Positions 1-49,037 of a stretch of 49,037 bases of DNA are shown here, piece by piece. The notes under the pieces are model-generated. The model did no database searches and was not told the origin of the DNA. It was given only the letters and a program-made list of their open reading frames with translations. The position numbers and the translations under genes are program-made. This DNA is from Candidatus Amulumruptor caecigallinarius (GTDB lineage Bacteria; Bacteroidota; Bacteroidia; Bacteroidales; Muribaculaceae). Position 1 is the first letter of the stretch. The number at the start of each line of letters is the position of its first letter. Location: positions 1-49,037 of the forward strand of contig JAMPDQ010000010.1 of assembly GCA_023665575.1 (NCBI GenBank). Direction: 5' to 3'.

Positions 1-229
1 AAGTATATACCGTTGTCCAATGAGTATGTTTCGTTGGTGTCTATAATTTATTTTTTTCCACAGCCATTGAATTTGGTTCGGGCTTTATATATGCCCGGAT
101 AAACCTAAACCTATATATGGTTGCAGGGCAAAAGAGAAATTACCATAGCAGGGAGTCCAAGTCATGAGCCACGCCAAATGTTAACGGAGGCTAACGGATG
201 AGCGGCTGACGGCGTTAAAGATTCATAAA
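1..229. other. Left-edge gap, no gene recognised
   Basis: No convincing reading frame is visible on either strand. The stretch contains a small GGGC/GCCC hairpin near 89-106 and a short direct repetition of TAACGGAGGCTAACGGATG type near 182-200. It lies on the 3' side of the tRNA-Ser gene, where integrative elements often insert, but I cannot recognise an integrase or a duplicated tRNA end here. Confidence 0.4.
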
Positions 230-269
230 AACACCCAACTTTACATTTTTGGGTGTAAAATTGGGTGTT
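230..269 (-). terminator. Probable intrinsic terminator of tRNA-Ser
   Basis: A 15-bp stem with one mismatch (arms AACACCCAA/TTGGGTGTT outside, TTTACA/TGTAAA inside, 8-nt loop) lies 34 nt past the tRNA 3' end. On the minus strand the stem is followed by a run of five T. The placement and T run fit an intrinsic terminator for the tRNA transcript. A recombination site for a tRNA-targeting element is a less likely alternative. Confidence 0.55.
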
Positions 270-303
270 AGTCTTGCAACTACCTGATAATCAGGCTTTA
301 TTG

Positions 304-389
304 CGGAAAGACAGGGATTCGAACCCTGGGTACCCAAAGGGTACAACGGTTTTCGAGACCGTCCCGATCGACCACTCCGGCATCTTTCC
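304..389 (-). tRNA. tRNA-Ser (anticodon CGA)
   Basis: Read on the minus strand, the sequence folds into a class II tRNA. The 7-bp acceptor stem is GGAAAGA/TCTTTCC with discriminator G73. The anticodon loop is CTCGAAA, giving anticodon CGA for TCG codons. A long variable arm contains the GTACCC/GGGTAC pairing, and the T arm contains GGGTTCGAATCCC. The long variable arm and G73 are typical serine tRNA features. CCA is not encoded. A strong promoter lies just upstream and a hairpin just downstream, so this is probably a single-gene transcript. Confidence 0.97.
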
Positions 390-403
390 GAGCGTTTGTG
401 TTG

Positions 404-434
404 CAAAGGTAGTGTTTTTTATCTATTTTTCCAA
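404..434 (-). promoter_or_regulatory. Bacteroidetes-type promoter of tRNA-Ser
   Basis: On the minus strand TTG (432-434) is followed by 20 nt and then TACCTTTG (404-411), an exact match to the TAnnTTTG -7 box at standard spacing. The tRNA begins about 15 nt downstream. Confidence 0.85.
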
Positions 435-984
435 GTTTTTCGGTATTTTTCGGTTAGAGGATTGTTGAGTTTTGGTTTGTCAGGTAGTGTTCTCCGAAAA
501 ATGTCAGATAAATTTGATTTGTAAGGTTGGCGGGGAAGGAATCGCTTTTCCTGTATATATCGTACAACTATTCATCTTACGATTCCTTTACCCCGTGTGC
601 CAAATCCTTACCAATTTACAATAACCAACTTAAATTTATTATCTTTCCAACTACATCTAAATTCGAAAGCCTCTTTTCACAAAGCAACAATGCGAATTTT
701 TACTTTATTTAGATTATGAAGTAATGCGGATTTTGTTATCGTTGTCTGATAGGTTTTTGTCATTAAGTCATTTTTTCTGTTGCAAATTTATATAGCAAAA
801 AGTGCGATTCCAAACACCTTTTTGCTGTTCCAAACAAATATCAAAGCATTACATTTTTCAATTTGCTGATATAAAGACGACTATAAGAAATTACTTAAAA
901 AAATATCTAAAAAAATATCAAATAAAATTTTTCAATTTGCAATAATTTTACCCCCTTTTTAGTGTTGTATTGCTATTTTTTTAA
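435..984. other. AT-rich gap with candidate cis elements
   Basis: No gene is supported. A short frame at 527-712 has atypical composition and no family resemblance. Two structures stand out. One is an inverted repeat at 794-826 with arms AGCAAAAAG/CTTTTTGCT around a 15-nt centre. The other is a perfect 14-nt direct repeat ATTTTTCAATTTGC at 853-866 and 927-940, both upstream of the regulator promoter at 985. They could be regulator binding sites or chance in AT-rich DNA. Confidence 0.35.
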
Positions 985-992
985 TATATTTG
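985..992 (+). promoter_or_regulatory. -7 box before the DUF6377-like regulator
   Basis: TATATTTG matches TAnnTTTG exactly and would place the start of transcription near 1000, about 18 nt before the GTG start. The -33 region is weak: the nearest TTG is 17 nt away. Confidence 0.5.
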
Positions 993-1017
993 ACACTGAT
1001 TTTAATGACCTTTTCAA

Positions 1018-2700
1018 GTGAAATCTATCTTTAACATTCGCTTCTTAATATTTTTGTGGGTTGTTTTTTGCGTTTTGAATTTGTTTCCCGCGTGTGGTGA
1101 AAAAGTTTCGGACAAAGATCGCAGTTTGAAGGATTATTACGCTGAACTTGATGATGAATTGCAGCGGGCGCATGTTTACGATCTGGAGAAGAGCCAACGC
1201 ATCACATCTCTTAAACAGGATTTAAATTCAGAATCCGAGGCCGGCGGACAACTCGCCATAATTGACCGTCTGATCAAGGAGTATGAATCATACATCAGCG
1301 ACTCTGCATTACATTATATAGATAAGAATATAAAAATCGCTGAGAGCATCGGCAATGACCGAGAGACTAAACGGCTTGTTTTGAGAAGGATAGAAGTGCT
1401 CAGCCATGCAGGACTCTTTGAAGAAGCATCCGATGAAATGAAAAATTTCAAAAGGCAAGAACTTGATTCTTCCTTGCTTGAGTCTTATTATTATGTGAAT
1501 TGCGGCCTTTATCAATATATGAGCGAATATATAAATGATCAGAAATTTTCAGCACATTGCGACTCGTTAAAAGCGCTTTATACAGATTCCATTATGCTGG
1601 TTTCCAAAGAGAATTCTTTCAGAAGAGTCTCATATGTGGCTAATGCGTTGATAGAATCGGGAAAATATGATGAGGCTATCAGTAAACTTTTGGCCAAAAT
1701 CAAGCAATATGACAAAGCAACACGTGAATATGCCATTCTTGCCTCTATCCTTGCAAACGGATATAAAACGAAAGGCGACAACTATAATTTCAAGAAATAC
1801 CTAACTCTCAGCGCAATCAGCGATGTGATGGCGAGCACAAAAGAAAACATGTCTTTTCGGGAGCTTTCGCAAGCTCTATTTGATGAGGGAGATTTGGACC
1901 ACGCAAAAATATATCTGCATAAGAGTTTTGATGATGCCAACTTTTTCTCAGCGCGCATGCGTAATGCGCAATCAGCACGCATGTTGCCGGTGATTGATGT
2001 AGCTTATAATCATCGGCAGGAGAAGCTTCATAAAAGAATGATCTGGCTGCTTGCATTGGCTTCAGGACTTACATTGATTCTTGCTGTGGCCATTATTTTT
2101 ATATTGAAGCAAATGAGAAGTATCCACAGGAGCGACGAAATAATACGCAACCGAAACGAAGAATTGTCGGTTATTTCGCACAGACTTCGGGATGTAAATA
2201 AGGAGCTGGCTCAATCTAACGATGCTCTTAAGCAGTCGGATTCAATTAAGGAGGAATATGCCGGGCTCTTCATGCAATATTCATCATTGTCAATCAAGAA
2301 TCTCGAGCATTATCAGCAACTGCTTCATAATCTTGTGGTGAAGAAGAATATGAATGAGTTGATAAAGAAAATCGAAAATTATAATGTTGTGAGCCAGACT
2401 CTGAAAGATTTCTATAGCAAGTTCGATGAGGCAATTCTCAACATGTATCCGAATTTCGTAGACAGGGTGAATTCTCTTCTTCAACCCGACGCATTCATAT
2501 TAGTTAAAGGTCTGGGCAAACTCAACACAGAGTTGCGCATACTTGCATTGATTCGTATAGGCATAGCCGATAGTGACAAGATTGCGCAATTTCTTCGTTG
2601 CTCTCTCACCACCGTGTATACGTATCGGTCAAAGATTAAAAACAAGGCTGTTTCTCCCGAAACATTTGAGCAGGATATAATGAAGATTCTCTCGGCATAA
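1018..2700 (+). CDS. Membrane-anchored TPR/HTH regulator (DUF6377-like)
   Basis: A 560-residue protein with an N-terminal signal ending in a lipobox-like PAC (Cys26). A helical tetratricopeptide-like region covers about residues 75-335, and a single membrane helix covers 341-366. A coiled coil follows at about 370-420. The C-terminal helix-turn-helix (about 503-545) contains LALIRIGIADSDKIAQFLRC and TVYTYRSKIKNKA, resembling LuxR-type recognition helices. This order matches the Bacteroidetes DUF6377 family, thought to sense envelope conditions and bind DNA from the membrane. The start is GTG, since no in-frame ATG precedes it and a -7 box lies 26 nt upstream. The target is unknown; the next gene, a GH97 glucosidase, is a reasonable guess. 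Confidence 0.85.
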   Translation: MKSIFNIRFLIFLWVVFCVLNLFPACGEKVSDKDRSLKDYYAELDDELQRAHVYDLEKSQRITSLKQDLNSESEAGGQLAIIDRLIKEYESYISDSALHYIDKNIKIAESIGNDRETKRLVLRRIEVLSHAGLFEEASDEMKNFKRQELDSSLLESYYYVNCGLYQYMSEYINDQKFSAHCDSLKALYTDSIMLVSKENSFRRVSYVANALIESGKYDEAISKLLAKIKQYDKATREYAILASILANGYKTKGDNYNFKKYLTLSAISDVMASTKENMSFRELSQALFDEGDLDHAKIYLHKSFDDANFFSARMRNAQSARMLPVIDVAYNHRQEKLHKRMIWLLALASGLTLILAVAIIFILKQMRSIHRSDEIIRNRNEELSVISHRLRDVNKELAQSNDALKQSDSIKEEYAGLFMQYSSLSIKNLEHYQQLLHNLVVKKNMNELIKKIENYNVVSQTLKDFYSKFDEAILNMYPNFVDRVNSLLQPDAFILVKGLGKLNTELRILALIRIGIADSDKIAQFLRCSLTTVYTYRSKIKNKAVSPETFEQDIMKILSA

Positions 2701-2706
2701 TTAATC

Positions 2707-2880
2707 CGCAAGTTGCAACTTGCAAAAAGCACGTAGGTTAGATGTTGGTTATTTAGCAAGGATTATATTGTAATCTCTCCGTTAACAATTGAGAGGTTGC
2801 TCCCTCTGAGATTGAAAAATTATCTCAAAAATAAGTCGCCTCTAATGCATGTTTTTTTATAAAACTGACTCTTGATATAA
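2707..2880 (-). repeat. Half copy of family I fused to family II repeat
   Basis: 2707-2770 matches one arm of the palindromic family I element (GCAAGTTGCAACTTGC, GTAGGTTAGATGTTGG), in the orientation of the 5376-5550 copy. From about 2772 it switches abruptly to family II sequence in plus orientation (GAGGTTGCTCCCTCTGAGAT, ATTATCTCAAAAATAAGTCG) and ends in the outer motif ATAAAACTGACTCTTG. This looks like a deletion product of the composite arrangement at 11607-11955. It forms the leader of the GH97 gene. Confidence 0.75.
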
Positions 2881-2899
2881 AAAATATACATAATATAAA

Positions 2900-5011
2900 A
2901 TGATGAAGAAAACATTTATTAACCTATTAATGATCTCAGCAGTGATTCAAGCCACTGCTGCTGACATTTCATCTCCCGGAGGTAATCTTACACTCCGCGT
3001 TAATGTTGATGAGTCCGGAATTCCGTATTATCTTCTTGACTATAAAGGAAACTCCATTGTGGAGAAAAGCCGATTGGGTCTGAATGCCGATGAGATACAA
3101 TTTGCTTCCGGTTTTAGTATTGAATCAATTGATACAGTCACTGTGGATCGCACATGGCAGCCCGTATGGGGGGAATATGATAATGTGCGCGACCACTATA
3201 AGGAGCTGGCTGTGAATCTTGTGGCTGACAATCCCCGACGAGCCGTGACAGTGAGATTTCGTTTGTTTGACGATGGTCTCGGATTTCGTTATGAACTCCC
3301 GGCTCAGGAGAAAAATAATTATCTTACTCTGCGCAACGAATTGACTGAATTCAATTTCACTGACAATCATACACTGTTTTGCATACCCGGCGATTATGAC
3401 ACGGATGAATACTTGTGGTCGGAGACTGACTTCTCCGGTTTGAAAGAGGCACTCGGGAAGTATAAGCGGCATTCTGAAGCTCAGCGCGCTGAGGGAATTA
3501 ATATTCAGACGCCGATGTTAATCAAAACAACCGGAAACAAACCTGTATACATAAATTTGCATGAGGCTGCTCTTGTGGGATATCCCGCAATGCTGCTTGA
3601 TGTAGATGCTGAAAATTTTGACATGAAAACTCATCTTGTGCCGGATCGTCTCGGTGTAAGCGCATATTTGCAAATGCCCTTCAACACCCCGTGGCGCACT
3701 CTTATAGTGAGCGATGATGCACGCGACATCTTGGCTTCACAATTGATATATAATCTGAACGAACCAAACAAAATTTCAGACACGTCATGGATCAAGCCAA
3801 TGAAATTCATGGGCGTGTGGTGGGAAATGTTCACCGGAAACAAGAAAACATGGGCATACAGCAATGATTATCTTGCAAAGCCGGGAGTGACTGACTACAG
3901 CCAACTTGAGAGCAACGGCCGACATCCGGCCAACACTGAGAACGTGAAAAAATATATAGATTTTGCCTCTGCACATGGAATTGACGCCCTTCTTGTGGAA
4001 GGGTGGAATGAAGGTTGGGAAGATTGGGCGTCTTATCGCAAGAACCGTCAGTTTCTTTTCGATAAGGCCTATCCCGATTTTGATGTGGATTTTTTGCGTG
4101 AATATGCAAAAAGCAAGGGTGTGAAGCTTGTAATGCATCATGAAACTGCGGCTAATGCAGCAGATTATGCACTGCAACTCGATCGCGCTTTTAAATTTAT
4201 GAAAGACAACAATTATGACGCGGTAAAGACCGGCTATGTCGGTGCCATAATTCCGCGGTCGGAGCATCACACCAGTCAGTGGATGGTTGATCATGTTCTG
4301 GATGTGGCAAAACGCGCAGCCGATTATAAGATAATGGTAGACAGCCACGAAGCGCCGCGTCCCACCGGTCTTGCCCGCACCTGGCCCAACTGGCTGGCGC
4401 AGGAATCAGCCCGTGGTGGAGAATTTGAATCGATGGGTGGAAATCCCCCGAGTCACACCGCCATTTTGCCTTTCACACGCCTGAAGGGCGGCCCTATGGA
4501 TTATACTCCCGGCCTTTTCCAGACCGACCTGAGCTATTACGGAGAGGGAAAGACATCGAAAGCGGGAACAACGCTTGCCCGCCAGCTGGCGCTATACCTC
4601 ACAATGCCTTCTCCGATGCAAATGGTGTGCGACTTGCCGGAAAATTACGACAGATTCCCGGATGCGTTTAAATTCATTGAAGATGTTCCGGTAGACTGGA
4701 GCAATTCCATCTATCTTGAAGCGGAGCCTAATCGCTACATTACTGTTGCACGCAAGGATAAAAACAGTGATGACTGGTATGTGGGCACAATCACAGATGA
4801 CAACAGCCGCACTGCAATGATTGATTTTTCATTCCTGCCAAAGGATGTAAAATTTGAGGCAACAATTTACGAAGATGCCCGGGAAGCCGATTTCAGAACG
4901 AATCCGCAGGCATATAAAATCCGTACTGTCAAAGTCACAAACAAAACAAAGATGAAGCAACACGTTGCGCCCGGAGGAGGAGCCGCCATGAGGCTCATTC
5001 CCATGAAATAA
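2900..5011 (+). CDS. Glycoside hydrolase family 97 (SusB-like alpha-glucosidase)
   Basis: A 703-residue secreted protein with signal peptide MKKTFINLLMISAVIQATAA. An N-terminal beta-sandwich (about 22-290) precedes a TIM-barrel (about 300-620) and a C-terminal beta domain. Catalytic glutamates of the inverting GH97 group are present: E415 in MHHETA, E484 in DSHEAPRPTG, and E508 in ESARGGEF. Their spacing of 69 and 24 residues is the same as I recall for Bacteroides SusB E439/E508/E532. The retaining alpha-galactosidase branch uses an Asp nucleophile instead, so alpha-glucosidase action on malto-oligosaccharides or similar glucans in the periplasm is expected. No SusC/SusD genes are nearby. 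The gene ends in a strong terminator. Confidence 0.93.
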   Translation: MMKKTFINLLMISAVIQATAADISSPGGNLTLRVNVDESGIPYYLLDYKGNSIVEKSRLGLNADEIQFASGFSIESIDTVTVDRTWQPVWGEYDNVRDHYKELAVNLVADNPRRAVTVRFRLFDDGLGFRYELPAQEKNNYLTLRNELTEFNFTDNHTLFCIPGDYDTDEYLWSETDFSGLKEALGKYKRHSEAQRAEGINIQTPMLIKTTGNKPVYINLHEAALVGYPAMLLDVDAENFDMKTHLVPDRLGVSAYLQMPFNTPWRTLIVSDDARDILASQLIYNLNEPNKISDTSWIKPMKFMGVWWEMFTGNKKTWAYSNDYLAKPGVTDYSQLESNGRHPANTENVKKYIDFASAHGIDALLVEGWNEGWEDWASYRKNRQFLFDKAYPDFDVDFLREYAKSKGVKLVMHHETAANAADYALQLDRAFKFMKDNNYDAVKTGYVGAIIPRSEHHTSQWMVDHVLDVAKRAADYKIMVDSHEAPRPTGLARTWPNWLAQESARGGEFESMGGNPPSHTAILPFTRLKGGPMDYTPGLFQTDLSYYGEGKTSKAGTTLARQLALYLTMPSPMQMVCDLPENYDRFPDAFKFIEDVPVDWSNSIYLEAEPNRYITVARKDKNSDDWYVGTITDDNSRTAMIDFSFLPKDVKFEATIYEDAREADFRTNPQAYKIRTVKVTNKTKMKQHVAPGGGAAMRLIPMK

Positions 5012-5062
5012 CAACCGCATGCTCATGAATTCAGATCCCGTTTGATAAAAATAACATCCTGA

Positions 5063-5100
5063 TACAGACAGTCTTCATGAAGGACTGTCTGTATTTTTTT
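5063..5100 (+). terminator. Intrinsic terminator after the GH97 gene
   Basis: A perfect 11-bp stem, TACAGACAGTC/GACTGTCTGTA with a 9-nt centre, is followed by seven T. It lies 52 nt past the GH97 stop codon. Confidence 0.9.
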
Positions 5101-5375
5101 CTGCTTGCCGAAGAAACTACGATATATAAAGTTATGTTTCATAAAAATTTATGAAACGGTGTCAAAATTGGCTGTTCCCGTCAGCTTGAAGCAGAGTGTG
5201 GCAATTTAAATCCGTAATTTGTTATAACAATTAAAATCAATTTTGTAATTTTGCAATTCGCTTCCGTTGCCGTCTCAAGTTTTCATGTTGTCAGCAACTT
5301 GCGAAACCGGAGTTTAATCGTTAGAGTTTGTTTTATAAAAAATCTAAAACAGCCATATGATTTATTGATAATTTA
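5101..5375. repeat. Repeat debris: outer motif and solo family I arm
   Basis: Near 5150-5175 the sequence ATGAAACGGTGTCAAAATTGG is a degenerate family II outer motif (compare ATGAAACAGACTCCAAATTGG before trxB). 5277-5332 (CAAGTTTTCATGTTGTCAG, CAACTTGCGAAACC, GTTAGAGTT) resembles the left arm of the palindromic family I element without its partner. No gene is seen in this stretch. Confidence 0.5.
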
Positions 5376-5550
5376 TTCAACTTTCGCAATTTTGAAACTT
5401 GCGAAAAGCATAGAGGTTAGAGGTTAGAGGTTAGAGGTTATTTTTTAGCAATTAGCATGCTATTTTACAATGGTTATCTCACTAACCTTCCTAACTACCA
5501 ACTCTAATCCTCAAGGTTTCAAGTCGCTTGCATCTTGTGAAACTTGAGTT
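5376..5550 (-). repeat. Family I palindromic element, inverted copy
   Basis: A 175-bp near-palindrome. In reverse complement it aligns end to end with the copies at 11607-11776 and 48397-48569. The shared blocks are AACTCAAGTTTC, GTTAGGAAGGTTAGTGAG, CCATTGTAAAAT, CTCTAACCTCT, GCTTTTCGCAAGTT and GCGAAAGTTGAA. The copy contains four tandem TAGAGGT heptamers (5411-5440), an expansion absent from the other copies. The downstream flank matches that of the 11607 copy even though the element itself is flipped. Confidence 0.85.
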
Positions 5551-5725
5551 AATCTATTTAATATTTATGAATTTTTAAATGAAATATTACATTAGTCCGA
5601 CTTCTTTTTCGTTGATTTGTCTAATCTCGCCGGTCACCACCAAGAGATAGCTTTCTCTGAGATTAAATAAATTATCCCAAAAATAAGCCGCCCCGAATGT
5701 CGAATTTTTTATAAAACAAACTCTA
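5551..5725 (+). repeat. Family II repeat before the L,D-transpeptidase
   Basis: This copy aligns closely with 11777-11955. Shared blocks include TATTTAATA, AGTCCGACTTCTTTTTCGTT, GCCGGTCAC, TCTCTGAGATT and AATAAATTAT, with the end motif TTTTTTATAAAACAAACTCT directly abutting the start codon of the next gene. Confidence 0.85.
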
Positions 5726-6712
5726 ATGGGAATGAAGTCTATAAAACTATTTCATATATGTGCAATATCGTTGCTATTAATCATACTTTACTCTTGTTCT
5801 CCGAAAAAAGCATCGAATATATCCGATTCTGATTCCTTACAGACGGTGATGTCCGACACTTTTGCGGAAATTCAAAAGGATACGATTAAAAAGTCGCCTG
5901 TTGAAAATCTTAGTACTCCCGAGGAAATTGAAGAATATATCAACTCGCTTCCTGAAGCAGAAGATTATAAATCGGGCATAATTATGAGCGCAGTAAGGTA
6001 TGCACCTGAATATGCGAAAAAATTGCTTGAAAATGAATATTCTAAATTCATTGTTGTGGATAAAGCTCGTATGAAAGTGCTTTTGTATGATAAATATGGT
6101 CACGAACTGAAAAATTATGACATGGCATGTGCCAGGAATTACGGCACAAAACATAAGCGTGCCGATTCACGCACACCTGAGGGATTCTTTTCGGTAGAGG
6201 GTATTTACAACAGCACTGATTGGCTTTATACCGACGATAACGGCAACACATCGCAAAAGAAGGGGCAGTTCGGTCCGCGATTCATACGTCTAAGAATTCC
6301 GACTACATCGCAGATAGGAATCCATGGCACATGCTCTCCCTGGTCGATGGGACACAGAGCGAGCCATGGATGCATCAGAATATTGAACGAAAATATTCTT
6401 GAACTTGTGGAGCTTGTAGAACCGGGAATGCCGGTGATAGTGCTTCCCGGCAAGCGTGACCGTGCCGTAAACCGGAAAGAGGGATATGCCGTAGCATATT
6501 TCCCTACTGACGATGAATATGCCATGAGTCAGAAAGAGCGACAACTAAAGCCTCTTTCTGCCGAGGAAGTTGCTGAAAACAAGCGTATAGAAGAAAAAAT
6601 AAGGCTTGAAAAGGCGAAGGCGGATTCACTCGCGAACGCAGGGAATTCAATTAATGAAAATTCTGAAAAGATAAATGATGCCAACAAGCCGTTTGAAGTT
6701 GACTCAATTTGA
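5726..6712 (+). CDS. YkuD-family L,D-transpeptidase lipoprotein
   Basis: A 328-residue protein with signal peptide and lipobox ILYSC (Cys24). The YkuD catalytic domain spans about residues 105-245. It carries H200 in IHGTCSPWSMGH and the nucleophile motif S213-H-G-C216-I-R, so the reaction is expected to be 3-3 cross-linking of peptidoglycan or linking of a lipoprotein to it in the periplasm. A charged tail rich in Glu and Lys (about 260-328) follows. A second in-frame ATG two codons later (5732) gives a more typical signal peptide and may be the true start. The gene has its own leader made of family II repeat. Confidence 0.9.
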   Translation: MGMKSIKLFHICAISLLLIILYSCSPKKASNISDSDSLQTVMSDTFAEIQKDTIKKSPVENLSTPEEIEEYINSLPEAEDYKSGIIMSAVRYAPEYAKKLLENEYSKFIVVDKARMKVLLYDKYGHELKNYDMACARNYGTKHKRADSRTPEGFFSVEGIYNSTDWLYTDDNGNTSQKKGQFGPRFIRLRIPTTSQIGIHGTCSPWSMGHRASHGCIRILNENILELVELVEPGMPVIVLPGKRDRAVNRKEGYAVAYFPTDDEYAMSQKERQLKPLSAEEVAENKRIEEKIRLEKAKADSLANAGNSINENSEKINDANKPFEVDSI

Positions 6713-6763
6713 TATTTTTCTTAGCTACTTAGATATTTTTTTCTTAAATTTGTGGATTAAGAG

Positions 6764-6905
6764 ACTGTTTCATAAAAATTCAACATTAGGGGACGGCTTA
6801 TTTTTGAGATAATTTCTTCATTCTCAGATGGAGCAACCTCTTGGTGGTGACCTGCGAGATTGGATAAGTCAGTCAAAAAAAAAAGCCGGGCGAACGTGAT
6901 TTTTT
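6764..6905 (-). repeat. Family II repeat, inverted copy
   Basis: In reverse complement this reads GCCGTCCCCTAATGTTGAAT followed by TTTTATGAAACAGTCTC, with GAGGTTGCTCCATCTGAG and ATTATCTCAAAAATAAG inside, as in the copies at 5551, 11777 and 2772. It lies in the opposite orientation to the genes on either side, between the L,D-transpeptidase and ftsK. The rest of the gap to 7041 is AT-rich, with a partial GCGCCCTCTAATGTTAAAC motif near 6989 and nothing else recognisable. Confidence 0.8.
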
Positions 6906-7041
6906 CGTTGATACATAGAAATGTATTAAATAAATTGACAATAAATCATATGCCTTTTTTATATTTTAATTTATATTAGCCTCGCACGCGCCCTCTAATG
7001 TTAAACTTTTTAACATATACCGATTTATTTTCAGCTGCTTA

Positions 7042-9726
7042 ATGCAAAACTACGATAATTACAGGCCGGAAATCAATTACTCCGAGGAACTCCCGGTGAT
7101 GGAAAATAAAAAAGCCGGGAAAGAGAAGCGTTCTCAGCGGGTGAGCCGAAACAAAAAAGAGGATTCAAAAAAGCAACCTTCACAAAAGGCCGGCAAGCCG
7201 GAATCGAACTCATTCCCGTCGCGTACCATTGCATGGTTTAAAAGTCCATCTTTCAGAATATTGGCAGGTATTTTTATCGGCTGTCTAACAGTGTATCTCG
7301 CCGTGTCTTTTTTTGGATATTTTTCGTCTTGCATTGAAGACCAGTCGAGCATTGCCCGTGTGGGAGTGGGTTCGGCCGAAAACATTGCCAATCCCGGTGG
7401 AGAGGGTGGGGCGCGTTTGTCGGAACTGTTCATCAACCGGGGGTTCGGATTGGGTTCAATGGTGATTATCGTATGGCTTGGCGCCATATCTCTAAAACTC
7501 CTTGTGGGACGACCGAAATTTCGTGCACTTGATTTCACCATAAAATGCATCGTGGCTCTCATCACCGTGTCTCTGATCATAGGGCTGACAACATATTCCA
7601 TGCACACGCATGTGAACTGGGGTGGATATCATGGCACATATGTGAATGAATTTATAATCCACTTCATCGGTGCTATCGGTGCTATTCTTCTGAGTCTGTT
7701 TATGATGGCGGTGTTTGTGACAATCTGTTTACGCGATATTGTGAAATGGATTATCAATAAAAGGCGCAAGCATATGGAGAAACGTCGCAGAATTGCCGCA
7801 GAGATGGCTGCACGCCGTGCACGCGAAGAAGAGATTCAGAGAATGCAGGAGCAAGAAAAAATCGATGATTTGAAAGCAGGGGAGACCTCGGTTATCGGTT
7901 CGGCAGAGATTACGGATGAGAATGAACCTGACATCTCTTCTATGAAGTTTGATTCTGAAGATGGCGTGCTTTATGATTTGAACCCTCTTGAGGCCTCTCC
8001 ACGGAATGTTCAGGAAAATTCAAATGCCGGGGGCGGCACATATGAATACAGGGAAAATCCTGTAGATGAAGAAACAGAAGAATCAGAAAAGCCGGATAAT
8101 GAAAATCTTACAGAAATTTCCGGACATGCCGAAGAAGATGAAAATTCAACTGAGGATTCTGAAGGTAAAATGATTGTCAATGTCAACACCATTGGGCAGA
8201 CTGATAAGAAACATTTCAAATCGGAAGTTGAAATGTATGAGTCGCACAATTATAAATTCCCCCCCTTCTCACTCCTTCATGAGGGAAAGGTGAGAATCAG
8301 CGTTGATACGGAAGAGCAACTTGAAAACAAGAACCGCATTGAAAAAACACTCCTTGATTTCGGAATCCCTATTACACGCATTGAGGCTACTGTGGGGCCT
8401 ACGGTGACATTATATGAAATTGTGCCTGACAAAGGTGTAAAGATATCTAAAATACGGAGTCTGGTTGACGATATTGCGTTGAGCCTCTCTGCAATAGGTG
8501 TCAGAATCATTGCTCCTATTCCCGGCAAGGGCACTGTTGGTATCGAAGTAGCCAATAAGGATCCTCAAACGGTGTCAATGCAGACTGTAATAAAGTCTAA
8601 GAAATATCAAGAATCCAGATATGAATTGCCAATAGCGCTCGGATCCACAATCTCAAACGAAGTGTATATTGCGGATCTTGCAAAAATGCCCCACTTGCTG
8701 GTGGCCGGTGCAACGGGCCAGGGAAAATCAGTGGGTCTGAATGCAATAATCGCTTCGCTCCTATATTGCAAAGCTCCGCATGAAATTAAATTTGTGATGA
8801 TTGACCCGAAACAAGTGGAATTCAGTCTATACAACAAGTTGAAAGATCATTACATGGCTGCAATTCCCGGTTGCGATGATGAAGAGCCGGTAATCACCGA
8901 CATGCAGAAGGTTGAGGCAACTTTAAGTTCGCTTTGTGTGGAGATGGACAATCGTTACACTTTGTTGAAGAAGGCTCACACAAGAAACATTGAAGAATAT
9001 AATGCAAAAGTTCGTAACGGACTTCTTAATCCTGCTGAAGGACACAAGTTTCTACCTTATATTGTGGTGATTGTGGATGAGTTTGGTGATCTCATAATGG
9101 TTTCAGGAAAGAATGTGGAAATGCCGATAGCCCGCCTGGCGCAGAAAGCGCGTGCCGTGGGAATGCATGTTGTGATTGCCACACAGCGCCCGTCAACAAA
9201 TGTCATCACCGGAATAATAAAGGCTAATTTTCCTGCCAGGATTTCATTCAAGGTGTCGTCAGGTGTGGATTCAAGAACAGTGCTCGACACCACCGGAGCG
9301 CAACATCTTATTGGACGTGGCGACATGCTCATTTTCAACAATTCTGAAATGATTCGGGTGCAGTGTGCCTTTATCGACACACCGGAGGTAGAGGCCATAT
9401 GCGATTATATAGAAAGACAGCCATATCCCACAGGAATATACGAATTGCCTGAGCCTAAAGTAGAAGCGGGGGATAATCAAACAGACGGAGCTATCGTGGG
9501 AGATCGTGATCCATTGTTTGAAGAAGTGGCGCGTTCGGTGGTTAACAGTGGCACCGCCTCCACTTCATCTGTGCAACGCCATTATTCAATAGGCTATAAC
9601 AGAGCTGGAAAGATAATGGATCAGCTCGAAGCATGCGGCATTGTAGGTCCTTCGCAAGGCGGCAAGCCGAGGGCTGTGCTTGTGGATATGATTGGACTTG
9701 AGAATATATTGGCAACTCTTGGCTGA
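7042..9726 (+). CDS. ftsK: DNA translocase FtsK/SpoIIIE
   Basis: An 894-residue hexameric DNA pump that clears the chromosome from the division septum and activates XerCD at dif. Four membrane helices lie in about residues 70-235. An acidic, low-complexity linker (about 255-390) precedes the motor domains. Walker A is GATGQGKS (556-563) and Walker B is IVVIVDEF (674-681). The C-terminal winged-helix gamma domain (about 823-894) contains SSVQRHYSIGYNRAGKIMD, which reads KOPS-type sites. The length is normal. The LolA-like gene follows 37 nt later, so the two are probably cotranscribed. Confidence 0.97.
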   Translation: MQNYDNYRPEINYSEELPVMENKKAGKEKRSQRVSRNKKEDSKKQPSQKAGKPESNSFPSRTIAWFKSPSFRILAGIFIGCLTVYLAVSFFGYFSSCIEDQSSIARVGVGSAENIANPGGEGGARLSELFINRGFGLGSMVIIVWLGAISLKLLVGRPKFRALDFTIKCIVALITVSLIIGLTTYSMHTHVNWGGYHGTYVNEFIIHFIGAIGAILLSLFMMAVFVTICLRDIVKWIINKRRKHMEKRRRIAAEMAARRAREEEIQRMQEQEKIDDLKAGETSVIGSAEITDENEPDISSMKFDSEDGVLYDLNPLEASPRNVQENSNAGGGTYEYRENPVDEETEESEKPDNENLTEISGHAEEDENSTEDSEGKMIVNVNTIGQTDKKHFKSEVEMYESHNYKFPPFSLLHEGKVRISVDTEEQLENKNRIEKTLLDFGIPITRIEATVGPTVTLYEIVPDKGVKISKIRSLVDDIALSLSAIGVRIIAPIPGKGTVGIEVANKDPQTVSMQTVIKSKKYQESRYELPIALGSTISNEVYIADLAKMPHLLVAGATGQGKSVGLNAIIASLLYCKAPHEIKFVMIDPKQVEFSLYNKLKDHYMAAIPGCDDEEPVITDMQKVEATLSSLCVEMDNRYTLLKKAHTRNIEEYNAKVRNGLLNPAEGHKFLPYIVVIVDEFGDLIMVSGKNVEMPIARLAQKARAVGMHVVIATQRPSTNVITGIIKANFPARISFKVSSGVDSRTVLDTTGAQHLIGRGDMLIFNNSEMIRVQCAFIDTPEVEAICDYIERQPYPTGIYELPEPKVEAGDNQTDGAIVGDRDPLFEEVARSVVNSGTASTSSVQRHYSIGYNRAGKIMDQLEACGIVGPSQGGKPRAVLVDMIGLENILATLG

Positions 9727-9763
9727 GAAGAAACGTTTTTAATATGCATTGGTTTGAAGCATT

Positions 9764-10375
9764 ATGAAAAGATTCTTTGCATTCATATTGGTTTTATTGT
9801 CGGGCGCAATTATTTGCAATGCGGTCTCGCCCGAGGTCGAATTCAAGAATGCGTTGTCGAAAATCAGAAATTCAAAATCGGTGTCGTGTAAGTTCCGCAC
9901 TTCTGCCAATGGTGGAAATGTGTCAGGCTCTCTGGAATTTATGGGCAAAAAATTCAAGCTTGTTTCTCCGATTGGCACAACATGGTATGACGGACACACC
10001 ATGTGGACTGAAAACACGTCAACAAAAGAGGTGACAGCTGTGATTCCCACTGCCGATGAGCTTATTGAAACCAATCCCGTGGGTTTTATCGACAGTTCCG
10101 CATCGGATTTCAGATTCTTTTATTCAAAGAGAAAAGAGAAGGATGTGACATTAATTCTGCTGAATCCTAAAAAAAGCGGTTCGTCGGTGAAGGCTGTGGA
10201 AGTTGCGCTAAGCAAAAAAACAGGACTTCCGGTGAGGATTATTGTGCGCGACAGCAATGATCGACGAGTCACCGTGAATGTCACGGATATCAAACTTGGC
10301 AAGGCGTTGCCCGGTTCTTATTTTAAATGCCCCGAATCGGTTATGAAAAATAATGAATTCGTGGATTTGAGATAG
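9764..10375 (+). CDS. LolA-like outer-membrane lipoprotein carrier
   Basis: A 203-residue periplasmic protein with signal peptide ending around ICNA (residue 20). The mature part is a single beta-rich domain with LolA-like segments (FKNALSKIRNSKSVSCKF, LVSPIGTTWYDGHTMWTEN). LolA proteins ferry lipoproteins across the periplasm to the outer membrane. Sequence similarity within this family is low, so the call rests on fold-like pattern, size, signal peptide and position after ftsK, an order I recall from other Bacteroidetes. An alternative is a general lipoprotein-sorting-like beta protein. Confidence 0.75.
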   Translation: MKRFFAFILVLLSGAIICNAVSPEVEFKNALSKIRNSKSVSCKFRTSANGGNVSGSLEFMGKKFKLVSPIGTTWYDGHTMWTENTSTKEVTAVIPTADELIETNPVGFIDSSASDFRFFYSKRKEKDVTLILLNPKKSGSSVKAVEVALSKKTGLPVRIIVRDSNDRRVTVNVTDIKLGKALPGSYFKCPESVMKNNEFVDLR

Positions 10376-10454
10376 AATTGGACTACTTTTTAATAGCTTA
10401 TACATCATAAGTGGCAGAATTCAGCTCATGCATGCTACCCTTGATGTTAAATTA

Positions 10455-10476
10455 TTTATGAAACAGACTCCAAATT
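10455..10476 (+). repeat. Short family II outer motif before trxB
   Basis: ATGAAACAGACTCCAAATT matches the terminal motif of the longer family II repeats but stands alone, about 70 nt before the trxB start codon. Confidence 0.6.
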
Positions 10477-10540
10477 GGCATGTCGCTTGAAACCTCAATT
10501 AAAAATCTCATAAACATACTATAAACACCTTAAATTGGAC

Positions 10541-11488
10541 ATGAAAGAATTTGAGACAAAAGTATTGATAATCGGTTCGGGCCCGGCGGGCTTCACGGCA
10601 GGCATTTATGCATCAAGGGCAAATCTTCAACCGATTCTCTATGAAGGCGAGCAACCCGGTGGTCAACTCACCCAGACCACTGAGATTGAGAATTTTCCCG
10701 GATATCCCATGGGGGTGCAGGGAATGCAGATGATGAATGAATTGCGTGACCAGGCCATGCGCTTTGGCACAAACGTTGTGCCACGCACCATTGTCAAGGT
10801 GGATTTCTCTCGGAGACCCTACGTATGCACCGATGACAAGGGCGATGTAGTAAAGGCTGAAACAGTGATAATCTGCACGGGTGCGAGTGCCAAGTATCTC
10901 GGACTCCCTGACGAACAGAAATATAACGGACTTGGCGTAAGCGCATGTGCCACATGCGATGGTTTCTTCTATCGTAAAAAAGTGGTGGCTGTTGTAGGCG
11001 GCGGCGACACGGCTTGCGAGGAGGCTCTTTATTTATCCACACTGGCCAGGAAAGTGTATATGATAGTGCGCAAGGATTATCTCCGAGCATCCAAGGTGAT
11101 GAAAGAGAGGGTGATGAATCGCGAAAACATCGAAGTGCTGTTTGAATGCAACACGCTCGGGCTTTTCGGTGAGAATGGTGTGGAAGGAGCCAGAATCGTG
11201 CGCTATAAAGGCACTGATCATGAGGAAATCTTCAATATTGAGATAGATGGTTTCTTTCTTGCTATCGGCCACAAGCCCAACACCGACATCTTCAAGGATT
11301 ATATAGATCTTGACGAAGCAGGATATATCATCACCAAGGCGCCTTACACAGCCACAAATCGCGAGGGAGTGTTTGCAGCCGGCGATTGTGCCGATCCGAT
11401 TTATCGCCAGGCAATCACCTCCGCGGGCACGGGCTGCCGGGCTGCAATGGATGCAGAGCGCTTCCTTATGAACAATAATCAAATGTAA
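10541..11488 (+). CDS. trxB: Thioredoxin-disulfide reductase
   Basis: A 315-residue flavoenzyme that uses NADPH to reduce thioredoxin. The FAD-binding motif is GSGPAGFTAGIYASR near the N terminus. The redox-active pair is C136-A-T-C139-D, almost the same numbering as E. coli TrxB. The NADPH-binding motif is GGGDTACEEA, and a second FAD motif GVFAAGDCAD lies near the C terminus. I chose ATG at 10541 (MKEFETKV) over an in-frame TTG two codons upstream. The gene stands alone, with repeat-containing gaps on both sides. Confidence 0.97.
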   Translation: MKEFETKVLIIGSGPAGFTAGIYASRANLQPILYEGEQPGGQLTQTTEIENFPGYPMGVQGMQMMNELRDQAMRFGTNVVPRTIVKVDFSRRPYVCTDDKGDVVKAETVIICTGASAKYLGLPDEQKYNGLGVSACATCDGFFYRKKVVAVVGGGDTACEEALYLSTLARKVYMIVRKDYLRASKVMKERVMNRENIEVLFECNTLGLFGENGVEGARIVRYKGTDHEEIFNIEIDGFFLAIGHKPNTDIFKDYIDLDEAGYIITKAPYTATNREGVFAAGDCADPIYRQAITSAGTGCRAAMDAERFLMNNNQM

Positions 11489-11606
11489 GAGCCTAAGACT
11501 CGCATGCATGATCCGGGTTTGGCTTTGCAGAATTAAGAGCACAGTGGATTATGTGACTGATTAAAAGAGTGAACTCCGGCCATGCATGCGAATCCAATAG
11601 TAATAT

Positions 11607-11776
11607 AACTCAAGTTTCGCAAGTTGCAGGCAACTTGTAACCTTGGAGATTAGAGTTGTTTAGTTAGGAAGGTTAGTGAGATAGCCATTGTAAAATTACA
11701 ATGTAATTGTTGCTGAAAAAAACTCTAACTCTAACCTCTTTGCTTTCGCAAGTTGCAAACTTGCGAAAGTTGAATT
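11607..11776 (+). repeat. Family I palindromic element, direct copy
   Basis: A 170-bp near-palindrome with arms CAAGTTTCGCAAGTTGC and, inverted, CAACTTTCGCAAGTTTGC. The centre is CATTGTAAAATTACAATG, itself a small palindrome. It would form one long hairpin if transcribed. It aligns with 48397-48569 in the same orientation and with 5376-5550 in reverse. Confidence 0.88.
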
Positions 11777-11955
11777 AATTTATTTAATACTTATGACTGT
11801 TTCAATGAAAAAATTACTATAGTCCGACTTCTTTTTCGTTGATTTATCTAATCCCGCCGGTCACAACCGGGAGGTTGCTCACTCTGAGATTGAATAAATT
11901 ATCTCAAAAACAAGTCGCCCATAATGTTGAATTTTTTTATGAAACAGTAACTAAA
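11777..11955 (+). repeat. Family II repeat before dCMP deaminase
   Basis: A near copy of 5551-5725: TATTTAATACTTATGA, AGTCCGACTTCTTTTTCGTT, CCGGTCACAACCGGGAGG, CTCTGAGATTGAATAAATT and the end TTTTTTTATGAAACAGTAAC. It supplies the leader of the next gene. The rest of the gap 11489-11606 shows nothing recognisable. Confidence 0.85.
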
Positions 11956-11970
11956 ACAAACTCAGATATC

Positions 11971-12402
11971 ATGAGTGACAAGCAAGAAATTCTCGACCGA
12001 AGATATTTGCGCATGGCCGCGATATGGAGTGAAAATTCATATTGTGTGCGCAGAAAAGTCGGTGCTATCTTGGTAAAGGATAAAATGATAATTTCTGACG
12101 GATATAATGGCACGCCTTCCGGGTTTCCCAATGTTTGCGAAACAGAGGAGGGCGTGACACATCCCTATGTGCTGCATGCCGAGGCTAATGCAATCACCAA
12201 GGTGGCACGCAGCAACAATTCAAGTGACGGCAGCACACTTTATGTGTCTACGAGCCCCTGCATGGAGTGCTCGAAACTTATTATACAGGCCGGCATACGA
12301 CGCGTGGTATTTTCCGATTTATATCGGATTGCCGATGGTCTTGACCTGTTGCGCAGAGCCGGAGTGGAGGTGGTGTATATGCCACCGGAAGAAAACAGTT
12401 AA
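11971..12402 (+). CDS. dCMP deaminase (ComEB-like)
   Basis: A 143-residue zinc cytidine-deaminase-fold enzyme expected to convert dCMP to dUMP for thymidylate synthesis. The zinc and catalytic motif is H69-A-E71, and the second zinc motif is P96-C97-M-E-C100. NGTPSG upstream of it is the usual substrate loop of this family. I chose ATG at 11971 because the in-frame sequence upstream is repeat DNA (family II), not protein-like. The S41 protease gene starts 9 nt after the stop, so they form an operon. Confidence 0.92.
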   Translation: MSDKQEILDRRYLRMAAIWSENSYCVRRKVGAILVKDKMIISDGYNGTPSGFPNVCETEEGVTHPYVLHAEANAITKVARSNNSSDGSTLYVSTSPCMECSKLIIQAGIRRVVFSDLYRIADGLDLLRRAGVEVVYMPPEENS

Positions 12403-12411
12403 GGAAAAAAG

Positions 12412-14007
12412 ATGAATAAAAGAAATTTCGGTTTCGTGCTGCTGCCAATTGTGCTGGCAGTGGGTGTGGTAGGCGGCATATTTATTGAGAAGTATGCGGG
12501 CATGAATAGATTGTCGCCCGAAGAAGAGAAAATTCGCACTGTGCTCGGACTTATCGATTCGCAATATGTGGATAAGATAGATGTAGACAGCTTGCTCGAC
12601 CAGACTATACCCGGGCTGCTCTCTTCGCTTGATCCACACTCTGTTTACATTCCGGCATCCGAGCTTGCCATGACCAACGATGATCTGGAATCATCGTTTG
12701 GAGGTGTGGGCGTGATGTTTCAGGTAATCAATGATTCCGTTAACATCATAGAAGTGGTGGCCAACGGACCCGCAGAAAAAGTTGGGTTGCAAAATGGGGA
12801 TATAATTCTGAGCGCAGATGGCAAAAAATTGTCGGGTGCGTCAATTTCATCGGAAGATGTCTTTTCAACACTTAGAGGCAAAGAGGGCTCCAAAGTGAAA
12901 GTCACCGTGAAGAGAGCGAGCTCCCGCAAGCCAATTGACTATGAAATCACACGTGGAATCATACCCTCCAACAGCGTGGATTCCAAATATATGATATCCG
13001 GTGGAGTTGGATATCTTAAGGTTAGCAAATTCGCACGCAACACATATAATGAGTTTATTCAGGCATTAAATGAGTTGTCATCGCAGGGTGCAAAGAAATT
13101 TGTTGTTGACCTTCGTGGCAATTCGGGCGGGTTCATGGATCAGGCCATATATATGGCTAATGAGTTTCTCCCTGCCGGGCGGATGATAGTATATACCAAG
13201 GGGCGAACACCCGAAAACGAAACCATGGCAGTAAGTGATGGCTCCGGCCATTATCAAGATGCAGAAGTTGTAGTGCTCACAAATGAATATTCGGCATCTG
13301 CGAGTGAGATATTCGCCGGTGCGATGCAGGATAACGACAGAGGTCTTGTGATAGGGCGCCGCACATTTGGCAAAGGGTTGGTGCAGAATCAGTTCTCACT
13401 GCCCGACAGCTCGGCTATAAGGCTGACTGTGGCTCGATATTACACTCCTTCAGGTCGCTCAATCCAGAAGGAATATAAAAGAGGCAAGGATGGGAAATAT
13501 GAGTTTGACATTGTTGACAGATACAATCATGGTGAATTTTATTCACAAGACAGTATTAAACTTGATAAAAACAAAAGATTCAAGACTGTAGGTGGAAGAA
13601 TTGTATACGGTGGCGGCGGCATCATGCCCGATATCTTCGTTCCCGAAGACACCACCGGCTATACATCCTATTATATAGAAGCTCTTAACAGGGGGTTAAT
13701 CTATAAGTTTGCGCATGAAAAAGCTCCTGTTTATAAAAAGATGATGGGCTCGGAGAAGAGCATAACAGCTATGGAGAGAGTTCTACCGCGCGAAAACATG
13801 TTGCTCACTAATTTTGTGGATTATGCGGCTGCACATGGCCTGCCGGCCCGGTGGTATTATGTCAACATATCCCGCAATCTGCTGATTAATCAGCTGAAGG
13901 CCGCTTTTGCGCGCGACCTTGTGGGTTATGGTGCTTATATAGAAATCCTCAACAGAAAAGACCCTGCTGTGAGCAAGGCGCTTTCGCCCGGAATCCGGTT
14001 GAAATAA
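12412..14007 (+). CDS. C-terminal processing peptidase, S41 family
   Basis: A 531-residue CtpA/Prc-type serine protease with an N-terminal membrane or signal helix (residues 7-26). A PDZ domain spans about 85-175 (FGGVGVMF, NGPAEKVGLQNGDII). The protease core carries S296 in NEYSASASEIFAGAMQ and K321 in RTFGKGLVQ, 25 residues apart as in E. coli Prc. It should cleave C-terminal ends of envelope proteins in the periplasm. A C-terminal extension of about 130 residues beyond the core (PDIFVPEDTTGYTSYY onward) is common in Bacteroidetes members. Confidence 0.93.
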   Translation: MNKRNFGFVLLPIVLAVGVVGGIFIEKYAGMNRLSPEEEKIRTVLGLIDSQYVDKIDVDSLLDQTIPGLLSSLDPHSVYIPASELAMTNDDLESSFGGVGVMFQVINDSVNIIEVVANGPAEKVGLQNGDIILSADGKKLSGASISSEDVFSTLRGKEGSKVKVTVKRASSRKPIDYEITRGIIPSNSVDSKYMISGGVGYLKVSKFARNTYNEFIQALNELSSQGAKKFVVDLRGNSGGFMDQAIYMANEFLPAGRMIVYTKGRTPENETMAVSDGSGHYQDAEVVVLTNEYSASASEIFAGAMQDNDRGLVIGRRTFGKGLVQNQFSLPDSSAIRLTVARYYTPSGRSIQKEYKRGKDGKYEFDIVDRYNHGEFYSQDSIKLDKNKRFKTVGGRIVYGGGGIMPDIFVPEDTTGYTSYYIEALNRGLIYKFAHEKAPVYKKMMGSEKSITAMERVLPRENMLLTNFVDYAAAHGLPARWYYVNISRNLLINQLKAAFARDLVGYGAYIEILNRKDPAVSKALSPGIRLK

Positions 14008-14044
14008 ACGAGAGTGATGCCGGCTTGGGCAACACGATAAAGAG

Positions 14045-14078
14045 ACGGCCCAAAGTTTATTACAGAACTTTGGGCCGT
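14045..14078. terminator. Hairpin between convergent ctpA and alaS
   Basis: A perfect 13-bp stem, ACGGCCCAAAGTT/AACTTTGGGCCGT with an 8-nt loop, lies between convergent genes. Neither side has a clear T run, so it may act as a bidirectional barrier or RNA 3'-end protector rather than a textbook terminator. Confidence 0.6.
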
Positions 14079-14099
14079 TAACCATGTGTAAGGCTTCAT

Positions 14100-14142
14100 T
14101 CCCCCTACTTAACATTTTTGGGTAATGGAGTCTAAGAAAAGG
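14100..14142 (+). repeat. Short family II outer motif (GGAATGG type)
   Basis: CTACTTAACATTTTTGGGTA followed by ATGGAGTCTAAG matches the alternative family II end seen in reverse at 44337-44375 and 48924-48950. It is bracketed by CCCCCT and AGGGGG, which could pair. Confidence 0.55.
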
Positions 14143-14146
14143 GGGC

Positions 14147-16771
14147 TTAGTTGAGTTCGAGAAGCTCAAGCATTTTGTCAGCAGCAGTGGCAAGACCGGT
14201 TTCATCCTTGCCGCCGGCCTGCGCGAAGAAAGGCTGGCCACCGCCACCCCCCTTTATGAGTTTGGCTGCTTCTCTTACAATCTGTGATGCGTTATATCCA
14301 TTTTTCACCATGTCATCAGAAAGCATGAGTGTGAGTGTGGGGCGTCCATCATCATTTACCGTTGCCGCCACAAACACAGAAGTGCTTCCGGCCTCTTTGC
14401 GGATGATGAAGGCTACGTTTTTCACCACGTCAGGGAGTCGCACTCCGAAAAGACGATACACATTCACACCATTCTTGACAATGACATTTTCCATCACCTC
14501 TTTTGCAATGAGTGCGGTGCGTTCCGACACATATTTCTCAACCTGATGCTTCAGGTCGCTGTTTTCGGCTATTGATTTTTTCACAGCCAGTCTTATGTCG
14601 GCAGCATTGCCAAGCAGAGATTTAATGTCGGTCATGGCATCCTGCATGTTGTCGAAAAGTTTTTCAAGTCCTGTTCCCGACACCGCTTCTATTCGGCGTA
14701 TTCCTGCAGCGATTGAGCTTTCTCCCACGATTCTCACCATGCCGATGTTTCCGGTGTTGGCCACATGTGTGCCGCCGCAAAGCTCGATGCTGGAACCATA
14801 TTTCACCACTCTCACCTTATCGCCATATTTCTCGCCGAAGAGAGCGATTGCCCCCATGTTGCGGGCCTCATCAATGGGGAGCTCGCGACATTCTTCAAGA
14901 GGCATCGCTTTTCTAATCCTCTCGTTCACCAGGTGTTCCACTTTGCGTATTTCTTCGGGAGTCACTTTTCGGAAATGGGAAAAGTCGAAGCGCAGAGAGT
15001 CCGGACTCACATAAGAACCTTTTTGCTCCACATGAGTGCCGAGCACTTCCCGCAGTGCTTCGTGAATCAGGTGAGTTGCCGAGTGGTTGGCTGAAGTGGC
15101 GGCACGAGCCTCCAAATCAATTTCCGCGGTCACTTCGGCTGAAGGGTCGGACAGCATTTTTTTCGACAAGTGAATACCGACATTGTTCTCCTTTTTGGTG
15201 TCGAAAATTTCAATCACTTCGCCATTGGCTGCCACAAGTCGGCCTTTGTCGCCCACCTGACCTCCCATTTCAGCATAGAAGGGAGTCTTGGAAAGCATTA
15301 TCTGATAATATTCCTTCCCCTTCTGCTTCACTTTGCGATAACGCAGAATCTTTGTTGGCACACTGGTGAAATCATATCCCACAAATTCCTCATCGCCATC
15401 GTTTACTTCAATCCAGTCCGTTGCTTCAACGGCAGCAGCATTTCTGGCCCGGCTCTTCTGAGCCGCCATCTCTTTGTCAAATCCCTCCTTGTCAATTGTC
15501 ATTCCATTCTCGCGCAGAATAAGCCCGGTGAGGTCAAGCGGAAATCCGTAAGTGTCATAAAGCACGAACGCATCCGCACCGTTGAGCACGTTTTCTCCCT
15601 TCTCGCGAGTTTTGGCCATATAGTTGTCGAGCAGCTTTATTCCATTGTCGAGTGTGCGCAAAAACGAGTCTTCCTCCTCCTTGATTACTTTCTTGATAAT
15701 ATCGCGTTGTGCCTTGATTTCGGGATATGCATCTCCCATTTGATCCACAAGCGTATCTACAAGCTTATAAAGCGTTGCATCCTTCATGCCGAGGAATGTA
15801 TACACATATCTTACGGCTCTGCGCAGAATTCTGCGAATCACATATCCTGCCTTTGCATTGGAAGGGAGTTGCGAATCCGCAATTGAGAAGGCTATTGTGC
15901 GAATATGATCCGCTGCCACTCTCATGGCAACATCCGTTTTCTCATCCTCCCCATATTTTTTGCCCGTGATTTCGCTAATTTTTGCGATAATCGGAGTGAA
16001 AATGTCAGTGTCGTAGTTGGACTTCTTTCCTTGAAGAGCCATGCACAGACGCTCGAATCCCATGCCTGTGTCGATTACTTTTGCCGGTAGTGGCTCAAGA
16101 TGACCATCAGCCTTGCGGTTGAATTGCATGAACACAAGATTCCAAATTTCAATCACAAGCGGATTGTCTTTGTTCACGAGCGAAGCTCCATCCACTTTCG
16201 CTCTCTCTTCATCGCTTCGCAAATCAATATGAATCTCCGAGCATGGGCCGCAGGGTCCGGTTTCTCCCATTTCCCAGAAGTTGTCATGTCGGTTGCCGTT
16301 GATAATATGGCTCTTGGGAAGATGTTTCTCCCAGATTTCAGCAGCCTCGTCATCGCGTTCAAGCCCCTCGGGTGCGTATCCTTCAAACACGGTGGCATAT
16401 AGTCTTGACGGATCAAGTTTCAAAACGTCAACAAGATATTCCCAAGCCCAATCGATGGCTTCCTGCTTGAAATAATCTCCGAAGCTCCAATTGCCGAGCA
16501 TCTCGAACATAGTGTGGTGATACGTGTCGTGTCCCACCTCCTCAAGGTCGTTGTGTTTGCCCGACACGCGAAGACATTTCTGCGAATCGGTTATCCTGCG
16601 GCTATCCGCAGCGCGGTTGCCTAAGATAATGTCTTTGAACTGATTCATGCCGGCGTTGGTGAACATCAGCGTAGGGTCATCCTTGAGCACCATCGGAGCC
16701 GAAGGCACCACCTTGTGTCCCTTCTCCTTAAAAAAAGTCTTGAACGACTCTCTAACTTCTTTCGATGTCAT
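14147..16771 (-). CDS. alaS: Alanyl-tRNA synthetase
   Basis: An 874-residue class II synthetase of normal length. The N-terminal catalytic core contains [30 protein letters not shown] and GMGFERL. The editing domain carries zinc motifs [11 protein letters not shown] and C665-GGTH669. A C-terminal oligomerisation domain ends with [14 protein letters not shown], the usual glycine-rich tail motif. It charges tRNA-Ala and clears Ser and Gly mischarged tRNA. It has its own promoter about 150 nt upstream and is convergent with the S41 protease gene. Confidence 0.98.
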
Positions 16772-16922
16772 ATATCTCTGTTTTAACTTTGCAAGCTTGT
16801 AACTGACTTGATAACCTTACATGATGTCGTGGCATGTGTAAATATCTGATTGTCAGTATAGGCGCACCAAGATGCGTCCGGATGCAATGGAAGTTTAATG
16901 TTTTATGTTTTCTTTGTGATTC

Positions 16923-16953
16923 CAAAATTAGTGAAATTCTGTCATAAATCAAA
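16923..16953 (-). promoter_or_regulatory. Bacteroidetes-type promoter of alaS
   Basis: On the minus strand TTTG (16950-16953), 19 nt, then TAATTTTG (16923-16930) is a full consensus match. Transcription would start near 16916, giving an alaS leader of about 145 nt. I see no T-box-like structure in it. Confidence 0.88.
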
Positions 16954-16956
16954 GAT

Positions 16957-17230
16957 TCAGGCTGTTGTTTCCCCATTTTGCCGCCCGAACCGTCCGCGCC
17001 GTGTGAGCAGCCCCCTTATTTTCCCGAATGCAAATCCGAAGGCCCTGATCACATATTTCTCCACATAGGTGAGCATAAGCCCCCCCCGCGGTGGCCGTTA
17101 TGAATATGAGGATGAATCCCGATAGGAATCCCTTTTTCGACGGATGCCAAAGCACCCCCGGCAGATATGCGCGGTATATGTCCAGTTGGGTGTCGTGAGC
17201 TTCCCCCGTCATTGTAAGGTGTCTTGTCAT
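16957..17230 (-). pseudogene. Small membrane protein gene split by a G8 tract
   Basis: Starting at ATG 17230, one frame reads MTRHLTMTGEAHDTQLDIYR, then WHPSKKGFLSGFILIFITAT with a membrane helix, as far as a run of eight G (17080-17087). Beyond the run, the neighbouring frame gives a more natural continuation: LTYVEKYVIRAFGFAFGKIR, GLLTRRGRFGRQ and a stop at 16957. Removing one G yields a 90-residue protein with one or two membrane helices and a basic tail. As it stands, the first frame runs on to 16949 with unusual residues. It could be a sequencing slip, a phase-variable gene or a decayed gene. I recognise no family. The alaS promoter lies just past its end. Confidence 0.4.
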
Positions 17231-17268
17231 TGTGTATTCGCTTGGTTATCGGTGCAGAGTTAATAAAA

Positions 17269-17300
17269 TTTGACAAAATCGTGTCTATTTATTACTTTTG
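17269..17300 (+). promoter_or_regulatory. Bacteroidetes-type promoter of the M23 peptidase
   Basis: TTTG (17269-17272), 20 nt, then TACTTTTG (17293-17300), an exact -7 match. Transcription would start near 17307, 60 nt before the start codon. Confidence 0.85.
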
Positions 17301-17323
17301 CAGTTGCGTGCAGCCGCGAAGCC

Positions 17324-17366
17324 GTGCGGACTCTAAGAGTGTGGACTCTAAGTGTGCGGACTATCC
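17324..17366 (+). repeat. 15-bp tandem repeat in the M23 leader
   Basis: Three head-to-tail units of period 15: GTGCGGACTCTAAGA, GTGTGGACTCTAAGT and a partial GTGCGGACTATCC. They end exactly at the start codon. The unit contains GGACTCTAAG, the core of the family II outer motif. Confidence 0.75.
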
Positions 17367-18335
17367 ATGAAACAGAAAGCGATATATAGATATAATGCCG
17401 ATACAGACAATTTCGAGCGTATCTATCCCACGATATGGTCGAAGGCGCTCAAGGTGCTTCTGTTCATTGCCTGCTCCATTGTGGTGGGGTTCTGCTTTTT
17501 TCTGCTGTTGTTTCTGATTTTCGGCACACCCACGGAGGAGCGTCTCCGCAAGGAGAATTCCGATCTTAAGGCAGAATATAATGTACTTAACCGGCGCTTG
17601 GACTATTCCCTGCGGGTGATGGAGGATATACGTAACCGCGATGACAATTTCTATCGTGTGATGATGCAGATGGAACCCATGTCGAACGGCCAAAGATATG
17701 GAGGCTTAAATAATGAGCGGAGATATAAAGAGTTGAAAAATCTCTCTGATGGAGGCCTTGTGAAACTTCTCACACAGCGACTTGATCTTCTTGACCGCCA
17801 GCTATACGCGCAATCTCTTTCTTTCGACCAGCTTCGAGTGGAAGCCGACAAGCAGAAAGACAAGATATCGCATATCCCCTCAATTCTGCCGCTTAATATA
17901 AAGGATTACACTATGTCGTCGGGTTATGGCTATAGGCGAGACCCGGTGTATGGATCCACAAAATTCCATGAGGGGCTCGATTTCGCAGCCAGGAGCGGCA
18001 CCATTGTCTATGCCACTGCCGATGGAGTGGTGCTTGAGGCCGGGCGCAGAGGAGGATATGGAAATTGCATTGATTTGTCACATGGCTATAACTACACTAC
18101 ACGGTATGCCCACTTGAGTGAAATTCTCGTGAAGCCGGGACAAAGTGTGAAACGCGGCGACAGAATTGGCAAAGTCGGTTCAACAGGCAAATCCACCGGC
18201 CCACATCTGCACTATGAAGTGAGATTTCGCGATGAAGCCCAGAATCCGGTAAATTATTATTTCATGGACATAACGCCTGAACAATATGCGGAAATGGTGC
18301 GCGATGCTGAAAATGCCGGGCATGTGATGGACTGA
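17367..18335 (+). CDS. M23 family metallopeptidase (LytM-type endopeptidase)
   Basis: A 322-residue protein with a short cytoplasmic N terminus, one membrane helix (about 28-52) and a coiled-coil region (about 57-165). The C-terminal LytM domain carries zinc ligands H201 and D205 in KFHEGLDFA and H282 in HLHYE. The domain should cut peptidoglycan cross-bridges in the periplasm, or act as an EnvC-like activator, although the intact zinc site favours enzymatic activity. I chose ATG at 17367 because the upstream in-frame codons lie in the tandem-repeat leader. The MerR regulator begins 5 nt after the stop, so the two are cotranscribed. Confidence 0.93.
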   Translation: MKQKAIYRYNADTDNFERIYPTIWSKALKVLLFIACSIVVGFCFFLLLFLIFGTPTEERLRKENSDLKAEYNVLNRRLDYSLRVMEDIRNRDDNFYRVMMQMEPMSNGQRYGGLNNERRYKELKNLSDGGLVKLLTQRLDLLDRQLYAQSLSFDQLRVEADKQKDKISHIPSILPLNIKDYTMSSGYGYRRDPVYGSTKFHEGLDFAARSGTIVYATADGVVLEAGRRGGYGNCIDLSHGYNYTTRYAHLSEILVKPGQSVKRGDRIGKVGSTGKSTGPHLHYEVRFRDEAQNPVNYYFMDITPEQYAEMVRDAENAGHVMD

Positions 18336-18340
18336 TATTG

Positions 18341-18682
18341 ATGAATATGGAAGAATTCAGCAAAAAATATTACAGGATAAAGGATGTGTCGGAACTTTTG
18401 AACATCCCGCCGTCTACTTTGCGCTATTGGGAGAAGGAATTCCCCGGGTGCAGCCCCGGGCGAAGTAGCACCAATATCAGATATTATACGCCTGATGATA
18501 TCCGCACTCTCAGAATGATAAATTATCTTGTGAAAGTGAAGGGGCTGAGAGTGGAGGCTGCACGTGAGGAGCTTGCCACCAATAAAAAAAACGTGTCAAA
18601 AAGAATAGAAATAATTGACACTCTCTCCGCTGTGCGCAATGAGCTTCAGGAGATGCTTGATGCTCTCACCAAACGCCGATGA
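18341..18682 (+). CDS. MerR-family transcriptional regulator
   Basis: A 113-residue protein with an N-terminal winged helix (YYRIKDVSELLNIPPSTLRY, then WEKEFP and RRYYTPDDI-like NIRYYTPDDIRTLRMI). A short helical dimerisation tail follows, with no effector domain. This compact form, located directly after an M23 peptidase, is a common Bacteroidetes arrangement. The ligand and target are unknown. I chose ATG at 18341 rather than the TTG one codon before. Confidence 0.88.
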   Translation: MNMEEFSKKYYRIKDVSELLNIPPSTLRYWEKEFPGCSPGRSSTNIRYYTPDDIRTLRMINYLVKVKGLRVEAAREELATNKKNVSKRIEIIDTLSAVRNELQEMLDALTKRR

Positions 18683-18690
18683 AACGGAGC

Positions 18691-19131
18691 CTAAAGATTG
18701 GAGTTGTAATAAGCCGGATTGCCGGTCACTTCTTCTCCGACAAAGGGGGGAAGATTATAGTTGCGGTGAGATTCCGACAGCTCTATCTCAGCGGTGACAA
18801 GAGGTGCTGCCGGCCCATGAAACTCGTCTACCTCCCATTTATTACCCTCAAATAACACTATGAAACGTGTTTTTTTCAGCACGGGAGCCTCACACATATG
18901 CAGCATCCGAAGAGCGTCATCATAGGGGATTTCATATTCAAATTCGTCACGGGTGTCGCCAACAGATTTCCCTTTTATAGTGAGATACCCATGCTTATCG
19001 ATGGTGCGCACTCTCACCACGCGCTCCGGCATTCGCTGCAGATAGCCCTGGGTGATATGCATCGATGTGGAGGCCATGGTTTTATAGCTGTTATCCTTTA
19101 CCAGATATTTATGTTCAATCTCCTTTGCCAT
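18691..19131 (-). CDS. CYTH domain protein (triphosphate tunnel metalloenzyme)
   Basis: A 146-residue single-domain protein. It begins with the CYTH signature E4-I-E6-H-K8 and has alternating charged beta strands (RVVRVRTIDKHGYLTIKGK, DEFEYEIP, WEVDEFHG, TAEIELS) that line the tunnel. Bacterial members hydrolyse inorganic triphosphate or nucleoside triphosphates; the substrate here is not determined. The gene is convergent with the MerR gene, with 8 nt between the stops, and has a consensus promoter. Confidence 0.93.
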   Translation of the reverse strand: MAKEIEHKYLVKDNSYKTMASTSMHITQGYLQRMPERVVRVRTIDKHGYLTIKGKSVGDTRDEFEYEIPYDDALRMLHMCEAPVLKKTRFIVLFEGNKWEVDEFHGPAAPLVTAEIELSESHRNYNLPPFVGEEVTGNPAYYNSNL

Positions 19132-19169
19132 AATGAAGCCTTGGAATTTTGTAAAACGGTATCCAAATG

Positions 19170-19201
19170 CAAATTTAATTTATCAGACTCCATTCTCCAA
19201 A
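19170..19201 (-). promoter_or_regulatory. Bacteroidetes-type promoter of the CYTH gene
   Basis: On the minus strand TTTG (19198-19201), 20 nt, then TAAATTTG (19170-19177). The 20-nt spacer reads GAGAATGGAGTCTGATAAAT, which contains the family II outer motif, so here the repeat end lies inside the promoter. Confidence 0.85.
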
Positions 19202-19358
19202 AGAAATCGGTGTGGAAGGCAGGATGTATGAAGTCATGGAAGACAGAATGTATGAAGCCACAATTGCAATAAACACGTTTAAATTTTGTTATTATACTAT
19301 GTAGCGGATTCCCTGTTTTTTATCAAAGACGGCTAATCCTTTGACAAACATTTGATAA

Positions 19359-21932
19359 ATGATTGCTAACAAGTTCTTCCAATATATTATCACTCCTGTT
19401 GTTGTAATTATTTTGCTCTTTTGTGTTTTGCCGGCCTCGGCAAAACCAGTTTCATCAAGCAGCCATAAGGTGGTTGGCGTAGTGATTGATTCAATCACGG
19501 GGGAAAAGATGGAATTCGTAAATGTTTTCTCCAAGAAGAATAAGCGTGGCACAACCACTGATTTAAATGGTGAATTCAAACTTATCCTTCCTGTCGGTTC
19601 GCTTGTGGAAGTGACAGCGATGGGATATTTGCCAAAACAGCTGAAAGTGGAAAATTCTGACACGCTTAAATTCTATATTGTTCCGGCGCCCACCGAATTG
19701 TCAGAGCTGGTGGTGAAACCCAAAAAGCAAAAGTATTCAAAGAAAAACAACCCCGCTGTGGAGCTGATGCGTCGCGTGAGAGCTGACCGCGACAAGCATA
19801 ACCCCGTCAAAAGTCCATATTACAGCTATGATCGCTATGACAAAATAGTGATGGGTCTGAACAATTACAAAGGGTATGTTCCGGATGAAAATGGCAAGGT
19901 TAAGGGCAAGATGAAAATTCTCGCCGAGCTGGTGGACACCGGTGTATGGACCGGTTCGCGCATTCTCGACCTGTCGCTTAAAGAGAAGTTTGTGACGAGG
20001 ATAATGTCTGACAATGGCTCAAACGACAAGGAAATTGTGCAGGCAAGAAGAAGCAATGGTATTGACAAATCATTCGATACCGACTACACACGCGTGGTCT
20101 TCGAAGATATGCTTAGGGAAGTGGATGTATATGGCAATGACATTCCTGTGATGCGCAGTCGTTTTGTAAGTCCGCTTTCTGCGATAGGAGCAGACTTTTA
20201 CAAATATCATATTGTAGACACGGTGATGATTGGCACCGATAGATGTGTGGAATTGTCTTTTGCTCCTCATAATGCTGAATCTGCCGGATTCAATGGCAAA
20301 CTCTTTATTCCGGTGGATGACTCCGTAAAATATGTCAGACGTGTGATGATGCAGCTTCCCAAAGCTGCAAATGTGAATTATGTGGAGGGAATGTATCTGA
20401 GTCAGAATTTCATGAAAGATTCCCTCGGGCGCACGCATAAAACACTTGACGATTTGATTGTTGAATTGCATCTTGTAGGCTCGGTAGGTGAGACTTATCT
20501 CTCTCGGCAATCGCGTTACAGCAATTATTCAGCAGAACGGCGCGATGACATGGCAGAATATTACGACAAAATAGGACATGATTTCGAGATAGAAGACTCC
20601 GAACATCAAAACAGCTCGTTCTGGGGAGGCGTCAGAATGATTCCTCTCTCTTATGCAGAGTCGAAACTCGCCGTAGATGAATCTCCTTTCCAAAAGGTGC
20701 CGCTGATAAAGTGGCTGACAAAAGTTGTGGAAATTGTGGTGAAAGGATATGTTCCCACCGGAAAGAATTCAAAGTTCGATTTCGGACCGGTCGACTCATT
20801 TGTCAGCTATAACGCAACCGAAGGAATGCGCTTCGCTGTGGGAGGACTCACAACCGCCAATCTTTTCAAGAATGTGTTTGCAAGAGGATATGTGGCATAT
20901 GGATTGCGCGACAAAAAATTTAAATATAGTGCGGAAGTGGAATATTCCTTTTTGCCAAAGAAATATCACAGTCACGAATTTCCGCGCAATGGGATTCGTG
21001 CAGCTTATTCATATGATATTGATAAACTTGGGCAAAGCATGGTGTCGAACGCCGCCAACAATCTCCTCAATTCTGTGACGCGCATCGAAAGCAATCTATC
21101 CATTTATCAAAGACTTGCCACCCTTGAATATAACAGGGAATGGAGAAATCATTTTTCAATTAAGGCAACTCTTGCTAACCAGCGTCTTGAGCATTCTGAA
21201 TATGTGGGATTCGTTAGAGGGAATGGTGAAATTGTGCCACACTTTAATCAGAGCAGTTTTAAGGTGTCTTTGCGCTATGCTCCCAATGAGAAATTTATAC
21301 AGACATATAATGAGCGCAGGGATGTAAATCGCGATGCACTGATTTTAAACCTGTCGCATGAATTTGGCCCCAAAGGTTTGTTAGGGTCGGAATATACTGT
21401 CAACCTCACTGAATTTTCGCTTAGAAAACGATTATGGTTTTCCGCATTCGGATATGCCGATATTCTCTTCAAAGCAGCTAAACTGTGGAATCAGGTGCAG
21501 TTCCCGGCGTTGCTTTGGCAAAATGCCAATGTGGCATACACTGTGAAACAGGAAACATATTCCTTGCTTAATCCAATGGAGTTCGCAATGGATGAATATT
21601 TTTCATTAGATCTGAATTATAATCTGAATGGATTGATATTCAATAGAATACCATTGATTAAGAAACTAAAGCTAAGAGAGATTGTAACATTCAAGGGATT
21701 CATGGGGCATCTCACAAAGAAGAATAATCCTGAATATAACGATAATTTGTTTCGCTTTCCGGGTAATGGAGTGACCACACCCATGGGCAGAACGCCATAT
21801 ATGGAAGCCGGAGTAGGAATCGACAATATCCTCACATTTATTCGGCTTGAATATATATGGCGACTCACATATAAAGATCGTCCCGGCATATCTGATTCAG
21901 GACTTCGCTTCTCTCTCCAGTTCGCCTTCTGA
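19359..21932 (+). CDS. DUF5686 family outer-membrane protein
   Basis: An 857-residue protein with signal peptide ending in PASA (about residue 28). A carboxypeptidase-regulatory-like beta domain covers about 35-115 (VVGVVIDSITGEKMEFVNVF, GTTTDLNGEFKL). The long remainder is rich in amphipathic beta strands alternating with charged turns and ends in an aromatic strand (SGLRFSLQFAF), as expected of an outer-membrane beta-barrel. This layout is the DUF5686/carboxypeptidase-like regulatory family of Bacteroidetes, whose substrate is not known. It is not a TonB-dependent receptor, since no plug or TonB box is seen. It ends 13 nt before the convergent glycosyltransferase. Confidence 0.88.
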   Translation: MIANKFFQYIITPVVVIILLFCVLPASAKPVSSSSHKVVGVVIDSITGEKMEFVNVFSKKNKRGTTTDLNGEFKLILPVGSLVEVTAMGYLPKQLKVENSDTLKFYIVPAPTELSELVVKPKKQKYSKKNNPAVELMRRVRADRDKHNPVKSPYYSYDRYDKIVMGLNNYKGYVPDENGKVKGKMKILAELVDTGVWTGSRILDLSLKEKFVTRIMSDNGSNDKEIVQARRSNGIDKSFDTDYTRVVFEDMLREVDVYGNDIPVMRSRFVSPLSAIGADFYKYHIVDTVMIGTDRCVELSFAPHNAESAGFNGKLFIPVDDSVKYVRRVMMQLPKAANVNYVEGMYLSQNFMKDSLGRTHKTLDDLIVELHLVGSVGETYLSRQSRYSNYSAERRDDMAEYYDKIGHDFEIEDSEHQNSSFWGGVRMIPLSYAESKLAVDESPFQKVPLIKWLTKVVEIVVKGYVPTGKNSKFDFGPVDSFVSYNATEGMRFAVGGLTTANLFKNVFARGYVAYGLRDKKFKYSAEVEYSFLPKKYHSHEFPRNGIRAAYSYDIDKLGQSMVSNAANNLLNSVTRIESNLSIYQRLATLEYNREWRNHFSIKATLANQRLEHSEYVGFVRGNGEIVPHFNQSSFKVSLRYAPNEKFIQTYNERRDVNRDALILNLSHEFGPKGLLGSEYTVNLTEFSLRKRLWFSAFGYADILFKAAKLWNQVQFPALLWQNANVAYTVKQETYSLLNPMEFAMDEYFSLDLNYNLNGLIFNRIPLIKKLKLREIVTFKGFMGHLTKKNNPEYNDNLFRFPGNGVTTPMGRTPYMEAGVGIDNILTFIRLEYIWRLTYKDRPGISDSGLRFSLQFAF

Positions 21933-21945
21933 AAAAGATTGAAAA

Positions 21946-22680
21946 TCAGCAGAAATTATTTTTGCAGAAAATGCTTTTGAGCCGAAGGGTAATCACGCCT
22001 AAAATGGCTTCTCCGAATATGCTTGAATTCATCTTGGATGTGCCCAACTGACGATTTACAAAGATAATCGGCACCTCCACAATTTTGAATTTCTTGCAGT
22101 ATGACTTGAATTTCATTTCAATTTGGAAAGCATATCCCTTGAAACGGATTTTGTCAAGGTTAAGCTCACGCAACACATTTGCGCGGTAACATACGAATCC
22201 GGCTGTGGAATCGCGCAGTGGCATTCGCGTAACAAACCGCACATATGCGCTGGCGAAATAAGACATAAGCACACGCCCCATAGGCCAGTTCACCACGTTT
22301 ACTCCCGAAATATATCGCGAGCCAATGCTCACATCTGCATTGCGATCCTTGCATTCGTGATAGAGTTTTGGCAGGTCGTTCGGATTGTGCGAAAAATCGG
22401 CATCCATTTCAATCACAAATTCATATCCCTTGTCAAGTGCCCATTTGAATCCATGAATATAGGCAGTGCCGAGCCCGAGCTTGCCGGTTCGTGTTTCAAG
22501 ATGCACTCTGCCCGGGTATTGCACAATTTTTTTCCTAACCGCATCCTGTGTGCCATCGGGAGAAGCATCGTCAATCACAAGAATATCAAAATTATCCGCG
22601 AGTGCCATCACGGCATCTATGATGTTGGAAATATTTTCTATTTCATTATATGTTGGGATTATTACTAATGCTTCTGACAT
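21946..22680 (-). CDS. Polyprenol monophosphomannose synthase-like GT2
   Basis: A 244-residue family 2 glycosyltransferase resembling DPM1/Ppm1. It starts with LVIIPTYNEIENI, has IDDASPDGT for nucleotide binding and the metal motif D93-A-D95 in IEMDADFSHNP. The dolichol-phosphate mannose synthase segment GSRYISG and RDSTAGF follow. It should move a sugar from a GDP- or UDP-sugar to a polyprenyl phosphate at the inner face of the membrane. The C terminus has no membrane anchor, as in the soluble DPM type. Confidence 0.92.
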   Translation of the reverse strand: MSEALVIIPTYNEIENISNIIDAVMALADNFDILVIDDASPDGTQDAVRKKIVQYPGRVHLETRTGKLGLGTAYIHGFKWALDKGYEFVIEMDADFSHNPNDLPKLYHECKDRNADVSIGSRYISGVNVVNWPMGRVLMSYFASAYVRFVTRMPLRDSTAGFVCYRANVLRELNLDKIRFKGYAFQIEMKFKSYCKKFKIVEVPIIFVNRQLGTSKMNSSIFGEAILGVITLRLKSIFCKNNFC

Positions 22681-22726
22681 ATCCGCAAATTTTTGTGTTT
22701 CCGGGTTTGGAGTCCGTTTTATGACA

Positions 22727-22734
22727 CAAAATTA
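22727..22734 (-). promoter_or_regulatory. -7 box of the glycosyltransferase gene
   Basis: On the minus strand TAATTTTG matches TAnnTTTG. The -33 element is poor. The leader then carries ATAAAACGGACTCCAAA, a family II outer motif. Confidence 0.5.
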
Positions 22735-22754
22735 ATAAATTTTGTGATATCAAA

Positions 22755-22786
22755 AAAACAAGGGTGTTTTTAATCACCCTTGTTTT
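22755..22786 (-). terminator. Intrinsic terminator after the NlpE-like gene
   Basis: A perfect 12-bp stem, AAAACAAGGGTG/CACCCTTGTTTT with an 8-nt loop, is followed on the minus strand by seven T. It lies 29 nt past the stop of the NlpE-like gene. Confidence 0.92.
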
Positions 22787-22814
22787 CTTCTGATAATTCC
22801 TACTTTAATATGGT

Positions 22815-23288
22815 TCACTTCACAAGTTTCAGTGTATAGTTGAGCCCGGGAGTGTTGGATGTGTTCAACTGCGCATCTGTCAATGTGAGCTGCGAGTCGG
22901 AATCAACTATAAAATAGAGGGTGCTGCCGTTTGTGTAATTACGGTCAGGCACAAGCTTCAGATATTTCACATTGGCCTTGTCGCCGGTGCCGTTTTCAAC
23001 GGTAAACTTCCCTTCGGTTTTATATGACACACTATCGCTGTGATTGATTTTCTTTGTGGTGTCGTTAACCAGATACGTCTCCAGCAAATCATAGTCACCA
23101 TCGAGATTTCCGTGGTCATCGTCATAATCAAGTTTCAATGTATATCTGATACCTTCGCAATCGGCAGCGGGAAGCACGCCGGTGAAGATTTCATCCCCTT
23201 TTTCGGGAACGTTGGTGTGGTTGTTTCCACAAGAAATCATCGGCAAAAGAGCCGTTGCAGCTATTGCTGCCATCAGTGTCTTTTTCAT
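22815..23288 (-). CDS. NlpE-like lipoprotein
   Basis: A 157-residue lipoprotein with signal peptide and lipobox MISC (Cys20). The mature part matches the N-terminal barrel of NlpE (EIFTGVLPAADCEGIRYTLK). In E. coli NlpE this strand carries a CxxC-type pair; here it reads LPAADC with a single Cys, so copper binding through that pair is unlikely. NlpE proteins report lipoprotein sorting and surface contact. The C-terminal half (PDRNYTNGSTLYFIVDSD, LTDAQLN) matches the usual closing strands. The gene has its own terminator. Confidence 0.85.
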   Translation of the reverse strand: MKKTLMAAIAATALLPMISCGNNHTNVPEKGDEIFTGVLPAADCEGIRYTLKLDYDDDHGNLDGDYDLLETYLVNDTTKKINHSDSVSYKTEGKFTVENGTGDKANVKYLKLVPDRNYTNGSTLYFIVDSDSQLTLTDAQLNTSNTPGLNYTLKLVK

Positions 23289-23377
23289 ATTTTTCTTTTT
23301 TATGTCATTGTAATAACGTTTTCACGACTTATTTGTTTTTACGATATAAGGCCTTGTTTCCCAAATCATCAATTTTA

Positions 23378-23398
23378 GAGGAATGAAGCCTAAAAACA
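23378..23398 (+). repeat. Degenerate family II outer motif
   Basis: AGAGGAATGAAGCCTAAAAAC resembles the GGGGAATGGAGCCTAA form and lies about 18 nt before the small membrane protein gene. Confidence 0.35.
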
Positions 23399-23414
23399 AT
23401 AAACAATATTTGTG

Positions 23415-23657
23415 ATGGAAACTCCTTTATTAACATGGCTATTGATTATTGCCGTTATTGCGGCAATATTTGTCATGGATGCTGTCGGCTTTTTACGTAA
23501 AAATAGAAATCATACTGCAAGCCGTAAGCATCATCACCTGAAACACAGTCAGCATATTATTGGGATGGGGTCGGAGAAAGAGATGTTTTATGTTCCGGGC
23601 GACTCTATGCCGGTAAATGTTGATGATTATGATAAGAAAAAATGCGACGGAATTTGA
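23415..23657 (+). CDS. Small membrane protein with His-rich segment
   Basis: An 80-residue protein with one N-terminal membrane helix (about 6-27) and then a basic, histidine-rich stretch RKHHHLKHSQHI. An acidic tail VDDYDKKKCDG follows. I recognise no family. Its last 41 nt overlap the start of the ThrE-type gene in another frame, which suggests translational coupling and argues that it is real. The histidines could bind a metal, but that is a guess. An in-frame GTG lies one codon upstream. Confidence 0.5.
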   Translation: METPLLTWLLIIAVIAAIFVMDAVGFLRKNRNHTASRKHHHLKHSQHIIGMGSEKEMFYVPGDSMPVNVDDYDKKKCDGI

Positions 23658-24429
23658 TTGCAACTCTCCCGGTGTAAAAAATGTGTGCATATTCCTTGCT
23701 GATTACAGTGCGTTTCTTTTTGCTTCGGGAGCAACTTGCATTCGTGTGAACAAGAATGTGGAGCGAATTGCAAACGCATATTGCATGAAAGCGGAGATGA
23801 CCATCATGCCGCGACATATTCATATGGCTGTCAAAGATGAATGCAACGGAGAAATAGTCACCTCCATAACAAGAGTGTGCGACACAGGTATAAATTTTCG
23901 TATCAACACGGAACTCAGCAGGCTTAGTTGGGCAATTGCCGATTCAAAAATATGCTTCGATAATGCCATAATGAGAATGTATGAGGTGGTGAAAGTGCAG
24001 CAGCAAAATAAATTTTTGCTGCTTATGCTTGTCACACTCGCAAATGCTTCATTCTGCCGTCTCTTCGGTGGTGATGCGATAGCCATGGCAATTGTTGCAT
24101 TGGCTACATTCGCGGGTTTCCATGTGAAACAGCTGATGACTTCAAGAAAAATAGACACACGCATCATCTTCATTGTGTGCTCCTTCGTATCATCGGTGCT
24201 GGGAGCCACAGGCATGCTTTTCTCCATGGGCAACACTCCCGACATTGCCATTGCCACAAGCGTATTATATCTTGTGCCCGGCATTCCTTTTCTCAATTCA
24301 TTCAGCGACTTGCTTTACAAGAATTATCTCTGTGCGTTCAGCCGCTTCGCTGATGCAGTGGTGCTGACATGTTGCCTTTCGTTGGGGCTTTGTCTCGGAT
24401 TGTCACTCATGAAGGTGGGAATTTTTTAG
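23617..24429 (+). CDS. Threonine/serine exporter, ThrE N-terminal subunit
   Basis: A 270-residue protein with the two-part ThrE_1 (DUF1212) layout. A soluble N-terminal domain (CIFLADYSAFLFASGATCIR, TRVCDTGINFRINTELSRL) is followed by five membrane helices from about residue 133. Together with the next gene, which supplies the ThrE_2 half, it forms a split amino-acid exporter in the inner membrane. Several ATG codons cluster at 23617, 23623 and 23629, so the exact start is uncertain. The 5' end overlaps the small upstream gene. Confidence 0.88.
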   Translation: MLMIMIRKNATEFDCNSPGVKNVCIFLADYSAFLFASGATCIRVNKNVERIANAYCMKAEMTIMPRHIHMAVKDECNGEIVTSITRVCDTGINFRINTELSRLSWAIADSKICFDNAIMRMYEVVKVQQQNKFLLLMLVTLANASFCRLFGGDAIAMAIVALATFAGFHVKQLMTSRKIDTRIIFIVCSFVSSVLGATGMLFSMGNTPDIAIATSVLYLVPGIPFLNSFSDLLYKNYLCAFSRFADAVVLTCCLSLGLCLGLSLMKVGIF

Positions 24430-24448
24430 CATTTTAAAATGACATGTC

Positions 24449-24928
24449 ATGATTTTCCAGATATTACAGGATGCGATTTTTGCGGCAGTTGCCGCAGTGG
24501 GGTTTGCAGCAATCAGCAGACCGCCGCAACGTGCATATCTGTATTGCGCGCTGATCGCGGCTGCCGGACATTCCTTCAGATTCCTGCTCATGAGTGGAGC
24601 AGTTGGTATGCATATCATCATAGCCACGCTTATGGCCTCATTTCTGATTGGTATCTTGGCTGTGTTGTTGTCATCCATATCAAGAATACCGGCGGAAACA
24701 TATCTGTTTCCCTCACTGCTTCCCATGATTCCGGGAATATATGCCTACAAAACATTTGCCGGCCTAGCGCTGTGCATATTCTCCAATGGCCAGGATGCTT
24801 TCATTCATAATTTCTATCTTTTTGGATATAATGCCATAACATGCGGTTGCATATTGCTGTGCATGGTCACGGGCGCGGTGCTCCCTATATTTATGCTGAA
24901 GCGAATATCCTTCCAAGCCACAAGATGA
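24449..24928 (+). CDS. Threonine/serine exporter, ThrE C-terminal subunit
   Basis: A 159-residue integral membrane protein with five predicted helices matching ThrE_2 (DUF3815): ISRPPQRAYLYCALIAAAGH, FLIGILAVLLSSISRIPAET and SLLPMIPGIYAYKT. In single-chain ThrE this half follows the DUF1212 half; here it is a separate gene 19 nt downstream, the usual split form. It is convergent with the UbiA-family gene, with 11 nt between the ends. Confidence 0.88.
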   Translation: MIFQILQDAIFAAVAAVGFAAISRPPQRAYLYCALIAAAGHSFRFLLMSGAVGMHIIIATLMASFLIGILAVLLSSISRIPAETYLFPSLLPMIPGIYAYKTFAGLALCIFSNGQDAFIHNFYLFGYNAITCGCILLCMVTGAVLPIFMLKRISFQATR

Positions 24929-24939
24929 CACATTCTGCA

Positions 24940-25824
24940 TCAGCGATATAATAATATGCCGAAAGTAAAGAGCCAGCATATGATGCATCCATGAATAAAA
25001 TGGTCATGTAGCAGAATTTCTGTGGGGCTGCCGCTGTTATTATGCACCAGGGCAATCTGCAAATAACGAAACATGCCGGCAATTACGAAAATGGAAGTGA
25101 CATATACATATTTACTGCCTATGCGCGTAATGACATCGTCCGACAGTGTATACATGATATAACAAATCACAGTTATTCCAACGAGAAGACCGAGCACAAG
25201 ATTCAGGTATTCCATGTTATAACTCTTGACATTTTTGCGCGTATCGATGCCATCTTCTTCATACATCACAAGGTCGTCTCTTCTTTTGGCAAATGCAAGA
25301 AAAAGAGAGATGAGAAATGTCATCAGCACAATCCATGGAGATAATTCTATTCCGCATGCGATTCCACCGGCAAAAAGCCTCAACACAAAACCTATGGATA
25401 TTACAATCACATCAACAATGGTAATTTGTTTCAATTTGAAACAATAAAGTATGTTTAGTATGAAATAAAATAATATTATGGCAGTTACTTCCGGAGCATT
25501 ATTGGTGAGAAAAGCAGAAATTGACAATGAGGCCGCGGCAAACGCCATGGTAATAGCAATTGCTGCCGGCACGGATATCTCGCCTGAAGCTATCGGGCGT
25601 TTGCATTTGCGCGGGTGCCGGCGATCAGACTCTGCATCGCGAATGTCATTGATGCAATATATGGAACTTGCAATCAGACAGAATGCAATAAAGGCCGGAA
25701 TCCCTTCTCTCCAACATGCAACATTAAAAAGTTGGCCTCCGAACACAATTGGTAGAAACACGAAGATGTTTTTTACCCATTGCTTCACTCTTATCAATCT
25801 GATTACATCGCGCATCATATACAA
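24940..25824 (-). CDS. UbiA-family prenyltransferase, DPPR-synthase-like
   Basis: A 294-residue polytopic membrane enzyme with about eight to nine helices. The first Mg-diphosphate motif is N59-D-I-R-D63-AESD67, and a second, degenerate motif lies in DVIVISIGFVLRLFAGG. WVKNIFVFLPIVFGG near the start is typical of decaprenyl-phosphate phosphoribosyltransferases (DPPR synthase), which move phosphoribose from PRPP to a polyprenyl phosphate. In Bacteroidetes the downstream product is not well defined. A different UbiA activity cannot be excluded. Confidence 0.85.
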   Translation of the reverse strand: MYMMRDVIRLIRVKQWVKNIFVFLPIVFGGQLFNVACWREGIPAFIAFCLIASSIYCINDIRDAESDRRHPRKCKRPIASGEISVPAAIAITMAFAAASLSISAFLTNNAPEVTAIILFYFILNILYCFKLKQITIVDVIVISIGFVLRLFAGGIACGIELSPWIVLMTFLISLFLAFAKRRDDLVMYEEDGIDTRKNVKSYNMEYLNLVLGLLVGITVICYIMYTLSDDVITRIGSKYVYVTSIFVIAGMFRYLQIALVHNNSGSPTEILLHDHFIHGCIICWLFTFGILLYR

Positions 25825-25928
25825 TTGTTCATAGACAACTCATCTTTTCAGGTATCTGAGTTGCAAAAAGTCGAAAAGCAATAAGAAATTTATTAACCGA
25901 TTTGCACATTCTGCCTAATATCAAATGA

Positions 25929-26882
25929 TTATTGCAACTTGATATCCTTAATATCAATAAGCTTGTGAATTATTGCAAAAATCGTCAGGCCCGCGGGTGA
26001 GTGTATCTGAAGTTTTGCCGCGATATTACGCCGATATGTCGTTACTGTGTGAATAGAGAGACACATGGCATCTGCTATCTCTTTGTTGGAGAGCCCGCGT
26101 GCAACATGGCGTATTATCTCCTTCTCTCTTTCGCTGACAGAGTGTATAAGCCCGTCGGCGGTAGTTTCGGAATCCTCTTTATTGTTATTATTGAACTGAA
26201 TTTCATCGAGACTCTCCTCATATCTGATTACAGCCGGCACAAACAAATCATTCTCAACCTTGCAGTGTGTCACAAGATCTTTCTGACAGCTGATGATGTC
26301 ATAAAGCACCGAATTCAGCATATAGTTGTCGCGCTGTTGATAATGGCGAATCACAATGTCTTTCAATTCATTGAGTTTGTCGCCCAGATCATCGTGATCG
26401 GCCGAATAATCAGAAATATCAAAATCATCGCTCTTTTTCCCTTCAAGGAGATTGTCTACATATTTGAACACAATATCATTCTCATATTCCATATGTCGGC
26501 GCACCTCCTCCATATAATCATCAAAATATTTCAAGATGAGAAATTGCACATCATTTGTGCCGGTGCAGTTTATTGCCTCTATCAGTTTCTTGCGGATGGA
26601 GGGAAGATTGAAATCGAGAAAATAGGCGTGCGCATTGCGAAGATAATCAACAAGTGAGCGCAGCGACACCTTATATTTTCTGTATCGGTTGTTTCCAATC
26701 ATATTAGCAACGGCAAGAAATGTTTGTTCATCAACATTGTTTGACGCACAAACCTCTGATACTGTTTCGTCTCCGAATCCGAACGGAATTGAAAACCTGC
26801 TTATCACAAACAGTAGGAGGTCATTGTCATCTATTATGTCACGCAGCCTGTCGCTGGCCAAATACTCACTTTTAGTATCCAC
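25929..26882 (-). CDS. LuxR-type regulator with YtfE-like di-iron domain
   Basis: A 317-residue protein in three parts. Residues 11-62 resemble the DUF542/ScdA N-terminal domain, but the usual Cys-Cys of that domain is replaced (ISRFSIPFGFGDETVSEV). Residues 80-225 form a hemerythrin-like four-helix bundle with H85, H130, E134, H163, H206 and E210. E. coli YtfE/RIC, as I recall it, uses H84, H129, E133, H160, H204 and E208, so all six ligands are present at nearly the same spacing. Residues 247-317 are a LuxR-type helix-turn-helix (VSEREKEIIRHVARGLSNKE, SIHTVTTYRRNIAAKL). It is probably a transcription factor sensing iron, oxygen or NO through the di-iron site. It is divergent from the porin operon. 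Confidence 0.9.
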   Translation of the reverse strand: MDTKSEYLASDRLRDIIDDNDLLLFVISRFSIPFGFGDETVSEVCASNNVDEQTFLAVANMIGNNRYRKYKVSLRSLVDYLRNAHAYFLDFNLPSIRKKLIEAINCTGTNDVQFLILKYFDDYMEEVRRHMEYENDIVFKYVDNLLEGKKSDDFDISDYSADHDDLGDKLNELKDIVIRHYQQRDNYMLNSVLYDIISCQKDLVTHCKVENDLFVPAVIRYEESLDEIQFNNNNKEDSETTADGLIHSVSEREKEIIRHVARGLSNKEIADAMCLSIHTVTTYRRNIAAKLQIHSPAGLTIFAIIHKLIDIKDIKLQ

Positions 26883-26922
26883 AATAATAGGTATGTTTTT
26901 AGAATTATCAGCAATTTTAACG

Positions 26923-26951
26923 CAAATTTAGTTATTTTTTTTACTACGCAA
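26923..26951 (-). promoter_or_regulatory. Promoter of the di-iron LuxR regulator
   Basis: On the minus strand TTG (26949-26951), 18 nt, then TAAATTTG (26923-26930), an exact -7 match. The leader to the start codon is about 35 nt. The sequence around the start (GCAATTTTAACGCAAAT on the plus strand) resembles the palindrome at the porin promoter. Confidence 0.75.
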
Positions 26952-27021
26952 TACCTCATAAATAAGATTTCTATGGGAGTGCCGGAGGAAGTGAATCAAA
27001 TAAAATATCTGAAAAGTGGGG

Positions 27022-27071
27022 TTGTGTCGCAGTCGTGGCGGGCATAATTTTGTGATGCGAAAAAATTCGCA
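27022..27071 (+). promoter_or_regulatory. Porin operon promoter with palindromic site
   Basis: TTG (27022-27024), 20 nt, then TAATTTTG (27045-27052), an exact -7 match. A 16-bp palindrome, TGCGAA-AAAA-TTCGCA (27056-27071), covers the expected start of transcription near 27059. A bound regulator there would block initiation. Confidence 0.8.
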
Positions 27072-27105
27072 AATACATATTGCTAAACAACAATAACTAC
27101 TATAT

Positions 27106-28413
27106 ATGAATATAAGGACTTCAATTCTGATGGCATCCGCTGCGTTGATGCTGCCTGTTGCTTCACTGGCCAACAACAGTGCTTCAGGTGATTCCACTTC
27201 CACGAGCACATATAAGAAATTCATCAACAGACTTTCTGTGGGAGGTTATGGCGAAGTTGCCGTGTCAAGAAATTTCCACAGCAATTCCTATCTGCGTTAT
27301 ATCCGGCCTGAACAATATAAGGATCAGTCTTACGGCACGTTCGACATACCTCACGTTGTAATAAACCTGGGATATGATTTTGGCCATGGCTGGACTATGG
27401 GCACCGAGATTGAGTTCGAGCATGGCGGCACAGAATCTGCCGTTGAATTTGAAAACGAAGAGGGCGGTGAATACGAGCAGGAAGTGGAGCGTGGCGGTGA
27501 AGTGGCTCTTGAGCAATTCTGGCTACAGAAGTCTTTTATGCCCCAACTCAATCTGCGTGCCGGCATGATTGTGGTGCCTGTGGGTGAAACCAACGCCTAT
27601 CATCTCCCTACAGAATTTTTTGGCGTTTATCGTCCCGAGGGCGAAAATACAATTATGCCCTGCACATGGCATGAAATAGGTCTCAGTATTTGGGGACGCG
27701 CAGGAGCCTGGCGTTATGAGGCAATGTTCCTTCCGGGCCTCGACAGCGAACGTTTCGGAAATCAGGGCTGGATTCATGATGGTTCCGCCTCTCCTTACGA
27801 GTTCAAGCTCGCGAATGTATATGCCGGAGCTTTTCGTGTCGACAATTTCTCAGTGCCCGGCCTTCGTCTCTCTCTGTCGGGATATGTCGGCAATAGCTTC
27901 AAAAACACTATGGCGCCTACCGACAATCCGAAAAACGACGGTGTGCACGGCACTGTGCTGATAGGCTCTTTCGGATTTCAATATAAAGGTTATAACTTCC
28001 TTGCCCGTGGACATTTTGACTATGGTCATCTCACAGACTCGCATCATATCACCACCTTTAATATGTCTATGTCAAGCAAATCTCCTTCCAAGCGTCAGAA
28101 AGTCGCTTCCGATGCGCTGGCCACAGGGGTTGAGGTGGGCTATAACTTCTTCGGACTCAGCCAGGACCTTACTGCAAAAAATCAGAAGCTATATCTTTTT
28201 GGAAGATATGACTATTACGATTCTATGTATAAAATGGAGAAAGACACCCGCGATGGTTGGTGTCAGCGGTCACGCTATGCCGTCGGCCTGAATTATTTTC
28301 CAATCAAGGAGATTGTGGTGAAGGCTGAATATTCAATAGGTGTGCTCCATAAGCCTTATAACAACGAGCCCGCCATCTCTTTCGGCATCGCATACGCCGG
28401 ATGGTTTCTCTAA
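27106..28413 (+). CDS. Outer-membrane porin (phosphate-porin-like barrel)
   Basis: A 435-residue protein with signal peptide ending near SLA (residue 22) and then a long run of beta strands with aromatic girdle residues. It closes with the strand ISFGIAYAGWFL, ending in Leu. Segments such as VGGYGEVAVSR, GTEIEFEHGGTE and LRAGMIVVPVGETNAYHLPT resemble the porin O/P-like family. The insertion at about residues 108-130 is very acidic (ENEEGGEYEQEVERGGEV), which could favour cations at the pore; that is inference. It is the first gene of an operon-like series, with 54 nt to the imelysin gene. Confidence 0.8.
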   Translation: MNIRTSILMASAALMLPVASLANNSASGDSTSTSTYKKFINRLSVGGYGEVAVSRNFHSNSYLRYIRPEQYKDQSYGTFDIPHVVINLGYDFGHGWTMGTEIEFEHGGTESAVEFENEEGGEYEQEVERGGEVALEQFWLQKSFMPQLNLRAGMIVVPVGETNAYHLPTEFFGVYRPEGENTIMPCTWHEIGLSIWGRAGAWRYEAMFLPGLDSERFGNQGWIHDGSASPYEFKLANVYAGAFRVDNFSVPGLRLSLSGYVGNSFKNTMAPTDNPKNDGVHGTVLIGSFGFQYKGYNFLARGHFDYGHLTDSHHITTFNMSMSSKSPSKRQKVASDALATGVEVGYNFFGLSQDLTAKNQKLYLFGRYDYYDSMYKMEKDTRDGWCQRSRYAVGLNYFPIKEIVVKAEYSIGVLHKPYNNEPAISFGIAYAGWFL

Positions 28414-28467
28414 TGCGGTATAAGATTTCTTACAAAAGCGGATAAAAAAACAATTAAATATATTAAA

Positions 28468-29628
28468 ATGAAAAAGACATCAATTTATTTTCTCTCTGCT
28501 CTGACCCTCGGCTTGGGATTTACTTCCTGCTCATCAAGCGATGATGGCGGACCGGACGAAACTCTTACAGCAAAAGAGCAGATGCTTAAAGATGCAGCAA
28601 GCGATTATATCAATCTCACCGTGCTTCCTACATATAAGGGAATGGCAGATGCAGCAATCAGCCTTTATGATTATTGCGAAGTGATACAGAATAATCATGC
28701 TAACGGCACATTGACCACTGCTGATATCAAGAATGCTGCAGATGCCTGGAAGGCTTCCCGAAAATATTGGGAGCTTTCTGAAGCATTCCTCTTCGGCCCC
28801 GCAGCCGACCATTACATCGACCCTCATATCGACTCCTGGCCTCTTGACAAGGATGCAATGGATCGCATGCTCGCTGACATCAGAGCCGGAAAGGAATATT
28901 CTCTCGACAATAATTTCGGATATGGCCTCCTCGGTTTCCACTCTATTGAATACATGCTTTTTGAGCTTACCCCTGACGGAAATGCAAGCAATTATCACTC
29001 GCTCAATTACACTCCCGAGGAGCTAACATATCTGCTTCTCGTTGCCGAAGACCTCCGCAATCAATGCGTATGCCTCGAGGCTTGCTGGGCCGGCACTGAA
29101 AATGTGTCTGAAAAGAAGCAGCGTATTCTTGAGGAAAGCGAGCTTGACCTTGGAAAAAACCACGGCTACATGATGATTAATGCCGGAAAAGGCGGATCAA
29201 TCTATAAAACATATCAGGAGGTTGCCGAAGAAATAATCCAGGGTTGCATTGATATCGCCGACGAAGTGGGAAACACTAAAATCGGGCGCCCCTGCACCGG
29301 ATCTTCTCTTGAAGACAGAAATTATATCGAATCTCCATATAGTCTTAACTCAATCGAAGATTTCATCGACAATATCAAGTCAATTCAGAATTCATATTGC
29401 GGTGTCGCCGGTGCGCATGCTTCAATCTCTGATTATGTAAAATCCGTAAATCCCGATCTTGACGCAAAGCTCAAAAATCAAATTAACCAAGCCATCACAG
29501 CTATCGGCGCAATTCGTGAACCTTTTGCAAAAAATGCAAATTCAGCAGAGGCTCGCAATGCGGTGAAAGTTGTTGGCACTGATCTGGTGGAGGTGCTCAA
29601 TGAGGTTTACACTTCGCTTTCAAGATAA
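28468..29628 (+). CDS. Imelysin family lipoprotein (M75-like)
   Basis: A 386-residue lipoprotein with lipobox FTSC (about Cys21) followed by a Ser/Asp-rich surface linker. The family motif GxHxxE is present as G156-F-H158-S-I-E161, within the two-repeat helical fold of imelysin/IrpA/EfeO proteins. These act in iron uptake, with the GxHxxE residues thought to bind metal; no peptidase activity is established. Its place between a porin and a haem oxidoreductase gives it a likely iron or haem role in the envelope. The gap to the next gene is 60 nt. Confidence 0.93.
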   Translation: MKKTSIYFLSALTLGLGFTSCSSSDDGGPDETLTAKEQMLKDAASDYINLTVLPTYKGMADAAISLYDYCEVIQNNHANGTLTTADIKNAADAWKASRKYWELSEAFLFGPAADHYIDPHIDSWPLDKDAMDRMLADIRAGKEYSLDNNFGYGLLGFHSIEYMLFELTPDGNASNYHSLNYTPEELTYLLLVAEDLRNQCVCLEACWAGTENVSEKKQRILEESELDLGKNHGYMMINAGKGGSIYKTYQEVAEEIIQGCIDIADEVGNTKIGRPCTGSSLEDRNYIESPYSLNSIEDFIDNIKSIQNSYCGVAGAHASISDYVKSVNPDLDAKLKNQINQAITAIGAIREPFAKNANSAEARNAVKVVGTDLVEVLNEVYTSLSR

Positions 29629-29688
29629 TTAAAGGATTTCAAACCATTACGAAATTGATAATTTGGTTGAAACAATGAATAATTGATT

Positions 29689-31338
29689 ATGAGAAGAAAG
29701 TCTTATAGTTTAGTTATGTCAATGGTAATCGTCGCGAGCATGGTATCATGCTCCGACGATACTATTACTGACGGACCCGGAGGTGGCACTTCTAACAATG
29801 ATATGCCGGAATGGTATTATGCCGGTGGCGAACTTGGCACATCATATCTTGCTACTGCCAACGCTCTTGAACAGCCCACGCCGGCTGTGGAACAGGCAGG
29901 GCTTTATCAGCAGTTCAAGAACGGCGAGGCTCTCTTTGAGAAGCCCTTTATGTCGAATGCCTCAGGTGTGCGCTCAGGTCTCGGCCCGGCCTACATCCGC
30001 ACCTCGTGCATTCATTGTCATCCCGGATATGGCCACGGCAAGCGTGTTGAAGCCGGTGCGTTCAAAACTGATGAAATCGGCAATGGCTGTTTGCTTGTTG
30101 TTTATAATCCCAACACAGATGCCTATGTTTCATGGCTTGCCGGCATGCCGCAGTCGCATGCCATAGCTCCTTTCAGCGCTCCTGTAGACGAAAGTCAGAT
30201 ACGCGTAAGCTGGCTTAATGAAACTGACGACTGGAACAACACCTTCCCCGATGGCGAAACTTACGAACTCATCTATCCGGAAGTCACTATGCCGGAATCT
30301 GCAGTTTACGCAGTGCGTCAGGGATATGTGATTCCCGAACCCTATGTTGTGAAGCTGGAAAGCACCATCGGCATTTACGGCACCGGCCTGCTTGACGCTA
30401 TTGATGACGCCGACTTGCTCGCGCAATATCGCAAGGAGGAGGCAGACGGTTTCCTTCCCAACGGGCTTAACAATGCCTTTTTTACCGGTGGTGAATGGGG
30501 CAGCATGTATGCAAATTCGCTACAGGGTGATGGCACAAAATATCCGCGCCGCTTCACATATGCGCTTTCCCGCGGTCCGCTTCAGGATGCAGCCGGAGCC
30601 AACGCTATCTGGAACATCACAAATGTGACAAGAAGCGACCGCCGTTATCATTATATGGATGCTGCGGGCACATGGGCAAAATATTCTGCCAAGGATCCTG
30701 CAGTGCAGGCCGGATTTGATGCTTATCTCAACAAAATCGATCCCCGCAAAACGCATCCCGAATGGTGGACCGGCGATATCGAGCAGAGAATCCTTGCATA
30801 TCTTAATTCCAAGAACCTCCCGGCTGAAATGAGTGATGATGAATACACGGACTTGATGATATGGCATCGCGGTCTTGCTGTGCCGGCTGTCCGCGGAGTC
30901 AACGACCCGGATGTAAAGCGCGGCAAAGAACTCTTTGAGGAAATCGGTTGCTCCTATTGCCATCGCCCGTCGTGGACCACCGGCGCGGATGTGATTCGAG
31001 ACCCGGCCAAGTTCTTTAAGGGAAATGAATTGCCAAGATATCCATATCAGAAAATCTGGCCTTACACCGACATGGTGCAGCATAAACTTCACATGACTAA
31101 TGATATCCGTACCGGATGGTGTCGCACCACTCCTCTGTGGGGACGCGGATTGCATCAGCGCGTCACAGGAGCCACAACTGCCGACCGCCTTCATGACTGT
31201 CGTGCAAGAACAGCTCTTGAAGCAATCATGTGGCATGGTGTGTCCTCACAAAGCGATGCGCGTAAATCAGTGGAGGCTTTCAGAAATCTGAAGAAAGCTG
31301 ATCGTGATGCAATCGTTAAATTTGTGGATGCTATTTGA
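29689..31338 (+). CDS. Di-haem c-type oxidoreductase (DUF1111, MauG-like)
   Basis: A 549-residue lipoprotein (lipobox MVSC) with two c-type haem motifs, C107-I-H-C110-H111 and C421-S-Y-C424-H425. The rest matches the DUF1111 di-haem oxidoreductase family distantly related to MauG and bacterial cytochrome c peroxidases (GLGPAYIRTSCIHCHPG, TPLWGRGL, LHDCRARTALEAIMWHGV). A peroxidase or metal-oxidising role is likely, but the substrate is unknown. Because c-type haem needs covalent attachment, the CcsBA gene 83 nt downstream is its natural partner. I chose ATG at 29689 over an upstream in-frame TTG. Confidence 0.93.
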   Translation: MRRKSYSLVMSMVIVASMVSCSDDTITDGPGGGTSNNDMPEWYYAGGELGTSYLATANALEQPTPAVEQAGLYQQFKNGEALFEKPFMSNASGVRSGLGPAYIRTSCIHCHPGYGHGKRVEAGAFKTDEIGNGCLLVVYNPNTDAYVSWLAGMPQSHAIAPFSAPVDESQIRVSWLNETDDWNNTFPDGETYELIYPEVTMPESAVYAVRQGYVIPEPYVVKLESTIGIYGTGLLDAIDDADLLAQYRKEEADGFLPNGLNNAFFTGGEWGSMYANSLQGDGTKYPRRFTYALSRGPLQDAAGANAIWNITNVTRSDRRYHYMDAAGTWAKYSAKDPAVQAGFDAYLNKIDPRKTHPEWWTGDIEQRILAYLNSKNLPAEMSDDEYTDLMIWHRGLAVPAVRGVNDPDVKRGKELFEEIGCSYCHRPSWTTGADVIRDPAKFFKGNELPRYPYQKIWPYTDMVQHKLHMTNDIRTGWCRTTPLWGRGLHQRVTGATTADRLHDCRARTALEAIMWHGVSSQSDARKSVEAFRNLKKADRDAIVKFVDAI

Positions 31339-31359
31339 TAATTGTAAAAAGCGAGCTTA

Positions 31360-31389
31360 GAGGGACGGGATATTTTTCACCCGTCCCTC
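31360..31389 (+). terminator. Hairpin between the di-haem gene and ccsBA
   Basis: A perfect 10-bp GC-rich stem, GAGGGACGGG/CCCGTCCCTC with a 10-nt loop, lies 21 nt past the di-haem gene stop. No T run follows. It may thin transcription into ccsBA or protect the 3' end of the upstream message. Confidence 0.55.
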
Positions 31390-31421
31390 ATCTGTTACCT
31401 ATATTCTCTATAGAGTCTGTT

Positions 31422-33611
31422 ATGAAATTCATATCTTTTGGCGTGCTTGGTGTCATTACGCTCTGCATGATTGCCGCAACCATTGTGGAAAAATTTTATG
31501 GATCATCTGTTGCATCTCTCATCTATGAATCGCCCATTGTCGTTGTGTGTTGGTGTGTTTCTGCAGTGTTGATGATGATGAGTGTGGTTTGTGAAAGAAA
31601 AACAGTGTCTTTTCCCACACTTATGTTGCATGCCTCTTTTTGTGTAATACTTGCCGGAGCAGCAATTACATGGCTTTCAGGCATAAGGGGGCAAATTCGG
31701 TTGCAAGAGGGAGATACACTTGTTTCTGAGTGTGTTTCAGAAGATTCGGGCAAAATGAGCCTGCCGTTTGATGTGGGTGTTCAAAAGGCCGGTATAGACT
31801 ATTATCCCGGCACACGCACAGCGCGCGATTATAAGTCGGACCTGATAATCCGCGATTCCGGAAAAATATTCCGTGGCACAGTGTCGATGAATAATGTGTT
31901 GACTCATAAAGGATATAGATTTTATCAAACATCTATCGGCCGGGGGTATACTGTTCTTACTGTATATCACGATCCTTATGGTATAGGTGTGTCGTACACC
32001 GGATATATTCTTCTGCTCTTGTCAATGATTGGATTCTTTTTCTCAAAAAAGAGTCGTTTCAGAGGGGTGTTGAAAGCGTTGTGTGCAGTGATTGCCATTT
32101 TTGTAATATCTGACAGCACCCGGGCACAAACTGTGAATACAGAATATTCAATGTCACCTATGGTGTTGCAGAAGCCGCTTGCAAAGACATTCGGCAATCT
32201 GCATGTCTATTGGAACAACCGCGTTTGCCCGCTTCAGACAATGGCACGGGAATTCTGTTTGAGTGTGCATGGCTCCGACCACTTCGGAGATTACACTCCC
32301 GAGCAAGTTCTCACCGGATGGCTTTTCTACTATGATTCATGGAAGAATACGAAATTTATTAAAGTAAAAAACAAGGAAATCAGAGATATATTGGGTATAG
32401 AGGGAAAATATGCCTCAATAAAGGACTTTTATGATGCATCCGGCTATAAACTCGACAATGTGTCGCTTTCGGAAAATTCAGCCGCTGATTTGGCGGAGCT
32501 GAATGAAAAAATAGATTTGTTGGCGCAGGTATGCACGGGAGCCGCGTGGAAGATTTTTCCACAGAAGGAAAACGGCCACTATGTGTGGCACTCATGGGTG
32601 GATAAAAATGTGGGCGAAGCGGAACATTATGACAACATTATGGATTTTGCAATGGAGAATGTGGCTTATGATATTGCGCGTGAAAAATTCATTGCGGCCA
32701 ATGATGAAGTAAAGAATATTATAGAATGGCAGGAAAAATTTCGCGATGAGAAAATCTTGCCGTCTGAAATTGAATTCGGAGCCGAGAAAACCCTGAATTC
32801 TTTGCCTTCGATTCTTCTTATGGCAGTTTTGGCTTTTATTGCCGGGATTGCAGGCTTTGTCATGTTTGTGCGAGGCCGGAAGGAGTCGCAGCTTTTCCGC
32901 GGCAAGGGAATGTTGCGGAAGATAATGTCAGCTGCGCTTCCGGTGGTGGAAATTCTGCTGTTTGCATATCTCACATTTGTGTGTGTGTTGCGCTGGATTG
33001 TAGGAGGACATATCCCTCTCAGCAACGGATATGAGACTATGACGGGCATCGCATGGTTTGCTTTGCTCATGACCATAGCTGTGTCCGGCCGGTTTGCAGT
33101 GTTGAAATCCATGTCGGCAATTGTGAGTGGTCTGGCTCTTTGCGTGGCTGTAATGGGGGAGGGGAATCCTGCGGTCACCAAGCTTGTCCCGGTGCTGGCC
33201 TCTCCGCTGCTATCAGTGCACGTGATGCTCGTGATGACAAGTTATTCTATATTTGCAATAATGGCATTAAATTCCATTGTGGCGCTTGCCTCTGACATGA
33301 CAACGCGAAAAAGATTGGCGGATATCTGCGTGTTATTGCTTTATCCTGCCGAATTTTGTCTAATTGCCGGCATTTTCATTGGAGCAATATGGGCTAACAA
33401 TTCCTGGGGACGCTATTGGGGCTGGGATCCGAAAGAAACATGGGCCTTAATCACAATGATAGTGTATTGTCTGCCTATGCATGCTGCCACGTTCAAAGCA
33501 TTGCAGAGGCCTAAATACATGTGTATTTTCTGCATCATAGCGTTTTTCTTCGTTCTTTTTACATATTTTGGTGTGAACTATCTGCTCACGGGTCTCCACT
33601 CATATGCGTAA
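31422..33611 (+). CDS. ccsBA: Cytochrome c synthase CcsBA (ResB-CcsA fusion)
   Basis: A 729-residue system II haem lyase in one chain. The N-terminal ResB/CcsB part has three early membrane helices. A large periplasmic region (about 235-465) follows, then one more helix and a CcsA half with about eight helices. The haem-handling signature W657-ANNSWGRYWGWD669 is intact, with flanking periplasmic histidines H600 and H687 and a membrane histidine H530 in GGHIPLSNGYE. It exports haem and joins it to CxxCH cysteines, here probably of the preceding di-haem protein. I chose ATG at 31422 because earlier in-frame codons fall in the intergenic hairpin. Confidence 0.92.
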   Translation: MKFISFGVLGVITLCMIAATIVEKFYGSSVASLIYESPIVVVCWCVSAVLMMMSVVCERKTVSFPTLMLHASFCVILAGAAITWLSGIRGQIRLQEGDTLVSECVSEDSGKMSLPFDVGVQKAGIDYYPGTRTARDYKSDLIIRDSGKIFRGTVSMNNVLTHKGYRFYQTSIGRGYTVLTVYHDPYGIGVSYTGYILLLLSMIGFFFSKKSRFRGVLKALCAVIAIFVISDSTRAQTVNTEYSMSPMVLQKPLAKTFGNLHVYWNNRVCPLQTMAREFCLSVHGSDHFGDYTPEQVLTGWLFYYDSWKNTKFIKVKNKEIRDILGIEGKYASIKDFYDASGYKLDNVSLSENSAADLAELNEKIDLLAQVCTGAAWKIFPQKENGHYVWHSWVDKNVGEAEHYDNIMDFAMENVAYDIAREKFIAANDEVKNIIEWQEKFRDEKILPSEIEFGAEKTLNSLPSILLMAVLAFIAGIAGFVMFVRGRKESQLFRGKGMLRKIMSAALPVVEILLFAYLTFVCVLRWIVGGHIPLSNGYETMTGIAWFALLMTIAVSGRFAVLKSMSAIVSGLALCVAVMGEGNPAVTKLVPVLASPLLSVHVMLVMTSYSIFAIMALNSIVALASDMTTRKRLADICVLLLYPAEFCLIAGIFIGAIWANNSWGRYWGWDPKETWALITMIVYCLPMHAATFKALQRPKYMCIFCIIAFFFVLFTYFGVNYLLTGLHSYA

Positions 33612-33989
33612 ATTTAGGCTTCTTTTGTGAGATTCGCATATTCAGCCTCCTTCTCTTTAACCTTCATTCAAGAGGAAACAATAAAAGACGGCACCTGTCC
33701 AGGCACCGTCCTTCATAATCACATAATGTGGCTCTACACACTAATCAATTAAGATTTTGACTTTAATCGTGTAAGATGTAAATTATATATATATTCAAGA
33801 ACTTCGTGATTGTTTGATTATTATGTTGCAAAAATAATCCTGCTTGTCTGTCTTTGCAATACTCATAAATGAGTAAAATCAATTCGCAACCTTCAATGAT
33901 GCGCATTGCCACTTTTGCATATGCGGTGGAAAATGATTATTTTTGAGAAAGTTTTTCACACAACGGACTCTAAAACATTTTACACAATT
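33612..33989. other. Gap with hairpin and family II motif
   Basis: No gene is seen. An imperfect hairpin GACGGCACCTGTCCAGGCACCGTC lies at 33688-33711, about 76 nt after ccsBA, without a T run; it may mark the end of the operon. At 33951-33975 AAGTTTTTCACACAACGGACTCTAAAAC is a degenerate family II outer motif just before the DUF4293 gene. No full-consensus promoter was found. Confidence 0.4.
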
Positions 33990-34460
33990 ATGGTTATACA
34001 ACGTTGGCAATCATTGCTGTTGCTAATAACAGCTGTCTTAATGGCTTGTTTCACTTTCTGCTCTTTAGGACAAGTGCAACTTCCCGAGTTTACATTAAAT
34101 TTCACAACTCTTGGTTTTGAATATGAGGGTGAGGCCACTGCCGGAGGATTCGGCGGATGGGAATTCCATACATGGGAATTATTCTCAGTTTCTGTTATGA
34201 GTATAATTATCCCGGCAATCGCAATCTTATGCTTCAAAAATCTCAAACTGCAGCGTAAATTGTGCTTAATTGAAATTCTCTTTATCATAGTTGCTTGCAT
34301 TATAGCTGCATTTTATGGCTACACAAGATATGAAGGCGTGTATCCGGGCTGGTCATCAGCAATTATCTCACCGCTGCTTGCGCTTATTACCGATCTAATT
34401 GCATACAATCGTATCGGGCACGATCAAAAGCTGCTCCGCTCTTACGACAGACTCCGATAG
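33990..34460 (+). CDS. DUF4293 family membrane protein
   Basis: A 156-residue protein with four membrane helices and the N-terminal signature MVIQRWQSLLLLITAVLM, typical of the Bacteroidetes DUF4293 family, whose function is unknown. The longest frame starts 84 nt earlier, but that extension lies in leader sequence with a repeat motif, and DUF4293 proteins normally begin with MIQR-type residues, so I chose 33990. The gene has its own terminator. Confidence 0.88.
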   Translation: MVIQRWQSLLLLITAVLMACFTFCSLGQVQLPEFTLNFTTLGFEYEGEATAGGFGGWEFHTWELFSVSVMSIIIPAIAILCFKNLKLQRKLCLIEILFIIVACIIAAFYGYTRYEGVYPGWSSAIISPLLALITDLIAYNRIGHDQKLLRSYDRLR

Positions 34461-34510
34461 CCATCTTTCCTGACGTCAGCCTTACAAACGGCTAAATTTT
34501 CAAATTTTTA

Positions 34511-34541
34511 TGGGATAGTTAATGCTGTCCCATTTTTTTTT
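34511..34541 (+). terminator. Intrinsic terminator after the DUF4293 gene
   Basis: An 8-bp stem TGGGATAG/CTGTCCCA (one G-T pair) with a 6-nt loop is followed directly by nine T. Confidence 0.9.
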
Positions 34542-34543
34542 AG

Positions 34544-34551
34544 TATCTTTG
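34544..34551 (+). promoter_or_regulatory. -7 box upstream of proS
   Basis: TATCTTTG is an exact TAnnTTTG match just after the terminator. The -33 position falls in the terminator stem and shows no TTG. The proS leader would be about 200 nt and contains a family II outer motif (TTTTTTATAAAACGGATTCT, 34641-34660). Confidence 0.6.
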
Positions 34552-34759
34552 CTTGTAATTGGCATCCGGGATGCCTCGTAAGTAACATGTTGACAGAACG
34601 CGTTTCAATGACCGTCATATAAGAAATTGAAGCTGCTCCGATATGGCAGGATTTTTTATAAAACGGATTCTTAATTCAGGAATGCGCAGAATGTGTGATT
34701 ACCCAATCGAAATAATGTGTTGCACACTGAGAGTAGTCACACCATAAGCAGTTTGTAAT

Positions 34760-36241
34760 ATGGCAAAGGAATTAAAAAATTTCACTAAGAGAGCAGAGAA
34801 TTATTCACAATGGTATAACGAACTTGTGATAAAAGCAGACCTGGCAGAACAATCGGCCGTCCGCGGATGTATGGTGATAAAGCCTTACGGCTACGCGATT
34901 TGGGAGAAAATGCAGCATGAGCTTGACCGCATGTTTAAAGAAACCGGCCATCAGAATGCATATTTTCCCCTTCTTATTCCGAAATCATTTCTCAGCCGAG
35001 AGGCCGATCATGTTGAAGGATTTGCCAAAGAATGTGCTGTAGTGACTCACTATAGATTGAAAAATGACCCCGAAGGCAACGGTGTTGTGGTGGATCCGGC
35101 AGCAAAACTTGAAGAGGAACTTATTATTCGGCCCACTTCCGAAACAATTATATGGAACACATATAAAAACTGGATTAATTCTTATCGCGATCTCCCTATT
35201 CTTGTGAATCAATGGGCCAATGTGTTCAGATGGGAGATGCGCACCCGCATGTTTCTTCGCACCGCAGAATTCCTTTGGCAGGAGGGGCATACCGCCCATG
35301 CTACCCGTGAGGAGGCTGAGGCGGAAGCTATAAAAATGCTCAATGTTTACGCCGATTTCGCACAGAATTTCATGGCAGTGCCTGTGATTAAGGGTGTGAA
35401 ATCGGCAAATGAGCGCTTTGCAGGGGCCCTTGAAACATACACTATTGAGGCAATGATGCAGGATGGGAAGGCTCTGCAGTCGGGCACATCGCATTTCCTT
35501 GGCCAGAATTTTGCAAAAGCTTTCGATGTGACTTTTGTCAATAAAAACAATGAGCCGGAATATGTGTGGGCCACATCCTGGGGTGTATCCACAAGACTTA
35601 TGGGCGCACTTATCATGACACACAGTGATGACAATGGTCTCGTGCTTCCTCCCAAGCTTGCTCCGATTCAGGTGGTGATTGTGCCCATCTATAAGAATGA
35701 GGAAGACTTGAAGCAAATTTCTGAAGCTGTAGCTCCCATAGTAGAGGAATTCCGCAAAAAGGGTGTCAGTGTGAAATATGATGATGCCGACAATCGCCGC
35801 CCGGGCTTTAAATTCGCTGACTATGAGGTGAAGGGTGTGCCGGTGCGTCTGGCAATAGGTCGCCGGGATCTGGAAAACAACACTGTGGAGCTGATGCGAC
35901 GCGACACGCTTGAAAAGGAGACTCTGCCGCTTGAAGGTATTGTGGAACATGTTGAGAAGGAATTGGATGACATCCAGAAAGCTTTGCTCAATCGTGCTCT
36001 TGAAAATCGTGAGCGCCGCACAGTAACAGTTGACTCTTATGATGAGTTCAAGCAGAAGATTGAAGATGGTGTCTTTATCCTCGCTCATTGGGATGGCACT
36101 CCCGAAACAGAGGAGAAGATCAAGGAGGAGACAAAGGCCACTATACGTTGTATCCCGTTCGATGGCGACACCACTCCCGGTGTGTGCATGGTGACAGGCA
36201 AGCCCTCCGCCCGCCGTGTGTTGTTCGCCAGATCCTACTAG
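34760..36241 (+). CDS. proS: Prolyl-tRNA synthetase, archaeal/eukaryal type
   Basis: A 493-residue class II synthetase of the short form without the editing insertion. Motif 2 region [20 protein letters not shown] and the proline-pocket residues [16 protein letters not shown] are present. The motif 3 region ([19 protein letters not shown]), an anticodon-binding domain and a C-terminal zinc-like domain ending in a tyrosine (FARSY) follow. It charges tRNA-Pro. The dipeptidyl peptidase gene follows after 52 nt. Confidence 0.97.
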
Positions 36242-36293
36242 CCATACGGCAATAACATGCCGACTCCGTTTCAAGCCATTAAATAGTAATTAT

Positions 36294-38480
36294 ATGATGA
36301 AAAAGAGATTGTTGACATGTTGCATTTCCGGAGCTGTAGTTTGCTGTTCAGCTTCAGCGCTGACCCCGGATGAATATTGCGACCCTAAAATAAACGCCCC
36401 GGTTGCGGTCAGAGAGATGACTCCCCTTAACGATGGTGTCTCTTATGCCGCAGTCTCGGATGATGGAAAAAGTATTGATGTGTTCAGCTATAAATCGGGT
36501 GAGAAAATTTCCACACTTTTCTCCATCAATGCTGTGAAAGGAGATCTGAAGATAGATGATTTCGAAGGATATCAGCTTAGTTCCAACGAAAAGAAGATAC
36601 TTCTATGGAATAATTCGGAGAAAATCTATCGATATTCTTTCACCGCAGACTATTATGTATATGACATTCTGCGCTCCACACTGGCGAAAGTGTCGCAAGG
36701 CGGAAAACAAAGGTGTGCCACAATTTCTCACGATGGAAGAATGGTGGCATATATGCGCGATAACAATATATTCATATCCAACATCGATTATGGTAGTGAC
36801 AAGGCCATCACCTCGGATGGCGCTGTAAACAGCATAATCAATGGTGTGCCCGACTGGGCATATGAGGAGGAGTTCGGCATGCAAAGCGCAATGAAATGGA
36901 GTGCAGATGACAACACTCTAGCTTATATCAGATTTGATGAATGCAATGTGCCGGTGTATCATTTTGATGAATACAGAAGTTATTGCGACAAAGATCCCCT
37001 TGGAGATTTGTATCCAAACTCTTACTCTTACAAATATCCGCTCGCAGGGTTTCCAAATTCAAAAGTAGAGGTTTACGCATATAATGTTGACAACCGCACC
37101 ACAAAGAAGATGGATTTGAACATCGGCAACGGATATGTGCCGGCATTCGACTTCGATGGCAGTGGCTCCAACCTGATGGTGATGGTGCTTAATCACGATC
37201 AAAACAACTTGCAACTATACAAAGTGAATCCGGGCTCTACGGTGGCTCATCTTGTATATACTGACTCAAGCGACGCCTGGCTGAGTCCGGCGGCCTACCA
37301 GATGGTGAAATATTATACTACCAGCTTTGTGATAGGGAGCGAACAGTCGGGCTATCGCCATCTATATGAGTATGATTACAATGGCAACCGAATTAAACAG
37401 CTTACCTCAGGCAATTGGAATGTGACACAATATTACGGCAGGCATCCCGGCAACGGAACGCATTTCATGCAGACGACCGTAAAAGGAGCCGTTAACAGAA
37501 ATCTTATGGCTGTTGACAAAAAGGGCACACAGAAGATTATAAATGATGTGGCCGGCACGGAGGATGTTTGGTTCAGCGGTAATTTTGATTATTTCCTTAG
37601 AAAATACAGCTCGGTATCTGTTCCGATGCAATATACACTTTGCAACGTTACCGGCAAAAAGCTGGCCGAAGTGGAAATGAATTATGCTTATGCTGCGAAA
37701 TATGCTACAGCGCCAAAGATGGAGTTGCTGAAAGTGAAAAACGCCGAAGGGGAGGAGATGGACGCGTATATAGTGCGTCCCACTGATTTTGATGCTTCAC
37801 GCCGCTATCCTCTTTTAATGTATCAATATAATGGACCCGATTCGCAGATTGTTCTTAACAGCTGGAAGATGGACGGCATTTTCTATATTGCGTCACAGGG
37901 ATATATTGTGGCTGCCGTGGATGGCCGCGGCACCGGCAACCGCTCGCGTCAGTGGGCCAATTGTGTGTATCGTCAGCTCGGACATTATGAAACACTCGAC
38001 CAGCTAGCCGGCACGCAATATTTCGCCTCTTTGCCTTATGTTGATAGTGATCGCACTGCATGCTTCGGCTGGAGTTACGGCGGATACATGACACTGATGG
38101 AACTTGCTGATGAGAAGTGCAATTTCAAGGCGGGTGTTTCAATGGCTCCTGTTACCGACTGGAGATTCTATGACTCGATATATACAGAACGATATATGTC
38201 GACTCCTCAGCAGAACGAAGCAGGTTATGACATGGCTTCAGCGCTCAACAAATCTCAAAATGTGAAAGCCCGCCTGCTCATTATGTCGGGAACAAGTGAT
38301 GATAATGTGCATTTTTATAATACGCTGAAATATACGTCGAAAATGAATTCTGAGGGAACCGTGTTCGACATGATGGCTCTGGCCGGCTTCGAGCATAGTC
38401 TCCGCATGGGCAATGCAAGAACTCAGCTTTATGTGAAAATTCTAGATTTTCTGAACACAAGGCTTGCCCCCAACCCCTGA
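36294..38480 (+). CDS. Dipeptidyl peptidase IV, S9 family
   Basis: A 728-residue periplasmic serine peptidase that removes Xaa-Pro dipeptides. It has a signal peptide (about residues 1-22) and an eight-bladed propeller with the active-site Glu pair in DWAYEEEFGM. The C-terminal alpha/beta-hydrolase domain carries S594 in GWSYGGYM, D669 in GTSDDNVHF and H701 in GFEHSL. Chain length matches the DPP4/PTP family of Bacteroidetes. I chose ATG at 36294 (MMKKRLL); the longer frame overlaps proS and lacks a signal peptide start. The next gene begins at or just after its stop. Confidence 0.93.
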   Translation: MMKKRLLTCCISGAVVCCSASALTPDEYCDPKINAPVAVREMTPLNDGVSYAAVSDDGKSIDVFSYKSGEKISTLFSINAVKGDLKIDDFEGYQLSSNEKKILLWNNSEKIYRYSFTADYYVYDILRSTLAKVSQGGKQRCATISHDGRMVAYMRDNNIFISNIDYGSDKAITSDGAVNSIINGVPDWAYEEEFGMQSAMKWSADDNTLAYIRFDECNVPVYHFDEYRSYCDKDPLGDLYPNSYSYKYPLAGFPNSKVEVYAYNVDNRTTKKMDLNIGNGYVPAFDFDGSGSNLMVMVLNHDQNNLQLYKVNPGSTVAHLVYTDSSDAWLSPAAYQMVKYYTTSFVIGSEQSGYRHLYEYDYNGNRIKQLTSGNWNVTQYYGRHPGNGTHFMQTTVKGAVNRNLMAVDKKGTQKIINDVAGTEDVWFSGNFDYFLRKYSSVSVPMQYTLCNVTGKKLAEVEMNYAYAAKYATAPKMELLKVKNAEGEEMDAYIVRPTDFDASRRYPLLMYQYNGPDSQIVLNSWKMDGIFYIASQGYIVAAVDGRGTGNRSRQWANCVYRQLGHYETLDQLAGTQYFASLPYVDSDRTACFGWSYGGYMTLMELADEKCNFKAGVSMAPVTDWRFYDSIYTERYMSTPQQNEAGYDMASALNKSQNVKARLLIMSGTSDDNVHFYNTLKYTSKMNSEGTVFDMMALAGFEHSLRMGNARTQLYVKILDFLNTRLAPNP

Positions 38481-38509
38481 TGCACCCGCTCATCCACTCA
38501 TCAACTCAA

Positions 38510-39871
38510 ATGAGAGAATACGATAAAATAAGCGGCACAGAGCTTTATGCCTTCTGGAAAAGTTTTTCAGTGGCATTGCTCATTCTTGCGCTTTCGATTT
38601 TTCTGTCGAAGGTGTTGCCACATTATTTCTCTCCGATAGTTGGTTTGGTGTCATCGGCTTTTCTCTACACCATGCTCTATAATGCAAAGCTGAGAAATCA
38701 GAACGCATGCATGATTGTGCCCTACACGCTTTTCCACTGTCTTATCGTATATTCTTTTATCTCAATTCTTATCAATGTTCTTGACATATGGGATATAATC
38801 CACATCCCCAAGGAGATGTCTTTCTTCAATCATCCCTATGTAATTACATTGCTGCTCGACCCCGTATGCTTTTTCGGCACATTGATTATTCTGGCCAGAA
38901 AAGGCAGGCTATATATCTGTATTGACTGCAAACTGAAAAAGGGCACCACCCTTGAGAGAGGGAAGATGGGAGAAATATTGTCGTCGGAGTCTGATCTCCA
39001 GCTGAAAAATCTGATGTGGATTTTTGGCATTATGACCATAGTGGTGTGGTTTTATTATCTGTTCAGATATTATCAGCATGCTGAAATTAATAATCGTGAC
39101 TGGTATATATTCATATGGATAAATATATTCTTATTTATTGCAGATGAAATATATTTTATGTCGAGATATTACAATCTCTATCTTGATCTTAAGGAGAGAG
39201 GAGAATTGAATTCAGAAGCTGAAGCTGAAGACGACTATGTGCGCACATATCTGCGCTTCTATGTGATTTGTGGCAATCATGTTTTTCTCAACACAAAGGT
39301 TGCCGATGAGTCGGCCAATGGGTTTGTAATTGATACGCCATTCACACTGCATCGCAATTTAAAGGGTATCAGTGCAGCCGGAATCCTGACAATGGCGCAT
39401 CGTCTCACAGGAATTGAGAATGGAGAATTGAGATTTTTCTATTCAAAGCGTAAACCTGACAGCCGCTCTGTAAATATTGAAAGATATTTTTATTTCCTTA
39501 ACGGCACGATTGAAGATTATCCCGACATGAAGGTGACGGGGGAATGGATTGATTTCAAGATGCTCAATTTTATCCACAACACCAATCCTGAAAGATATGC
39601 CAAGCTGATGCTGATAGATTTTTCGCGGATCACAACCATTGTGCTGACTCAGAAACTGTTTGACGAGAACGGCAATCGAAGAAGCAAGATTCTCTCTTAT
39701 CAGCCGGTTTACGACCTCGAGGAGGTGCGCGAAAAACATTATGATTTCCAGGACGACAAGTGGATCAGAATTGCCATGACCAGTGCTAATTCGAAAAAAT
39801 TCAGGATATCCGGCTTGTTCAGAAGGTCTGAGCGTAAAAAAAATAGAAAAGGATGCCGGCAAAATCGATAG
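38510..39871 (+). CDS. Unknown integral membrane protein
   Basis: A 453-residue protein not assigned to a family. The N-terminal half has about six to eight membrane helices (for example SFSVALLILALSIFLSKVLP and LMWIFGIMTIVVWFYYLF). It is interrupted by a loop with a CIDC pair (ICIDCKLKKGTT). The C-terminal half (from about residue 245) is soluble and mixed alpha/beta, with a very basic end (RSERKKNRKGCR). An in-frame ATG at 38480 overlaps the dipeptidyl peptidase stop by 1 nt and would add 10 residues. The 3' end overlaps miaA by 19 nt, so the genes are tightly linked and translationally coupled. A membrane sensor or transporter accessory are both possible. Confidence 0.8.
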   Translation: MREYDKISGTELYAFWKSFSVALLILALSIFLSKVLPHYFSPIVGLVSSAFLYTMLYNAKLRNQNACMIVPYTLFHCLIVYSFISILINVLDIWDIIHIPKEMSFFNHPYVITLLLDPVCFFGTLIILARKGRLYICIDCKLKKGTTLERGKMGEILSSESDLQLKNLMWIFGIMTIVVWFYYLFRYYQHAEINNRDWYIFIWINIFLFIADEIYFMSRYYNLYLDLKERGELNSEAEAEDDYVRTYLRFYVICGNHVFLNTKVADESANGFVIDTPFTLHRNLKGISAAGILTMAHRLTGIENGELRFFYSKRKPDSRSVNIERYFYFLNGTIEDYPDMKVTGEWIDFKMLNFIHNTNPERYAKLMLIDFSRITTIVLTQKLFDENGNRRSKILSYQPVYDLEEVREKHYDFQDDKWIRIAMTSANSKKFRISGLFRRSERKKNRKGCRQNR

Positions 39872-40773
39872 CAATAGTGGGACCAACTGCTTGCGGGAAA
39901 ACTCATAGGGCAGTGGCTGTTGCAAATTATTTTAATGGTGAGATAATTTCAGCAGATTCGCGTCAGGTCTACAGTGGAATGTCAATAGGCACAGGAAAGG
40001 ATATAGATGAATATGGCAGTGTGAAATATCATCTTATCGATGTGGCCCGGGCGGGCGACAAATATAATCTCCACCGTTATCTGAAGGATTTCAGAATTGC
40101 TTATGATGACATCCTCAGCCGTGGAAAAATGCCGGTGATTTGTGGAGGAAGCGGCATGTATGTGGAGAATGCCCTTTCGGGAATCTCTCTCCCGGATGTG
40201 CCGGAGAACAAGGAATTAAGGGCAAAGCTTGAGAAGCTTAGTCTCGGAACACTTGCCAAAATGCTCGCTTCAATGAAGCGGCTGCATAATGTCACGGATA
40301 TTGACACTGTAAAAAGGGCAGTTCGCGCTCTTGAAATTGAATATTATTATCGGGAGCATCCCGAAGAGGCGGCAAAAGCTGAAACGGCTAATGTCGAGCC
40401 TCTCGATGCGCTGATTGTTGGTGTGGATATTCCGCGCGAAAAGAGAAGAGAGTGCATATCGGCCAGGTTGGCACACCGATTGGAAAACGGCATGCTCGAA
40501 GAGGTGAGATCGCTTCTGGATAGCGGTTTATCGCCTGAAGACCTTATTTATTATGGCCTCGAATATAAATATCTCACAATGCATATCACCGGCAAATTGT
40601 CGTATGATGAAATGGTGCACAATCTTGAGATAGCCATTCATCAGTTTGCCAAGCGACAGATGACATGGTTCAGAGGCATGGAGTCAAGAGGTTATCACAT
40701 CAATTGGATTCCATTTGATATCCCCGACGGGCAATTTGTGGCAAAAATCTCCGACCTCCTTAGAACTCAATGA
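39853..40773 (+). CDS. miaA: tRNA dimethylallyltransferase
   Basis: A 306-residue enzyme that adds a dimethylallyl group to A37 of tRNAs reading UNN codons. The P-loop is G10-PTACGKT17, followed by the family motif SADSRQVYSGMSIGTGKD. VICGGSGMYVENAL and the tRNA-binding segment ending RQMTWFRG are present. Length is normal. The start lies inside the preceding membrane-protein gene. The gene is convergent with the PAS-domain gene. Confidence 0.97.
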   Translation: MPAKSIAIVGPTACGKTHRAVAVANYFNGEIISADSRQVYSGMSIGTGKDIDEYGSVKYHLIDVARAGDKYNLHRYLKDFRIAYDDILSRGKMPVICGGSGMYVENALSGISLPDVPENKELRAKLEKLSLGTLAKMLASMKRLHNVTDIDTVKRAVRALEIEYYYREHPEEAAKAETANVEPLDALIVGVDIPREKRRECISARLAHRLENGMLEEVRSLLDSGLSPEDLIYYGLEYKYLTMHITGKLSYDEMVHNLEIAIHQFAKRQMTWFRGMESRGYHINWIPFDIPDGQFVAKISDLLRTQ

Positions 40774-40795
40774 GCAATCAATCAAAACACACGTT

Positions 40796-41140
40796 CTATC
40801 GAACATAATGCGGCATATCTTCGGGAATTACCATGCTAATCTCCACAAGACCGGCAACTTTCCCATTAATGCGGTAAGCACTCTGATAAATCATTTTGCG
40901 CTGCCCGTTTTTTGAAATTGTGTAGCTGTTCGTGCCCCCGCCGGCCAAAAGGCGTTCGATTATTTCAATTGCCCTTTGCGGATGGTAGTCGCGAAGATTG
41001 TGGCCTATGATATCACCATGACGTGCGAATGTTTCGCGTGATTTCTCATTCATGTATAGTATGCGGCAGTCGGCATCGCACACAGTGACAGCGCAATTCA
41101 ATCCTTCGGCCCAATCAGGTATTATATTTTTCTCCTCCAT
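40796..41140 (-). CDS. Stand-alone PAS domain protein
   Basis: A 114-residue protein consisting of a single PAS fold (NCAVTVCDADCRILYMNEKS, IIGHNLRDYHP, GLVEISMVIPE). It has no kinase, cyclase or DNA-binding domain, so it probably acts through a partner protein. It is the last gene of a minus-strand series after dnaG (36 nt gap). The gap holds a degenerate family II motif, TTTTGAAACAGACCC. Ligand and partner are unknown. Confidence 0.85.
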   Translation of the reverse strand: MEEKNIIPDWAEGLNCAVTVCDADCRILYMNEKSRETFARHGDIIGHNLRDYHPQRAIEIIERLLAGGGTNSYTISKNGQRKMIYQSAYRINGKVAGLVEISMVIPEDMPHYVR

Positions 41141-41175
41141 TTTATATTATTATTTTGAAACAGACCCTTAGTGTA

Positions 41176-43386
41176 TTAAATTTTTCCGAATACGATTCTT
41201 TCTCCGATATTCTTAGCCAGTTGTCCTCGGATAGCCATCAGATTAGACAGTTCAAGCTGAAGCTCCTGCTCTTTCTCATGATCCCCCGTTGCCGAAACCT
41301 CCTGCAGCGTCTTCATAAGATCTTTTATACGCCGGTTTATTATCTCGTTGCGCCATTCCATCACCGTTCGCGGCGCCAGAATGTCAAGCTTCACCTCATC
41401 CTCCTCTCCACCTTTGTCTTTCAGAAAAACTCGGCTCAATTGATGACGTTGAAACACAAGAAGCATTGTTTCGTTCCGTATCTCTTCATCTTCATGACTT
41501 CCCAATATGCGTCCGGGGTAATCGCGTATCCATTCAGCGAGATTCTTATTAAAGAATTCCTCGGCCTGATGTTCTGTTTTTTGCTCTTCGCGTTTTATTT
41601 CGGCCACAGACAAATCTTTTGTTGATATTTCTTGATATCCCTGCCTGCGTATTCGTTCGGATTCCTCTGAGAGTTTTCGGATTTCATTTTCTTTTGCCCT
41701 TTCAAAGGAGGGTCGCATTGCGAGCAGCTCTTCGTATAGGCGCTTGTATATCGGGGTGGTAAATTCTATTCCGTCTGCGTCAAGCTCCTCTTTTATATAT
41801 CCGAGCACATCGAGTTGACCATTGTTGCCGTCGGCTTCCTCTATGTTGCAGAAAAATGAATAGCCGTGGCGCAGGCAAAGTCGGATGGCAGCTTTTTCAA
41901 CTTCTCGAAGCGGGTTGGGAGTGTTGCGGCTGATTGCCGGTTGGGTTTGAGGCGATGTGGTTTGAGATTCTTCCGTATTCCCGGATTGCCGGGGATATTG
42001 GGATTGCGCGGTTTGTTGAAGTTGTTGAGACGGCTGCATCTGTCTTGAAGCATCCTTGTAATAGCGTTCCCGCTTAATCTTCTCAATAAGAGCACTTCTT
42101 GCGTTATGCACTGACCGGGCAATAGTTGTGTCGGGTATCCCCATCAGCAGGGAGCATTCCTGGATGTATACATCGCGGGAGATAGGGTCGGGGATATGTG
42201 CAATCGATTCCACCACACTGTTTATGGCGTTGATTCTGTTGTGAGGATCTTTTTCAATCCCCTCAAGCATAACGCGTGCCTTGTATCTGATTATGTCGGT
42301 TTCATGTTCTTGCACATATTTCTTGAACTCGTCAGGTGTGTTTTTTCGCGCGAAAGAGTCCGGATCATGCCCGTCGGGGAGCAGCAACACTTTCACATTC
42401 ATCTTATGACTCAGCAACATGTCAATTCCGCGCAGAGAAGCCTTTATGCCTGCGTTGTCACCGTCATAAATCAGAGTGATGTTTTGAGTGAAGCGGTGAA
42501 TCAAAGCAATCTGGCCATCGGTGAGTGCGGTTCCTGATGAGGCGACAACATTTCTCATTCCTGATTGCCACATCCCTATCACATCCATATATCCTTCCAC
42601 AAGAAAGCACTTGTCTTCACTGACAATCGATGACTTAGCCTGGAAAATGCCATAAAGCTCGTTGCTCTTCCTGTATAATTCGGATTCGGGAGAATTGATG
42701 TATTTTGCGAGCCCGCCCTTAAGATCGCGTCCACCGAAAGCAATCACCTTGCCGGCAGTATTAAGAATGGGGAAAATCACACGCCCGCGAAACCTGTCAT
42801 AATCTCTTCCTTGGGCAGATGTGCCTGTGAGTCCCAATTTTTTGAAGACATCAAGCTTATAGCCTGCCTTCAGAGCTGCTTTCACAAGATTGTCGCCTTT
42901 GTCAATCGCATATCCGAGATGAAACGCTTTCATGGCAGAGTCGGTCACTCCCCGCTCATGAAGATAAGACATTCCTATATCAATCCCTTCTTCTGTGTCG
43001 CGAAGATCGTGTTCCATTTGCAGCATGGCCCATTCATTGGCCACAAGCATGGCCTCGCGTGCGGATTGGCGTTCGCGCTCCTCATCTGTCATTTCGCGCT
43101 CCTCCACTGTAATGCCATATCTTTTGGCCAGATGAAGAAGAGCCTCATGATAGGAGAGCCCCTCTTTCTCCATTATGAAATTTACCGGCGAGCCTCCTTT
43201 CTTACATGAGAAACAATAGCAGAAATTACGCGATTTGTTTACAGAAAACGATGGTGTACGTTCATTATGGAAGGGACAAAGTCCCATATAGTTGGATCCT
43301 CTCCTTATCAAATGCACATAGTCGCCTACCACCTCCACAATGTCGGCGGCATTTTTGATTTTTTCAATTGTTGCCGGGTCTATCAC
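41176..43386 (-). CDS. dnaG: DNA primase
   Basis: A 736-residue primase that makes RNA primers at the replication fork. The N-terminal CHC2 zinc ribbon uses C37, H40, C58 and C61 (GLCPFHNERTPSF, CYCFSC). The catalytic core has KVIAFGGRDL, the TOPRIM acid EGYMDVI and IYDGDNAGIKA. A Gln/Pro/Ser-rich linker (about 435-490) leads to the C-terminal helicase-binding region. The length is somewhat above the usual 600-650 because of that linker. It lies 25 nt after dapA. Confidence 0.97.
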   Translation of the reverse strand: MIDPATIEKIKNAADIVEVVGDYVHLIRRGSNYMGLCPFHNERTPSFSVNKSRNFCYCFSCKKGGSPVNFIMEKEGLSYHEALLHLAKRYGITVEEREMTDEERERQSAREAMLVANEWAMLQMEHDLRDTEEGIDIGMSYLHERGVTDSAMKAFHLGYAIDKGDNLVKAALKAGYKLDVFKKLGLTGTSAQGRDYDRFRGRVIFPILNTAGKVIAFGGRDLKGGLAKYINSPESELYRKSNELYGIFQAKSSIVSEDKCFLVEGYMDVIGMWQSGMRNVVASSGTALTDGQIALIHRFTQNITLIYDGDNAGIKASLRGIDMLLSHKMNVKVLLLPDGHDPDSFARKNTPDEFKKYVQEHETDIIRYKARVMLEGIEKDPHNRINAINSVVESIAHIPDPISRDVYIQECSLLMGIPDTTIARSVHNARSALIEKIKRERYYKDASRQMQPSQQLQQTAQSQYPRQSGNTEESQTTSPQTQPAISRNTPNPLREVEKAAIRLCLRHGYSFFCNIEEADGNNGQLDVLGYIKEELDADGIEFTTPIYKRLYEELLAMRPSFERAKENEIRKLSEESERIRRQGYQEISTKDLSVAEIKREEQKTEHQAEEFFNKNLAEWIRDYPGRILGSHEDEEIRNETMLLVFQRHQLSRVFLKDKGGEEDEVKLDILAPRTVMEWRNEIINRRIKDLMKTLQEVSATGDHEKEQELQLELSNLMAIRGQLAKNIGERIVFGKI

Positions 43387-43411
43387 ACTATATTGGTTAA
43401 TGATAATAGCT

Positions 43412-44287
43412 TCACATCCATTCTTCGAGTATGCTTCTCAATTCATCGCTCGTGGAGAGCCGGGTGGGCACAAGCGGCAGACGCAACTCATTTTCCAGGA
43501 GTCCCATGCTGTGCAGCAACGATTTCACACCGGCCGGATTCCCGTCTACAAACAATTCGTCGTAAAGCCTGGAGAATTTATAGTGGATAGGCAACGCCTT
43601 TTTGAAGTCACCATTTAAACACAAGCGTGTCATTTCGCCAAACTCTTTGGGGAAGGCGTTGCCGACAACGGAAATCACTCCCTCGGCACCCAATGAAATT
43701 AGCGGGTAAGTGAGTGAGTCATCTCCGGATATCACCTGAAAATCGGCACGCTTGCTGTTAATGATTTCTTCTATTTGCTTGAAATTGCCGGATGCTTCTT
43801 TAATGGCTATTACATTGCTGAATTCATCTGCGATCCGCAGTGTGGTGGCCGCGCTGATGTTCACCGATGTTCTCCCGGGTACATTATATAAGACCACCGG
43901 CAACGGGGAGTTTTCAGCCACCATGCGGAAGTGATGGTAAATTCCATCCTGTCCCGGCTTGTTATAAAATGGTGTCACTGAAAGTATTGCCGAATATCCG
44001 CTTAAATCGGTTGTCTTAAGTTCTTCTATAAGGAATTGAGTGCAGTTACCACCCATCCCGGTCACCAATGGAACAGCGCCATTCACTTTCTCAGCAACAT
44101 ATTCACGAACTTTTCTTTTCTCATCCGCAGTCAGCGTGGGGGTTTCTCCGGTTGTGCCAAGCACAACAAGATAGTCGGCCTTTCCTGTCAGGATATGTTC
44201 TATAATTCTGCCTAAGGCCGGGAAGTCAATCTCTTTATCAGCTTTGAAGGGCGTCACAAGCGCCACTCCGAGTCCTCTAAGATTCAT
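43412..44287 (-). CDS. dapA: 4-hydroxy-tetrahydrodipicolinate synthase
   Basis: A 291-residue TIM-barrel aldolase that condenses pyruvate with aspartate semialdehyde in the lysine/diaminopimelate pathway. The Schiff-base lysine is K163 in IAIKEASG. The proton-relay tyrosine is Y134 in LYNVPGRT, and the GTTGET motif is at 44-49. All key residues are intact. It heads the minus-strand series dapA-dnaG-PAS; its leader carries a family II end. Confidence 0.97.
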   Translation of the reverse strand: MNLRGLGVALVTPFKADKEIDFPALGRIIEHILTGKADYLVVLGTTGETPTLTADEKRKVREYVAEKVNGAVPLVTGMGGNCTQFLIEELKTTDLSGYSAILSVTPFYNKPGQDGIYHHFRMVAENSPLPVVLYNVPGRTSVNISAATTLRIADEFSNVIAIKEASGNFKQIEEIINSKRADFQVISGDDSLTYPLISLGAEGVISVVGNAFPKEFGEMTRLCLNGDFKKALPIHYKFSRLYDELFVDGNPAGVKSLLHSMGLLENELRLPLVPTRLSTSDELRSILEEWM

Positions 44288-44336
44288 AAGATTATATATG
44301 ACATGAAATATCTTGTAAGTGAAGTTGTCTGAACTT

Positions 44337-44565
44337 AGGCTCCATTCCCCAAAAAATGTTAAAGCAGGGACGGCCCATTTTTGCGCTAATTTGCTTCATC
44401 TCCTCGGTCACATAGTCCACTATGCTCCCTCAGAGATAAAGCATATTGATTTTAACTCTTTGAATCAGTCACATAGCCAGCCATGCTCCTGATTCTACAG
44501 TGCCAAACCCGGCTCTTGCGTGCGCCCCCAAATGTTAATTTTTTTCTGAAACAGACTCTTCACTA
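44337..44565. repeat. Family II repeat with both end types
   Basis: The left end, in reverse complement, reads CCGTCCCTGCTTTAACATTT and then GGGGAATGGAGCCTAA. The right end, in plus orientation, reads GCGCCCCCAAATGTTAATTT and then CTGAAACAGACTCTTC. The interior holds CTCCTCGGTCACATAGTCC, ATGCTCCCTCAGAGAT and a second CACATAGCCAGCCATGCTCC. With the two ends in inverted orientation the whole looks like an element with terminal inverted repeats. No gene is seen in the 44288-44606 gap. Confidence 0.75.
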
Positions 44566-44606
44566 CAAATATAATCTATTTCGGGCAAAATATCAATTCC
44601 CTTTTG

Positions 44607-46037
44607 TCAATGATTCGGAGCTTGCTTTTCTTCGCGGTTTTGTTTCTCCGGTTTCGATGAGGGCCAGGGGAATCCTGCCGGATTCAAAATCAGATGTATG
44701 TTTTTGCGCTTCAAGCGCACTCCAAGATATTCTGTGAGTTTCTTTTGTTGCTCCAAACTGAATTTTGTCGGTGCATTCACAAACACCATGTTGACAGTGT
44801 CGCTAAGCTGTTTTCCCACTGCTGATGCCAGCATCTGCGACATGGCTATGTCTTTGATTGTTGGAAACAGCACTTTGACTTCGGGTGCAACTCTCACACC
44901 ATCGTCGGAGAATTCCTCATGAAGCCTGATAACATTCTGCAACGAGTCTATTACATTCTGATTGGATGCAATTTCATTCTGCATTAGTTTATAGAATTTG
45001 TCGCTGTTCTCAAATTCGTTTGCATTGCTCATTGAAAATCCTTGCTTGATGTTCAGGATGGTGCCCCCGAGCCCCACACTGTCGAGCTTGTTCATCATGG
45101 CAAGTTGCAGCGAATCTTTCGGAAGTGCCTCTCCGATTAGCGTCACATCAATATATTTCTTTCCGCCCGACACATATTCTTTGTGTGTCAATACTTGTGT
45201 ATTTGGGAACACCATCTCTGTTTCAATAAATTGCGATGCCATATCAAGGAATCGGTTCTTTTGTATCATCACCACCGTGAGATACACGCTGACTGTGATT
45301 GTGCCGGCAATAATAACATACATCAATGCCTTTACACGTTTTGCACGCTTGTCATCCTGATACACTCTCTGCTTCAGCCCTATCATTTTCACGCCAATCC
45401 ATGTGGCGCACAAAATGAATATCATGTTGGTAAAAAAGAGATAGAGCGCACCGAGAAAGAAATGCATCTGCATTGTGGCAATTCCATATCCTGCCGTGCA
45501 CAGGGGAGGCATGAGCGATGTGGCAATTGCCACACCGGGCATAACCTGACCTTTGTTTTTCGATGCTATGCTGAGTATGCCCGCTGCTCCTCCGAACAGA
45601 GCCACAAACACATCATAAATTGATGGAGATGTGCGGGCGAGTAGCTGACTTGAGCCCTCATATTGCGGCGAGATAAGAAAATAGAGTGCTGAAGCGGCTA
45701 ACGAACCTATGACTGCCGCTGAAATATTTTTGAAACTTCGTCGCACAAGATCGAAGTCTTTCACGGCAATGCCAAGCCCGATTCCGATAATCGGACCCAT
45801 CAGCGGGGAAATGAGCATCGCACCGATTATTACCGGTATGCTGTTTGTGTTTAACCCGAGCGATGCCACTAAAATTGCGAATATCAGTGTCAGAAGGTTG
45901 CTCCCTCTGAATGAGACTCCCGAGCGTATGCTCAGCTCGATATCCTGTTGCGACTCGAGATCATTTTTTACATTGAAATAGGAGAAGATGTCTTCTTTCA
46001 GGGCCAGCACATGCTCGGCGAAAGCTTTTGTGTTCAT
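44607..46037 (-). CDS. DUF389 family membrane protein
   Basis: A 476-residue protein with about six membrane helices in residues 45-230. It contains the DUF389 signatures SFRGSNLLTLIFAILVASLG, IIGAMLISPLMGPIIGIG and GVAIATSLMPPLCTAGYGIA. A long soluble C-terminal part (about 235-476) with repeated alpha/beta segments follows. The function of the family is unknown. A basic, Glu/Lys/Gln-rich tail ends the chain. It lies 48 nt after nfnB and is probably cotranscribed. Confidence 0.92.
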   Translation of the reverse strand: MNTKAFAEHVLALKEDIFSYFNVKNDLESQQDIELSIRSGVSFRGSNLLTLIFAILVASLGLNTNSIPVIIGAMLISPLMGPIIGIGLGIAVKDFDLVRRSFKNISAAVIGSLAASALYFLISPQYEGSSQLLARTSPSIYDVFVALFGGAAGILSIASKNKGQVMPGVAIATSLMPPLCTAGYGIATMQMHFFLGALYLFFTNMIFILCATWIGVKMIGLKQRVYQDDKRAKRVKALMYVIIAGTITVSVYLTVVMIQKNRFLDMASQFIETEMVFPNTQVLTHKEYVSGGKKYIDVTLIGEALPKDSLQLAMMNKLDSVGLGGTILNIKQGFSMSNANEFENSDKFYKLMQNEIASNQNVIDSLQNVIRLHEEFSDDGVRVAPEVKVLFPTIKDIAMSQMLASAVGKQLSDTVNMVFVNAPTKFSLEQQKKLTEYLGVRLKRKNIHLILNPAGFPWPSSKPEKQNREEKQAPNH

Positions 46038-46084
46038 GTTGTCACATTATAGTGGAATATATTGTGATAACAAAGAAGTCAGCG

Positions 46085-47593
46085 TTACAGTTTTATATCG
46101 CTCATGGCTTTCTCAAAAGCAGAGGCCATGGAGGCCGCGGCTTTTCGCCCATCGCCCATTGCAAGTATCACAGTTGCCGGTCCTCTCACAATGTCCCCGC
46201 CGGCGTATATGGCCGGTGCGCTCGACTGCATTGAAGCATCATTCACCAATATCTCGCCTTTGCGGTTTAATGTCACTGTTTCCGAAAGCAGGGGAGGATT
46301 GGGCATATAGCCGACACTCACAATTACGAGGTCTACTTCAATGTCTTCCGTCGCTCCCGGAATAGGTTCGGGTGAACGGCGCCCGGAATCATCCGGCTCG
46401 CCGAGCTGCATCTTCTGCAAACGCATGGTTTTCAGATATCCCTTTTCGTCTGCTATATATTCAATCGGATTGCTGAGGGTCTTGAATTCCACACCCTCTT
46501 CGCGCGCATGTCTAATCTCTTCCTGACGTGCCGGCATCTCTTCCACACCTCGGCGATATATTATCATGGCTTTGTCAGCACCCATGCGCACGGCATATCT
46601 CACCGCGTCTATGGCGGTGTTGCCGCCTCCTATCACAGCCACTCTTTTTCCGTTGAGCGACACGCCGTTGATTCCGAATATGCCGGGACCAAGACAGTTG
46701 AGACGTATGAGATATTCGTTGGCGGTCATAACCCCCGGGATGTTTTCCCCTTTTATGCCCATAAATCTCGGTTTGCCCGCACCGGTGGCCACATACACCC
46801 CCTTATAGCCCATGGCCTGCAAATCATCAAATGTGAGCGTCTTGCCTATGAATGTGTCTTTCTGAAATTCCACGCCCATTATTTGAAGCCGCTTTATCTC
46901 ATGGTCTACTATCGCATTGGGAAGACAAAACTCCGGTATGCCATATTTCAGCACACCTCCGTATTGACTGAGAGCCTCGAACACTGTGACATTATATCCT
47001 CGCATGCACATATCGCCGGCGAATGTGAGTCCCGAGGGCCCAGACCCCACCACTGCCACCTTGATAGGGAAGAAGTGCCGGCGCTCTTTTCCGGCCTTAT
47101 TCCGGTTGGCGGAGCAATTATCTTCGCTTTCTTCATTCATGCGGTCGGTCACTTCCCGCTCAAAATCTGCGGCAAAACGCTCAAGGTTGCCGATTGAAAC
47201 GGGTGGCTTGCCCATCTTGTTGTAGATGCACATGGCCTCGCATTGATTTTCCTGGGGACATACGCGTCCGCAAACTGCCGGAAGCACTGTTGTGCGGTTA
47301 AGCACCTTTATTGCTTCTTTATAATCTTTGCGTTCTATATTTTTAATGAATCCCGGTATGTCGTTGTGCACCGGGCATCCTTTTATGCAGCCGGGGTCGG
47401 GACAATCTAGACAGCGTGTTGCCTCCAGCACTGCTTGCTGCATGCTCAGCCCTTCGTTCACTTCCATGTGTGTGGTGACGCGATAGTCAGCCGGAAGTTC
47501 CGGCATTTTCACGCGCGGAATCAATGTGCGCTCTTTGGGGGTGTGGGCGGCTCGCAATTTTTTCCGCCATTCTGATTCCCTGTCTGTTCTCAT
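46085..47593 (-). CDS. nfnB: NfnB, bifurcating ferredoxin:NADP oxidoreductase large subunit
   Basis: A 502-residue flavoprotein homologous to glutamate synthase small subunit (often labelled gltA). Two N-terminal [4Fe-4S] motifs are visible: C61, C64, C69, C73 (CLDCPDPGCIKGCP) and C108, C112, C118, C122 (CGRVCPQENQCEAMC). FAD binding is at VVGSGPSGLTFAGDM and NADP binding at VIGGGNTAIDAVRYA. There is no glutamate synthase large subunit here; the adjacent NfnA gene, overlapping by 4 nt, argues for the NADH-dependent reduced ferredoxin:NADP oxidoreductase complex. That links NADH, ferredoxin and NADPH pools in the cytoplasm. Confidence 0.9.
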   Translation of the reverse strand: MRTDRESEWRKKLRAAHTPKERTLIPRVKMPELPADYRVTTHMEVNEGLSMQQAVLEATRCLDCPDPGCIKGCPVHNDIPGFIKNIERKDYKEAIKVLNRTTVLPAVCGRVCPQENQCEAMCIYNKMGKPPVSIGNLERFAADFEREVTDRMNEESEDNCSANRNKAGKERRHFFPIKVAVVGSGPSGLTFAGDMCMRGYNVTVFEALSQYGGVLKYGIPEFCLPNAIVDHEIKRLQIMGVEFQKDTFIGKTLTFDDLQAMGYKGVYVATGAGKPRFMGIKGENIPGVMTANEYLIRLNCLGPGIFGINGVSLNGKRVAVIGGGNTAIDAVRYAVRMGADKAMIIYRRGVEEMPARQEEIRHAREEGVEFKTLSNPIEYIADEKGYLKTMRLQKMQLGEPDDSGRRSPEPIPGATEDIEVDLVIVSVGYMPNPPLLSETVTLNRKGEILVNDASMQSSAPAIYAGGDIVRGPATVILAMGDGRKAAASMASAFEKAMSDIKL

Positions 47594-48351
47594 ACAAATA
47601 GTCGTTGACGGTTATACAATTGGTCGAAATCCACCAGATGGGCATTGAAAATCGGGCCGTCAGTGCATGTCTGCTTCCTCTCTCCTCCCACTATCACACG
47701 GCATATGCCGCAAAGACCTATGCCGTCAATCATAAGCATGTTGAGCACACATTCCGATGGTATGCAGCGTATTTTGGTTTCTTCTGCGAGCCGTTTCATT
47801 ATAAGCGACGGACCCGACATCACAACTTTGTCAATGCTTTCATAATCCATGATGTTGCATGCTGATGAATAAAGGTCGGAATCTTCTGTTGTCACCACTT
47901 TGTCGCAATAGCTCTCTATGTCGGGCAAAAAGCATTGCGTGCGCGAAGAATGCTCCGACAGCACGGAATATATCTTGCATTTGAGTGAACGGGCATAATG
48001 CATCAACGGCAACAGCGGAACCACACCCGAACCATCTCCGAAAAAGAGAATTTTTGATTCTCTTTCTATTTTGGCCGGTTGTCCCAAAGGCCCCAGCATG
48101 TCGGGGAGGGATTCTCCCACACGAATTGCCTCAAGAATCTTGTCAAGACCATCTGCACGGTGAATAATCACATCAATCATTCCGCGCTCCTGATCGGATT
48201 CTATAATGGAGAAGGGTATACGGTGTCCGTCGCTGTAGAACTTGATGATCACGAACTGGCCGGGTTGATATTTTGTAGCAATGCGTGGATTATAAATCTT
48301 CAGCTTTGCCGTCTTGTCGGAATATGGAGTAATGCTTATAATTTCATTCAT
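47590..48351 (-). CDS. nfnA: NfnA, FAD/[2Fe-2S] small subunit
   Basis: A 253-residue ferredoxin-NADP reductase-like protein with an FAD-binding barrel (HRIPFSIIESD), an NAD-binding fold (FGDGSGVVPLLPLMHYA) and a C-terminal [2Fe-2S] site. The cluster ligands read D209, C214, C217 and C229 (MIDGIGLCGICRVIVGG, TCTDGPIF). An Asp in place of the first Cys is, as I recall, the arrangement of Thermotoga NfnA and separates it from PyrK-type subunits. The stop overlaps the nfnB start by 4 nt. The leader contains a family I element. Confidence 0.92.
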   Translation of the reverse strand: MNEIISITPYSDKTAKLKIYNPRIATKYQPGQFVIIKFYSDGHRIPFSIIESDQERGMIDVIIHRADGLDKILEAIRVGESLPDMLGPLGQPAKIERESKILFFGDGSGVVPLLPLMHYARSLKCKIYSVLSEHSSRTQCFLPDIESYCDKVVTTEDSDLYSSACNIMDYESIDKVVMSGPSLIMKRLAEETKIRCIPSECVLNMLMIDGIGLCGICRVIVGGERKQTCTDGPIFNAHLVDFDQLYNRQRLFV

Positions 48352-48396
48352 GCCCGAGTTTTTAATATCACTTCATTGTTAGATTCCAATAATCCA

Positions 48397-48569
48397 AACT
48401 CAAGTTTTGCAAGTTGCAAGCAACTTGGAATCTTGAAGGTTAGAGTTAGGAAGTTAGGAAGGTTAGTGAGGCAACCATTGTAAAACTACAATGTAATTGT
48501 TGCAAAAAAACAACCTATAACCTCTAACCTTATTGCTTTTCGCAAGTTGCAAACTTGCGAAAGTTGAAT
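48397..48569 (+). repeat. Family I palindromic element, direct copy
   Basis: A 173-bp near-palindrome. The left arm AACTCAAGTTTTGCAAGTTG matches the reverse complement of the right arm (TTCAACTTTCGCAAGTTTGC). The centre CATTGTAAAACTACAATG is nested inside GCAAC/GTTGC. It aligns along its length with 11607-11776. The rest of the gap to the rubredoxin gene (48570-48748) is AT-rich, with no feature I can name. Confidence 0.88.
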
Positions 48570-48748
48570 AATCCAAATTTAACAATTACTTTTGATATCC
48601 CCAAGCAAATCAAAAAAATTAATGCAACTTTATGTAACAGGGTATGAGCCTCCATTGTTTGTTTGTGTGCATTAATACGCATGAAAAGCTTCGAACCATA
48701 TACGCCCGTATTTGTTGTAAGAATAAGTTTGATTAATTATTTTGTATT

Positions 48749-48910
48749 ATGGATAAGTATGTATGTGAAGTATGCGATTGGGTTTACGACCCCGCAGTAG
48801 GCGACCCGGATGGTGGCATCGCTCCAGGTGTGAAATTTGAAGACCTTCCCGACGACTGGGTATGCCCGGTTTGTGGTGTTGGTAAGGATCAGTTTAAAAA
48901 AATTGATTGA
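48749..48910 (+). CDS. Rubredoxin
   Basis: A 53-residue electron carrier with one iron held by C6, C9, C39 and C42 ([12 protein letters not shown] and [13 protein letters not shown]), the textbook positions. The conserved DPDGGIAPG turn and the aromatic core (Y4, Y13, F30, W37, F49) are all present. It accepts electrons from ferredoxin- or NAD(P)H-linked reductases and passes them to rubrerythrin or flavodiiron oxidase partners, none of which lie in the window. It stands alone between a family I copy on its left and an oppositely oriented copy starting at 49009. Confidence 0.96.
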
Positions 48911-48923
48911 TTGTTGAAAATTT

Positions 48924-48950
48924 AGGTTCCATTCCCCAAAAATGTCAAAG
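48924..48950 (-). repeat. Family II end (GGAATGG type), inverted
   Basis: In reverse complement this reads CCCTGCTTTGACATTTTTGG, then GGAATGGAACCTAA, nearly the same as the left end of the element at 44337. The remainder of the element appears to be lost. Confidence 0.65.
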
Positions 48951-49008
48951 CAGGGGCGGTCGATGCCAATATTTCTTTATCAGAATGAAGCATTAATTTA
49001 AATTTGTA

Positions 49009-49037
49009 ATTCAACTTTCGCAAGTTTGCAACTTGCG
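49009..49037 (-). repeat. Family I element cut by the window edge
   Basis: ATTCAACTTTCGCAAGTTTG continuing with CAACTTGCG matches the first 29 nt of the inverted-orientation family I element (as at 5376). The copy continues beyond the window. Confidence 0.75.

Follow-up and report, generated by a model that had tools for sequence, protein, structure and literature searches.

Which signal does a LuxR-type regulator read when it is fused to a hemerythrin-like domain of the kind found in RIC proteins, and which genes would it control? The window analysed here, a stretch of 49,037 nucleotides from Candidatus Amulumruptor caecigallinarius, holds one such gene. The reading favoured below, which is probably correct, is that it encodes a one-piece CdhR-type activator that turns iron uptake on when its di-iron site empties. 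The gene and its parts are as follows.

25929..26882, minus strand: fused regulator gene, 317 aa, with a RIC-like N-terminal domain, a hemerythrin-like bundle and a LuxR/GerE DNA-binding domain
26697..26849, minus strand: DUF542-like N-terminal region, residues 12-62, with G35-F36 in place of the Cys pair and an invariant C45
26187..26663, minus strand: hemerythrin/RIC-like bundle, residues 74-232, with H85, H130, E134, H163, H206 and E210
25968..26156, minus strand: LuxR/GerE helix-turn-helix, residues 243-305

The window protein has the four-helix bundle that marks RIC-like proteins, and its last bundle helix (residues 187-236) extends toward the DNA-binding domain. An added LuxR domain had been proposed in the preliminary description and was recovered as a domain match at residues 243-305, C-terminal to the bundle. 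The score against the RIC family model TIGR03652 was 50.4 bits, under the cut-off of 204.7. No Pfam receiver domain was found in the fused protein at E-values up to 1, and the receiver expected of a response regulator is thus missing from it.

Conservation was followed in a set of 81 proteins, comprising the window protein and the best 80 of at least 531 confirmed relatives, these 80 being taken from named contigs. The homologue records are mostly Bacteroidales MAGs; a few are labelled Lachnospiraceae or Bacilli, perhaps mistakenly. The six residues previously put forward as di-iron ligands, four His and two Glu, are present at RIC-type positions and are invariant in this set (81/81). Chance likeness of the ligands was ruled out by this conservation together with that in the split form described below (10/10). 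Classical hemerythrins, which carry or sense O2, use five His with Glu and Asp bridges. The near-exact correspondence with Escherichia coli YtfE that had been claimed held for the most part: five of the six positions pair with YtfE, but H85, which we take to be the partner of YtfE H84, lies in the alignment one residue off the His of Staphylococcus aureus ScdA, a shift that counts against the favoured explanation. The counterpart of YtfE E125 is kept as E126, while the position of YtfE E159 (residue 162) is not conserved in the fused proteins. R29, F30, G35, F36, C45 and E126 are also invariant in the best 80 of at least 531 relatives plus the window (81/81). The repair-type Cys pair had been described as lost, and G35-F36 indeed occupies its place in all 81, which rules out a repair enzyme with an intact pair. 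Descent from a working repair enzyme, as had been suggested, is a conjecture. The invariant C45 (window positions 26748-26750) lies outside the RIC Cys pair and has a counterpart in the aligned split hemerythrin proteins.

CdhR of Porphyromonas gingivalis had been suggested as a useful comparator. The comparison is apt, since hemerythrin and LuxR domains are coupled in both, but in P. gingivalis the hemerythrin protein and CdhR are reported as separate genes of one operon (PMC10434189). Split pairs described in the available text of that paper are P. gingivalis PG1236-37 (hemerythrin PG1236, CdhR PG1237) and Bacteroides thetaiotaomicron BT0519-520, and the fused form is already named in Prevotella intermedia as PIN17_RS10465 (PMC10434189). 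The hemerythrin-LuxR architecture is therefore not new, being in print there. The link of the window protein to P. gingivalis CdhR rests on that paper (PMC10434189), the named proteins being likened by description. Under low iron, BT0519-520 is reported to rise 16- to 20-fold and PG1236-38 2- to 7-fold (PMC10434189), and CdhR is a reported activator that controls the hmu genes (PMC10101095). The available text of PMC10434189 contains no operator, spacing, feoAB link or ligand analysis.

Among 61 related genomes, a full-length fused match was found in 19, and one more (G003) is cut by a contig end. In other related genomes the gene for a hemerythrin protein of about 230 aa stands immediately before that for a LuxR protein of some 200 aa, and G029 and G032 contain both the fused and the split form. 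The split hemerythrin proteins keep the six ligand residues (10/10), and the LuxR domains of the aligned partners are 55-65% identical to the fused one (10/10); weaker LuxR-only matches go down to about 31% among the matches listed. The split LuxR partners examined carry some 130 N-terminal residues that are absent from the fused form. These look receiver-like by eye, but Pfam gave no receiver in the five scanned (5/5), and none is claimed for that reason. A second, more diverged hemerythrin and LuxR gene pair was seen in G004 (C10), G016 (C37), G029 (C4) and others.

Trees were built from 46 fused and 20 split rows, and again without L068, L069, L070, L112 and L002. The fused label requires two changes, and a single origin was recovered in 0% of 200 bootstrap trees, yet the AU test does not reject a single fusion origin (p 0.22), so that one origin may still hold. 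The two changes arise because the fused protein L019 of G054 nests among split proteins on a long branch. This protein (L019/L049), from another family, may represent a second independent fusion, and its gene also adjoins a porin-imelysin-DHOR-Ccs locus.

In the window, the regulator gene faces away from a locus of the same kind.

27106..28413, plus strand: porin-like outer-membrane protein at the head of the divergent locus, with a sub-threshold Pfam beta-barrel match only
28468..29628, plus strand: imelysin (Peptidase_M75), the sole match in the genome
29683..31338, plus strand: di-haem oxidoreductase (DHOR) with two CxxCH motifs
31335..33611, plus strand: ResB/CcsA-type cytochrome c assembly protein

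The genome's one hemerythrin match and one imelysin match lie in adjoining divergent units. On the other side of the regulator gene are two genes for a ThrE-type threonine/serine exporter (23617-24928) and a UbiA-family gene (24940-25824) that scores above the cut-offs of two decaprenyl-phosphate phosphoribosyltransferase models. Decaprenyl-phosphate phosphoribosyltransferase is known mainly from actinobacteria.

Among 80 named fused loci, the best 80 of at least 531, porin/imelysin/DHOR/Ccs genes were found beside 21, hmu genes (HmuY, CobN and ExbB types) beside eight and a DUF4374/Xus-like locus beside two, while eight have a receptor or calycin-like gene only; the neighbour classes were picked after recurring neighbours had been seen, and representatives were named by Pfam. 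The other 41 of these best 80 have no neighbour of the searched classes, which counts against the favoured explanation. A cluster-based count over the best 80 of at least 531 loci gave 22 porin-type and eight hmu loci. The orientation of the porin-imelysin-DHOR-Ccs locus to the regulator varies and can be divergent, convergent or tandem. A locus of the same kind in B. thetaiotaomicron, BT2473-82, is reported to rise 63- to 324-fold in low iron (PMC10434189).

A de novo search of 24 non-redundant intergenic regions, the window included, returned a 20-bp palindrome, AATACt.AaattT.aGTATT, with a motif score of 276.7 compared with 149.5 ± 5.2 (maximum 161.2) in 15 shuffled sets; 80 search starts were used for the real set and 30 for the shuffles. 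An earlier run at widths 16-20 had returned the promoter -7 box itself, which was masked in the second run. L105, L137, L128 and two regions shorter than 100 bases were left out before motif building. In 21 of the 24 regions, the window being outside these 21, the distance between the start of the site and the TTTG of the -7 box is exactly 45 bp, and the predicted site would thus be centred near -42. A site at this fixed spacing precedes the fused gene at 56 of 79 loci (the 80 named fused loci, best of at least 531, minus one with too little upstream DNA), compared with 12 among 579 further genes from these loci, and reversed sequence upstream of the same fused genes gave none (0/79). The 23 of these 79 without a site at the exact spacing count against the favoured explanation. 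Fused loci outside the motif-building set, also from the best 80 of at least 531, carry the site in 31 of 51 cases. Split hemerythrin and LuxR pairs, members of other families included, have it in 14 of 20, and the fused genes of the related-genome set in 10 of 20, the 10 of 20 that lack it at the exact spacing being a further point against that explanation. Within the 56 fused promoters, TA at +41 is found in 53 and G at +20, part of TTG at the -33 position, in 39. Operator and spacing are thus shared by the fused and split families, and the window's own site has a spacing of 43. No CdhR operator motif was found in the literature covered, two primary CdhR papers being outside its scope, and a published site is possible.

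The sites of the window itself are these.

26950..26969, minus strand: AATCTTATTTATGAGGTATT, predicted operator in the promoter of the regulator gene itself, scoring 9.2 bits, with the -7 TTTG at 26926-26923 and an offset of 43 (usual 45)
27004..27023, plus strand: AATATCTGAAAAGTGGGGTT, predicted operator in the promoter of the divergent porin gene, scoring 4.0 bits, with the -7 TTTG at 27049-27052 and an offset of 45
33858..33877, minus strand: best-scoring operator match in the window at 11.9 bits; a TTTG on the minus strand lies at offset 45
33676..33824, minus strand: putative small transcript, speculative, starting from the promoter of the preceding site and running up to a 16-bp terminator-like hairpin

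The two promoter sites are weak, and this too stands against the favoured explanation; a further match, of 10.8 bits, runs across the start codon at 26876-26895 and lacks the promoter spacing. The site at 33858-33877 faces left, and the strong 16-bp hairpin and T-run downstream would end a putative transcript of about 145 nt, possibly an iron-starvation small RNA (33676-33877). An Rfam search of 33600-33910 gave two matches, neither of which came near its gathering score, and blastn of the region found no full-length counterpart among the loci compared. Searched for by itself, the palindrome is present twice in the genome, at 33858-33877 and upstream of feoAB, compared with three places for the reversed control. 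The count is therefore not above chance, which weighs against the favoured explanation; the positions of the two, near the putative small transcript and feoAB, are suggestive.

The feoAB genes were outside the motif set. A site of at least 10 bits was found in 28 of 49 feoAB upstream regions compared with 16 of 571 controls, the control genes here and in the fused-gene count being drawn from the named fused loci and not from the genomes of the feoAB genes. There were 56 feoAB matches in all, of which 50 were taken for the exact-spacing count and 49 for the 10-bit count. The feoAB of this genome (L298) has an 11.1-bit site, and the feoAB palindrome reads by eye approximately TATACCTAnnnnTAGGTATT. 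At the exact 45-bp spacing and a threshold of at least 4 bits, sites precede 10 of 50 feoAB genes and 13 of 30 porin homologues, which counts against the favoured explanation. The feoAB sites take TAnnTTTG offsets of 45, 60/61, 70/71, 82/83 or 92 in 26 of 29 cases, and those beyond 60 are spaced by about one helical turn; the offset classes were named after the data had been seen and the promoters are related, so the offset-phase p-values are too good, and the phase vector over distinct offsets alone is weaker (0.47). Such helical-turn offsets would fit an activator. In G038, G044, G057 and G059 the split pair is a same-strand neighbour of feoAB, at a distance of about 1.3 kb or less.

A scan for site plus promoter gave 85 matches in 41 of the 61 genomes, compared with 15 for the reversed pattern. 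Eight regulator promoters, three contig ends, 16 from other families and one from the window were left out, and 57 downstream regions were taken. Twenty-five of these start with a porin-locus, receptor, FeoAB or PepSY/XusC-type gene: a TonB/outer-membrane receptor is first in 14, a porin gene in five (with the regulator on another contig), FeoAB in three and a PepSY/XusC-type gene in three. Three more are amylase-like, three are unfamiliar recurring genes and the other 26 are mixed or show no clear gene. The amylase-like genes behind operator and promoter (L191, L216 and L231; alpha-amylase-like, with a Pfam match for L191) would be unexpected for an iron regulator. The recurring genes (L188, L196 and L226) encode related proteins of about 580-610 aa that start right after the operator and promoter match in three genomes; L188 has no Pfam match. 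G014 has a 23.9-bit feoAB site, yet no regulator match was found in that genome (81% complete), and G012 (86% complete) and G018 have sites with only weak regulator matches. Fur-family proteins are found in 58 of the 61 genomes, this one included, and iron control may for that reason be shared between the regulator and Fur.

Oxygen, NO and iron had each been offered as the signal. Iron fits best because of the neighbouring genes, the predicted operator sites and the low-iron induction reported for the split relatives (PMC10434189); oxygen or NO is kept as a rival. Predicted sites before iron and heme uptake genes suggest that iron scavenging is switched on when iron runs out. The conservation of the ligands, the loss of the Cys pair, the predicted operator, its spacing and its targets were computed; the binding and occupancy of iron, the activity of the apo form and the movement of the last helix are what we infer from them. 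Under iron-replete conditions, two irons in the four-His/two-Glu site of the bundle would hold the LuxR domain in an inactive state. Once iron became scarce the site would empty, and the last bundle helix, where H206 and E210 are found and which continues into the linker, would move. The apo protein could then bind the palindrome and activate transcription from about -42, adjoining the -33 box, or from further upstream. Genes induced in this way would be that of the regulator itself, those of the divergent porin-imelysin-diheme oxidoreductase-Ccs locus and feoAB, joined in relatives by the hmu and Xus-like loci. The site positions would fit an activator.

The strongest rival to this apo-active activator holds that the di-iron site stays metal-loaded and that O2 or NO acting there alters DNA binding, the iron genes simply following a stress-driven demand for iron. 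In its favour, the ligands match those of RIC proteins, and RIC genes are reported to respond to NO and to related kinds of stress (PMC9268430). Further bacterial sensors built on a hemerythrin domain have been described as detecting oxygen and redox state (PMC9388753), and the YtfE E125 counterpart is retained. The YtfE E159 position is not, however, and the predicted targets that can be named are mostly iron and heme uptake genes; iron depletion, moreover, is what is reported to induce the split relatives (PMC10434189). A sensor of O2 or NO is accordingly considered unlikely, though it is the first alternative to be kept in mind.

Next to it stands a Fur-like repressor whose iron-loaded form would sit over the -33 box and block the promoter until low iron frees it. 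Release would explain the low-iron induction equally well, and the offset-45 site does overlap the TTG at -33, with the +20 G in 39 of 56 fused promoters (best 80 of at least 531) and, at feoAB, in eight of nine offset-45 sites compared with one of 19 others. At feoAB, however, many sites stand well upstream, at offsets of 60-92 that advance by roughly one helical turn, and a repressor bound there would leave RNA polymerase unobstructed. Activation of hmu by CdhR has also been reported (PMC10101095). We judge repression to be rather improbable.

Heme itself might be the ligand, bound by the invariant Cys45 or by a His, with the hemerythrin fold as scaffold only. The invariance of C45 in the best 80 of at least 531 relatives plus the window (81/81), the hmu neighbours at eight of the best 80 of at least 531 loci and the control of hmu genes by CdhR (PMC10101095) speak for this, but the six di-iron ligand residues are invariant as well and a ferrous iron system, feoAB, is a main predicted target, which makes a heme sensor quite unlikely. 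The last alternative is that the protein continues to repair iron centres and that its DNA-binding domain serves only to position or regulate it. This view has the RIC fold and ligands in its favour but hardly merits credence given the missing Cys pair (81/81; window and best 80 of at least 531), the predicted operator at its own gene and the iron-uptake targets.

To return to the apo-active activator, it is conceivable, and offered here tentatively, that in Bacteroidales hemerythrin-type iron sensing is wired directly to DNA through such a regulator, fused or as a pair, acting beside Fur or partly in its place. Under that reading the iron-starvation regulon would take in feoAB, genes for heme and siderophore uptake, the porin-imelysin-DHOR-Ccs locus and, in this genome, perhaps a small RNA as well. 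Through the fusion, hemerythrin and DNA-binding parts are joined in one protein, and the ligand pattern points to the putative metal site, while the predicted operator and promoter spacing give a testable target list. What is added here to the published architecture is the ligand and Cys analysis over 81 proteins (window and best 80 of at least 531), the predicted operator and the target list.

Compared with known systems, YtfE and ScdA share the fold and the di-iron ligand pattern, with the H85 shift in the ScdA alignment; the window protein differs in its missing Cys pair, its LuxR domain, its regulatory context and a score far below the RIC family cut-off. CdhR, BT0519-0520 and PIN17_RS10465 likewise combine a hemerythrin domain with a DNA-binding regulator, with low-iron induction reported for the split genes and fusion for the P. 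intermedia form (PMC10434189). Bhr-DGC, DcrH and PG_0686, as reported, also use a hemerythrin-type domain as the sensing part, but joined to cyclase or sensory-box modules and discussed in connection with O2 or redox, whereas here a DNA-binding domain and iron genes are involved (PMC10101095). The available text of a review of such proteins makes no mention of LuxR, helix-turn-helix, transcription factor or DNA-binding (PMC9388753). Fur and DtxR exert the same iron-dependent control of uptake genes, but their fold is unrelated to the window protein; this genome has one Fur-family match, which at 29.4 bits exceeds the cut-off, whereas the family of DtxR-type C-terminal domains gave none there. 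In animals FBXL5 and in plants the BRUTUS-type E3 ligases sense iron by hemerythrin domains. These proteins, likened here by description, are ubiquitin ligases and not transcription factors, and the regulator of the window, if it acts as proposed, would bring hemerythrin-type iron sensing into bacterial transcription control.
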